From a virus: a DNA stretch of 38,058 nt. The notes beneath the pieces are model-generated. The model was not told the origin of the DNA. It saw only the letters and a list, made by a program, of their open reading frames with translations, and made no database searches. The DNA lies in the IMG/VR virus record IMGVR_UViG_3300025316_000034, positions 1 to 38,058 of that record; one strand, written 5' to 3'. Of this stretch, positions 1 through 38,058 are shown piece by piece. Made by a program: the position numbers and the translations under genes. How positions within the stretch are numbered: position 1 is the stretch's first letter; the number at the start of each line of letters is the position of its first letter.

Positions 1-98
1 CGGCTATGTTCAAAACTATACCCAAGGTAAGCAGAAAAGAGTAGAGCGAGAGCAATAGCTCCAAGTTTGACATAGGTAAGGATTGGTAAAGGAAACAT
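1..98 (-). CDS. Rz: Rz-like inner-membrane spanin, N-terminal part (cut by window edge)
   Basis: The ATG at 98-96 overlaps the TAA of the holin-like gene (TAATG). It encodes 32 codons: a short lead and one strong hydrophobic segment (roughly residues 5-28, VKLGAIALALLFSAYLGYSF), then runs off the edge. This is the usual start of an Rz inner-membrane spanin. The soluble remainder of an Rz protein begins at the opposite window edge (38058 downward) on the same strand, so the two pieces are read here as one gene of about 121 residues. If bases 1 and 38058 are joined directly the two halves are out of frame by one base, so a small end error or missing bases is implied. The role is inferred: with Rz1 it bridges the periplasm and disrupts the outer membrane at lysis. 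Confidence 0.75.
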   Translation of the reverse strand, partial: MFPLPILTYVKLGAIALALLFSAYLGYSFEHS

Positions 99-280
99 TA
101 CTCAATAGGTTTGGAAGTCACAAAGCGCAGTACAGCAACAATAATGCCAATCCCAATAAGGATAAAGCCATAATATTTTGGATCAATACTGTTTTGGACA
201 TAAGATAAGTTATCAAATAAAGCACCAAAAATTACAAGCGCCAACGAGAACCACATCGTTTTTGACTTGTGCATTTTCAT
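98..280 (-). CDS. Holin-like small membrane protein
   Basis: This 60-residue protein has two predicted membrane segments (about residues 8-27 and 36-53) separated by a short polar turn (QNSIDPKYY), and charged ends. Size, topology and position next to Rz, Rz1 and endolysin fit a class II-type holin that permeabilises the inner membrane to time lysis. Its start overlaps the stop of the preceding gene (ATGA, 277-280) and its stop overlaps the Rz start, so the lysis genes are translationally coupled. A second ATG two codons in is possible. The function is inferred from size and context; I see no diagnostic motif. Confidence 0.65.
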   Translation of the reverse strand: MKMHKSKTMWFSLALVIFGALFDNLSYVQNSIDPKYYGFILIGIGIIVAVLRFVTSKPIE

Positions 281-528
281 TTATCTACTTTGCGGTCTAG
301 CTTATCTTCTATCTTATCTAATTTAGCAAAGATAGCGGCGCCAATCTTATCAAAGTCGGATCTAGTCATATAGTTACCAGCAACTAAAATCTCAATAGAG
401 CTTACTTTTTCAACCAATACCTTATCGGCGGCTTGTAGGTCTTTAACAGCGTCCCACATCACTTTTAGCCACCAACCACCAAGAAAGCCAGATACCGTGA
501 TAGCTATGTTGAAAAGCATTTGATCCAT
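277..528 (-). CDS. Small membrane-anchored coiled-coil protein, possible second holin or antiholin
   Basis: This 83-residue protein has one N-terminal hydrophobic segment (about residues 5-24, ending in a GGWWL motif) followed by a charged, probably helical tail rich in Asp and Lys (for example KLDKIEDKLDRKVDK). The layout resembles XhlA-like and other phage membrane proteins that sit next to holins. It overlaps the holin-like gene by four bases and follows the ejection-protein gene after two bases. It may modulate the holin, or be a virion-associated membrane protein. The call rests on topology and position only. Confidence 0.5.
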   Translation of the reverse strand: MDQMLFNIAITVSGFLGGWWLKVMWDAVKDLQAADKVLVEKVSSIEILVAGNYMTRSDFDKIGAAIFAKLDKIEDKLDRKVDK

Positions 529-530
529 AA

Positions 531-2399
531 TTATCTCGCAAGGGCGTTATTAACTTGACCTGCGCCTAGCGCTGGCTGTGAACGTAAAGCATTTTTAACT
601 GCACCACCTGCGGCGTTAATATCTTCGCTTACCTTGGCAATATTCTTTTGACGCGCCAAAGCTTGTTCTAATGATAACGCAGCCGTTTCAGGATTGAGCA
701 TTTCAATTGCTAATTCAGTTGCAACTTTACGATCAATACGGCCTTGCAATTTATTAATGATGGTATTAGCTACGGTCACAATCTTGCTTAAAAAGTGTGG
801 GGCTGTAGGAATAGCGCCAGCCGGGATAACCTTACCTAGCTTAGATCCGGCAGCCGCTTGTTCTTCAAACATAGCGCGGTTAGCCAAGTCAGATTTAATG
901 CCGTCAAGCACTTTCATTTGAGCAGGCGTAACAATGTCAGATAAATTTTCGTATGCGGGTAAACCCGTAGCACGTTTAACTGTAGATGGCGCGTTAGCCA
1001 ACGCGTTAGCGTAAGAAGCTGGGGTCAATTTGTTTTCGTCACGCAAAGCAGAGCCAAGTTTGGTTTTTAAAAAGTCAGCAACTTCCATTTGATTAATTGG
1101 TTTGCTTAACTTAGCAAATTGCTTTTGCGCTTCTGTATAGCCAGGGATTGCTTCAACAAGCATATCCTTAGCTTTGTTAAGTTCACCCTTAATAAAAGTG
1201 TTCTTTTCATCTTTAAGCGCAGCTTTGATGTTATCTACAGTAGATGAGATTTGTTGTGCGTCAGTACGCAAAGCGCCTGATTCGTCAGTCAAACCTTTTT
1301 TGATGACATTAAACTCGTTTACCAAAGCTGTATTTCCAGGGTTACGTTCTAATACGCTATCAATATGACTTGCTACTTTAGATACGTCAGCTACTTTGCC
1401 AGGGGCCGTAGCCGCTTCATACATAGGGCCTGTTTCAGCGCCACGTTTAGCAACAGCGCCGGGGATAGACTCAGCAACATTTAACGGGTTAATAAGCGCT
1501 GCATTTTGACCTTGACCACGTTGATAGTATTCAGTAGGCGCAAAACGAGCTACTTCTTGTTGCAACGCAGGATATTTAGTTACGCCTAAGTTTGTTACGG
1601 CTTCGCCAGCAGTAGGAACGTAGCCAGGTGTAGCGGCTTGAGCGTTACGTAATGCGTTGACAATTTCTGGGCCACGACCTTCGGCAGCAGATAACAACGC
1701 AGCCGACTTAGGGTTTACAGCATTGGCTAAAAAGTTACCGCCTTTAGCAACTAATTTACCCGCCGTTTCTAAAGGAACATAGTTCATTGGGTTAACAGCG
1801 CGACCAACTTCAGCAACAGGCGCCGCAATTTCAGCCGCAGCAGGCGCCGTTCTAGCTACGGTAGCTGCCATTTCAGGAGCGCCAGCTACTTTTAAAGCGC
1901 CAGCCGCAACAACGGGTGCGCCTCTAACAAGCGCTGCACCGCCGCTAAGTAGTGCAGAAAGATCAGCAGCAGCGCCAACTGGATCTTCATACAAAGTTTT
2001 TTTAATTTTATCCAAACCGCCGTACTTTTCTTTGTACACGCCACCAACGGCGTCAGCCGCGGCTACAGCGCGTTTGGCTGCGTCTGGGTTTGAATCAAAT
2101 TTGTTTACAAAATCAACAACGCCTTTTGGTAATGCGTTTTGTAAAGCACCAGCGCCAACGTCAACAAGACCTGAAGCCGTGTCGATTGGGTGCATAACAG
2201 CGCCAGCAACGCCTTTAGCAACGTTGTATCCACTTTTAATGACGTTGCCTGCAAAACCACCTAAACTACGATCAGACTCAGCCTGAACGTTTTGACGTGT
2301 AGTAGACGCATCAAATTGGTCAAAAGGATTGCCCGCAGGCGAAACAGTTACCTTTGAAGCTACAGGCGCCGCGTCAAATTGGTCAAAGGGGTTAGCCAT
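531..2399 (-). CDS. Probable internal virion / DNA ejection protein
   Basis: This 622-residue, Ala-rich, largely helical protein is the last and largest of three genes sitting where P22 keeps its ejection proteins (gp7, gp20, gp16). The N-terminus repeats the heptapeptide NPFDQFD at residues 3-9 and 24-30, a repeat seen at the start of several phage internal proteins; it may be a docking peptide for packaging into the capsid. No lytic transglycosylase motif is visible. It starts one base after the stop of the upstream gene. Expected role: carried in the head, ejected before DNA, helping DNA cross the envelope. The family is inferred from position, composition and repeat, not from a catalytic motif. 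Confidence 0.6.
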   Translation of the reverse strand: MANPFDQFDAAPVASKVTVSPAGNPFDQFDASTTRQNVQAESDRSLGGFAGNVIKSGYNVAKGVAGAVMHPIDTASGLVDVGAGALQNALPKGVVDFVNKFDSNPDAAKRAVAAADAVGGVYKEKYGGLDKIKKTLYEDPVGAAADLSALLSGGAALVRGAPVVAAGALKVAGAPEMAATVARTAPAAAEIAAPVAEVGRAVNPMNYVPLETAGKLVAKGGNFLANAVNPKSAALLSAAEGRGPEIVNALRNAQAATPGYVPTAGEAVTNLGVTKYPALQQEVARFAPTEYYQRGQGQNAALINPLNVAESIPGAVAKRGAETGPMYEAATAPGKVADVSKVASHIDSVLERNPGNTALVNEFNVIKKGLTDESGALRTDAQQISSTVDNIKAALKDEKNTFIKGELNKAKDMLVEAIPGYTEAQKQFAKLSKPINQMEVADFLKTKLGSALRDENKLTPASYANALANAPSTVKRATGLPAYENLSDIVTPAQMKVLDGIKSDLANRAMFEEQAAAGSKLGKVIPAGAIPTAPHFLSKIVTVANTIINKLQGRIDRKVATELAIEMLNPETAALSLEQALARQKNIAKVSEDINAAGGAVKNALRSQPALGAGQVNNALAR

Positions 2400-3794
2400 T
2401 TAGCGCCCCAATACTTTAGCTGCTGCACCTGCACCATATTTAGCGTCATACGCCGCAGCTAAATCAGGATTCTGTTTAAGCATATCTGTAGCGGCGGGGG
2501 GCGCTGTAACGCCACTTTGACTTTGACGAATATTATTAAATTCGGCTTTAGCTACTGGCGTAAGCTTTTTATCAAAATCTTTACGACCTGTTGAACTTTC
2601 ATACTGCAAATTCAAGCTATTAAGTTTGCCGCCTAACAATTTTTTAGCTGTAGTAATAGCACCATTAAGCTGGGCTGGGCTGTTTGCGTTAGCAAACATA
2701 TTAGCCATTTCTTCACGTTCTTTAACGCCGCCGCCACTAGAAACCAAAGTTTTCATAATTTCAGCAGAAACGATTTGTTTAGCCGCGTCAAAATTAGTTG
2801 GCGCTGCTGAACCTGTTTGTTTAGCAATCGTATTACCAATAGCATTAATCGCTTTAGTATCGCCATTTTGTAATGCTTTAGCCAAGCCACTCATTGTATC
2901 TAAATGGTCAATTGCAGTGTTAAATGCAACAACTGATTTACCTTCAGGGCCAGTATTAAATGCTTTAACCGCTGCGGTACCAGCACCGACGTCTTGCTTA
3001 TTAGATATAATATTACTTGCAACATCAGCAGGTGCAATAGTTGCGCCATCTGTACCTTGACTACCAAGTACACCAACACGGTTAAGAATTTGTTGACGTA
3101 CCGCTGTAGCAGCTTTACCCATACCCAATTGAGGCATTTGCCCTGTTTTAAGATACATATTAGCGGCTATATCAATTGTTTCAGGTGTCAAAGTATTTGT
3201 AGCTGTTTCTTGAGCCAAACGTTGTTGAAAATGGCTTTCAGCTTGTCCTAAACGTGCTTTATCAGTAGCGCTAATATTATTTTGCTTATATAGTTGTTCA
3301 GAGCCTAACATTGCAGAGCCTATTAGTTGTTGAAACCCTCCTGGCTGTTGCAAAGTAGCTAATGTTTGAGCGTGTGACTTTTCGCGTGTTACACCTTGCG
3401 AAGCAAAATATGGCCCTAAAACAGGGTCATCGTGGTTACCATCGCTCCAAGCTAAAAATTTTTCAGGTGTATCTGCGCCAGCTAAAGCATTTTGTCTAAG
3501 TTTAATACGTTGCGCGACATTTTCACTTTCAGCTTTGCCAGCTTGCGCTATATTTTTCTTAACGCCCGCCGTATGTTCTTCAAATTTCATGCCTAAAGCG
3601 GGGTCTATTTGATAGACTTTATTAAGATAATTTGGATCTGTACGGTCAAGACCACGCAACGCATTGGTTCTTGAAATATTTTGTTGATACTCACCTAATT
3701 TAGCCGCAGACTCCATCATCGCTAATTGATTAGCAGAAGATTCTGTTTTTAATGGCTGAACACCTAAAGGAATAGCTGCGTTAATTTGTTCCAT
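2400..3794 (-). CDS. Probable internal virion / DNA ejection protein
   Basis: A 464-residue protein, predicted mostly helical and rich in Gln, Ala and Asn, without membrane segments or recognisable enzyme motifs. It lies between the gp7-like gene (ten-base gap) and the NPFDQFD-repeat protein (directly abutting), the same order as ejection genes in P22-like phages. It could be the P22 gp20 or gp16 counterpart. An SD-like AAGGAAT precedes the start (minus strand, just above 3794). Confidence comes from order, size and helical content; the exact P22 counterpart cannot be decided by eye. Confidence 0.55.
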   Translation of the reverse strand: MEQINAAIPLGVQPLKTESSANQLAMMESAAKLGEYQQNISRTNALRGLDRTDPNYLNKVYQIDPALGMKFEEHTAGVKKNIAQAGKAESENVAQRIKLRQNALAGADTPEKFLAWSDGNHDDPVLGPYFASQGVTREKSHAQTLATLQQPGGFQQLIGSAMLGSEQLYKQNNISATDKARLGQAESHFQQRLAQETATNTLTPETIDIAANMYLKTGQMPQLGMGKAATAVRQQILNRVGVLGSQGTDGATIAPADVASNIISNKQDVGAGTAAVKAFNTGPEGKSVVAFNTAIDHLDTMSGLAKALQNGDTKAINAIGNTIAKQTGSAAPTNFDAAKQIVSAEIMKTLVSSGGGVKEREEMANMFANANSPAQLNGAITTAKKLLGGKLNSLNLQYESSTGRKDFDKKLTPVAKAEFNNIRQSQSGVTAPPAATDMLKQNPDLAAAYDAKYGAGAAAKVLGR

Positions 3795-3803
3795 GATTAT
3801 TCC

Positions 3804-4547
3804 TTAAACAATAGGCTGATTTAGTACGGCGTCCGCGCCTGGCGTCGATGTAGGTGTATAAGCGCTAGTATTACCATTACCACGTATGCTACTAATAAGT
3901 GCGTTAGTTTGATAAGCGTTAATTCCTGTATTAAGAGCGCCTGTATACGCATTAGCTGAACCAACTTGCCCAGCGGCTAAAGCATTACCAGCGCCAATAG
4001 TATTAGACGCGGCTGAATTACCAAAATTACCAATACTATTAGCCGTTTGGTTAGCTGAAGATTGTCCTTGATTAGCTAAAAACTGCTGGTTAGCAGTATT
4101 AGTGTTGTACGCTTGCAAATTTTGAGCGTTATTAGCTAAGTAATTGTTATACGCTTGCTGGTAGTAAGTAGACCCTAAACCTTGGCCATATTGTTGTCCA
4201 GCAGTCAAAGCATTACCAGAAATTAACCCGCCTCTAGCCGCTGCTGTAGCGTTCATTTGTTTATTGCCCTGAGCTAAAGTAAACGCATACCCTGGATCAG
4301 CTTGAAAATTAAATGCTGCAGGTGTATACGGTGCTTGGGTAGATAGCCCTTTATTAGCCGCAACACCGACATCATAGAACGGTTGATTAAGCGCAATCTG
4401 CTTATCTAAAGCCGCTTGTTGTTGCGCTGTAGCGGCGGCGGCTGAATTAGCTTGCGTATTCGCTGCATTTTGCGATGCTTGTGACCCCATGTATGCGCTG
4501 GCTAACCCCGCAACAGCGATACCTCCAGCTACCCATCCCATAGTCAT
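3804..4547 (-). CDS. P22 gp7-like DNA transfer / ejection protein
   Basis: A 247-residue protein with an N-terminal Gly/Ala hydrophobic stretch (about residues 4-20) followed by very Gln/Asn/Ala-rich sequence. This composition and N-terminal pattern (GSQASQNAAN, then repeated AAATAQQQAA-like helices) are typical of phage proteins annotated as DNA transfer or ejection protein, the P22 gp7 type. Its ATG overlaps the stop of the cupin gene by four bases (ATGA at 4544-4547). It probably travels in the virion and forms part of the channel for DNA entry. The low-complexity sequence makes distant homology hard to judge. Confidence 0.6.
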   Translation of the reverse strand: MTMGWVAGGIAVAGLASAYMGSQASQNAANTQANSAAAATAQQQAALDKQIALNQPFYDVGVAANKGLSTQAPYTPAAFNFQADPGYAFTLAQGNKQMNATAAARGGLISGNALTAGQQYGQGLGSTYYQQAYNNYLANNAQNLQAYNTNTANQQFLANQGQSSANQTANSIGNFGNSAASNTIGAGNALAAGQVGSANAYTGALNTGINAYQTNALISSIRGNGNTSAYTPTSTPGADAVLNQPIV

Positions 4548-5068
4548 AATAAGTTCCTTTTATCTTCTTTAAGCAAAGATACTTTTGGCTTGTTGTTAAA
4601 GTCTAACCGTGCGTTATCGTCTAATTCCACTAAATCTGCTTCTAATTCATCAAAATTACGCTTATCTGTTACATGAAACGTCACGCCAATGGCGTCAGTA
4701 AGCGCTAAAGTAGCTCGTTTAGTGCCTGCTTTTGATTCTACAATATCTCCAGCCTTTAAAGTACGCATACCATTCTCAGTCCACGCTATTATCTCACCAG
4801 ATACGCACATAAAGAAATGATCTTTTTTATGCACTTTTCCCACAATAATCGTTCCGGCTGGGCGCCAAACTCTACGACAGTACATACCGCCTGAAAAGTA
4901 ATGGTCTGTAACCATGTTTTCTACAGGTGGAAGGTTGCACACTGCATCTTGCAAAGCAAGAATTTTCTCTGTAGAAGGCGTACCTACTTTATCTAAAACG
5001 TCTTGTAAAGTAAGCATCGCCACTTCAAGCGTTTGCACCTTTTGTTCGGTATAGAGCAGTTGGGTCAT
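4544..5068 (-). CDS. Cupin-fold protein next to the tail spike
   Basis: A 174-residue protein. Residues 1-30 look like a short coiled coil; residues 50-135 carry a cupin-type beta-barrel pattern with the first motif around GKVHKKDHFFMCVSGE (H80, H84, E92) and a second motif (LKAGDIVESKAGTKRA) lacking the usual metal-binding His. One metal ligand set is therefore incomplete and an enzymatic role is uncertain. It sits between the spike and ejection genes and is coupled to both by overlaps of one and four bases. It may be a structural cupin in the tail, or act on a sugar or cofactor linked to host binding. The cupin fold is well supported; the role is not. Confidence 0.6.
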   Translation of the reverse strand: MTQLLYTEQKVQTLEVAMLTLQDVLDKVGTPSTEKILALQDAVCNLPPVENMVTDHYFSGGMYCRRVWRPAGTIIVGKVHKKDHFFMCVSGEIIAWTENGMRTLKAGDIVESKAGTKRATLALTDAIGVTFHVTDKRNFDELEADLVELDDNARLDFNNKPKVSLLKEDKRNLL

Positions 5069-6849
5069 TATTTTGCTTTTAATGCGTCAACTTCAGCTTT
5101 AAGTTCTTGAATAGCTTTAACCAATAAAGGAACAACATGAGTGTATCTAATGCCATATTGCTCTGGATCTGAAATATCTACCGCTTCTGGCAATACACTA
5201 TGAACTTCTTGTGCAATAAGTCCAACATCTCTTGGCAAAGAGGGGTCACTTATCCAAGTGTGCGTCCCTGCTCTTAAAGTAGATACTTTGTCTAAAGCAT
5301 TAGTTAATTCTTCCCAATTGGCTTTTTTACGTTCATCTGAAATATTATTCCATCCTGAAGCAGCGGGGGTCATATATACGCCAATACTTTCCGCAGCGTT
5401 AGAAATTTGGTACCAATTTTTACCCGCATCAGTAACTAATTGAGTATTCCAAACTTGAACAGCATCAGTACCATCAAATTTTAATACCGCCCTTGTAGCT
5501 GTAGAGCCTTTTATAGTAGCTAGTGTATTTACAGTTATTGGGTCTGCAACAGACAATCCATTCCAATGACAAACATATCTACTGCTTACAGACCCTAAAG
5601 GAAACGCAGGCATTACAGCCGTATGAGAAGCGGTATCTAAAATAAATTGGCAATTTTCGGATGCGTTGTTTATACCTAAAAAAGTAATAGCATTAGCAGC
5701 AAGTCCTGGGTCTGTTTCACCAATAGGACCAAAATAATTTAAGTTAAAAAATGAATTAAAAAAGCTACTTCCAGTATTCAAATAAATACTAGGCGCTGGT
5801 GTAGATGGAATTGTCCATCCTTCATCACTAGCTGCTCTTTGTATATTAAAGTCACAATCTTCTAACGGCCCTGTTACTGTTAAATAAGCATGGTCTTGCC
5901 TATAAGTTGCTCCAAAAAGTCCAGATTCTTCTTGATATAGTTCCATCGTAAGAATACTTGCGCCCCAAGGAATATAAACAGATTCTTGGGTCGCAGTTAA
6001 AAATGTACCGCCTTGATTTCTTGTTGATGTATAGCAAGTTTCAAATTTTATCGCTGCTATTTGAGCTAAATAAATAGACCTAAAAGAGTCATACGCCACC
6101 ATTGTCCATTCTTGATATAACTGATTAGTACAAGATGATGAAGTGGTACTTGGTACTTCATATTGGCTACCATAAGTAGGAATATTATTACTTGTTAATA
6201 CGCCTGTAATGTCTAATTGATTTCCAATATAAACAGGAAGATTAGCAGAAATTTCAGCAGTATGACCGCTACATTGTTCACCACCAAAATTCATAAAACC
6301 AATAGTTCCTGCTCCGCCATTCGCAGTAGAATCAGTACGCATATCAATTCTAATATTTGTATAAATATTAAAATGGCAAAAAGAAGTAAATGTTGTACTA
6401 GAACCACGTCTATTTACGATACCAATATTTGCTAAAGTACGACCGCTACTAGGCGTTTGACTTGCTTGTACCCATAAATCAGAAACAGAAGCATGGGATG
6501 AACCAGTTAAGTCAATAGCTGGATAACCATTAGTTTCCGCTTTAATTATGGTTATATTGACACCTTCACCAAAAAAACGACGACCATTGTTTGAACCGCC
6601 TCCATTATTTTTAGCGGTTAAATTAATTGGTCTAGTAATTAAATAAGTGCCAGCAGGAAGATAAACACTTCGAGCTAACGCACAAGCTGCATTGATTGCA
6701 TTAGTGTCATCCGTTACGCCATCGCCAATAGCACCAAAGTCTTTGACTGAAACAACTTCTTCTAGTTTTTCATTAATAGGTCTATTTACAGCGCCATCAG
6801 GTGTTGTTCCACCGTTTTTAAAATCAATTTTTGGGATTAATGTTGTCAT
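5068..6849 (-). CDS. Tail spike: pectate-lyase-like beta-helix with C-terminal S74 chaperone domain
   Basis: A 593-residue receptor-binding protein. After a short N-terminus, residues about 30-75 match the start of a right-handed beta-helix of the pectate lyase 3 type ([18 protein letters not shown], then [10 protein letters not shown]). The centre is Ser/Thr/Asn-rich as in surface-polysaccharide-binding spikes. Residues 504-593 form a peptidase S74 intramolecular chaperone: the Ser-Lys dyad is present as S504-D-E-R-K-K509, followed by DVGLIAQEV and a terminal coiled coil. S74 domains trimerise the fibre and then cut themselves off. It probably binds or cleaves host surface glycan. It lies ten bases downstream of the second S74 fibre. 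Confidence 0.85.
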
Positions 6850-6858
6850 AATTTAACC

Positions 6859-9618
6859 TTATGGGTGGGATGCTACATAAGCATCAAATTTATTACTTAA
6901 TTCTTGAATGGCTTTAATCATGGCTGGAATCAAAGGAGAAGCATCAATCTGCCACGGCTTATCAATAGAACCATCTTCCTTATCAACACCAGCAACCACA
7001 CATTCAGGAGCATTATTATTTAACTCCTGTGCAATTAAACCAAAGTCTGTTTTTTCTTGATTTGTTTTCCAATCAAAACTTCTAACTTTGATATTAGCTA
7101 ATTTAGCAAGACCTGAACCAGCATCAACAATATTTTCTTTTAATCTTTGGTCTGATAAAGAGGTAAATAATGTTACTGAACCTGTAGAAGTAATTTGACC
7201 TACAGCAGAACCATTGTAAATATAGTAACCAAAATACGCTGTTCCACTTGCAGAGGTAAATCTTCCTTCGTAGTTAGGGTTTCCAGCCGCAGAAACATTG
7301 GTAGAAATACCAGCCGGATAAGTTCCGCTTCCAGTAATTTCAAGCATTGCACTTCTTGCATTGGCGGTTTTGTTAATTAATACGCCGCCACTAGAGTCAA
7401 TACGCATACGCTCTGTTGCACCTGGACCAGCACCAAAAGCTATGTAATTATTATCAGTAGAAAATTGAAGAGGTCGATTGTTTCCAGCATAGATGTATGT
7501 AGCATCAGCAGTTAATACACCATAACCACCAAAAGCAGTTGGTAATTGACCAAATTCACCAGTGCTTGTGCCATTAGTAAATTTTGCGTTTGCTATTGCA
7601 GAAGCACCGCCATTAGAGTTTGTAACTGTAATACTTGTTGCGCTGTTTGCACTATTAGAAACATTTAATGTACTTGCAGGACTACTAGTGCCAATACCTA
7701 AACGCTTATTGGTGTTATCCCAAAATAAGTTAGCGTTGTCTTGACTGTAAACACCTGAAGCACCTGCAAAAGGTACTGAACCAGCAGTAAATGCTGTAGC
7801 CGTACCTGTACCGCCATAACCAACGCCAATTGTGCCAGCGTCGCCCGAGCCAAGCAAAGACACGCCACCAACAGTTTTAATATTAGTGCCACTTACTAAA
7901 GCAGCTTGTTTACCATTAAATGTAGCCCAATCAGCAGCGCTTAAAGCACCGCGATTAGTAGCTGAAGCTGTAGGTACTTGTAGCGTAATAACTGGAGTAG
8001 TCGTACCATTGGCTACAGTAGAACTTAAATCTGTTCCAGTTGTGCCTAAAGTTAAGGCAGCTACAGACGTAACTGTTCCTGAACCTTTGTTATTAAAGGT
8101 AGTCCAGTCTGTGCTTGTAAGGTATCCGTTTACACTTCCTGTGGCGGCAGCCATACTAATCGCTGGAGTTGCTCCACCGCTAGACACGACAGGAGCAGTA
8201 CCTGTTACTGAAGTTACAGTTCCTTGTGGGTTTGCAGCAGTTGTAATACTTGTAACACGCCCATAAGTGTCGATTGTGACTACAGGAATAAGGCTGCTAG
8301 AACCAGTTGTGCCAGCCGTTGCTACACCTGAAGCTAAGTCAATTACAGGGGTTGTGCCACCTGTACTGGTTATACGACCAGTAGTTCCACTTACAGAAGT
8401 AACTGTTCCGCTACCTTTATTGTTAAATGTATTCCAATCGGTAGATGTTAAATAGCCGCTGACAGAAGTAGTGGCCGCTGGCATTGAAATAGCAGGGGTT
8501 TGACCACCTGAGGATACAACAGGGCTTGTGCCTGTGACGCTTGTAACTACACCAGTAAGGTTTGAACCTGAACCACTAAATGAAGTTGCTGTTACTGTGC
8601 TTGCAAAAGTAGCTGATTTATCTTGATCAATCGTAAGGGCAACAGCCTGAGTAATTGTAGTATTTGGGGTAACATAAAATAAAGCCTTTGCACCTCTAGC
8701 AGTAGCGCCCCAATTTTCTGTAGCTACACCTTCATAAGAAGCCTGTGGGTAGCCATTTGCAGAAGTCGTGCCATATCCAGCTAATTCAAATTTACCTAAA
8801 CTATCTCCACTAAGCGGCGCTTGTGGTGCAGCATAAGTGCCTCGAAATTTAGCCACACGCATAGATGAACTGCTAGCATTACTAGAATATCCACGGATAG
8901 CAATTCTTGAGGCTGAATTGTTATCGCCAAAAGCCCTTAAAAGAATGTCAGGTACGCTAGTTGTATTGATGCCTAAATGGGCGATATTAGTAACTGTTTG
9001 TGCATTTAAATCTATTGCGCTGCTTGCACCTGTATAAGGTATATAAGTACCCGATAAAGATGGAAGATCAGCAGCTACTAGCGCTCTAAAGCTTGGTACT
9101 CCAGCACTTCCGCTTGGTGAAGCCAATACATAATTAGCTGTTTTAGAAGCGTAGGGATTTAATGTATCGCCATAAGCTGTTGCCAAACTAATGGCAGGCG
9201 TTGTACCGCCTGACGATACAACGGGCGATGTACCTGTTACGCTTGTAACTGTACCGCCTGAACCCGTAGCTGATAATGTACCACCTGCAAAAGTAATACC
9301 CGTGCCAATAGTGACGTTGCTAAATCCACCTGAGCCATTGCCGTACAAAAGCGATGTACCGCTAGTAGCAGGGGCTTTGCCGTTAAACGTATTCCAATCG
9401 GTGCTAGATAACCAACCATTAGAACTAGTGCCTGATTGACGAATAGGTACAGTATTAACAACACCGCTGCTGTCTTTAAAAAACAGATTTTTATCTGCTA
9501 CGTTAATAGCAATTTCTGACCCAGTAGCGCTATTAGTTAAATTAGCAGCAAGCGGTACGTTTGTAGACGTACTACTTCCATAGATCAGAATGGGGGTAAA
9601 GTTACCAGGCTGTGCCAT
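6859..9618 (-). CDS. Repetitive tail fibre with C-terminal S74 chaperone domain
   Basis: A 919-residue fibre. Residues about 60-600 are built from repeating modules such as GTVTSVTGTSPVVSSGG plus TPAIS, and GYLTSTDWNTFNNKGSG, each seen several times with small changes, typical of long trimeric phage fibres. A GIGTSSPASTLNV-type segment follows near residue 660. Residues 822-919 are a peptidase S74 domain with dyad S822-D-Q-R-L-K827 and the DFGLIAQEL motif. It probably forms the long shaft and distal receptor-binding tip, with the S74 part released after folding. The DNA repeats could recombine to vary fibre length, and could also be misassembled. Confidence 0.85.
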   Translation of the reverse strand: MAQPGNFTPILIYGSSTSTNVPLAANLTNSATGSEIAINVADKNLFFKDSSGVVNTVPIRQSGTSSNGWLSSTDWNTFNGKAPATSGTSLLYGNGSGGFSNVTIGTGITFAGGTLSATGSGGTVTSVTGTSPVVSSGGTTPAISLATAYGDTLNPYASKTANYVLASPSGSAGVPSFRALVAADLPSLSGTYIPYTGASSAIDLNAQTVTNIAHLGINTTSVPDILLRAFGDNNSASRIAIRGYSSNASSSSMRVAKFRGTYAAPQAPLSGDSLGKFELAGYGTTSANGYPQASYEGVATENWGATARGAKALFYVTPNTTITQAVALTIDQDKSATFASTVTATSFSGSGSNLTGVVTSVTGTSPVVSSGGQTPAISMPAATTSVSGYLTSTDWNTFNNKGSGTVTSVSGTTGRITSTGGTTPVIDLASGVATAGTTGSSSLIPVVTIDTYGRVTSITTAANPQGTVTSVTGTAPVVSSGGATPAISMAAATGSVNGYLTSTDWTTFNNKGSGTVTSVAALTLGTTGTDLSSTVANGTTTPVITLQVPTASATNRGALSAADWATFNGKQAALVSGTNIKTVGGVSLLGSGDAGTIGVGYGGTGTATAFTAGSVPFAGASGVYSQDNANLFWDNTNKRLGIGTSSPASTLNVSNSANSATSITVTNSNGGASAIANAKFTNGTSTGEFGQLPTAFGGYGVLTADATYIYAGNNRPLQFSTDNNYIAFGAGPGATERMRIDSSGGVLINKTANARSAMLEITGSGTYPAGISTNVSAAGNPNYEGRFTSASGTAYFGYYIYNGSAVGQITSTGSVTLFTSLSDQRLKENIVDAGSGLAKLANIKVRSFDWKTNQEKTDFGLIAQELNNNAPECVVAGVDKEDGSIDKPWQIDASPLIPAMIKAIQELSNKFDAYVASHP

Positions 9619-9627
9619 TATTTAGCC

Positions 9628-10134
9628 TTATTGAACAAACTCAACAATATCACCAACATTTAACCCACTAACAAAGGTAATTGTTGTTGCGTTTGTTTCG
9701 TTGTAATTTAAAGTACTTACTTGTTTTGCCCCATTTACATATACATTTAAAGAATTTGACCCAAGTAAATATGTAAAAGGTACCGTGCAAATAGTTTGGA
9801 TTTGTGTGGCCGTAATATAGCCTTGAGAACCGGCAGAAGGAAGCCCTTGTAAATTATCGTATGTACCTATTAATACATCGTTTGTATCTTTTAGTACAAA
9901 TTTATACGATACGCCTCCAGATAGCCAAATTTCGCCGCTATCAGGCACTCTACCAGCCGCGTTTAATATAATTGGATTAGGTTGTGCGATATTACCAGAT
10001 GCAGTTGTATATATAGCCGCAGGTGTAGTTGTGCCAGCCAAATAGGTGTATATTTTGCCACCAGTCAGCACTTGACCACTATTATCAAAAAATTGTGCGG
10101 CAGCGCCAGCAACAGGGGAAAGGTTAACGGCCAT
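9628..10134 (-). CDS. Short tail fibre/spike head-binding protein
   Basis: A 168-residue protein whose first ~95 residues resemble the virion-anchoring N-terminal domain of phage tail spikes (AAQFFDNSGQVLTGGKIYTY, then GTTTPAAIYTT and SGGVSYKFVLKDTNDV). There is no catalytic or receptor domain attached; residues 105-168 form a small Ser/Asn-rich beta region. It probably links the fibres encoded just downstream to the tail hub. The start is supported by a strong Shine-Dalgarno (AGGAGC) six bases upstream. It may have split from a once longer spike gene. Confidence 0.6.
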   Translation of the reverse strand: MAVNLSPVAGAAAQFFDNSGQVLTGGKIYTYLAGTTTPAAIYTTASGNIAQPNPIILNAAGRVPDSGEIWLSGGVSYKFVLKDTNDVLIGTYDNLQGLPSAGSQGYITATQIQTICTVPFTYLLGSNSLNVYVNGAKQVSTLNYNETNATTITFVSGLNVGDIVEFVQ

Positions 10135-10186
10135 AAAAAGCTCCTAAATTTAGACTGATTCTATTATGTTTCGCTATGCTTGTCAT

Positions 10187-10753
10187 TTAAAAGTTGCCCC
10201 CACCGATGCCACCTGTAGAAGTCAAGATATTGCCATCAAATAGCAATTTGCTTGATTGAACCATTGTACTAATATTAGAAGCATAGAAAATCTGATTAGC
10301 ACTGAATGTTGATAAACCTGTACCGCCTCTAGCTGTAACAAGTGTACCGCTAGTAATTTGATTGGCGTCAATAGCAATTGAAGCATTTGACGCCGCAGTT
10401 AAACTACCATATTGATTAACAGTAAATACGCTAACTTGGGACGCAGATCCGTAAGTACCTGGCGTAACACCTGAAGCGCCAATTGCAAGGTTAACGATGC
10501 CAGGGGAATAACTAATCGTAATGCCGCTACCTGTCAAAGTAGCAGGTTCAAACACGTTATTAGCGTTACCAATGATAATTTCATGGTTACCAATCGTATT
10601 TAAGCCTGTACCGCCTTTGGATACGGGAATAGCGCCTGTTGCGGTGTAGCCGTAGATATTCCAAAAAAACCGATACCACTCGGTTGACATCGTATTCGTG
10701 TCAGGGTAAATCAGCGGTACTTTAGCTGACGGTAGTACGGTAATGTCAGCCAT
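10187..10753 (-). CDS. Small tail/fibre-associated structural protein
   Basis: A 188-residue protein from the ATG at 10753 (MADITVLPSAKVPLIY). A longer reading to 10840 would overlap the tail hub gene deeply and encode implausible sequence, so I chose the inner start, which overlaps the hub stop by only eight bases. Residues 25-40 (STEWYRFFWNIYGYT) resemble an N-terminal segment common in small phage tail proteins. The rest is Gly/Thr/Ser-rich with fibre-like ISKGG/ARGGTGL motifs. It ends in GGIGGGNF, a pattern shared with the protein at 16954-17193. It is likely a virion component at the tail. Confidence 0.55.
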   Translation of the reverse strand: MADITVLPSAKVPLIYPDTNTMSTEWYRFFWNIYGYTATGAIPVSKGGTGLNTIGNHEIIIGNANNVFEPATLTGSGITISYSPGIVNLAIGASGVTPGTYGSASQVSVFTVNQYGSLTAASNASIAIDANQITSGTLVTARGGTGLSTFSANQIFYASNISTMVQSSKLLFDGNILTSTGGIGGGNF

Positions 10754-12191
10754 TTGTGTTTGTGCCGCTGAGGAATAATTCAGCGCCCACAATAACGACT
10801 TTATTAGGATCTGTACCTGATACCTCGTAAATGCGGTCACGTAGCTTGGTAGTCATGCCAAGGCGACGCCAAATAGCACGATAGCCATATTCGCCAATCT
10901 TACCCATTGAAATCCAATGTTCGCTAGACCACGTATGGCCGCCATCATCAGACCAACGAAGCATGACCTGTGGGTCTTGCCCTTGTCCTAAATTGAGGCC
11001 AACACCTGATTGGCAGTCCAATTGAAGGGTATGTTGGGCAGTACGCTTCATATTGTTCTGATTAGCAGGCAATGGGCGCCATGAGCGAACCCATTTTTGA
11101 ATATCACCGTTATCGGAATAGACATCTAAATCAAGGGCATAAATATTGCCGTTTTCAAAGTCGCCGACAATAGTTTGACTATTGAAGTTCATTTGACATT
11201 GACCACGATGGCGCATAAAAGAGCCATTATTCCAGCTTGCACGTTCATGCCAAGCACCCGTAGCCACGTCATAAACCCAAGTAGCGTTGGCTGTTGGGAA
11301 GTTCAATACATAGAAAGCATGACCTTCTTCTTGGTAGGTATAGGCTTCTGCGTCGGTAATATCACCGTAACTTTGAATAGCGTACTCTACGGCATGGGTA
11401 GATACACGTTTGCCTGTATAACCTTGATTACGATAGACAATACCATAACCACGAGGATCAGAGCCAAGCCAAAATATGCTGTTATCAAGTTTAGCAATAG
11501 AAAACGGAGCCAAGCAACCAATTTCATTATAAGCTCCTTGGATTGGGGCTAATGGGAACGGGATTACGGCAGCGTCGTACCAAACCTCAATTGTGCCTTG
11601 ACCAAATACCCAAACCTCACGGTTATTGGATACAACTGCTATAATTTGATCGGGAGAACTTTCAGCAGCGCCAAAAGCTAAAGGATCAATGTGTGTGGCG
11701 TCAAAAATACCAGTAACCCAAATAATCTGCGTATTTGGCTGGTTAAACGCAAAATAGCCGTCAATGTAGCAAACCGTAGCCGCGCCAGCAAAGTCAGGGT
11801 CAGTAATCTGTTCAAACGTATTGGTTGACTCGGTGTAAACATAAGCATCAGGATTACACGCAAGAAATATCTGAGTACCGCTATCGGCAATAGACACGGG
11901 GCCAGTGCCACTAACTGTACCTAAAAGCGTATAGGTGTAATCCGTTTGAATCTTATAGAACTTATTGCCCGATACCACGTAAGCATCTAAACCACCCGTA
12001 GAATGAGTCCAAAAACCACGGATGGGGCCAGTGCCTATGGTAGCTAGTAAACGCAAGCCAGGGGCGCGGTTAAGAAACCCGCTAGTCATTCCACCTTCGG
12101 GAATAGCCTCGGGAAACAAGTTGACCATACGGTTATCCGCAGCATTTACGCTCCGAGCTACATAAGCTTGGCCTAAAATCGGCGTCAGCAT
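10746..12191 (-). CDS. P22 gp10-like tail hub / packaged DNA stabilization protein
   Basis: A 481-residue protein resembling the P22 gp10 family. Visible marks are the opening LGQAYVARSVNAADNRMVNL, the NRAPGLRLLATIG segment, repeated beta-strand blocks typical of a propeller (GTIEVWYDA, NSIFWLGSDPRGYGIVYR) and the C-terminal LRWSDDGGHTW ... WRRLGM motif found across phage tail hub proteins. P22 gp10 (472 residues) is almost the same length. It closes the portal after DNA packaging and carries the spikes. It starts one base inside the stop of the gp4-like adaptor gene and overlaps the next gene by eight bases. Confidence 0.85.
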   Translation of the reverse strand: MLTPILGQAYVARSVNAADNRMVNLFPEAIPEGGMTSGFLNRAPGLRLLATIGTGPIRGFWTHSTGGLDAYVVSGNKFYKIQTDYTYTLLGTVSGTGPVSIADSGTQIFLACNPDAYVYTESTNTFEQITDPDFAGAATVCYIDGYFAFNQPNTQIIWVTGIFDATHIDPLAFGAAESSPDQIIAVVSNNREVWVFGQGTIEVWYDAAVIPFPLAPIQGAYNEIGCLAPFSIAKLDNSIFWLGSDPRGYGIVYRNQGYTGKRVSTHAVEYAIQSYGDITDAEAYTYQEEGHAFYVLNFPTANATWVYDVATGAWHERASWNNGSFMRHRGQCQMNFNSQTIVGDFENGNIYALDLDVYSDNGDIQKWVRSWRPLPANQNNMKRTAQHTLQLDCQSGVGLNLGQGQDPQVMLRWSDDGGHTWSSEHWISMGKIGEYGYRAIWRRLGMTTKLRDRIYEVSGTDPNKVVIVGAELFLSGTNTNG

Positions 12192-12904
12192 TAGTAGTTA
12201 CCGGCAAAAATGTTAAAGCGCTGACGAGTGCCAACAATGCTGTAAGGCAAGGACATGATGTCGTCAGGATTATTAATACGCTTGAGAGTACGTTTAGAAG
12301 CCATTGCAATACGAGCCACATTGGGTGGTGGCTCTACACCAAACTCATTGGCGATCTCACAAGCCAAGTTGTATTTAAACGCTCTTAAATAGCCTGGAGG
12401 AAACGCCAAAGTAGTTGAAAGACTAGCTGGCTGAGTTAGTTCTGTAACTGAAACAAAGTGCCAAAGTAACGCTTTTGTAGGCACTGGGTAGACATACATA
12501 TCAATATTAGGGTAATCCATGTTGATCCACATGACTTGTGGATAAGTGGAAGTCACGGTTTTAACCGCAATACCATCGTATTGTTGCTGATTAATAATCT
12601 TAATACCAAACGAAATACCGTTTGAAGGATCTATAAAATAAGTCGAATCATCTAACAAAATAGGACGATTACCTACAAAATCACCTGTAGGACCTAATGT
12701 TCTATGAATTGTATTTACAGGCCAAGTAAATACTTGATCTTGGGTAGAAAAAGTTGAAAGACGTTCGGTATTCCATGAATCAATCATTTGATTCAAAGCG
12801 GAAAGGGAATCTTGAGCCGTAGCAGCAGAAGGCGTTTCGCCTTCGGCAAGCATCCCGATTAAGCGTAGCGCTCCATTTATCTGATCGGCGGCGGTAGTAG
12901 CCAT
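12191..12904 (-). CDS. P22 gp4-like head-to-tail adaptor
   Basis: A 237-residue protein beginning with helices typical of head completion adaptors (AADQINGALRLIGMLAEGE, then LNQMIDSWNTERLS). The middle has PTKALLWHFVSVTELT and the C-terminal half FPPGYLRAFKYNLACEIANE, a signature of P22 gp4-type proteins that dock under the portal ring. P22 gp4 is 166 residues, so this version is longer. P22 gp4 also has muramidase activity; I see no clear catalytic residues to claim that here. It directly precedes the gp10-like hub, matching the P22 order, and follows a small protein gene after nine bases. Confidence 0.8.
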   Translation of the reverse strand: MATTAADQINGALRLIGMLAEGETPSAATAQDSLSALNQMIDSWNTERLSTFSTQDQVFTWPVNTIHRTLGPTGDFVGNRPILLDDSTYFIDPSNGISFGIKIINQQQYDGIAVKTVTSTYPQVMWINMDYPNIDMYVYPVPTKALLWHFVSVTELTQPASLSTTLAFPPGYLRAFKYNLACEIANEFGVEPPPNVARIAMASKRTLKRINNPDDIMSLPYSIVGTRQRFNIFAGNY

Positions 12905-12913
12905 AACAACTCC

Positions 12914-13117
12914 TTACTCTGCGGTTTTACGACGTCTTTTTACATCCAGTGTATTGACAGGAGCCGCAAGTAATTCTTCTACCATTTCTTCTACTTTTTC
13001 TGACTGCGTATTCAGATCGTAGCGTTTCCAACCTTGTGCTTCATCATAATCTGCTTCGGCGTCTATTGTAGCAACTTTAGTGCCATGAATAGGGTGCTTT
13101 AAATAAATTATAGGCAT
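12914..13117 (-). CDS. Small conserved phage protein, function unknown
   Basis: A 67-residue protein from the ATG at 13117 (MPIIYLKHPIHGTKVATID). An upstream ATG at 13144 exists in frame, but it lies in a hairpin and lacks an SD; the chosen start has GGA ten bases before it. The N-terminal half is a short beta pattern with KHPIHGTKVA and the middle GWKRYDL; the C-terminus is acidic then basic (KRRRKTAE). Similar small proteins often sit between coat and adaptor genes in podoviruses. It may be a head-associated accessory protein. Confidence 0.6.
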   Translation of the reverse strand: MPIIYLKHPIHGTKVATIDAEADYDEAQGWKRYDLNTQSEKVEEMVEELLAAPVNTLDVKRRRKTAE

Positions 13118-13132
13118 TATTTTTCCATTTAG

Positions 13133-13153
13133 ATAGGGGGACAAGCCCCCTAT
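13133..13153 (-). other. Stem-loop between small structural genes
   Basis: A perfect 8-bp stem (ATAGGGGG / CCCCCTAT) with a 5-base loop lies between the stop of 13158-13451 and the start at 13117. On the minus-strand transcript it is not followed by a T run, so it is more likely an mRNA-stabilising or processing hairpin than a true terminator. In the plus direction it is followed by TTTTATTA. Confidence 0.55.
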
Positions 13154-13157
13154 TTTA

Positions 13158-13451
13158 TTATGCTACAACAGCGAATTGCCATTTAGAACCATCAGATACA
13201 AACAACTTTCCAGTACCAGTTGCATTGCTAGTAGTAGCAATAGAACCAACAGCAGCGGTAGTTGTAGTAGTGTTAGCAGTAATAGCAGTAGTTAAAAAGT
13301 AAAGTGAAGCGACAGCATTACCAGCAGCAGCAGTACCGGATGTGGTAACGCTAGTAGCAGTAACAGCAGCAAGAGCCGAAGCGCCCGTAACGGTCAAACT
13401 ATCAAATTGAGGGTCGCTATACGCAACGCCAACAGCTTTGGTATTTGGCAT
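13158..13451 (-). CDS. Small Thr/Ala-rich structural protein
   Basis: A 97-residue protein very rich in Thr, Ala and Ser (AITANTTTTTAAVGS) with no charged clusters and a C-terminal FVSDGSKWQFAVVA typical of small fibre- or capsid-associated beta proteins. It lies two genes after the coat, isolated on both sides by hairpins, which suggests its own expression level. It may be a capsid decoration or head-fibre protein. I do not recognise a named family; the structural role is inferred from composition and place. Confidence 0.5.
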   Translation of the reverse strand: MPNTKAVGVAYSDPQFDSLTVTGASALAAVTATSVTTSGTAAAGNAVASLYFLTTAITANTTTTTAAVGSIATTSNATGTGKLFVSDGSKWQFAVVA

Positions 13452-13464
13452 GATTTTTCCTTTT

Positions 13465-13487
13465 AAAAACCCGCCCCGAAGGGCGGG
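13465..13487 (-). terminator. Rho-independent terminator with TTCG loop
   Basis: On the minus strand a 7-bp GC stem, CCCGCCC / GGGCGGG, closed by a TTCG tetraloop, is followed by TTTTT. It lies directly after the 131-residue gene at 13496-13891. This is a textbook intrinsic terminator and probably reduces read-through from the coat region. Confidence 0.85.
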
Positions 13488-13495
13488 ATATTACA

Positions 13496-13891
13496 TTAAC
13501 CAGCAATACGGTAGAACACGTAAGTAGCTGTACCAGTTTTGCTAACACGCCATGTACAAGCCGAGTTTGCAGCGACAGCCGCTACGCCAACTAGTGTGCA
13601 ACCAGTATTAGCTGTAACAGTAGCAGCATTTGTACCGCCAATATTGATAATATTGAAGTCAAAAGAACTATTAGTTTTCATACTTGTAAAAGCGGTATCC
13701 AAGTCAGCACCCAAAGGTACTGTCAAGTTTACGGCTGCGCCAGTATAAGTAATAATGCCGTTTGCTAATTCAGCAGCAGTTAAAGTTGCTGCGGCTGTCT
13801 TAGCTACGGGTGTTGTTTGAACTCCGAGAGTTACTTCTGATAAGTTACCATCACCAACTTGATAACCACCTGCGCCATTTGGAAGTGCCAT
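13496..13891 (-). CDS. Putative capsid decoration protein
   Basis: A 131-residue, beta-rich protein with few charged residues (MALPNGAGGYQVGDGNLSEV, then AAATLTAAELANGIITYTG and ending ATYVFYRIAG). It follows the coat gene and is separated from it by a terminator hairpin, with a second terminator after it. Size, composition and position are those of phage decoration or head-fibre proteins. The opening GGYQVGDGNLSE recurs in small phage structural proteins. It probably binds the capsid surface; no named family can be confirmed here. Confidence 0.6.
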   Translation of the reverse strand: MALPNGAGGYQVGDGNLSEVTLGVQTTPVAKTAAATLTAAELANGIITYTGAAVNLTVPLGADLDTAFTSMKTNSSFDFNIINIGGTNAATVTANTGCTLVGVAAVAANSACTWRVSKTGTATYVFYRIAG

Positions 13892-13918
13892 GATATTAAT
13901 TCCTTAAAAAATTGATTT

Positions 13919-13943
13919 AAAAAGCCCCCGCGTTAGCGGAGGC
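13919..13943 (-). terminator. Rho-independent terminator after the coat gene
   Basis: On the minus strand GCCTCCGC and GCGGGGGC form an 8-bp stem (one T-G pair) around a TAAC loop, followed by TTTTT. It starts eight bases after the coat stop. It likely sets the ratio of coat to downstream transcripts. Confidence 0.85.
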
Positions 13944-13951
13944 AATTAGGT

Positions 13952-15160
13952 TTAACCCCACATCCGAACGCCCATTGCTGGACGAATGGCTGAGTAACCG
14001 TATAAAACGTCAATACGGCAAGGTAAACGGTCATTATTAATATCGTATTGGCGAACAACACGCATAGAAATACCGTTGTGAACTTGACGTGAAGCCATGT
14101 CAACACCTTGTGGCAATAATAAGTCAGCAGTTGCAAAAGTGATCGCATCTTTATGATAGATCAAGTTTTGTGCGTACTGAGTTGCAGAACCACCAAGGAA
14201 AGTCAAGGCAGCGTTAGCAGCAGGGAAAGAATCAATTGTTGCCAAAGCATTAGTTGATGTATACATCGCTGGAGATACTGTCAAAGTGGCAGTTGTGCCA
14301 GAAGAAACAGTAACAGGCGCTGTTACAACGAACTGTTGCAATGATCCAGTTGATTGACGGGTTTGTGGGTTAACAGCATAAACGCTAGCAATAGTAAATA
14401 CGTCGCCTACGTTAAATGTTGGTGAACCACTTGTAAAGCTAATTGCCAATGAAGTAGAACCTTGAGCAGATACAGTAGTAGCTACGATAGGTGCAGTTGG
14501 AGTCACACCAGTTGTATGCTGAATAATAGACTGGCTCATGTTGATTTCTTCGTAGCCCAATACGCCCATACCCATCATGCCATTCTTGAATTGACGGCTA
14601 ATTGTGTCTGTAGGATTAAACAGACCTTTCATGCCTTCAACCAAACCTGCGTTGGCTGCTGGGTTAACAGTAGCGTAACGTGGGGACATAACAGCAGCAG
14701 CTTCGTTCAGTTTTTGTTGAGCTTGCAACAGAACTAAAGAAGTAGCAGGAGTAGTGCCAGGAGTACCAACTGACTGATAGATAGCTTTGTAGCTGTTTGC
14801 TACATCGTTATCAATAGAAGAAGCCAACTGAGAGATACGTGGTTTCAAAACACGTTCTGCAAAGTCATCTAACTGCATTGTCAATTCAGCAGAGGTGAAG
14901 TTAACACCAATGTGCTTTTGTGACGCTACAGTCAAAGTTGTGTACTGTTCGTTGTCGTCTTGAACTTGCAAGGCGGCACCGTCAGTTACCAAAGCGCGGT
15001 CTGGTAAGCGAATACGGAGAGTGGAACCAATTTTGGCACCTTCAACAGCGAAGGAGTCATCATACTGGCGGTTTACGTTACGTGTGATAACAAGATTGTT
15101 CTCAAGGATCTCGAGAGCTTTTCTTGTGATCATGTCGATGGTTAAGATCGAATTTGACAT
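13952..15160 (-). CDS. Major capsid protein, P22 gp5-like coat
   Basis: A 402-residue protein resembling the P22 coat family (P22 gp5 is 430 residues; HK97 fold with an inserted domain). Recognisable segments are the N-terminal ITRKALEILENNLVITRNVN, the IGSTLRIRLPDRALV stretch with HIGVNFTSAELT, the AVMSPRYATVNPAANAGLVE region and the C-terminal DILPCRIDVLYGY-like end. It follows the scaffold gene by 24 bases and is closed by a strong terminator, as expected for the most abundant virion protein. No membrane or catalytic motif is present, as expected. Confidence 0.88.
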   Translation of the reverse strand: MSNSILTIDMITRKALEILENNLVITRNVNRQYDDSFAVEGAKIGSTLRIRLPDRALVTDGAALQVQDDNEQYTTLTVASQKHIGVNFTSAELTMQLDDFAERVLKPRISQLASSIDNDVANSYKAIYQSVGTPGTTPATSLVLLQAQQKLNEAAAVMSPRYATVNPAANAGLVEGMKGLFNPTDTISRQFKNGMMGMGVLGYEEINMSQSIIQHTTGVTPTAPIVATTVSAQGSTSLAISFTSGSPTFNVGDVFTIASVYAVNPQTRQSTGSLQQFVVTAPVTVSSGTTATLTVSPAMYTSTNALATIDSFPAANAALTFLGGSATQYAQNLIYHKDAITFATADLLLPQGVDMASRQVHNGISMRVVRQYDINNDRLPCRIDVLYGYSAIRPAMGVRMWG

Positions 15161-15184
15161 AATAAAGTCCTAATTAAAAAATAG

Positions 15185-15973
15185 TTAGCGGTTTCTCTGC
15201 GCTTCCCACTTTTTGATCTGACGTTGGCGGTCAGCTTCAATCCACTCTGAAGTCGTCATGCTTTTAATGGCACGAGGATCCGTTGTGTCTGTTGCTGGAG
15301 ATCCAGTGGATCTCGCCGTAATCGGAGCAATTGGTGCTGGGGCGCTCGAAGTCTTTTTTACTACGGGATTATCAGCTAATTTAGCCTCAATTTTCCCTAA
15401 TTCTTTGGCCTGCTGGAGTGGCGATAAACGTGAAATACGATCGGCTTCTTTCGGATTAGACCCTAGGTAATAAGCCATGTCGGGGCCAACATCTGAAGCT
15501 TGAATCGTTTGAGCCATCGCGTCAGTGATTGGAAGTTTGGGGTTGTACGCAACTTGTTCAAAGTCATCGTATTTAATCCGCGCATCTTCTTCTTTGTCGT
15601 GATAGGACTCAATGATCTCAGACTGCATCCTAGCTTGTTCACGCCTAGCAAGCAATTCTTCTGCCTTCTTTTCTGCCAAAGCATCAGCATATTCATCAGG
15701 CGAATTAAACTGCTCAATCGGCGGGATTTCTACTGGAGCTTTTCGAGCTTGTGTTTCCACGGCTCTAGCTGCCTGTTCTCTTTCCCACTTACGTTGTTCT
15801 CTAGCAAGTCGTTTACCAATAGCGGCATCAAGTTCTTCTTGTGAGAAGGTCTTGGGTGCTTCTGCTGCTGGCTCTACTGCTTCCGGCGCTACTTCTTCAG
15901 CTTCAGGTGCAGCCGTTGCCACCTGTTCTGGCGCGGTTACTTCCGCTGGTACTACTTCTTGACTTTCGTCCAT
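15185..15973 (-). CDS. Scaffolding protein
   Basis: A 262-residue, highly charged, helical protein directly upstream of the coat. Residues 1-40 are acidic and Pro/Ala-rich (PEAEEVAPEAVEPAAEAP), residues 45-130 are a likely coiled coil (GKRLAREQRKWEREQAARAV) and the C-terminus is basic (DRQRQIKKWEAQRNR), the end that in P22 gp8 binds the coat. P22 gp8 is 303 residues. The tail also carries DPRAIKSMTTSEWIEADR, common in scaffold proteins of podoviruses. It guides procapsid assembly and leaves before DNA enters. Confidence 0.8.
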   Translation of the reverse strand: MDESQEVVPAEVTAPEQVATAAPEAEEVAPEAVEPAAEAPKTFSQEELDAAIGKRLAREQRKWEREQAARAVETQARKAPVEIPPIEQFNSPDEYADALAEKKAEELLARREQARMQSEIIESYHDKEEDARIKYDDFEQVAYNPKLPITDAMAQTIQASDVGPDMAYYLGSNPKEADRISRLSPLQQAKELGKIEAKLADNPVVKKTSSAPAPIAPITARSTGSPATDTTDPRAIKSMTTSEWIEADRQRQIKKWEAQRNR

Positions 15974-15994
15974 TTCGATGTTTCCTTAGAAACC

Positions 15995-16011
15995 CTGGTG
16001 ATCTGCACCAG
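15995..16011 (-). other. Small stem-loop before the scaffold gene
   Basis: CTGGTG and CACCAG form a 6-bp perfect stem with a 5-base loop between the coiled-coil gene and the scaffold gene. On the minus strand it is followed only by GGTTT, so termination would be weak. Confidence 0.35.
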
Positions 16012-16025
16012 TACAGTTTTATTTA

Positions 16026-16523
16026 TTAAATATTAATCGAAGCTATCTTATCTTGTAAAGCTTTAACTCTTGCATCAAGCGCGGTTTGATCTGAAGCGAG
16101 TTTAGCTTGACTAGCGATTAATGCTGCTTGAGCTTGAGCTAGACCATCTTCACGCGCAGTCAATGAAGCTTCTTTAGCCGCTACATCTTTAGCAGTAGCA
16201 GCGCTATCAGCAACAGCTTGATTTTCAAGCGCAGTTAAGTCTTTTTCACGGGCATCTAATAGCGCTTGTTTATCTTGTGAATCGGCGCTAGCAGTTTTAG
16301 CAGTTGCCAAAAGCGCATCAGCTTGAGCTTTGATGTTTTGTGCATAGACATCAGCATCCGCAAGCTTTTTATTTGCATCATCAACAGCGCTAATAGCACC
16401 TTGACGTTTTGCCAATTCGTCGCGTAAAGCGACCATTTGAGCTAAATCGGATGGGAACTGTTTGGCAATATAGTCAAGAAATGCACTAGAATCAATACCG
16501 CCAGTGTCACTAGAAATGTTCAT
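16026..16523 (-). CDS. Coiled-coil protein of unknown function
   Basis: A 165-residue protein that is almost entirely heptad-like helix from about residue 45 on, rich in Ala, Asp, Lys and Gln (ALLATAKTASADSQDKQALL, then AREDGLAQAQAAL). The first 40 residues look like a small globular start (SSAFLDYIAKQFPSDLAQMV). It lies between small structural genes and the scaffold. It may be an assembly factor or a minor head protein; no family is recognised. Confidence 0.45.
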   Translation of the reverse strand: MNISSDTGGIDSSAFLDYIAKQFPSDLAQMVALRDELAKRQGAISAVDDANKKLADADVYAQNIKAQADALLATAKTASADSQDKQALLDAREKDLTALENQAVADSAATAKDVAAKEASLTAREDGLAQAQAALIASQAKLASDQTALDARVKALQDKIASINI

Positions 16524-16532
16524 ATATCACCC

Positions 16533-16838
16533 TTAAGCGTAATAGCTAATGTTGAGTTCGGCGGTACCGCCATTATTAATAAATTGAATACCATTTAAGT
16601 TGCCGTCATATTGCAAAGTCACGCCAGCAGCCAAAGGCATACCAACAGAAGCAGTAGGCGCAGTGCCATCATCGCGCCAACGCACATTGCCGGTCAAAGG
16701 TGTAATTATTGCAATGGTAGGCATTTGTTTTAAGCCTGTTTTATCCATTGTAGGTACAGTAAGCCCAACAGCAGAGCTTAAGCTAGTAATTTGTTGATAA
16801 CCGATACAAACGGTAATTGCTTTTAAATTGATAGACAT
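16533..16838 (-). CDS. Small conserved structural protein
   Basis: A 101-residue beta-rich protein. The segment GNVRWRDDGTAPTASVGMPL, followed by AGVTLQYDGNLNGIQFI and the end LNISYYA, is a pattern I have often seen in small podovirus proteins near the portal and capsid genes. It is probably a virion protein or head-fibre part. Its ATG overlaps the TAA of the 38-residue peptide gene (TAATG at 16836-16840), and the peptide's last codons supply an SD-like GAGGAAG. Confidence 0.55.
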   Translation of the reverse strand: MSINLKAITVCIGYQQITSLSSAVGLTVPTMDKTGLKQMPTIAIITPLTGNVRWRDDGTAPTASVGMPLAAGVTLQYDGNLNGIQFINNGGTAELNISYYA

Positions 16839-16954
16839 TAGAATCTTCCTCTTTCCGTGAATGTACGGATTTTAATCCATAATTGCTCAGTGGCTACAAT
16901 AATACCCTCAAAAAAGCCACCTGCAAAGAAACTTCCATTAAAAAATGGCCCCAT
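16838..16954 (-). CDS. 38-residue Phe/Gly-rich peptide
   Basis: A short gene coupled by TAATG on both sides: its ATG (16954-16952) overlaps the stop of the 79-residue gene and its TAA overlaps the next ATG. The peptide begins MGPFFNGSFFAGGFFEGIIV and ends TERGRF. The NGSFFAGGFF pattern is neither a clear membrane span nor a signal peptide. Being embedded exactly between two coupled genes argues that it is translated. It may be a tiny structural peptide or a translation-coupling device. Confidence 0.6.
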   Translation of the reverse strand: MGPFFNGSFFAGGFFEGIIVATEQLWIKIRTFTERGRF

Positions 16955-17193
16955 TAAAATGCACCCCCACCAACACCCGATGTAGCTACGAGTGAAGTAA
17001 AGGCGCCAGTACTTGCAACGCTTACGCCGATAGGTGTTCCATCAATTGAACCACCTGTAATTGCTATAGCATTAGCATTTTGTTCAGCCATTGTTCCTAA
17101 GCCAACCAAACTATGATTGGCGTTCCAAGCAACAGCGCCTTCAGCGCTGAAAGAGCCGTCAGCAGGAGTGGAATGGTTGACGGTTATTGCCAT
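16954..17193 (-). CDS. Small structural protein ending in a GGGxF motif
   Basis: A 79-residue protein, poor in charge and rich in Ala, Gly, Ser and Thr (VNHSTPADGSFSAEG, then AIAITGGSIDGTPIG). The AITGGSIDGTPIG segment is typical of short fibre-like phage proteins. It ends in SGVGGGAF, related to the GGIGGGNF end of 10187-10753. It is coupled to the Dps-like gene (one-base overlap) and to the 38-residue peptide. A virion role is probable but undetermined. Confidence 0.5.
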   Translation of the reverse strand: MAITVNHSTPADGSFSAEGAVAWNANHSLVGLGTMAEQNANAIAITGGSIDGTPIGVSVASTGAFTSLVATSGVGGGAF

Positions 17194-17555
17194 TATGCCA
17201 AGAAGCGTAATTTATATAGGGTAGATAGGTAAAGTTGAATAATATTATCAATTAACTGTTGCATTGAAGTATCTGCTTTATCGCAAACATCGTATCGTAC
17301 TGATTCAATCTCGGCAAGTTGCCCTTCTAAAAACTCAATGACATTGCTAGTTTTTTTAGCGGACATTAGGCTAATTGGGCCAATCAAACCATGACGACCT
17401 TGATACGCTTCTGCAAAATCATCAGCAGCTTCAATAATTTCGTCATAAAACTTGTTTAAAGCTTTATGTTTTGAGTAGCTACGGGTGTTCAGATGAACGG
17501 AATGAGTCACATCACGAGCTAAAAACAAGATTCCTACAAAATCGGCGGCTTTCAT
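17193..17555 (-). CDS. Dps/ferritin-like helical protein (DUF5856-type)
   Basis: A 120-residue, all-helical protein. Residues 18-55 read H18-x2-H21 L ... SKH30KALNKFYDEI ... DDFAEAYQGRHG, which follows the spacing of Dps ferroxidase helices (two His, then an acidic helix ending near AER-like sequence). It also matches what I remember of DUF5856, a family known from marine phages. The C-terminal IIQLYLSTLYKLRFLA is strongly conserved-looking. It sits between the portal (overlap of four bases) and small structural genes. It may coat or protect DNA, bind metal, or be a virion protein; these roles are inference. Confidence 0.5.
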   Translation of the reverse strand: MKAADFVGILFLARDVTHSVHLNTRSYSKHKALNKFYDEIIEAADDFAEAYQGRHGLIGPISLMSAKKTSNVIEFLEGQLAEIESVRYDVCDKADTSMQQLIDNIIQLYLSTLYKLRFLA

Positions 17556-19849
17556 TGTGGCATCCCTTGTGGTGGCTCATTTGGCTCTTGTTGCTCATTT
17601 AGCCCTTGTGCTTCAGGGGCTTCGCCTGGCTCTTGCATCATTCCTTGCGGTGGTTGGCCTTGTGGCTGTTCCATTTGCTGTTCTTTAGCTTCTTCTTCTT
17701 GCATATCTTGCGAAGTATCGCGTTGCATTTCAGTCACTAAATCGCCAGTAGTCATCATGCCATGTACGGTGCCCAACACAATGTCTTGGATCTGCTCAGG
17801 AGTCATAGCGGCAGCCATAGCAACAGCCCGCTTGGTTTCAGCGTCATACAGCTTGATCTGCGCTTCAAAGTCTTTACGCTCCAAGTCCTGCATTTCGATT
17901 GATTGGCTGACATTCTGCAACATTTTGTGCATTGCGTCCATTTCGCCAGACATAGCTTGAATTTGTTGTTGAGCCGCAGCCAAGGCTGGATCTTCGTCGC
18001 CAACGGCAAGCAATTTCGGATCAATCGTTTTAGCCAAACGCTCAGATAACTCTTGGGCGCCAGGCCAATCCATATTTTTAACAAATAGATCGCCAGCCAC
18101 TTTCCATAGCTCAGGATTACCTTGAAGAATCTGAGCCATTGCATCCATAGCTTCTTGACGCTTAGTCATGTAGCCTGGGCCTGTAGTAGCCACGACATCA
18201 TAGACACCAACACTCGGATTGTAGATTTTTTCAACCACAATGCCTTGTTGGTCAACGATTTTCTTCACTGGCTCAGGCTGGTCTGGGTTGATCTTTGCCA
18301 TAGACACTTCGCCATCCACACCTACGATGCGAGCAACGCGCTCTGTATCGTAAATCTTAGGGATGAGGTCGATTAACTGACGGGTTGCAAAGCGAATTGC
18401 TTTAGTCAGGTTATCGCCATAATGGTAAGTACCTACATCGCCTTGTTTCTCGCGAGCCATAATAGCTTTACCCGAGCGTTCGTTGCTTGTGGCGCCTAAG
18501 CTCGAGTCATACTGTCCAGTAGTGGACTTGATATCATCAGACGCGCCCATTTTGGCTTGAATAAGACCAGTTTGTGCCAAAGGTGGGGCTGCGCGTTGTG
18601 GAAGGGGTAATGTGCTACCCAATCCATCAGTTACGTCAGGGTTTACCTCTAAATACGGCCAATTGGTCGTGTTAGCGGTTTTCCATTGTTGTTCATAGCC
18701 TTCAAATTGACCGCCATAACCGATAAACGGTGCTTTTGGAGCCAAAGCAAGCATTTCTGCCTCTTGAGATACCCAGTAGTTGTACATACGTTGTGCATCT
18801 TTGGCATTTCTGACCAATCCTGACACATAAATGCGACCATCTACTTCAAATTCATTACCAATGACACGAATGACAGGGATCCATTTACCCGCCCATACTT
18901 GTTCTTGTAGCACTTCATAGCCATTGGACTTCATCCACATGACCTTTTTAACATCCACAGTACGAGTTTTGACCGGTTTTAGCCCATGCTGCTTCATTTG
19001 CTTATCTTCAGGGCTGCCTTCGTAAAACGCTTGATTGCCTGGGTACAAATTAAGCTTAGTCGGGGTGTGCGTATAGTAGAAATACTCAACAATACGAATT
19101 GTGTTTTCATTAATCCATTGGGACAGGGAATCATCACCTACACCTTGGGACATAATGGATGTGATGGGCGCGGCATCAGGATACTGACGCTCGTACGCAT
19201 CTTTTTCAATATCTTGGCTAATGAAACACCATTCAGCGTCGCAACCAGCAGGGTCTTGGATCATCGGATCCATGTACACGCTAAATGCGTTACGAATACG
19301 ACCTAAGCGGATGTCTTGGTCAAAAGAGTTATCGGTACAAAACTCGGTCAAAATACGGAAGTACCCTTCGCCGTAGGTCACTTGGTTTTCGCAAGCCGTG
19401 TCATAGACTACATCGGAGTCAGACATATACTCGATATGGCGAACCATACCTTCAAAAATTTCCGCTACTTCTACATCGCCTTTGTCGTCCGCAGGGATCA
19501 CTTTTCCAGAGGGTCGATTTTGACGTTGTTCGTTTGTTACTTGTTTGACGTGCTGAGGCAGCTTATTGATCGTAAGGCAAGGTCTTGCGTTAATGGTCTG
19601 TCCTTGGACAGATCCGCGAGTTGCCAATACGTCAGCAGGCCATTGCCATTGGTTATCTGGAGAACCAGCCATAAACCGAAGGTCATCTAACTCGTCCTCA
19701 CGGGACTCAGAGTACGCAGACATTGCCATTTGAAAGCGATGGCGCATCGTTGAAAGCGTGTCAGACTGCTCATTTGGAGTAGTGGTGGGATTACTACCTG
19801 TGTCGGCTACTTTGCCGACGATATTCATGCTAGTCTGATCGTAACCCAT
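17552..19849 (-). CDS. Portal protein, P22 gp1-like
   Basis: A 765-residue protein; P22 gp1 is 725 residues. Residues about 35-330 form the portal core, with RHRFQMAMSAYSESREDELD followed by the LRFMAGSPDNQWQWP segment common to this family, and a clip/stem region around 440-560. The last ~120 residues are a Gln/Met/Glu-rich helical tail (QQMEQPQGQPPQGMMQ), like the barrel extension of P22 portals. It forms the dodecameric ring through which DNA is pumped. The start at 19849 is preferred over 19828 because AGGGA lies eight bases upstream. It overlaps the GroES-like gene by 20 bases. Confidence 0.88.
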   Translation of the reverse strand: MGYDQTSMNIVGKVADTGSNPTTTPNEQSDTLSTMRHRFQMAMSAYSESREDELDDLRFMAGSPDNQWQWPADVLATRGSVQGQTINARPCLTINKLPQHVKQVTNEQRQNRPSGKVIPADDKGDVEVAEIFEGMVRHIEYMSDSDVVYDTACENQVTYGEGYFRILTEFCTDNSFDQDIRLGRIRNAFSVYMDPMIQDPAGCDAEWCFISQDIEKDAYERQYPDAAPITSIMSQGVGDDSLSQWINENTIRIVEYFYYTHTPTKLNLYPGNQAFYEGSPEDKQMKQHGLKPVKTRTVDVKKVMWMKSNGYEVLQEQVWAGKWIPVIRVIGNEFEVDGRIYVSGLVRNAKDAQRMYNYWVSQEAEMLALAPKAPFIGYGGQFEGYEQQWKTANTTNWPYLEVNPDVTDGLGSTLPLPQRAAPPLAQTGLIQAKMGASDDIKSTTGQYDSSLGATSNERSGKAIMAREKQGDVGTYHYGDNLTKAIRFATRQLIDLIPKIYDTERVARIVGVDGEVSMAKINPDQPEPVKKIVDQQGIVVEKIYNPSVGVYDVVATTGPGYMTKRQEAMDAMAQILQGNPELWKVAGDLFVKNMDWPGAQELSERLAKTIDPKLLAVGDEDPALAAAQQQIQAMSGEMDAMHKMLQNVSQSIEMQDLERKDFEAQIKLYDAETKRAVAMAAAMTPEQIQDIVLGTVHGMMTTGDLVTEMQRDTSQDMQEEEAKEQQMEQPQGQPPQGMMQEPGEAPEAQGLNEQQEPNEPPQGMPQ

Positions 19850-20117
19850 CTAATATCCCTATAATATCGCCTTCGCGCATCATTAATAGTTCTTCACCAT
19901 CGACGGTGACCTTTTGCCCGGAAAATTCACCGAATAGCACATGGTCGCCATCTTTGACGCTCATAGGCTCAAGGAACCCTTTTGGGTTCTTTTTACCTTC
20001 ACCAATTGCCACAATGATACCGCTAAATAACTTGCTTTGGGGTAAAACAATTAATTCAGATAATTTTTCTGTGTCTTGACGAATCAAGACACAGTTACTT
20101 AATGGTTTTAGGCTCAT
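19830..20117 (-). CDS. GroES-like co-chaperonin (Cpn10)
   Basis: A 95-residue protein matching the length and pattern of GroES (97 residues). It opens with PLSNCVLIRQDTEKLSE, corresponding to the GroES N-terminal strand, and continues with LIVLP, matching the IVL tripeptide of the mobile loop that docks to GroEL. Then come SGIIVAIGEGKKNPKG, VKDGDHVLFGEFSGQKVTVD and a C-terminal GEELLMMREGDIIGIL. It lies between terminase and portal, so it is expressed with head genes. No GroEL partner is encoded, so it likely works with host GroEL to fold the coat or other virion proteins. Confidence 0.85.
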   Translation of the reverse strand: MSLKPLSNCVLIRQDTEKLSELIVLPQSKLFSGIIVAIGEGKKNPKGFLEPMSVKDGDHVLFGEFSGQKVTVDGEELLMMREGDIIGILDGLRSD

Positions 20118-20323
20118 TTTTTCTTTGCGAGAATTTTGTTTGCTTTGGTATCAATTTTGGATTTGCTTGATGGCGATAGTTTGCCAGCTTTCACTTCTTG
20201 GCTTGCACGGGCTTTCGCATTTGCAGCGTGGGCGCGGTCAGGCATGGGATATTTACGCTCGCCTGGCATACCAAACTCGGATTTAGCCAAAGAATTACGT
20301 GTTTTAGTAGGTAACTTAGCCAT
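20114..20323 (-). CDS. Small basic phage protein, function unknown
   Basis: A 69-residue, Lys/Ala-rich protein (FGMPGERKYPMPDRAHAANA, then ARASQEVKAGKLSPSSK). The PGERKYPMPDRAHAANA segment is a recurrent phage motif close to terminase genes. It is coupled upstream by TAATG with the 49-residue gene and downstream by ATGA with the GroES-like gene. It may bind nucleic acid, or be a minor virion protein; the evidence does not distinguish these. Confidence 0.6.
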   Translation of the reverse strand: MAKLPTKTRNSLAKSEFGMPGERKYPMPDRAHAANAKARASQEVKAGKLSPSSKSKIDTKANKILAKKK

Positions 20324-20537
20324 TATTTTTTTCCTTTGCTTTTGCTTTTAGAGGCTTGGGCTTTTTCGCTGTAGGCGATGGCGACCGCTTGCTTGACGGG
20401 TTTACCGGCTTTGACTTCTGCGCGAATGTTCGACTTGAAGGCTTCTTTGCTGGTGCTTTTTTTGAGAGGCATGGTTGCTCCTTGAGTTTAGGCTTTTTAC
20501 GGCCAAAGTTAAAAAGTTCTAAAACAGTTTTCCACAT
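20316..20537 (-). CDS. Alternative overlapping frame downstream of terminase (73 codons)
   Basis: An ATG at 20537 sits one base after the terminase stop with GGGGAG eight bases upstream, a good translation signal. The product would start MWKTVLELFNFGRKKPKLKE and continue as Lys/Pro/Ser-rich low complexity, overlapping nearly all of the 49-residue gene in a different frame. The first ~22 residues look like protein; the rest looks like an out-of-frame shadow. Possibilities: a genuine overlapping gene, a leader that couples terminase to the 49-residue gene, or a degraded gene. I cannot decide between them. Confidence 0.35.
   Translation of the reverse strand: MWKTVLELFNFGRKKPKLKEQPCLSKKAPAKKPSSRTFAQKSKPVNPSSKRSPSPTAKKPKPLKAKAKEKNNG
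20323..20472 (-). CDS. Small basic MPLKK-family phage protein
   Basis: A 49-residue gene read from the ATG at 20472, preceded by a perfect AAGGAG at six bases. The protein begins MPLKKSTSKEAFKSNIRAEV and continues GKPVKQAVAIAYSEKA with a Lys/Ser-rich tail. The MPLKK ... GKPxKQAVAIA pattern is common in tiny phage and bacterial proteins. Its TAA overlaps the next ATG (TAATG). A longer reading frame in another register covers the same DNA (20316-20537), but this frame has the better start and a familiar sequence. Confidence 0.8.
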   Translation of the reverse strand: MPLKKSTSKEAFKSNIRAEVKAGKPVKQAVAIAYSEKAQASKSKSKGKK

Positions 20538-20538
20538 A

Positions 20539-22068
20539 TTAGCTCCCCATCCATGAGTTAAGGGCTGCGCTTTGCGATTGATACGTTTGTTTACGGATTG
20601 TAGTACGACTTTCACGGTTTGCAACAGGAAACGCAAAGGTCAGCGCTATAGCGTCTGCACTGTCTGGGCTGGCTAATCCACGCGCTTTCATGTCTTTTTT
20701 GGACTCCAAGTAGATGGCGCCCTTAGAGTCAGGCTTCATCAGCGGGCTAATCAGGTCAGTCTTGAGCGTTTTTTCCTTGGGGATGGATGCGTTCTTGAGC
20801 CAATCCTTCATCTGCCCCCATATCTGCGCCCTCATGTTGCCGTACATCATGGGGTTGCGGCTCTTATTGGCAAAGTTCACACCCCGTATCTTGTAGCGTT
20901 GTTCTTTGAGTCGGTCAACCACACCTGCGCCAAGACCACCTTCGTCAATGGCTACGACTGCTGGGCTGTACTGCTCAATGGCTTCAATCACATGGCCGAC
21001 CACTACCATCGTATCGTCGCCCTTAAACTTGCGAATCTCTACGATGTCCCTGCCCTGGCGCACAGCGATGACGGTTGAGTCAGAACCAAAGCGGGCTGGG
21101 TCAACGCCAATGACGATGGGCGCGGAGTCGTCTTGCCATTTGTCCCGTTTCATGGCGTCATCTACTAGCGTTGACGATATGAACTGATCGTCACCTTCTG
21201 AGGGGAACGAACCGTACACTTCAACGTGCGCTTGGTAGGAGTCAGGGCCATATTCTTCAATGATCTGGTTATACACGTTCTTATCGGTGCCTTCGACATC
21301 CCTAGCGTCTACCTGCCTAGATTGCCAAAAGTCACGCTTGCTACCTTCAATGGCTTCATAGAAGTAGCCTGTATTGCGACGTGGGTTAGAAAAGCAACAC
21401 CAGAAACGGTTGGGTGTGTTCTCTGTAAAGAAGCCACTGGTTACCGCCCAAATCGAGTCGTCAATACCGCTGGCCTCATCGAACACGACCATTACCCCAT
21501 CGTAGTTATGCACACCGGCGAACGAGTCGGGGTTCTCAGCCGACCACAGCCGTCCTTCTAAGTTCCAGTAGCGGGTGCCTTTCTTAAGGTCACGCTCGAC
21601 TAGTTCAGTCAGCCACTTAGCAGGCATTACGCGGGTGGCGCTGATCTCCCACCAGTGGGTGTTGATCGACATGGACGACCACTTAGTGATCTCAGCCCAA
21701 GTGACACTGCGTAGCTGGCTTTCGCTGTTAGCGGACACAATGACTGTCGAGCCAATGCGCGTAGTCATCATCCACAGTACTAGCCAACTGACGAGGGCTG
21801 ACTTACCAATACCACGCCCAGAGGCGATAGCCAAACGTAGTACGTCAAAGTCCAGCTTGCCGTTGTTCGCTTTGATATGCTCGCCTAGGTCGTTCAACAC
21901 CTGACGCTGCCACTTACGTGGGCCAGTGAAGTGTTCTAGCGGTGTACCCGCTTGTCCCCAAGGAAACGCAAACATCACAAACGCTAGCGGGTTGTCTTTG
22001 ATGCTTGGCGACCAAAGCCGCGCCATGAGTTCTTGTTCATCTTGCGCGGAATAGCGGGTAGTTTGCAT
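20539..22068 (-). CDS. Terminase large subunit
   Basis: A 509-residue packaging motor and nuclease. The ATPase has a Walker A at residues 83-90 (SGRGIGKS), a Walker B at 192-198 (VMVVFDE) and a coupling motif near 224-229. The nuclease (RNase H fold) has D323 in VIGVDPARFGSD, D375 in VAIDEGG and D469/D472 in ASPDSADAIAL. Length agrees with P22 gp2 (499). It cuts concatemers and pumps DNA into the portal, most likely by headful packaging given the P22-type head. It follows the 151-residue gene with a one-base overlap. Confidence 0.92.
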   Translation of the reverse strand: MQTTRYSAQDEQELMARLWSPSIKDNPLAFVMFAFPWGQAGTPLEHFTGPRKWQRQVLNDLGEHIKANNGKLDFDVLRLAIASGRGIGKSALVSWLVLWMMTTRIGSTVIVSANSESQLRSVTWAEITKWSSMSINTHWWEISATRVMPAKWLTELVERDLKKGTRYWNLEGRLWSAENPDSFAGVHNYDGVMVVFDEASGIDDSIWAVTSGFFTENTPNRFWCCFSNPRRNTGYFYEAIEGSKRDFWQSRQVDARDVEGTDKNVYNQIIEEYGPDSYQAHVEVYGSFPSEGDDQFISSTLVDDAMKRDKWQDDSAPIVIGVDPARFGSDSTVIAVRQGRDIVEIRKFKGDDTMVVVGHVIEAIEQYSPAVVAIDEGGLGAGVVDRLKEQRYKIRGVNFANKSRNPMMYGNMRAQIWGQMKDWLKNASIPKEKTLKTDLISPLMKPDSKGAIYLESKKDMKARGLASPDSADAIALTFAFPVANRESRTTIRKQTYQSQSAALNSWMGS

Positions 22069-22523
22069 TATTGTGCTGGCATATTGAGCAAGACGTTTGG
22101 CTCAACCTTTTGAAAATACTGTTGAAGGGCAGGCGCAGGCATATTTTGTAAATTGTAATCTGAAGGTGTAAACACAGTCTGACCTTGCGGTGTTTCTGAC
22201 CAAGTACCACCAGGCGTATCAGGCGAATGAAATTGACTTTGGTCGCTAAACGTCGGATGGTTTGGTTTCTTAAACGTATCTGTACCATGCCCATTCTCAG
22301 CCATACCCGCGCCAGACTTCCAAAAGCCACGCAGATCATAGTCGTACAGATCCTTAATCTTGCCTGTTTTATCAGCCCATGCCATAAACGCTTTTTCTTC
22401 TTTTGGCGACAACTTAGTGTTGTGCGTTGCGGTAAAGTCAAAAGGATCTATTTCGTTCTGAGGCGCTGTCGCTAATACGTTTAGCGCATTGACGGGCGCA
22501 GGCGCCAGTGCATTAGTAGCCAT
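22068..22523 (-). CDS. Conserved phage protein next to terminase, function unknown
   Basis: A 151-residue protein. Residues 38-105 contain LSPKEEKAFMAWADKTG, LYDYDLRGFWKSG, then NGHGTDTFKKPNHPTFSDQS and PGGTWSETPQG, a domain that recurs in many phage proteins near packaging or tail genes without a known role. The ends are Pro/Ala-rich and probably disordered. It overlaps both terminase genes by one base (22523 and 22068), so it is made with them. It may be a packaging accessory or virion protein. Confidence 0.6.
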   Translation of the reverse strand: MATNALAPAPVNALNVLATAPQNEIDPFDFTATHNTKLSPKEEKAFMAWADKTGKIKDLYDYDLRGFWKSGAGMAENGHGTDTFKKPNHPTFSDQSQFHSPDTPGGTWSETPQGQTVFTPSDYNLQNMPAPALQQYFQKVEPNVLLNMPAQ

Positions 22524-22987
22524 TACGCTGCTTTCTTTTGTTTAGTGGTTAGTCGTGCATTTGGCACCTCAGTATAGGTTACGCTCTCAGGCTCGGTGTG
22601 AGTGAGGGCGTCGATGACGCGGGTTTGCGCTTGCTCGAGAGCAGCGGTGATGGAGATGCGCTGTTCGACGTCGATGGATAGTTGTTGTTTGGCAACCCAT
22701 CCGTGGACGTTTTGCAAGATTGCGAGGGCTGCACGGGAGTCACCGTTTTGTGCAGCAGTATGCAAGAGTTCGCTAGCTTCATATTCACCTTCGGCTCTGC
22801 CTGTTAATTCTGCCCATTCAGCAATCGGATCAAACTGTACTAACTGACGATATTCGGTGGGGAGCATACCAGCTGCTAACGCCAACGAATCTCCCTTAAG
22901 GCCGAGCTTGGCGGCTTTCTTGATTGCTTCAAGCCGTGACTCTGTAGCTTGCAGCTTACGAGGTTCATAAGGAAAGGATACAAACAT
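22523..22987 (-). CDS. Terminase small subunit (probable)
   Basis: A 154-residue protein at the head of the late operon. Residues 20-50 look like a helix-turn-helix (KKAAKLGLKGDSLALAAGM followed by LPTEYRQL), followed by helical oligomerisation segments (AQNGDSRAALAILQNVHGWV) and a basic tail (RLTTKQKKAA). P22 gp3 is 162 residues. It should recognise the pac site and start packaging. No clear SD precedes the ATG; the GTGAT inverted repeat lies four bases upstream of the start. Confidence 0.7.
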   Translation of the reverse strand: MFVSFPYEPRKLQATESRLEAIKKAAKLGLKGDSLALAAGMLPTEYRQLVQFDPIAEWAELTGRAEGEYEASELLHTAAQNGDSRAALAILQNVHGWVAKQQLSIDVEQRISITAALEQAQTRVIDALTHTEPESVTYTEVPNARLTTKQKKAA

Positions 22988-22990
22988 AGC

Positions 22991-23003
22991 GTGATGTTAT
23001 CAC
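22991..23003. promoter_or_regulatory. Operator-like inverted repeat before terminase
   Basis: GTGAT-gtt-ATCAC is a perfect 5-bp inverted repeat with a 3-base spacer, four bases upstream of the terminase small subunit start. A related half, GTGATAAC, occurs near 23620 at the other side of the region. It could be a repressor site or overlap a promoter. Short repeats arise by chance. Confidence 0.3.
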
Positions 23004-23292
23004 TATTCAATAAAAGGGCATAGGGGCTATCTGCATAAAAAATAAAAATTGTTCGTGATACCTCCGCAGCAGACCGGCTGTTAGCCAAGGCCCTAGGGGG
23101 GGGGTCTAAAAAATAGGCAAGAAGTTTCAGGCTAGGGGTTTACCCTTACTTTACAGCTCGGGGATTGTCTGTCATGTAGCCATGTAGTCATCTTAATTTG
23201 GGCGCGGTCATTGTTTCCCTTTTCCCTTTTTTATTTTGGGCGCGTGGCTAATGGCCTGGGGATTGTCTGTCATGTAGTCAAATAGTTTTTAG

Positions 23293-23362
23293 ATGACTAC
23301 ATGACCTACAATTTTTGGCATGGCGCTGGGGGCGCTCTTGAAAATGTAGGTCATGTAGTCAT
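23293..23362. repeat. Perfect 18-bp inverted repeat
   Basis: ATGACTACATGACCTACA (23293-23310) is the exact reverse complement of 23345-23362, separated by 34 bases. It is built from two facing iteron copies and could form a cruciform or a strong RNA hairpin. Confidence 0.85.
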
Positions 23363-23403
23363 ATAGTCACGCGAAAATAATCGCTGGCTTATAACATTGT
23401 ATG

Positions 23404-23415
23404 TAAGTACTTACT
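23404..23415. repeat. 12-bp palindrome in the AT-rich core
   Basis: GTAAGTACTTAC is a perfect palindrome at the left border of the AT-rich segment (ATATATACAAATTAGC follows). It may be a dimeric protein site or chance. Confidence 0.45.
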
Positions 23416-23660
23416 AACATATATACAAATTAGCTATATATCTATAATTAATGACTACATGACCGACAAACCCCAAAAATCCTAGGCTTTATAAGCCGCC
23501 GCGCCCAGGTCATGCAATGACTACAAATTGACTACAAATTGACTACATGACCGACAAATCCCGCCCGCGTTGTTTATTTTCAATAAACTGTAAATAAATT
23601 GTTTACGCTCTCTATTTTTGTGATAACCTAACCATCCCTTCGGGGAAAACAAGAAACTTA

Positions 23661-23679
23661 ACTAAAGTAAAGGTAAAAA
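23661..23679 (+). promoter_or_regulatory. Shared early leader with Shine-Dalgarno, copy 1
   Basis: ACTAAAGTAAAGGTAAAAA directly precedes the ATG at 23682 (two bases between). The same 19 bases precede 25310, and its first 13 bases precede the minus-strand gene starting at 34288. It contains the AAAGG SD. Conservation beyond the SD suggests an additional role. Confidence 0.75.
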
Positions 23680-23681
23680 CG

Positions 23682-23981
23682 ATGCACACTCTCACAAAAA
23701 CCCTAGTTTTTAACACTGGCCGCCAGTATTCCGAAGCCGGTCAACGTATCGCCGCCGCTCAATTGGACGACGGCAGCATTCTATTTGTTGATATTGATCG
23801 CGGCCTTGAGTATCTAATAGCGCCAGGCGCTGCTAGTTTTACGCAAGATTCAATAATGGCCGCTTATGATCGCGGCGGTTTGGATTTTATAGAGCACTGG
23901 CGCGCTGGCCCTGCTATGGATCGAAATATTCAGCTCGCTGAAGAGCTAAGCGCGGCAGCTGCTGCACAAGGGGCAAAATAA
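23682..23981 (+). CDS. Unknown early protein, 99 residues
   Basis: First gene of the rightward GC-richer operon, behind the ACTAAAGTAAAGG leader. The protein has a beta-rich first half (IAAAQLDDGSILFVDIDRGL) and a helical second half (RNIQLAEELSAAAAAQ) with no membrane segment or known motif. Its TAA overlaps the next ATG (TAATG at 23979-23983). Being the first gene beside the origin-like region, it may be an early host-takeover or regulatory protein, but nothing in the sequence fixes this. Confidence 0.6.
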   Translation: MHTLTKTLVFNTGRQYSEAGQRIAAAQLDDGSILFVDIDRGLEYLIAPGAASFTQDSIMAAYDRGGLDFIEHWRAGPAMDRNIQLAEELSAAAAAQGAK

Positions 23982-24085
23982 TGCGCGGCCCTAAATTATC
24001 CGAGATTTTATTAAGCTGCGCCCTGGGCGCAATTCTAGGCGCTGGCCTAATGACAATTTACATTCTACGCACTGGGGGATTTTAA
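23981..24085 (+). CDS. 34-residue single-span membrane peptide
   Basis: The ATG overlaps the preceding stop (TAATG), and the next gene starts two bases after this stop. The peptide MRGPKLSEILLSCALGAILG continues AGLMTIYILRTGGF: a short basic start and one hydrophobic stretch (about residues 9-29). This fits a small inner-membrane protein. Coupling on both sides supports it being real; the function is unknown. Confidence 0.6.
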   Translation: MRGPKLSEILLSCALGAILGAGLMTIYILRTGGF

Positions 24086-24087
24086 TC

Positions 24088-24606
24088 ATGGCTTACATGA
24101 ATCAGGAAAAGAAAAGCATTATCAAGGCCGCAATGGATAAAGTACTTAAGGCCCGCGGGTTTAAGTATTCGCTGCGCGTAGAAAATCACATGGCGATCGC
24201 TTGCACAATAAGCGCCGGCCCAGTGGATCTAATCGCTAATTTTAGGGATAAGACCGGGAAAACTTTCGAGCTGCCGGGCCATGATAAGGGCCATATGCAA
24301 GTTAATTTGTATTGGTTAGAGGATCATTTTAGCGGCGAAGCGCTGCAGGTGCTGCAGGAATGCGCCCAGGCGCTCAAGGCCGCCGGATATTATGATCGCA
24401 GCGACGCAATGACGGATTATTTTGATACGGCCTACTATATGCATTTAAATATAGGCGGCTGGGATAAACCTTACAAAATCACGGCGCGCACAATGCGACA
24501 AAGCGCCGCGGCCATAACAGAAGAGGCCATAAAGGCCAAAATTCGCGCCCAGGGCTGCAGCTCTGAATTTTTGAATAATCAATTTATTGTGAAGGTAATC
24601 AACTAA
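24088..24606 (+). CDS. Unknown conserved-looking early protein, 172 residues
   Basis: The N-terminus is helix then strand (KKSIIKAAMDKVLKARGFKY, then SLRVENHMAIACTIS and GPVDLI). The centre is GHMQVNLYWLEDHFSGEAL and the C-terminal half has YDRSDAMTDYFDTAYYMHLN followed by IGGWDKPYKI. The YDRSD ... DYFDxxYYxHLNIG pattern recalls small phage and plasmid accessory proteins of unknown function (loosely like the LPD29-type polyvalent domains), but I cannot name it. There is no signal peptide. It overlaps the next gene by one base (TAATG). Confidence 0.6.
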   Translation: MAYMNQEKKSIIKAAMDKVLKARGFKYSLRVENHMAIACTISAGPVDLIANFRDKTGKTFELPGHDKGHMQVNLYWLEDHFSGEALQVLQECAQALKAAGYYDRSDAMTDYFDTAYYMHLNIGGWDKPYKITARTMRQSAAAITEEAIKAKIRAQGCSSEFLNNQFIVKVIN

Positions 24607-25295
24607 TGAATAAATATCATTTAACCCCAAAATCTAGCAATGTAAAAACCGGGCCAATACCAGTAAGCACAACCAGCGCCAAAACCTGCCCGCCTGAATG
24701 CCCATTTAATAATTCTCAAGGCTGCTATGCCGGCAGCGGGCCGCTTGCATTACACTGGGCCGCCGTAACCCGCGGCGATCGCGGCGACGAATTCGCGGAT
24801 TTTTGCGACAAAATCGCAGCGCTGCCGGACGGTCAATTATGGCGCCATAATCAGGCCGGGGATTTACCAGGTAATGGCCTAGAGATTGACGGCGCAGCCC
24901 TGGGCGATCTAGTCAAAGCCAATAAGGGGCGCCGGGGCTTTACTTATACGCACTATAACCCGGCAAACGGGCGCAATAGCGCCTATATAAAGGGCGCTAA
25001 TGATTTTGGATTTACTGTAAACCTAAGCGCTAACACTCCCGCGCATGCCGATACCTTGGCCGCGCTGGGCCTTGGCCCTGTAGTTACAGTGCTTCCTATA
25101 GATCAACGCGAAAATACGAATACGCCAAGCGGCCGGAAAATTGTAGTATGCCCGGCCACAATTCGCGACGATGTAAGCTGCAGCACGTGCAAATTATGCG
25201 CAATTAGTAACCGGACGGCCATTATTGGATTCCCGGCGCATGGTACGCAAGCCAAGAAGGCCGCGCGGGTTTTTAGCATTCAATCAATCCACTAA
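24606..25295 (+). CDS. Cysteine-rich conserved phage protein, possible metal centre
   Basis: A 229-residue protein. It opens with a conserved-looking KTGPIPVSTTSAKTCPPECP followed by FNNSQGCYAGSGPLALHW. Cysteines fall in two clusters, C28-x3-C32-x7-C40 and C182-x9-C192-x2-C195-x2-C198, suggesting zinc or iron-sulfur binding. The region HWAAV ... SAYIKGANDFGFTVNLS is alpha/beta. I have seen this family repeatedly in phages and plasmids (I believe filed as a DUF, possibly DUF7227); no function is established to my knowledge. The stop codon lies inside the leader of the next gene. Confidence 0.6.
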   Translation: MNKYHLTPKSSNVKTGPIPVSTTSAKTCPPECPFNNSQGCYAGSGPLALHWAAVTRGDRGDEFADFCDKIAALPDGQLWRHNQAGDLPGNGLEIDGAALGDLVKANKGRRGFTYTHYNPANGRNSAYIKGANDFGFTVNLSANTPAHADTLAALGLGPVVTVLPIDQRENTNTPSGRKIVVCPATIRDDVSCSTCKLCAISNRTAIIGFPAHGTQAKKAARVFSIQSIH

Positions 25296-25309
25296 AGTAA
25301 AGGTAAAAA
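25291..25309 (+). promoter_or_regulatory. Shared early leader with Shine-Dalgarno, copy 2
   Basis: ACTAAAGTAAAGGTAAAAA is identical to 23661-23679 and is followed immediately by the ATG at 25310. It overlaps the TAA of the Cys-rich gene, so the leader also ends that coding sequence. Confidence 0.75.
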
Positions 25310-25534
25310 ATGAACTATTCCACAAGTGATTTAAGAGTATTGCAGCAAGTCCTGGAAGATAACCGCGCATTCAATCAAAACCTAATTAAGCAAACCCTAG
25401 AAACCCGCTTAACTACTGTAGATATGATTTTGCACAATGCCGCTTTGAATGCCCGCGACAATGAAGGCCGCGCAGCCTGGCATGACATCAACGCGGCCCG
25501 CAATGTAATTAATCAAATACTGGGGGGCCTGTAA
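25310..25534 (+). CDS. Small helical protein, 74 residues
   Basis: A helical, Asn/Gln-rich protein (LRVLQQVLEDNRAFNQNLIK, then HNAALNARDNEGRAAW and INAARNVINQILGG). Three helices are likely, with no membrane segment or known motif. It is translated from its own copy of the shared early leader and overlaps the next start (TAATG at 25532-25536). It may be a small DNA- or protein-binding factor; the function is unknown. Confidence 0.6.
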   Translation: MNYSTSDLRVLQQVLEDNRAFNQNLIKQTLETRLTTVDMILHNAALNARDNEGRAAWHDINAARNVINQILGGL

Positions 25535-25668
25535 TGTATAGAGTTATTTATATTACCTTCCTGGGCGGGATTGAATCGCAGGCCTGCCGGCGCTTTTCAA
25601 GTAGCTATAAAGCTAAGAGCTTCGCGCGCTTAGTTAATGGCCAAGTTGAGAAGCGGGCGGCCTTATGA
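25534..25668 (+). CDS. Small basic protein, 44 residues
   Basis: The ATG overlaps the previous stop. The sequence starts MYRVIYITFLGGIESQACRR and ends VNGQVEKRAAL, a short strand-turn-helix that is basic overall, with a KAKSFARLVNGQ helix. The stop (TGA, 25666-25668) overlaps the next ATG. The unbroken coupling suggests real translation. No family is recognised. Confidence 0.5.
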   Translation: MYRVIYITFLGGIESQACRRFSSSYKAKSFARLVNGQVEKRAAL

Positions 25669-25724
25669 TTTATATTTTAATTCTATTAACTGTAGAGCTT
25701 TTAATTCTATTATGGGAGTTATAG
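25665..25724 (+). CDS. 19-residue hydrophobic peptide
   Basis: The ATGA overlap with the previous gene yields MIYILILLTVELLILLWEL, an almost uninterrupted hydrophobic span with two Glu. It ends just before the operon terminator. If translated it would insert in the inner membrane, comparable in size to small phage membrane peptides. There is no independent evidence of translation. Confidence 0.4.
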   Translation: MIYILILLTVELLILLWEL

Positions 25725-25750
25725 CGCAGTCCCTGCGCCCCTAATGAATC

Positions 25751-25777
25751 GGCCCGCTATACGCGGGCCTTTTCTTT
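25751..25777 (+). terminator. Terminator of the rightward early operon
   Basis: GGCCCGC and GCGGGCC form a perfect 7-bp stem with a TATAC loop followed by TTTTCTTT on the plus strand. It separates the plus-strand operon from the convergent primase-helicase gene. Confidence 0.88.
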
Positions 25778-28076
25778 ACTTAACGCGCACGAGGTGCGGG
25801 CTTGGTGGCGATTCAACGGCGCGCCGTAGCTCGGATTTACTCATGGCCTGGGCGATATCAGGCGCAGCGAATATATGTTTCTTGGCGGGATAATCGCGGG
25901 CCATAAGGCGCCCGCAATCAATCCAGCCCGCTTCCTTGAGCGCATGCAATAGCGCGGCCTGGGGTACCTTAACGCCTGCGGGCGCCGTACCGGCCACGCG
26001 GTCACATAAGCTGTGGAATGGTGATCCGATAACGCCCGCGGCAAACTCGCCCCGGCGCTCGCGCATCATCTCTACTAGGAAGCTCTCGGCCATGCTCATG
26101 CCATGCTCTACTAGATTGGCCTTGAACTCAGTCCACATCGGCGGCGCGCTAGGATTAAAACGGGATACATCACGCTTTTTAAGATTATCCGCAATAGCAG
26201 CGAACCCGCCGGCACGATACCAGTCCCACATTTTCTTGGCCTTGTTTGAGTCCATACGGGGCGCAGCCGACCAGACGCAAAACCACCGGCGGTCTTGGCT
26301 ATCTAGCGAGATCGGCACGGGATCATTACTAAACGCCAGTACGAACAGGCGGTTTGCCATCATGTAAGGGTGCAAGCCCTTGCGGTTGATTGGTAGCATC
26401 TCAGGCGGGGCAGCAATAATTGGTTTGAGTTGGTTAGCAAGCTGGCGACGGGTCGCGGCATCAGGCTCTTTTAGCTCGTTAATAATCAATACTTCTGACT
26501 CTAGCTGATAACCCCATTGGCTATTGACGCTGTTATTGTCCATAATGCCGCGATTTTTAGAGTGATTACCGCAGACAGCCCATATAAACGGCGCCCAAAA
26601 GGTATCTTTGCCGCTTCCTTGATCGCCAGCATGAAGGATAGCGTGGTTTATCTTAATCTCAGGGTGTTGCACCTTAAAGGCCATCACATCAAATATATGC
26701 TCTAGCTCATCAGGCTCAGGCACTAGCTCTTGACAATGCTTTAGCCACATAGAGATGTCAGCAGACGGGTTTTCTAATTGTGGGCGGGCATCACGCCAGC
26801 GGTTGCCATATAGATCACCATCACGGGACACGATCACATCTTCACCGGCAGCGTAAGTAACACCAACCAAAGCCTTCGCGCCCATCGCTTGACGATTCTC
26901 ATCAAAGCAAATAGACGCTTCTACTTTGCGCCCTGTATGAATACTCTTGCAGGCGGTATGACGGAACAGGGCGTTAAAGGTTTGACGGCTTACTTCGCGG
27001 CGGTCTTGCATATCAAAGTAGGACTCATCGTCTTGAATGTAAGCAAAGCGAGAATACCACTCAGCCTTCTCGATGCGTCCTAGTTCTTTACGCTCAACTT
27101 CAGCAATGAGTTCGGCAGCCGTATCGCGGTAAATATCGTTAGGTGTTAGCTTAGACAAGGTATCTTTCATTTTCTCCGCTAGCAACTCATCACGCAAGCC
27201 ATGCGATACAGTCGGGCCACCATTATCCGCTACCCAATCTAAAAACATCTGCGAACTAAAGTCCACGCAATGACCATGCAAGCAACAGAACGAACGATCT
27301 AAGGGTTTGTACCGACCTTCAATGTTGCCATCGGTATGCTCTGCGTTGTTAGGGCAAACGATGCCCATCCAACCTTCGCCATTCGCCGGTGACATGATTA
27401 GCCCTTGCTCGTTAAGCCATGTAACAACTGAGTCCTTGCCTGTGTCAGCAAGGCGAATGGCTACGTTGGTTGCCGTATCAGCAGGATCAGGTGTGACAGC
27501 TAGAGCGACACATATATCTTCAAGGTTGTATTCACGCTCAGGGTGAAACTCTACCAAAACTGACGCAAAGTTAGCGCGCCCTGGCTTTAAGTTGATTGAT
27601 CCTGGCAAACGAAAATTACGCACTGCGTTAGTTGCGCCTGGATCTGTGTAGCTTGCCTTAGCAATCGCTTTGATGGCTGCGGTAAAGTCGCCCTTGGTTG
27701 GTTGCTCTTTAAAAGCATAGCCCCATTGGTATGAACCTTCGGACGTTTCCATGATCCAAGTGGGCGCAAGTGGTGGCTCTTTAGACTTGGTGCCGATGTC
27801 ATCTAACATCATCACAAGGACGTATTCGCAATTGGCGCTTGACGCTGACACCTTGCCATCGGCAAAGCGATCAAGAATAAACGAGCCTGTATTGCCGTAA
27901 ATTGCCCAATCCTTCTTGACCTTAGCGGTTGGTAGGAACGCAGGCCATGTGCATTTAATCGTGCCATCAGCATGGGTCTGTAATTGCCCGTTACCATCTA
28001 ACTGTGGTTTTTGACGCACAACAAGGGCTGTTTCACCATTAGGTGCTAGGTTCGTGATATATTCTACAAAGTTCAT
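25776..28076 (-). CDS. Primase-helicase (RepB-like primase plus DUF5906 SF3-type helicase)
   Basis: A 766-residue replication protein. Residues about 60-200 look like an archaeo-eukaryotic-type primase (VLVMMLDDIGTK with D92/D93, later AVRNFRLPGSINLKPG). A likely zinc finger follows, with C241, H247, C264 or C265, H267 and C270. The C-terminal part carries a helicase ATPase with Walker A G484-D-Q-G-S-G-K490 and Walker B-like VLIINELKE (about 529-537), the architecture of NrS-1-type and DUF5906 proteins. It should prime and unwind the fork for the family A polymerase encoded upstream. AAAGG precedes the start. The 3' third is GC-richer than the rest. Confidence 0.85.
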   Translation of the reverse strand: MNFVEYITNLAPNGETALVVRQKPQLDGNGQLQTHADGTIKCTWPAFLPTAKVKKDWAIYGNTGSFILDRFADGKVSASSANCEYVLVMMLDDIGTKSKEPPLAPTWIMETSEGSYQWGYAFKEQPTKGDFTAAIKAIAKASYTDPGATNAVRNFRLPGSINLKPGRANFASVLVEFHPEREYNLEDICVALAVTPDPADTATNVAIRLADTGKDSVVTWLNEQGLIMSPANGEGWMGIVCPNNAEHTDGNIEGRYKPLDRSFCCLHGHCVDFSSQMFLDWVADNGGPTVSHGLRDELLAEKMKDTLSKLTPNDIYRDTAAELIAEVERKELGRIEKAEWYSRFAYIQDDESYFDMQDRREVSRQTFNALFRHTACKSIHTGRKVEASICFDENRQAMGAKALVGVTYAAGEDVIVSRDGDLYGNRWRDARPQLENPSADISMWLKHCQELVPEPDELEHIFDVMAFKVQHPEIKINHAILHAGDQGSGKDTFWAPFIWAVCGNHSKNRGIMDNNSVNSQWGYQLESEVLIINELKEPDAATRRQLANQLKPIIAAPPEMLPINRKGLHPYMMANRLFVLAFSNDPVPISLDSQDRRWFCVWSAAPRMDSNKAKKMWDWYRAGGFAAIADNLKKRDVSRFNPSAPPMWTEFKANLVEHGMSMAESFLVEMMRERRGEFAAGVIGSPFHSLCDRVAGTAPAGVKVPQAALLHALKEAGWIDCGRLMARDYPAKKHIFAAPDIAQAMSKSELRRAVESPPSPHLVRVK

Positions 28077-28098
28077 CTGGACTACCTTTCGTGAGGTT

Positions 28099-28130
28099 AG
28101 CCCCCTAGATTAAAACCTAGGGGGCTTTTT
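28099..28130 (+). terminator. Plus-oriented terminator between two minus-strand genes
   Basis: AGCCCCCTAG and CTAGGGGGCT form a perfect 10-bp stem with an 8-base loop, followed by TTTTTCTTTT in the plus direction. Both flanking genes are on the minus strand, where the hairpin has no T run after it. It would stop antisense transcription. Confidence 0.75.
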
Positions 28131-28133
28131 CTT

Positions 28134-28592
28134 TTATAGAGCTAACTCAGCTTGTTTGCGCGCCGCTATTGCGTCCGCCTTATTTGCAAATCTACCAAGG
28201 TGAATAGTCTTGTAGTTTACTTTGATTCGAGCGCACCACTTTGACCTTGCGCTATCCCATGACACGCCACGCTCGCCGTCAAGATTGTGCATATTTTGCG
28301 ATTGATTCGCAATTCTTAAATTCGACACGCAGTTATCATCTTTGATGCGGTTAATATGGTCAAGATTACCATTAGGCATAGCGCCATGCACATAAAGCCA
28401 AACCAAACGATGCGCTTTATAAAGCACACCATCAATGCGAATGACGATATAGCCGTAATGATCTTTAGCGCCTGCGGTATCACCTTTTACAACGCGGTTG
28501 CTTTTAGGGTTTTTCCATACAAACATACCCGATGATTGGCAATAGCTTAGGACTTCCTTAAGACGTTTTTGCGTTAGAATCGCATCAGCCAT
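28134..28592 (-). CDS. HNH homing endonuclease with AP2-type DNA-binding end
   Basis: A 152-residue free-standing endonuclease. The HNH domain covers residues about 55-103: H61, D78-H79 (NLDHINRIKDDN), N91 and N100. Residues 107-147 are an AP2-like DNA-binding module (RGVSWDSARSKWCARIKVNY, then LGRFANKADAIAARK). Such genes are selfish elements that spread by cutting alleles lacking them. It lies between the polymerase and primase genes with its own hairpins on both sides, consistent with insertion as a mobile unit. Confidence 0.88.
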   Translation of the reverse strand: MADAILTQKRLKEVLSYCQSSGMFVWKNPKSNRVVKGDTAGAKDHYGYIVIRIDGVLYKAHRLVWLYVHGAMPNGNLDHINRIKDDNCVSNLRIANQSQNMHNLDGERGVSWDSARSKWCARIKVNYKTIHLGRFANKADAIAARKQAELAL

Positions 28593-28619
28593 TTAATTCT
28601 CCGTTAATTATTTGGTTAG

Positions 28620-28652
28620 AAAAGCCACGCTCTGCACGGGATCGTGGCTTTT
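28620..28652 (-). terminator. Bidirectional terminator after DNA polymerase
   Basis: AAAAGCCACG and CGTGGCTTTT form a 10-bp inverted repeat around 13 bases, with the T run on the 3' side on either strand. It follows the polymerase stop on the minus strand and precedes the HNH gene. Confidence 0.75.
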
Positions 28653-28675
28653 CGCTTTTATGGACTATTAGTTTA

Positions 28676-30691
28676 CTACTTTCCATAGCGTGCCATAACT
28701 TTAATTTCAACATCTAAGGGTAAATCCGCACACCAGCTAGGTGAGGCGCACATTATTTTACGCATACGTTGTTTTACCTGCTCGGCATCGTCTTTGTGGC
28801 ACTGCACCACAATTTCATCATGCACGTGGGCTATGGTAGCAAAACGCGCTACTTCCATTTCACGCAATGAATGGCGCAACACATCGTTAGCCGTTGCCTG
28901 CGTAATGTTCTCGCAAGCCAAACCCTTCCACAACCGTGCTTTAGGCCATTCTTTTGCGTCTGCCGCAGGCTTCCACGCCGCTTTAGCGTACGACACCCCA
29001 TCTTCATCCAGCGTAGCGTATGGGTAGCAAAGCACACGCCCTGAAGGTAGCGCGTACCAAAGATGTAATCCATCAAATAAATAAGTCACGCGCCCTGCGC
29101 TGAACTCAAAACCTTTATTACGCATGGCGCGGGTATAAGCTGATTCAAGGTCTTGGCCATGCTTCATCGCCCACATATTTGCGCGGCGCCAAGTTTTAAT
29201 AGCTTTTTGAACTTCATTTTCGGTTAGCTTTACGCCGTACACACGACCAAAAGTTTCAAAAGATCCTGCTCCGCCTAAAAATCCTAGCGCCAATTCCTGA
29301 ACTTTGCCTACCTGTCTTTCGTCCGATTTACCTGCATTTTCATATTCTTCGGCGATCACTTCGTACGGCTTATTGAATGTTGCCGACGCGTTAACAATGT
29401 ATGGGTCGAGTCCTTTTCTAAACGCCTCTAGCTTTTCTTCGCCTGGCTCACAATTTGACAACCAAGGGTGTACTCGGCCCTCAATTGCGCTCCAATCAGA
29501 CACAACTAGCACGTGATCTTTAGGCGCAATAATGGCGGGGCGCAACATCCCCTTTAATACATCTGTTACTCGTCGTCCAAAGGTAGGGACAATTGCGTGG
29601 CCACTAACCATAGCGGTTCTAACGGCATCAGGATCCTTAGCGCATTTTCTTGTGAAATTGTGCAATTGTGCTCCATAGCTACTTGCCCGACCTGTGGCTG
29701 ACCCACCAGCGAACACAAACGCGCCACGAACTCGGTTATCTTCTTCATCAGCTAAATCCTTTAATCGGTTGAACTTCGCAACACTAGACGCCCATAGGTC
29801 GTCCGCACATTGGATAACATCAGCAACTTCCGGCGGTATCTCATCGGGGTTTTCTTCAGCAAGAATAAGTAAGTTAGCTCGAACTGACTTGTCGATCGAA
29901 TATTTCTTGTCGCCATCTTTATACACTTCCATTAGTTTCTTAGCTTCATCGCCGACTCGCACTAAGACCCACTCACGCATCTTAGGGCTACGTACTGAGG
30001 TGATTTCACCTTGCGTCACTTCAGCGACGATTTGCTCAATTTCTTGTAATTCCTCGCTAGCATAGCGCACTGCGGCTTCGCACAAGGGCTTATCTAGTAA
30101 CACGCCACGGTCATTGATGCGCTCGTTGACATGATAATCAAGCAACTCATCTTTGGATAGTTGGCGCATCGCCATGCTGATAGAACGCATGGTTCTGACA
30201 TCCTGCATGGCGTAGTTACCCATTTCTGCTAACAAGGTAGGGTCTGTACTAAATGTACCATCAGCCCTTGGGATACACAACAAACGTATGAGTTGATTGC
30301 CTCGGTGATCCTTACGCATGGACGAGCTAGCAAAGCGACCAACGTCCTCAAGTGAGCCTGGAGCGCAGTTAGCCCGTGCTTGTGCGGCGGTGCAATACCA
30401 CTGCGTTAGTAATGGCGTAGGTACTAAAAAGTCATGGCACAGGACGAACTCAGTAATGAGGCGGTCAAAGCCTGCGTTGTGCGCCCTGATTTGACCATCG
30501 TCAAAAAAATGTTGCGCTACACGCTTAGGAAATTTTTGGTCAGGCGTCCACAAGGCAACGTCCTCATCATCAAAGGCATACGCCATGCAGATAACTTCGG
30601 TGCTTGGATCCTGAGCGTAGTTATAGGCGCCACGACTGCGTAAATCGCATCGTGACCTAGACTCATAGTCAATCCACAAAATACTAGACAT
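28676..30691 (-). CDS. Family A DNA polymerase with 3'-5' exonuclease
   Basis: A 671-residue replicative polymerase from the ATG at 30691 (MSSILWIDYES); an upstream in-frame start would run deep into the HNH gene. The exonuclease has D8 and E10 (IDYES), the HNAGFDRLI segment and D164 (YAMQDVRTM). Polymerase motifs are A with D399 (VVSDWSAIEGRVHPWLS), B with R459/K463 (DERQVGKVQELALGFLGG) and C with H624-D625-E626. The motif A sequence DWSAIEGR differs from the textbook DYSQIELR but is typical of phage enzymes. The HNH gene upstream overlaps its start by eight bases. Confidence 0.92.
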   Translation of the reverse strand: MSSILWIDYESRSRCDLRSRGAYNYAQDPSTEVICMAYAFDDEDVALWTPDQKFPKRVAQHFFDDGQIRAHNAGFDRLITEFVLCHDFLVPTPLLTQWYCTAAQARANCAPGSLEDVGRFASSSMRKDHRGNQLIRLLCIPRADGTFSTDPTLLAEMGNYAMQDVRTMRSISMAMRQLSKDELLDYHVNERINDRGVLLDKPLCEAAVRYASEELQEIEQIVAEVTQGEITSVRSPKMREWVLVRVGDEAKKLMEVYKDGDKKYSIDKSVRANLLILAEENPDEIPPEVADVIQCADDLWASSVAKFNRLKDLADEEDNRVRGAFVFAGGSATGRASSYGAQLHNFTRKCAKDPDAVRTAMVSGHAIVPTFGRRVTDVLKGMLRPAIIAPKDHVLVVSDWSAIEGRVHPWLSNCEPGEEKLEAFRKGLDPYIVNASATFNKPYEVIAEEYENAGKSDERQVGKVQELALGFLGGAGSFETFGRVYGVKLTENEVQKAIKTWRRANMWAMKHGQDLESAYTRAMRNKGFEFSAGRVTYLFDGLHLWYALPSGRVLCYPYATLDEDGVSYAKAAWKPAADAKEWPKARLWKGLACENITQATANDVLRHSLREMEVARFATIAHVHDEIVVQCHKDDAEQVKQRMRKIMCASPSWCADLPLDVEIKVMARYGK

Positions 30692-31148
30692 GAGTTCTAC
30701 CTTTTTTAATATCCCAAATAGCACATTGAGTTACATTAAATTGACGTGCTAATCTAGCTTGTGTCCCCCTAGGTGCATTTACAAGGCTCTTTTTTATACA
30801 CGCTACGTCTAAAGGCTTTAATTTACTTAGCCCATGCGCTGTCTTGTCTTTAATATTTTCAGACCTTGTACCCCATTTAAGGTTTTCTAATCTGTTATCT
30901 ACAGGGTTTCCGTTTAAATGACGGCACTCATGTTTAATTGGTGCTGGCCCAACAAAAGCCAATAACACTAATTCATGGACGCAACGGCTATTACCACGTC
31001 CTAAAGCAACAGATAAATGACCACCACTCATACGACCTGGTTTCAGTAATTTAGGGGCGACGCTCCGTCTAAATGATCGAACATTACCAAGCGTACTTAC
31101 TTGATACTGCCCTTCATATCTAGGGATGTCTTTCCAAATCTCATTCAT
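30684..31148 (-). CDS. NUMOD4/HNH homing endonuclease
   Basis: A 154-residue endonuclease. Residues 3-27 are a NUMOD4 motif (EIWKDIPRYEGQYQVSTLGN). The HNH core is around residues 58-98: H58, then C75-R-H77-L-N-G and N85, LENLKWGT, N98. The C-terminus (about 112-150) is a helix-turn-helix (ARLARQFNVTQCAIWDIKKG) for target recognition. The gene overlaps the polymerase start by eight bases, so it may be coupled to it. Together with the HNH gene at 28134 it brackets the polymerase. Confidence 0.88.
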   Translation of the reverse strand: MNEIWKDIPRYEGQYQVSTLGNVRSFRRSVAPKLLKPGRMSGGHLSVALGRGNSRCVHELVLLAFVGPAPIKHECRHLNGNPVDNRLENLKWGTRSENIKDKTAHGLSKLKPLDVACIKKSLVNAPRGTQARLARQFNVTQCAIWDIKKGRTHV

Positions 31149-31375
31149 TTCTTAATCCAGCCTTCCACAATTTCTAATGATTGTTTTGCAAGCATTAGCT
31201 TATCTTTCAACGCCTCTATTTCAGCTTTGGCATCTTCGTAAAGTCTTTCTAATTCAAGCGCATACTTATCAGCATCTTTAAGGTCAGCTTGTTGCTGGCG
31301 TAGCATGGCAACTGCTCTCCTAATATTAGGTTCTTCTACGGCATCTAATAAATCAGCTAGTTCATTTGCGTTCAT
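31145..31375 (-). CDS. Small coiled-coil protein, paralogous to 31918-32211
   Basis: A 76-residue protein, almost wholly helical, beginning MNANELADLLDAVEEPNIRR and continuing AVAMLRQQQADLKD. The motif ELAD ... MLRQQQA is shared with the 97-residue protein at 31918-32211, so they are probably paralogues. Its start overlaps the previous stop (ATGA), and the SD AAAGG is supplied by the last codons of that gene. The function is unknown. Confidence 0.55.
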   Translation of the reverse strand: MNANELADLLDAVEEPNIRRAVAMLRQQQADLKDADKYALELERLYEDAKAEIEALKDKLMLAKQSLEIVEGWIKK

Positions 31376-31599
31376 TTCTTTTGTGCCTTTCCATATCTAT
31401 TCTCATAATCACTGCCGTTACCAAAATCAATAGTGTATTCAATTTCGGCATTTAAAGTAGATAAAAACTTATCCCAACAAACAGGGCAAATCGGCTTTCC
31501 TTTAGATGTTGTTGGTGTAGTTTGCTCAATATGCGGACTCCATTCTGTAATTGTTTTACAAGTTGGGCATTGATAAGGTTGTGGAAGTATGTAACTCAT
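31372..31599 (-). CDS. Small zinc-ribbon protein
   Basis: A 75-residue protein from the ATG at 31599 (MSYILPQPYQCPTCKTITEW). An earlier in-frame ATG at 31620 is less likely, since it would be read inside the 24-residue gene. Two CxxC pairs (CPTC and CPVC) form a probable zinc ribbon. The end reads NRYGKAQKK, and these last codons hold the AAAGG SD for the next gene. It may bind nucleic acid; no family is named. Confidence 0.6.
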   Translation of the reverse strand: MSYILPQPYQCPTCKTITEWSPHIEQTTPTTSKGKPICPVCWDKFLSTLNAEIEYTIDFGNGSDYENRYGKAQKK

Positions 31600-31670
31600 T
31601 TTTCTTGTGCCTTTCTCCATGCTTTTTTAATCCAAGCTAACCATTGCTTTTTTGTCATTGGTTTATTCAT
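31596..31670 (-). CDS. 24-residue Lys/Trp-rich peptide
   Basis: The ATG (31670-31668) overlaps the previous TGA, and the TGA overlaps the next start (ATGA on both sides). The peptide MNKPMTKKQWLAWIKKAWRK ends AQEK. It is amphipathic and basic with three Trp, and its KAQEK end matches neighbours ending GKAQKK and GKAQEK. The coupling makes translation likely; the role may be just to couple its neighbours. Confidence 0.55.
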   Translation of the reverse strand: MNKPMTKKQWLAWIKKAWRKAQEK

Positions 31671-31921
31671 AATTCATTCCACTTTTTAATATCTTCCCAA
31701 ACTTCAGGTCGGTTTTCTCTTAACCAAAATACAATCTGTTCAAGCTGTCGCAGTCGGTCATGTTTTGGTTTCAATGCTTCAGCTAGGTCTAACATAGCTG
31801 ACCGAAAGTCATCATCTGTTTCTACTTCTCGGTTATACCAAAACAACTTACCATCAGGGGAAATAACAATAACTTCTTTTGGTGGCGTATCTTTTCTAAT
31901 CTCGATGATGTTTGCGTTCAT
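31667..31921 (-). CDS. Small protein of unknown function
   Basis: An 84-residue protein. The first half is beta-like (PPKEVIVISPDGKLFWYNRE), the second half helical and charged (DDFRSAMLDLAEALKPKHDR, then EQIVFWLRENRPEVWEDIKK). It has no membrane segment or known motif. It is coupled by ATGA at both ends. Small proteins of this sort often fill early regions of tailed phages; the function is unknown. Confidence 0.55.
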   Translation of the reverse strand: MNANIIEIRKDTPPKEVIVISPDGKLFWYNREVETDDDFRSAMLDLAEALKPKHDRLRQLEQIVFWLRENRPEVWEDIKKWNEL

Positions 31922-32211
31922 TTCTCTTGTGCCTTTCCATAATTAAGCAACCAACTATTACGACCTTCGTGTTCTTCAGGCAATTGTTTAATCAATGCTT
32001 CAGCCCATTGAACTCTACTTAATCCACTTTCAAGTTCTGCTTTAGTTAAGTCGTGCCAAGCCAATCTATCGTACTTCAACAAGTCTTTTTTCAACGCTTC
32101 TATTTCAGCTTGTTGCTGGCGTAGCATATTGGCGGCTTGTTTTCTATACTCAAATTTGACGTATACAACTCCATAGCCTTCTAATTTGTCTGCTAGTTCT
32201 TGTGGTGTCAT
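31918..32211 (-). CDS. Small helical protein, paralogous to 31145-31375
   Basis: A 97-residue protein starting MTPQELADKLEGYGVVYVKF and continuing QAANMLRQQQAEIEALKKDL, with the same ELAD ... MLRQQQAEIEALK motif as 31145-31375. The C-terminal half (WHDLTKAELESGLSRVQWAE) is helical, and the last codons (NYGKAQEK) carry AAAGG for the next ATG. The SD AGTAAAGG precedes its own start. The function is unknown. Confidence 0.55.
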   Translation of the reverse strand: MTPQELADKLEGYGVVYVKFEYRKQAANMLRQQQAEIEALKKDLLKYDRLAWHDLTKAELESGLSRVQWAEALIKQLPEEHEGRNSWLLNYGKAQEK

Positions 32212-32241
32212 TTTTATTGTCCTTTACTGTATTTTATGGGC

Positions 32242-32308
32242 GGGGCTAGACAGTCTTTTTAGTCGTTCGTCTGCGAGTACTTAAGCTGAATAGTGTCAGC
32301 CTAGCCCC
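32242..32308 (-). other. Possible structured RNA element between small genes
   Basis: GGGGCTAG (32242-32249) pairs perfectly with CTAGCCCC (32301-32308), enclosing about 51 bases that contain further short complementary pieces. It lies in a 103-base gap between the 54-residue gene and the 97-residue gene. It could be a processing hairpin, attenuator or small RNA. Confidence 0.4.
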
Positions 32309-32314
32309 ATTTCT

Positions 32315-32479
32315 TTACTCTACTACTTCAGCTTCCGCAGGTGCAACGGGTTGCACTTGTGGGATGGCTTGTGACTTGATCTTATCAATGATTGGTTGAG
32401 CCATTTCATAAGGCGCTTTGCCCAATGCCATGAGGCAACCGTTCACTTCTTCAATCGTGAGTTCTAAATTGATATTCAT
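32315..32479 (-). CDS. Small conserved protein, 54 residues
   Basis: The ATG at 32479 yields MNINLELTIEEVNGCLMALG, continuing KAPYEMAQPIIDKIKSQAIP with an acidic Pro/Ala/Val-rich end (APAEAEVVE). The LTIEEVNxxLMALGKxPYE pattern is common in small phage proteins next to replication genes. It starts one base from the stop of the upstream 219-residue gene with an SD-like AGGAGC five bases before the ATG. The function is unknown. Confidence 0.7.
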   Translation of the reverse strand: MNINLELTIEEVNGCLMALGKAPYEMAQPIIDKIKSQAIPQVQPVAPAEAEVVE

Positions 32480-32480
32480 A

Positions 32481-33140
32481 CTAAGCTCCTGAACGACGGC
32501 GACGTGCTGGCGCTGCTTGGGCTTCTACAGGCGCTTCAATTTCTTTAGGCGCTTCTTCAGCTTGGGCTTCACCATCCATACCAACCCACTCCAATACTTT
32601 GAAAATAGGGGTATAGATACGGCCATACGATTTATGGGTGTAATGCTCTTTACCAAGCTCAACAACTGGAACTGGCTTAGATTGATCCTTCTCTACTTGC
32701 GTAGCGATGGCAACTGCTAAGGCTTGAACCGCTTTTTTACCGCCAACGGATGTTGTGGTGTAACGCGCTTCCATACCTACATCAGCACCATCAAGACACT
32801 TGATAGACATACCAACTTGAGTTTCCCAACCTTTTTTAGCACCAGGAGGCGCTACATCGAGTTCAGGCAATGGCTGGCTTACGCTAACCATCTTCTCAGC
32901 CAACACTTCGCCATCACCCCATGCAATGTAGCCGTGAACGAAGGAGAAAGGATTAACTGCCCAAGTGGAAGCATCTTCGATCTCGGTCTGATCTGCACCG
33001 AATACCCAATGCCCTGTTTTGTCCATCTTGATAATGACGGCACCTGCACCGCCAACATCGGTTTCAATAGTACGCAACGCTGTTGCTAATGACTTTACTG
33101 AAGGTAAATTTGCACCTGAGAATGTAGTGATATTTGACAT
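32481..33140 (-). CDS. Probable DNA-binding replication accessory protein
   Basis: A 219-residue protein immediately downstream of the Cas4-like nuclease. Residues 25-180 are mostly beta and mixed (GGAGAVIIKMDKTGHWVFGA, then FSFVHGYIAWGDGEVL and GWETQVGMSIKCLDG). The C-terminus is acidic and Pro/Ala-rich followed by RRRRSGA. In other phages proteins of this pattern lie between DUF2800 nucleases and polymerases, and a single-stranded DNA-binding role has been suggested; no OB-fold signature can be proven by eye. I infer a replication or recombination role. Confidence 0.55.
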   Translation of the reverse strand: MSNITTFSGANLPSVKSLATALRTIETDVGGAGAVIIKMDKTGHWVFGADQTEIEDASTWAVNPFSFVHGYIAWGDGEVLAEKMVSVSQPLPELDVAPPGAKKGWETQVGMSIKCLDGADVGMEARYTTTSVGGKKAVQALAVAIATQVEKDQSKPVPVVELGKEHYTHKSYGRIYTPIFKVLEWVGMDGEAQAEEAPKEIEAPVEAQAAPARRRRSGA

Positions 33141-33151
33141 GATTTAATTCC

Positions 33152-34288
33152 TTATTGAATTTTAGAGAGGGCTGCGGTAAGTTGCTGCCCGATTTGTAAC
33201 ACCGCTGGCCTTGGGTCTGATTCCTCGGCTAACGTACTGCCACTGCTTACTGCTACTACTTGATTGGCAGGCAATTGCTTGCCATGCTTTTTCAATACTT
33301 TTTCTGCCTGAGCAGGAGATATTACCTTAACTGTAGTCAATTCTTCTTCAGGAATACCCTCATTAAGCATCGCTACCAAAGCTTGATCGTCATCACCCCA
33401 TTGGCGAATGGCACGTTTAGCTACCAACTTGTAGCCCGGTACGGGTTTGCCTGCTTCTAAGACTTGATGCGCTAGGGCGCGTAGGTCTGTGATCCACTGC
33501 TCTAGCATATCGGCTTGTTGAAGATAGTTCGATATTTGAGCTACGTTAAGAATGTCAAGCTGGGCGTGTACAGCGCGGTCAACAGCGCCTGTCATCTTAG
33601 GACAAGTAGGCTTGGCAGCGCACCAACGGCAATGATCGCCTGTATTGATGGGCGCATCAGGCAACTGAGCAATCTTAACTGCCATCAAAAGCTCTTGTTC
33701 AAAGGCTTTAATACGTTTCTTATCTGTAGTCCAACGCTTTACAGATGGCGGTTGCACGATGATGCACTCAATCTCATCGCAATCATCAAATACCCATTGG
33801 ACTTCAGGAGTACGCATGGCTGCGGCGGCATAGAACATCAGTTGAGGATTATCTTCTGCATCCACTGGTACGCCTGACCCAAACTTCCAATCGAGGATAA
33901 ATGCGCGTCGTCCAATGCGACCGAGCAGATCAGTACTGCCAAACACACCAGGCAAAAGGTCACCAAAGCCAACACGCGTTTCAGTTGCATATTCCATCTC
34001 CTTATTAGGGTCAACGGCGTCTAATGCCGCTAAAGCTGGGTAAACCTTCTCATTGATAAGTTCTTCGGTTAGTTTGATGCCTTCATATTCCATTCCAACG
34101 AAGGATTCAGGCGTTTGACCTGTAGTCAGGATTAAGTCCATGACGTTATGAAGTAGGGTACCTTCATCAGCATATTTGCTGCTAGGCTTTGGTGGCATCT
34201 TAGCGCACAGGGCTACTGAGCCTGGGCAACCGATGACGCGCTTGGCTGTAGAGCCACCAACGATTGATGAATGTTTCGTGAGTTCCAT
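33152..34288 (-). CDS. DUF2800 / Cas4-like PD-(D/E)XK nuclease
   Basis: A 378-residue protein. Early motifs are IGCPGSV (C21), GTLLH (H47) and GSTDL (D120), then ILDWKFGSG with D133 and K135 forming the (D/E)xK active site, and Q149-L-M-F-Y153. C220, C223 and C229 (HCRWCAAKPTCP), together with C21, make a four-cysteine iron-sulfur cluster like that of Cas4 and AddB nucleases. It is probably an exonuclease in phage recombination or host DNA turnover. It is first in the leftward replication operon, behind the shared leader and a good promoter. Confidence 0.85.
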   Translation of the reverse strand: MELTKHSSIVGGSTAKRVIGCPGSVALCAKMPPKPSSKYADEGTLLHNVMDLILTTGQTPESFVGMEYEGIKLTEELINEKVYPALAALDAVDPNKEMEYATETRVGFGDLLPGVFGSTDLLGRIGRRAFILDWKFGSGVPVDAEDNPQLMFYAAAAMRTPEVQWVFDDCDEIECIIVQPPSVKRWTTDKKRIKAFEQELLMAVKIAQLPDAPINTGDHCRWCAAKPTCPKMTGAVDRAVHAQLDILNVAQISNYLQQADMLEQWITDLRALAHQVLEAGKPVPGYKLVAKRAIRQWGDDDQALVAMLNEGIPEEELTTVKVISPAQAEKVLKKHGKQLPANQVVAVSSGSTLAEESDPRPAVLQIGQQLTAALSKIQ

Positions 34289-34295
34289 TTTGATT

Positions 34296-34308
34296 CCTTT
34301 ACTTTAGT
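34296..34308 (-). promoter_or_regulatory. Shared early leader with Shine-Dalgarno, copy 3
   Basis: On the minus strand ACTAAAGTAAAGG lies seven bases before the DUF2800 start, identical to the first 13 bases of the two plus-strand leaders, and GTTAACTAAAG extends the match to the 23.66 kb copy. Confidence 0.75.
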
Positions 34309-34325
34309 TAACTGATTGAGATTCC

Positions 34326-34355
34326 ACTATACACCATAAATAAATAATTGTGCAA
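34326..34355 (-). promoter_or_regulatory. Leftward sigma70-type promoter for the replication operon
   Basis: On the minus strand TTGCAC (-35), 18 bases, TATAGT (-10). Expected start near 34319, leaving about 30 bases of leader that includes the ACTAAAGTAAAGG element. Its -35 overlaps that of the rightward promoter. Confidence 0.6.
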
Positions 34356-34377
34356 AACTTTTTTACTGTGATATATT
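34348..34377 (+). promoter_or_regulatory. Rightward promoter, possibly leaderless
   Basis: TTGTGC (-35), 18 bases, TATATT (-10) with the extended TG at 34369-34370. The -10 ends seven bases before the ATG at 34384, so transcription would begin at or near the start codon. No SD precedes that ATG, consistent with leaderless translation. Confidence 0.5.
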
Positions 34378-34383
34378 TACGAC

Positions 34384-34686
34384 ATGGCAAGAAAAACTAA
34401 AGTTTTAAAAGAAAACGAAATTGAAGCTTACTTCTTATGGCAGGTGGCGCTAATGAAAGGTAGAACCTTTAAGTTTAAGACAACTACGCAACGTGGGGTA
34501 GCAGATCGTATTGCTTGCTTGCCTAATGGCGAAACGTGGTTTGTTGAACTTAAACGTCCTAAAGGCGGTGTATTAGCCCCTATGCAAGAGCTATTTGCCG
34601 AGTCTATGGTTGCGCTAAAGCAACGCTATGCGCTACTCAATACAGTCGAGTCTATTAACGAATGGTCAGCAAAAATTAAATTATGA
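34384..34686 (+). CDS. VRR-NUC domain nuclease
   Basis: A 100-residue protein that is a whole VRR-NUC domain (PD-(D/E)XK superfamily). Catalytic positions visible are E14 (NEIEAYFLWQ), D41 (RGVADRIACLP), E55 and K57 (TWFVELKRPKGG) and Q68. Stand-alone VRR-NUC nucleases of this size accompany SNF2-type helicases in many phages, as here, where the stop overlaps the helicase start by four bases. It may resolve DNA junctions or process ends during replication. The gene lacks an SD and follows a promoter closely. Confidence 0.88.
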   Translation: MARKTKVLKENEIEAYFLWQVALMKGRTFKFKTTTQRGVADRIACLPNGETWFVELKRPKGGVLAPMQELFAESMVALKQRYALLNTVESINEWSAKIKL

Positions 34687-36017
34687 AATTAAGGGATTAT
34701 CAGGAAAAAGCAGCCGACTTCTTGTATGAGAACGATCGTGCCATGATCCTTGCCCCTGTAGGCGCAGGAAAGACAGCCCTGACGCTTATAGCGATGGAGG
34801 ATATGCTACGCAAAGGGTTTGTTAAACGGTGGCTTGTGCTAGCTCCTAAGCGGGTCTGTACCGATGTATGGCCTGTAGAGCAACCGAAGTGGGCAACCGA
34901 TATGCAATTAGCCGTAGCGGTAGGTACACCAACGCAACGCAACCACGCATTACATTCGGGTTTTCCCGTAGTGGTTACTAACTACGACAACATTCAATGG
35001 TTGTCAGAACAAGAGCTAGATTTTGATGGCATCGTGTTTGATGAGTTGACGAAACTTAAGAATCCATCAGGCAAACGCTTTAAAGCATTGGCTAAAGTGG
35101 TAGACAAGATCAATATTCGTTGGGGTTTGACAGGTTCGTTTACATCCAATGGTTTAGAAGATGTGTTTGGTCAATGCAAGATTGTTAACCAAGACTTACT
35201 TGGACGTGCCAAGGGTGCGTTTATGCAACAGTATTTTGTCCTAGTCAATAAAGACTTTGGCGAGCGGGAGCCTCGGGTAGGCTCATTAGGAAAAGTCATG
35301 GAACGTATCAAACCTGCAACATTTGTATTAGAAGCTGGGGCTTACGCTGACAAGCTGCCGCCATGCCATACCGTTGAGATGAAGTGCGACTTGGCTGACC
35401 GCGCCCCATACGAGAAAATGAAAAAGGATTTTGTTATTGAGTTTAAAGACGTGCAGATCACCGCCGTTAATGCAGGCGTAGTCACAGGCAAACTGCAACA
35501 GATGGCAGGTGGATGGGTCTACGAAACGGTTACAACGGCATCAAACCGCCCTGGGCGCATGAACGTGACCAAGACGCCTATCTGGTTTAGTACTCATAAA
35601 TTTGACCTGCTTGACGAATTGCTTGAGGAAAACCAGCATGACAACACCATCATTGTTTACAACTTTATTGAGGAATTGGCTGAACTTAAGCGTCGGTATC
35701 CTAACGCACAGACAATCAATGACGACAAAGCTATCGAGCGTTGGAACGAGGGCAAGATTGAACTGCTATTGATTCACCCTAAGTCAGCCGGTCATGGCCT
35801 TAATCTTCAACATGGCGGGTGCAAGATGGTCTTTGTATCTTTGCCTTGGAGTCTTGAGTTGTATGAGCAAACAGTAGGCCGCTTGCACCGGTCAGGTCAG
35901 AAGCATGATGTATGGGTTTACCTCTTATTGACTGATAAAACGATTGATTTGAGGATTTGGGACGCCCTGAAGGATAAACGGGCTATTTCAGACATTGCAT
36001 TAGAGGAGTTGAAATGA
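34683..36017 (+). CDS. SNF2-type superfamily 2 helicase
   Basis: A 444-residue helicase. Motif I is APVGAGKT (24-31), motif II FDELTKLKN (D120-E121, a DEL variant of DEAH), motif III LTGSF (149-153). The C-terminal domain has HPKSAGHGLNLQHG (motif V region) and QTVGRLHRSGQK (motif VI), typical of SNF2-family translocases. It is compact, without extra domains. Paired with the VRR-NUC protein, it likely remodels or unwinds DNA during phage replication or recombination. Confidence 0.9.
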   Translation: MKLRDYQEKAADFLYENDRAMILAPVGAGKTALTLIAMEDMLRKGFVKRWLVLAPKRVCTDVWPVEQPKWATDMQLAVAVGTPTQRNHALHSGFPVVVTNYDNIQWLSEQELDFDGIVFDELTKLKNPSGKRFKALAKVVDKINIRWGLTGSFTSNGLEDVFGQCKIVNQDLLGRAKGAFMQQYFVLVNKDFGEREPRVGSLGKVMERIKPATFVLEAGAYADKLPPCHTVEMKCDLADRAPYEKMKKDFVIEFKDVQITAVNAGVVTGKLQQMAGGWVYETVTTASNRPGRMNVTKTPIWFSTHKFDLLDELLEENQHDNTIIVYNFIEELAELKRRYPNAQTINDDKAIERWNEGKIELLLIHPKSAGHGLNLQHGGCKMVFVSLPWSLELYEQTVGRLHRSGQKHDVWVYLLLTDKTIDLRIWDALKDKRAISDIALEELK

Positions 36018-36178
36018 AGTTATTAGATGAAGCAAAAAAATTGGCTGACGACATCGCAGAATATGCGCCTAGCACCAATATTGAGCTAATGATCCGCGAT
36101 TTAATTAAAGAAATTGAAAGGTTACAAAGTGAAAAGACTATTGCAGTTAAAAGCAAAGCTAAAGTTAAAGCAGGCTGA
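36014..36178 (+). CDS. Small helical protein, 54 residues
   Basis: The ATGA overlap with the helicase stop begins MKLLDEAKKLADDIAEYAPS, continuing NIELMIRDLIKEIERLQSEK and a Lys-rich tail. A helical, charged protein with no known family. It overlaps the next gene, whose GTG at 36129 lies in another frame. Coupled translation with the helicase is likely; the function is unknown. Confidence 0.55.
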   Translation: MKLLDEAKKLADDIAEYAPSTNIELMIRDLIKEIERLQSEKTIAVKSKAKVKAG

Positions 36179-36302
36179 AAGCGTCATTCGGGTACGCAAC
36201 TATGGCTCGGCTGCGCGTAACTTAACCAAAGTGATTGAAGAAATCAAAGCGATAAAGGAGCGCATAAAAAATGAAGAAGCTAAGTTGGCGAGCCTTAAAT
36301 AA
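36129..36302 (+). CDS. Small basic helical protein, GTG start
   Basis: A 57-residue protein starting at the GTG at 36129, with GAAAGG seven bases upstream; a TTG at 36114 lacks a good signal. The sequence is strongly helical and basic (KRLLQLKAKLKLKQAESVIR, then NYGSAARNLTKVIEEIKAIK). It overlaps the previous gene by 50 bases in another frame and the next by 32. It could bind nucleic acid; no family is known. Confidence 0.5.
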   Translation: MKRLLQLKAKLKLKQAESVIRVRNYGSAARNLTKVIEEIKAIKERIKNEEAKLASLK

Positions 36303-36465
36303 TCAGTTATCCATGATGAGTGAGGATGAGGTGCTATCTTTGCTTGACTTGGAAAAGGTAAACGAGCGCCGTGCATCGGTATTGCAACGCTTACATCAAC
36401 GCTACAACACGCTACGGGTATCCCGTGAGCGTATTGAGCTAATGAGTTTGGCAGTAAAACCATGA
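36271..36465 (+). CDS. Small conserved-looking helical protein
   Basis: A 64-residue protein, preceded by AAAGGAG at ten bases. It reads MKKLSWRALNNQLSMMSEDE, then VLSLLDLEKVNERRASVLQR and HQRYNTLRVSRERIELM. The pattern LNNQLxxMSEDEVLxLL ... RRxSVLxRLHQRYNTLR resembles small proteins found in other phages. No function is known. Its TGA overlaps the next ATG (ATGA at 36462-36465). Confidence 0.6.
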   Translation: MKKLSWRALNNQLSMMSEDEVLSLLDLEKVNERRASVLQRLHQRYNTLRVSRERIELMSLAVKP

Positions 36466-36608
36466 CGCCACCTGATTTTAGGTCATGGAGCCATGAGAAT
36501 TTGGCTAAATTGGCAGAAGAATTGTATTTTGAGTTACGGGAGTTGCGCCAGGACGTCAAAGACGCAATCCGTGCTTATCGTGAAGTAATCACTAAGGAAA
36601 TCAAATGA
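36462..36608 (+). CDS. Small helical protein, 48 residues
   Basis: Begins MTPPDFRSWSHENLAKLAEE and continues LYFELRELRQDVKDAIRAYR with a short end. Helical and charged, no known family. Coupled to the genes on both sides by ATGA overlaps (36462-36465 and 36605-36608); its last codons (AAGGAAATCAA) include the SD of the exported protein. Confidence 0.55.
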   Translation: MTPPDFRSWSHENLAKLAEELYFELRELRQDVKDAIRAYREVITKEIK

Positions 36609-36910
36609 AAAAGACTTTATTAATCGCATTATTAATTAGCAACGGCGCTATTGCCCAAACCACTTACCTATACGGCGCTCAAGGCGAAAGCTTAGGCACG
36701 GTTCAGCGGTCAGGCAACACGCAATACTTTTATGGCCCACAAGGTCAATCGGCTGGCACGGCAATGCAGTCAGGCAATACAACCTATGTCTATGGCCCAC
36801 AAGGGCAGTCTATAGGCACTGTGATGGCTCCTGTAGCCCCTTTGGTCATGCCAGTCTATGCGCCTACGCAATCGTTGACACCTATCTATGATTCGATATT
36901 TAGCAGATGA
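36605..36910 (+). CDS. Exported protein with three 20-residue YGxQGxS repeats
   Basis: A 101-residue protein. Residues 1-18 form a clear Sec signal peptide (MKKTLLIALLISNGAIAQ, cleavage after AQ or AIA). Three repeats of exactly 20 residues follow, each with Y-x-Y-G-x-Q-G-x-S-x-G-T (tyrosines at 21, 41, 61), then a Pro-rich end. It is likely a small secreted or periplasmic beta protein. It might protect the infected cell (for example by masking a surface feature) or aid lysis; there is no direct evidence. Its TGA overlaps the next ATG. Confidence 0.6.
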   Translation: MKKTLLIALLISNGAIAQTTYLYGAQGESLGTVQRSGNTQYFYGPQGQSAGTAMQSGNTTYVYGPQGQSIGTVMAPVAPLVMPVYAPTQSLTPIYDSIFSR

Positions 36911-37101
36911 CCACTAGAACTTGCAATAGCTGTCGGGAGCGTAAGAATAACTCGACAGGACAAATAGTAAATAACCCTAATGGCTTGACTTATAAATGGT
37001 TTTGCCAGGACTGCATCACGAAAAGGAATGAAAATGAATGTATTAAAAAGATTTTGGATGCTATTAACCAACCCACCATCAGCAAAAAGCATCGCAGCTA
37101 A
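36907..37101 (+). CDS. Small zinc-ribbon-like protein
   Basis: A 64-residue protein with two CxxC pairs, C6-N-S-C9 and C33-Q-D-C36, separated by 23 residues, so a probable zinc ribbon. The remainder is basic and polar. It overlaps the exported protein stop (ATGA) and the next gene by 68 bases in another frame. It may bind nucleic acid or be regulatory. Confidence 0.55.
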   Translation: MTTRTCNSCRERKNNSTGQIVNNPNGLTYKWFCQDCITKRNENECIKKILDAINQPTISKKHRS

Positions 37102-37237
37102 GGAGCTAGAAAGCGCTAAACGTAGCTTTTTGGAGCATAAAACCCACGCTGAGTATTACTCAACGTTATGCTCGTTTGAAACGCAACGGATTACTAGGCT
37201 TGAGAAGTACCTTGAAGAACCCGTAAAGCTTGACTAG
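37034..37237 (+). CDS. Small helical protein overlapping endolysin 3' end
   Basis: A 67-residue protein from the ATG at 37034 (AAAAGG upstream suits it better than the ATG at 37028). It reads MNVLKRFWMLLTNPPSAKSI, then AAKELESAKRSFLEHKTHAE and ETQRITRLEKYLEEP. The AAKELExAKRSxLE ... ExQRIxRLExYL pattern is frequent in small phage proteins, probably coiled-coil. The last 44 bases overlap the convergent endolysin gene, so the two transcripts are complementary at their ends. Confidence 0.6.
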   Translation: MNVLKRFWMLLTNPPSAKSIAAKELESAKRSFLEHKTHAEYYSTLCSFETQRITRLEKYLEEPVKLD

Positions 37238-37796
37238 TACGCGCCATGCGGTCATCTAATCCTAGCGTACCGCCATTGATACGCTTGGTTAGATTGACTA
37301 CATCGCCGATATCAGACAGTTGGTTTAAACCTTTTTTATTGAAAAACCACGCTGCGCTTAGAGCCGCATACGTAGGATCAAGCAACCAATCAGGATTCCC
37401 AACAAGATCCAAACCCATACTAGATCCGCAGTTGGCATAGTTGTCTTTACCAGTAAGTTGTATAAGACCACGCCCGTGATAACGCCACCCATCGCCTTCT
37501 TCGGTGTTACCCATGCGTCCGGCATAAACTTTGTTGGCTATCTTTTCAGGGTTGTTAGCATACTTTTCAGCCGTATCCATATCTGGGAAACGGCTTGGCC
37601 AAGTACGCATAAGCGCTGCTGCGCTGTAATGTAAATTTTCTTCCAAGGTGCGAAATGAATTAGATTCATGGCCACATTGACCAATGAAGTTAGCTTGTCT
37701 TTTAGGGTTTGAAATATCATATTTTTCAAAAGCCTTATTTAGGGGGTCTAGCCATTTGGCGTCAATGCCAAGCGCGTGTAATTGTTCAAGCGTCAT
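37194..37796 (-). CDS. Endolysin, GH19 chitinase-like
   Basis: A 200-residue enzyme of the glycoside hydrolase 19 type. The catalytic region is GQCGHESNSFRTLEENLHYS, with E44 the likely acid and E53 the likely base; WRYHGRGLIQLTGKDNY and AWFFNKKGLN are further family marks. No signal peptide is present, so it depends on the holin. It cuts the glycan of peptidoglycan at lysis. Its ATG overlaps the Rz stop (ATGA at 37793-37796). Confidence 0.92.
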   Translation of the reverse strand: MTLEQLHALGIDAKWLDPLNKAFEKYDISNPKRQANFIGQCGHESNSFRTLEENLHYSAAALMRTWPSRFPDMDTAEKYANNPEKIANKVYAGRMGNTEEGDGWRYHGRGLIQLTGKDNYANCGSSMGLDLVGNPDWLLDPTYAALSAAWFFNKKGLNQLSDIGDVVNLTKRINGGTLGLDDRMARTSQALRVLQGTSQA

Positions 37797-38058
37797 TTAC
37801 TTACCGCGTCGTATTGGGCATAGCAGGCTTCAAGCCCTGCACGGAGTTCGTCTGCTCTGGCAGCTTCCCTTGTAAGAAAGATGCCATCCTCGGCGAAAAG
37901 GCTGGCCCCAGTTCCAATTTGTCCAGGGAGGGGGCTTTCGGGGCGACTGGGACGTTTACGCAACTCGCTAATAGCATCGACAAGCTTAGAGTTAATATCA
38001 CGGATTTGAGCATCTTTGACCTTTCTTATCTCATCGGTAGCTATTTGGTGTTCTACTT
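37793..38058 (-). CDS. Rz: Rz-like inner-membrane spanin, soluble part (cut by window edge)
   Basis: The minus-strand frame ending at TGA 37795-37793 reads IATDEIRKVKDAQIRDINSK, LVDAISELRKRPSRP and ends with DELRAGLEACYAQYDAVSK. The ELRKRPSRP segment and the Cys-containing C-terminal helix are hallmarks of the Rz periplasmic domain. It lacks a start in the window; the N-terminal membrane part is at 98-1. Rz1 is encoded inside it in another frame. It overlaps the endolysin start. Confidence 0.85.
   Translation of the reverse strand, partial: VEHQIATDEIRKVKDAQIRDINSKLVDAISELRKRPSRPESPLPGQIGTGASLFAEDGIFLTREAARADELRAGLEACYAQYDAVSK
37801..38013 (-). CDS. Rz1: Rz1-like outer-membrane spanin lipoprotein, nested in Rz
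   Basis: A 70-residue lipoprotein precursor. The signal MLKSVILTLSLSMLLASC ends in a lipobox with C18; the mature part is Pro-rich at first (VNVPVAPKAPS). The whole gene lies inside Rz in a different frame, the classic embedded Rz/Rz1 arrangement. It pairs with Rz to fuse inner and outer membranes. The TAA at 37803-37801 falls just before the Rz stop. Confidence 0.88.
   Translation of the reverse strand: MLKSVILTLSLSMLLASCVNVPVAPKAPSLDKLELGPAFSPRMASFLQGKLPEQTNSVQGLKPAMPNTTR

Follow-up and report, generated by a model that had tools for sequence, protein, structure and literature searches.

In bacteriophage lambda the initiator O is a protein separate from the helicase and recruits the host DnaB, and in satellite P4 a single chain, the α protein, holds a primase, an SF3-type helicase and a C-terminal winged helix that binds the origin, with iterons at ori and crr. 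The origins of phage-inducible chromosomal islands (PICIs, including SaPIs) that are served by Pri-Rep proteins lie directly 3′ of rep and consist of two iteron sets flanking an AT-rich region, a paired-array layout that was reported to be unique to phage-inducible islands (PMC6092414). In the PLE satellites of Vibrio phage ICP1, the RepA_N domain covaries with the origin, replication takes place only with cognate pairs, and a joint swap of initiator domain and origin alters susceptibility to an origin-directed phage nuclease (PMC8263062). The primase-polymerase of phage NrS-1 has a recognition sequence of 8 nt that occurs only twice in its genome, and its description mentions no iteron array (PMC7102993). 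How an initiator changes its specificity without killing its replicon is an open question, since both partners have to change together.

The window analyzed here is a stretch of 38,058 nt, covering positions 1 to 38,058 of IMG/VR virus record IMGVR_UViG_3300025316_000034. From sequence comparison we consider it very probable that its control region at 22988–23681 is a replication origin and that the primase-helicase of the phage is the initiator. The layout, two iteron sets around an AT-rich region, is that of PICI-type origins, and the window resembles the Pri-Rep replicons also in having a primase-helicase as candidate initiator (PMC6092414). It differs from them in being a lytic-type phage genome, in which the array lies 2.1 kb past the 3′-end of the primase-helicase gene, beyond the early operon and beside terS. 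This 38-kb phage has portal, terminase, capsid and tail genes and does not fit the definition of a PICI (integrase, rpr/stl repressor, small size, helper dependence); no integrase was seen among the genes scanned, which cover part of the record. Lambda-type origins likewise have phage iterons beside an AT-rich region, but there the initiator is separate from the helicase.

A first-pass annotation had described this region as iteron-rich, with six long copies of a repeat in both orientations, tandem 11-bp partial copies, an 18-bp perfect inverted repeat and a 12-bp palindrome around an AT-rich core, placed between divergent operons. Each of these elements is present:

22988–23681, no strand: intergenic control region of 694 nt with two outward-pointing iteron arrays and an AT-rich core (putative replication origin)
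23166–23190, minus strand: left-array site TGACTACA-TGGCTACA-TGACAGACA, degenerate (the sixth copy)
23264–23280, minus strand: left-array bipartite site TGACTACA-TGACAGACA
23294–23310, plus strand: left-array bipartite site TGACTACA-TGACCTACA, facing the next site
23345–23369, minus strand: left-array bipartite site TGACTACA-TGACCTACA plus an additional TGACTATA half-site
23388–23451, no strand: putative unwinding element, the conserved AT-rich core beginning CTTATAACATT
23403–23414, no strand: 12-bp palindrome GTAAGTACTTAC, peculiar to the window's phage
23452–23468, plus strand: right-array bipartite site TGACTACA-TGACCGACA
23518–23556, plus strand: three right-array TGACTACA half-sites at 11-bp spacing (23518, 23529 and 23540), the third followed by TGACCGACA

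The region is flanked by terS, which starts at 22987 on the minus strand and runs leftward together with the structural genes, and by a small early operon that runs rightward from 23682 on the plus strand. The record as a whole has five exact copies of TGACTACATGAC, and every one falls inside this region, three on the plus strand (23294–23305, 23452–23463 and 23540–23551) and two on the minus strand (23269–23280 and 23350–23361), and a reversed control pattern of TGACTACATGAC had no match anywhere in the record. With up to three mismatches allowed, TGACTACATGACC was matched 21 times against 7.0 ± 2.75 in shuffled sequences, and none of 100 shuffles reached 21. The repeats are real and far above chance. 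Their unit is bipartite rather than a 12-mer, an 8-mer followed head-to-tail by a 9-mer, and reads TGACTACA + TGACC(T/G)ACA in the window, that is, TGACTACA-TGACCTACA or TGACTACA-TGACCGACA (the window's own 17-bp site is TGACTACATGACCGACA). The sites point outward on both sides of the 64-nt core, the left copies mostly one way and the right copies the opposite way, and the 18-bp inverted repeat (23293–23310 / 23345–23362) is made up of two full sites that face each other. The palindrome GTAAGTACTTAC is missing from relatives that retain the rest of the core. No RNA family and no tRNA was detected in the record. Just upstream of terS, on its side of the array, a AAAAATTGTTCGTGATACCTCC element is conserved at 23038–23070 in the window and at the same place in relatives, with a run of G or C after it; this may be the late promoter region. 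Cumulative GC skew, which had been proposed as a check on the origin, makes no turn at 23 kb and lends the origin no support; it follows gene direction and has its minimum near 34 kb, at 34288–34384, where gene direction switches.

A search with the primase-helicase led to 80 viral contigs, and the terS/terL order is kept in nearly all of them where the contig extends that far. The gap upstream of terS contains repeat arrays in most relatives, with a word that differs by lineage (TGACTACA-TGACCKACA, TGACAATT-TGACCTA, tandem TTGTCCACA, TTGTCCACA-TGACCCACA and others). Repeatedly across loci, the first site to the left of the core anchor is in reverse orientation and the first to its right in forward orientation; in the 25 anchored loci together, 104 left sites are reverse and 32 forward, against 70 forward and 8 reverse on the right. 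Mean A+T of the core in these loci (first 62 nt) is 72%, above that of the surrounding kb in 25 out of 25. Array, orientation and core are conserved, then, while lineages differ in the word. All loci are metagenomic contigs, which may be fragments, except for one named phage, and the control regions were bounded about 1 kb upstream of terS, for which reason some contain early genes. When the control region itself was used in a DNA similarity search of the phage collection there were no matches, because word and spacers diverge fast. The suggestion that related phages should carry the repeat thus held for the array, which is kept in close relatives, but not for the word, whose changes match changes in the wing of the primase-helicase. 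A second, unrelated repeat family (GTGCTTACTAAC, CTCACTAAC and CACTAAGTCTTAG) is found upstream of terS in L120, L123, L100, L167, L201 and others; it is common in distant relatives and does not look like the initiator word.

The same annotation had seen no obvious dedicated initiator gene next to the repeats. This part of its proposal is not supported, as a primase-helicase gene whose product tracks the word lies 2.1 kb away:

25776–28076, minus strand: primase-helicase with RepB_primase N-terminal domain, DUF5906/SF3-type AAA+ helicase and predicted C-terminal winged helix (Pfam, NrS-1 homology and covariation)
27570–27821, minus strand: RepB_primase-like domain, residues 86–169 (Pfam)
26286–26627, minus strand: DUF5906 helicase domain, residues 484–597 (Pfam)
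25866–25922, minus strand: wing of the predicted C-terminal winged helix, β hairpin 719–724 / 733–737 (AlphaFold2 models)
25902–25904, minus strand: codon 725 (Met), tracks base 6 of the 9-mer (covariation)
25896–25898, minus strand: codon 727 (Arg), tracks the ACA ending, base 8 (covariation)
25887–25889, minus strand: codon 730 (Pro), tracks base 4 (covariation)

In Pfam the product is barely at the cut-off for RepB_primase (24.4 against 24.3 bits) and over the cut-off for DUF5906, and it has primase and helicase domains in one chain, as expected of an SF3-type initiator. The helicase part is homologous to the ring helicase domain of NrS-1 (profile E 1e-10; Foldseek E 1.7e-13 with 6K9C). In AlphaFold2 models, both of the C-terminal part and of the full-length protein, a helix-turn-helix helix at 706–716 is followed by strands at 719–724 and 733–737; residues 725–732 form the hairpin loop or wing, and the local pLDDT is about 90. 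Most fold matches of this domain are winged-helix proteins, though all matches are weak (best E 0.04), and we hold with moderate confidence that it is a winged helix. The order of domains in one chain is shared with P4 α, but the origin-binding domain of P4 gave no profile match in the PDB and is absent among the 50 fold matches listed, and the iteron words differ.

Which protein tracks the word was addressed by a column scan that assumed no reader, in which between-locus word similarity was compared over 75 non-redundant loci after identity of the first 640 primase residues had been removed, and which took in 501 primase, 113 terS and 380 terL columns. Residues 730, 725 and 727 of the primase-helicase track the word (r = 0.73, 0.70 and 0.50), the next column reaches 0.29, and the permutation maximum across all primase columns is 0.27 (1000 permutations); residue 725 had already been singled out in an earlier, smaller comparison. 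The best columns of the other proteins were 0.19 for terS, 0.26 for terL, 0.16 for polA and 0.23 for portal, which rules out DNA polymerase and portal as word trackers. Identity over the whole primase does not follow the word, only the wing does. A further 154 loci, retrieved by searching with two distant members of the family, gave 101 independent new control regions. In a scan of these loci alone, the top two of 568 columns were once more 730 and 725, in that order, with lower r (0.21 and 0.20). Residue 727 is not prominent there, as most of the new loci have Arg and similarity by exact 7-mers misses such a residue, which is why a base-level table is preferred for 727.

Grouping the loci by residues 725, 727 and 730 yields clean words, described by the template T N R Y C N A C A. 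Words that accompany Arg727 end in ACA; Lys, His or Arg725 goes with C at base 6, where Ala, Met, Ser or Gly725 mostly go with T, A or G; and Asp or Glu730 with T at base 4 (C being tolerated), where other residues at 730 go with C. In the 101 new loci, at least three TNRYCNACA sites are present in 79 of 85 loci with R727 against 2 of 16 without it, and a C at base 6 was found in 263 of 281 K725 sites and in 93 of 95 H725 sites. The main rules were set down before these loci were fetched and the column-scan method was fixed in advance, while the template and the tables for bases 4 and 6 were formalized after the new loci had been viewed and are a summary of both sets, not strictly blind. Phylogenetically independent pairs, taken from a tree built without the C-terminal domain, agree with the rule in a mean of 14.7 of 18 cases for 727, 11.5 of 12 for 725 and 7.4 of 11 for 730, with pairs in the opposite direction averaging 0 for all three, and there are about 20 independent changes at each key wing position. 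In R727 loci the template occurs 7.10 times per kb in the control region against 0.53 per kb elsewhere in the fetched DNA, a 13-fold difference. The exceptions are 11 R727 loci with fewer than three template sites and 20 loci with C at base 4 despite D or E730. By covariation across 177 related viruses, then, three wing residues predict the letters of the repeat. We found no paper describing such a code of wing residues and origin words in the part of the literature covered.

Close relatives suggest how the two partners could change together. Between the window and L006 or L007 the primases are 93–94% identical, and DNA homology ends at the wing (about nt 2168–2220 of the gene) and restarts just upstream of terS; the pair L020/L024 has the same break and the same restart, and in word-switch pairs homology breaks at primase codon ~723–740. 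L010 and the window have homologous early genes (about 86%), with a different wing and array. These alignments indicate that close relatives have exchanged a single block comprising wing, early genes and origin. The covariation across the family indicates that reader and origin were jointly rewired on many occasions. As the wing is encoded at the origin-proximal end of its gene, both partners can travel in one exchange block, which gives a physical reason why joint change is easy. Two HNH endonuclease genes (28134–28592 and 30684–31148) flank the DNA polymerase gene and are near the primase-helicase gene, whose 3′-end is exchanged.

The array sits between divergent operons, and it could consist of operators through which the primase-helicase or another factor mainly controls the divergent late (terS) and early promoters, with the origin elsewhere. 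Promoter-like matches do overlap it, at 23338–23367 on the plus strand and 23148–23175 on the minus strand, but two matches against 2.0 expected is the chance level, the protein that tracks the word is a replicative primase-helicase, and the layout fits PICI origins and not operators. We regard operators as the main role of the repeats as unlikely, although autoregulation may occur at the array alongside origin function. Sites of the pac or cos type are commonly near terS. As terS begins at the very edge of the array, the repeats might be a packaging site for the adjacent small terminase, but terS and terL columns do not track the word, and the window's terS is 95% identical to that of L007, which nevertheless has a word of the TTGTCCACA/TATCCACA class. 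Packaging is highly improbable on these grounds, and the column scan together with the window/L007 pair leads us to reject it.

TTGTCCACA, together with its TTATCCACA variants, is the most frequent word in the family and equals or nearly equals the DnaA box TTATNCACA, and host DnaA as reader of degenerate boxes would account for this. The window's 9-mers TGACC(T/G)ACA, however, differ from that box at three positions, and neither the window's word TGACTACA-TGACCKACA nor TGACAATT, TTGCCTACA and TAGCCAACA are DnaA boxes; the word present follows the wing residues of the phage, and a phage protein with a DnaA-type helix-turn-helix was found only in the distant MW202483 (L320), with BLAST relatives in L281, L282 and, weakly, L286. 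It is very doubtful, then, that host DnaA reads the array. In L320 (MW202483.1, 7083–7379), the protein in question is a small product of the early operon of a spring-water podovirus with a Bac_DnaA_C helix-turn-helix (E 1e-17). The commonest word goes with K725, R727 and D730 (L006–L085 and L166–L244) and is a DnaA box or one mismatch off; its likeness to the box is due either to convergence or to sharing of the box with host DnaA. The products of 23682–25534, named as candidate initiators by the first-pass annotation, have in their favor that their genes adjoin the array. These proteins are absent from most relatives with the same word (among the five loci that have the window's word, none of the four is encoded in L014, L020 or L030, and two are in L008), and some are present in relatives with other words, such as two phages with the word TGACAATTTGACC that encode the 172-aa protein at 76–92% identity. 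Not being common to phages with the same word, the early proteins are ruled out as readers, and we give them next to no chance of this role. The DUF7227 gene of this operon (24606–25295) is also found in the early operons of many phages that are otherwise dissimilar, among them large Pseudomonas myoviruses.

We therefore favor the view that the region is an origin read by the primase-helicase, which retains from the earlier proposal an origin with initiator sites, as judged by architecture and by the identity of the probable reader, and drops the early proteins as initiators. In the model we propose, the C-terminal winged helix would bind the repeated 8/9-mer half-sites, with the wing reading bases; helicase rings would then assemble on both arrays, which are opposite in orientation, and would open the AT-rich core that separates them, with the first strands primed by the same polypeptide. 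Contact through the wing is suggested by covariation and the structural model, and physical binding, melting and firing of the origin would follow from the same picture. Because it would read paired opposite arrays around an AT-rich core, the primase-helicase would be an origin-binding initiator as in PICI/P4-type replicons.

The PLE satellites resemble the window's family in that the initiator's DNA-binding domain and the iterons are swapped together, repeatedly and as modules (PMC8263062). There, however, RepA is not described as a primase-helicase (PMC8263062) and its DNA-binding domain is not C-terminal, and whole domains differ in a handful of elements, as against three C-terminal wing residues in 177 loci here. 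By analogy, the altered nuclease susceptibility of PLEs suggests a selective reason for the switching of wing and origin in these phages. We tentatively propose, as a possibility short of an expectation, that the family uses a near-modular natural wing code (725 for base 6, 727 for base 8 and 730 for base 4) that predicts origin words of uncultured phages, that the need to escape origin-directed rivals (satellites, nucleases or coinfecting phages) drives the frequent joint switching, and that the word of the commonest class has come to resemble the host DnaA box by convergence. To the question of how an initiator can change its specificity, the family supplies hundreds of natural solutions and a residue-to-base table, which predicts binding swaps and would let origins be assigned in uncultured phages. 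If the origin reading is true, the paired-array layout would no longer be confined to phage-inducible islands but would also occur in phages that carry a complete complement of structural genes.
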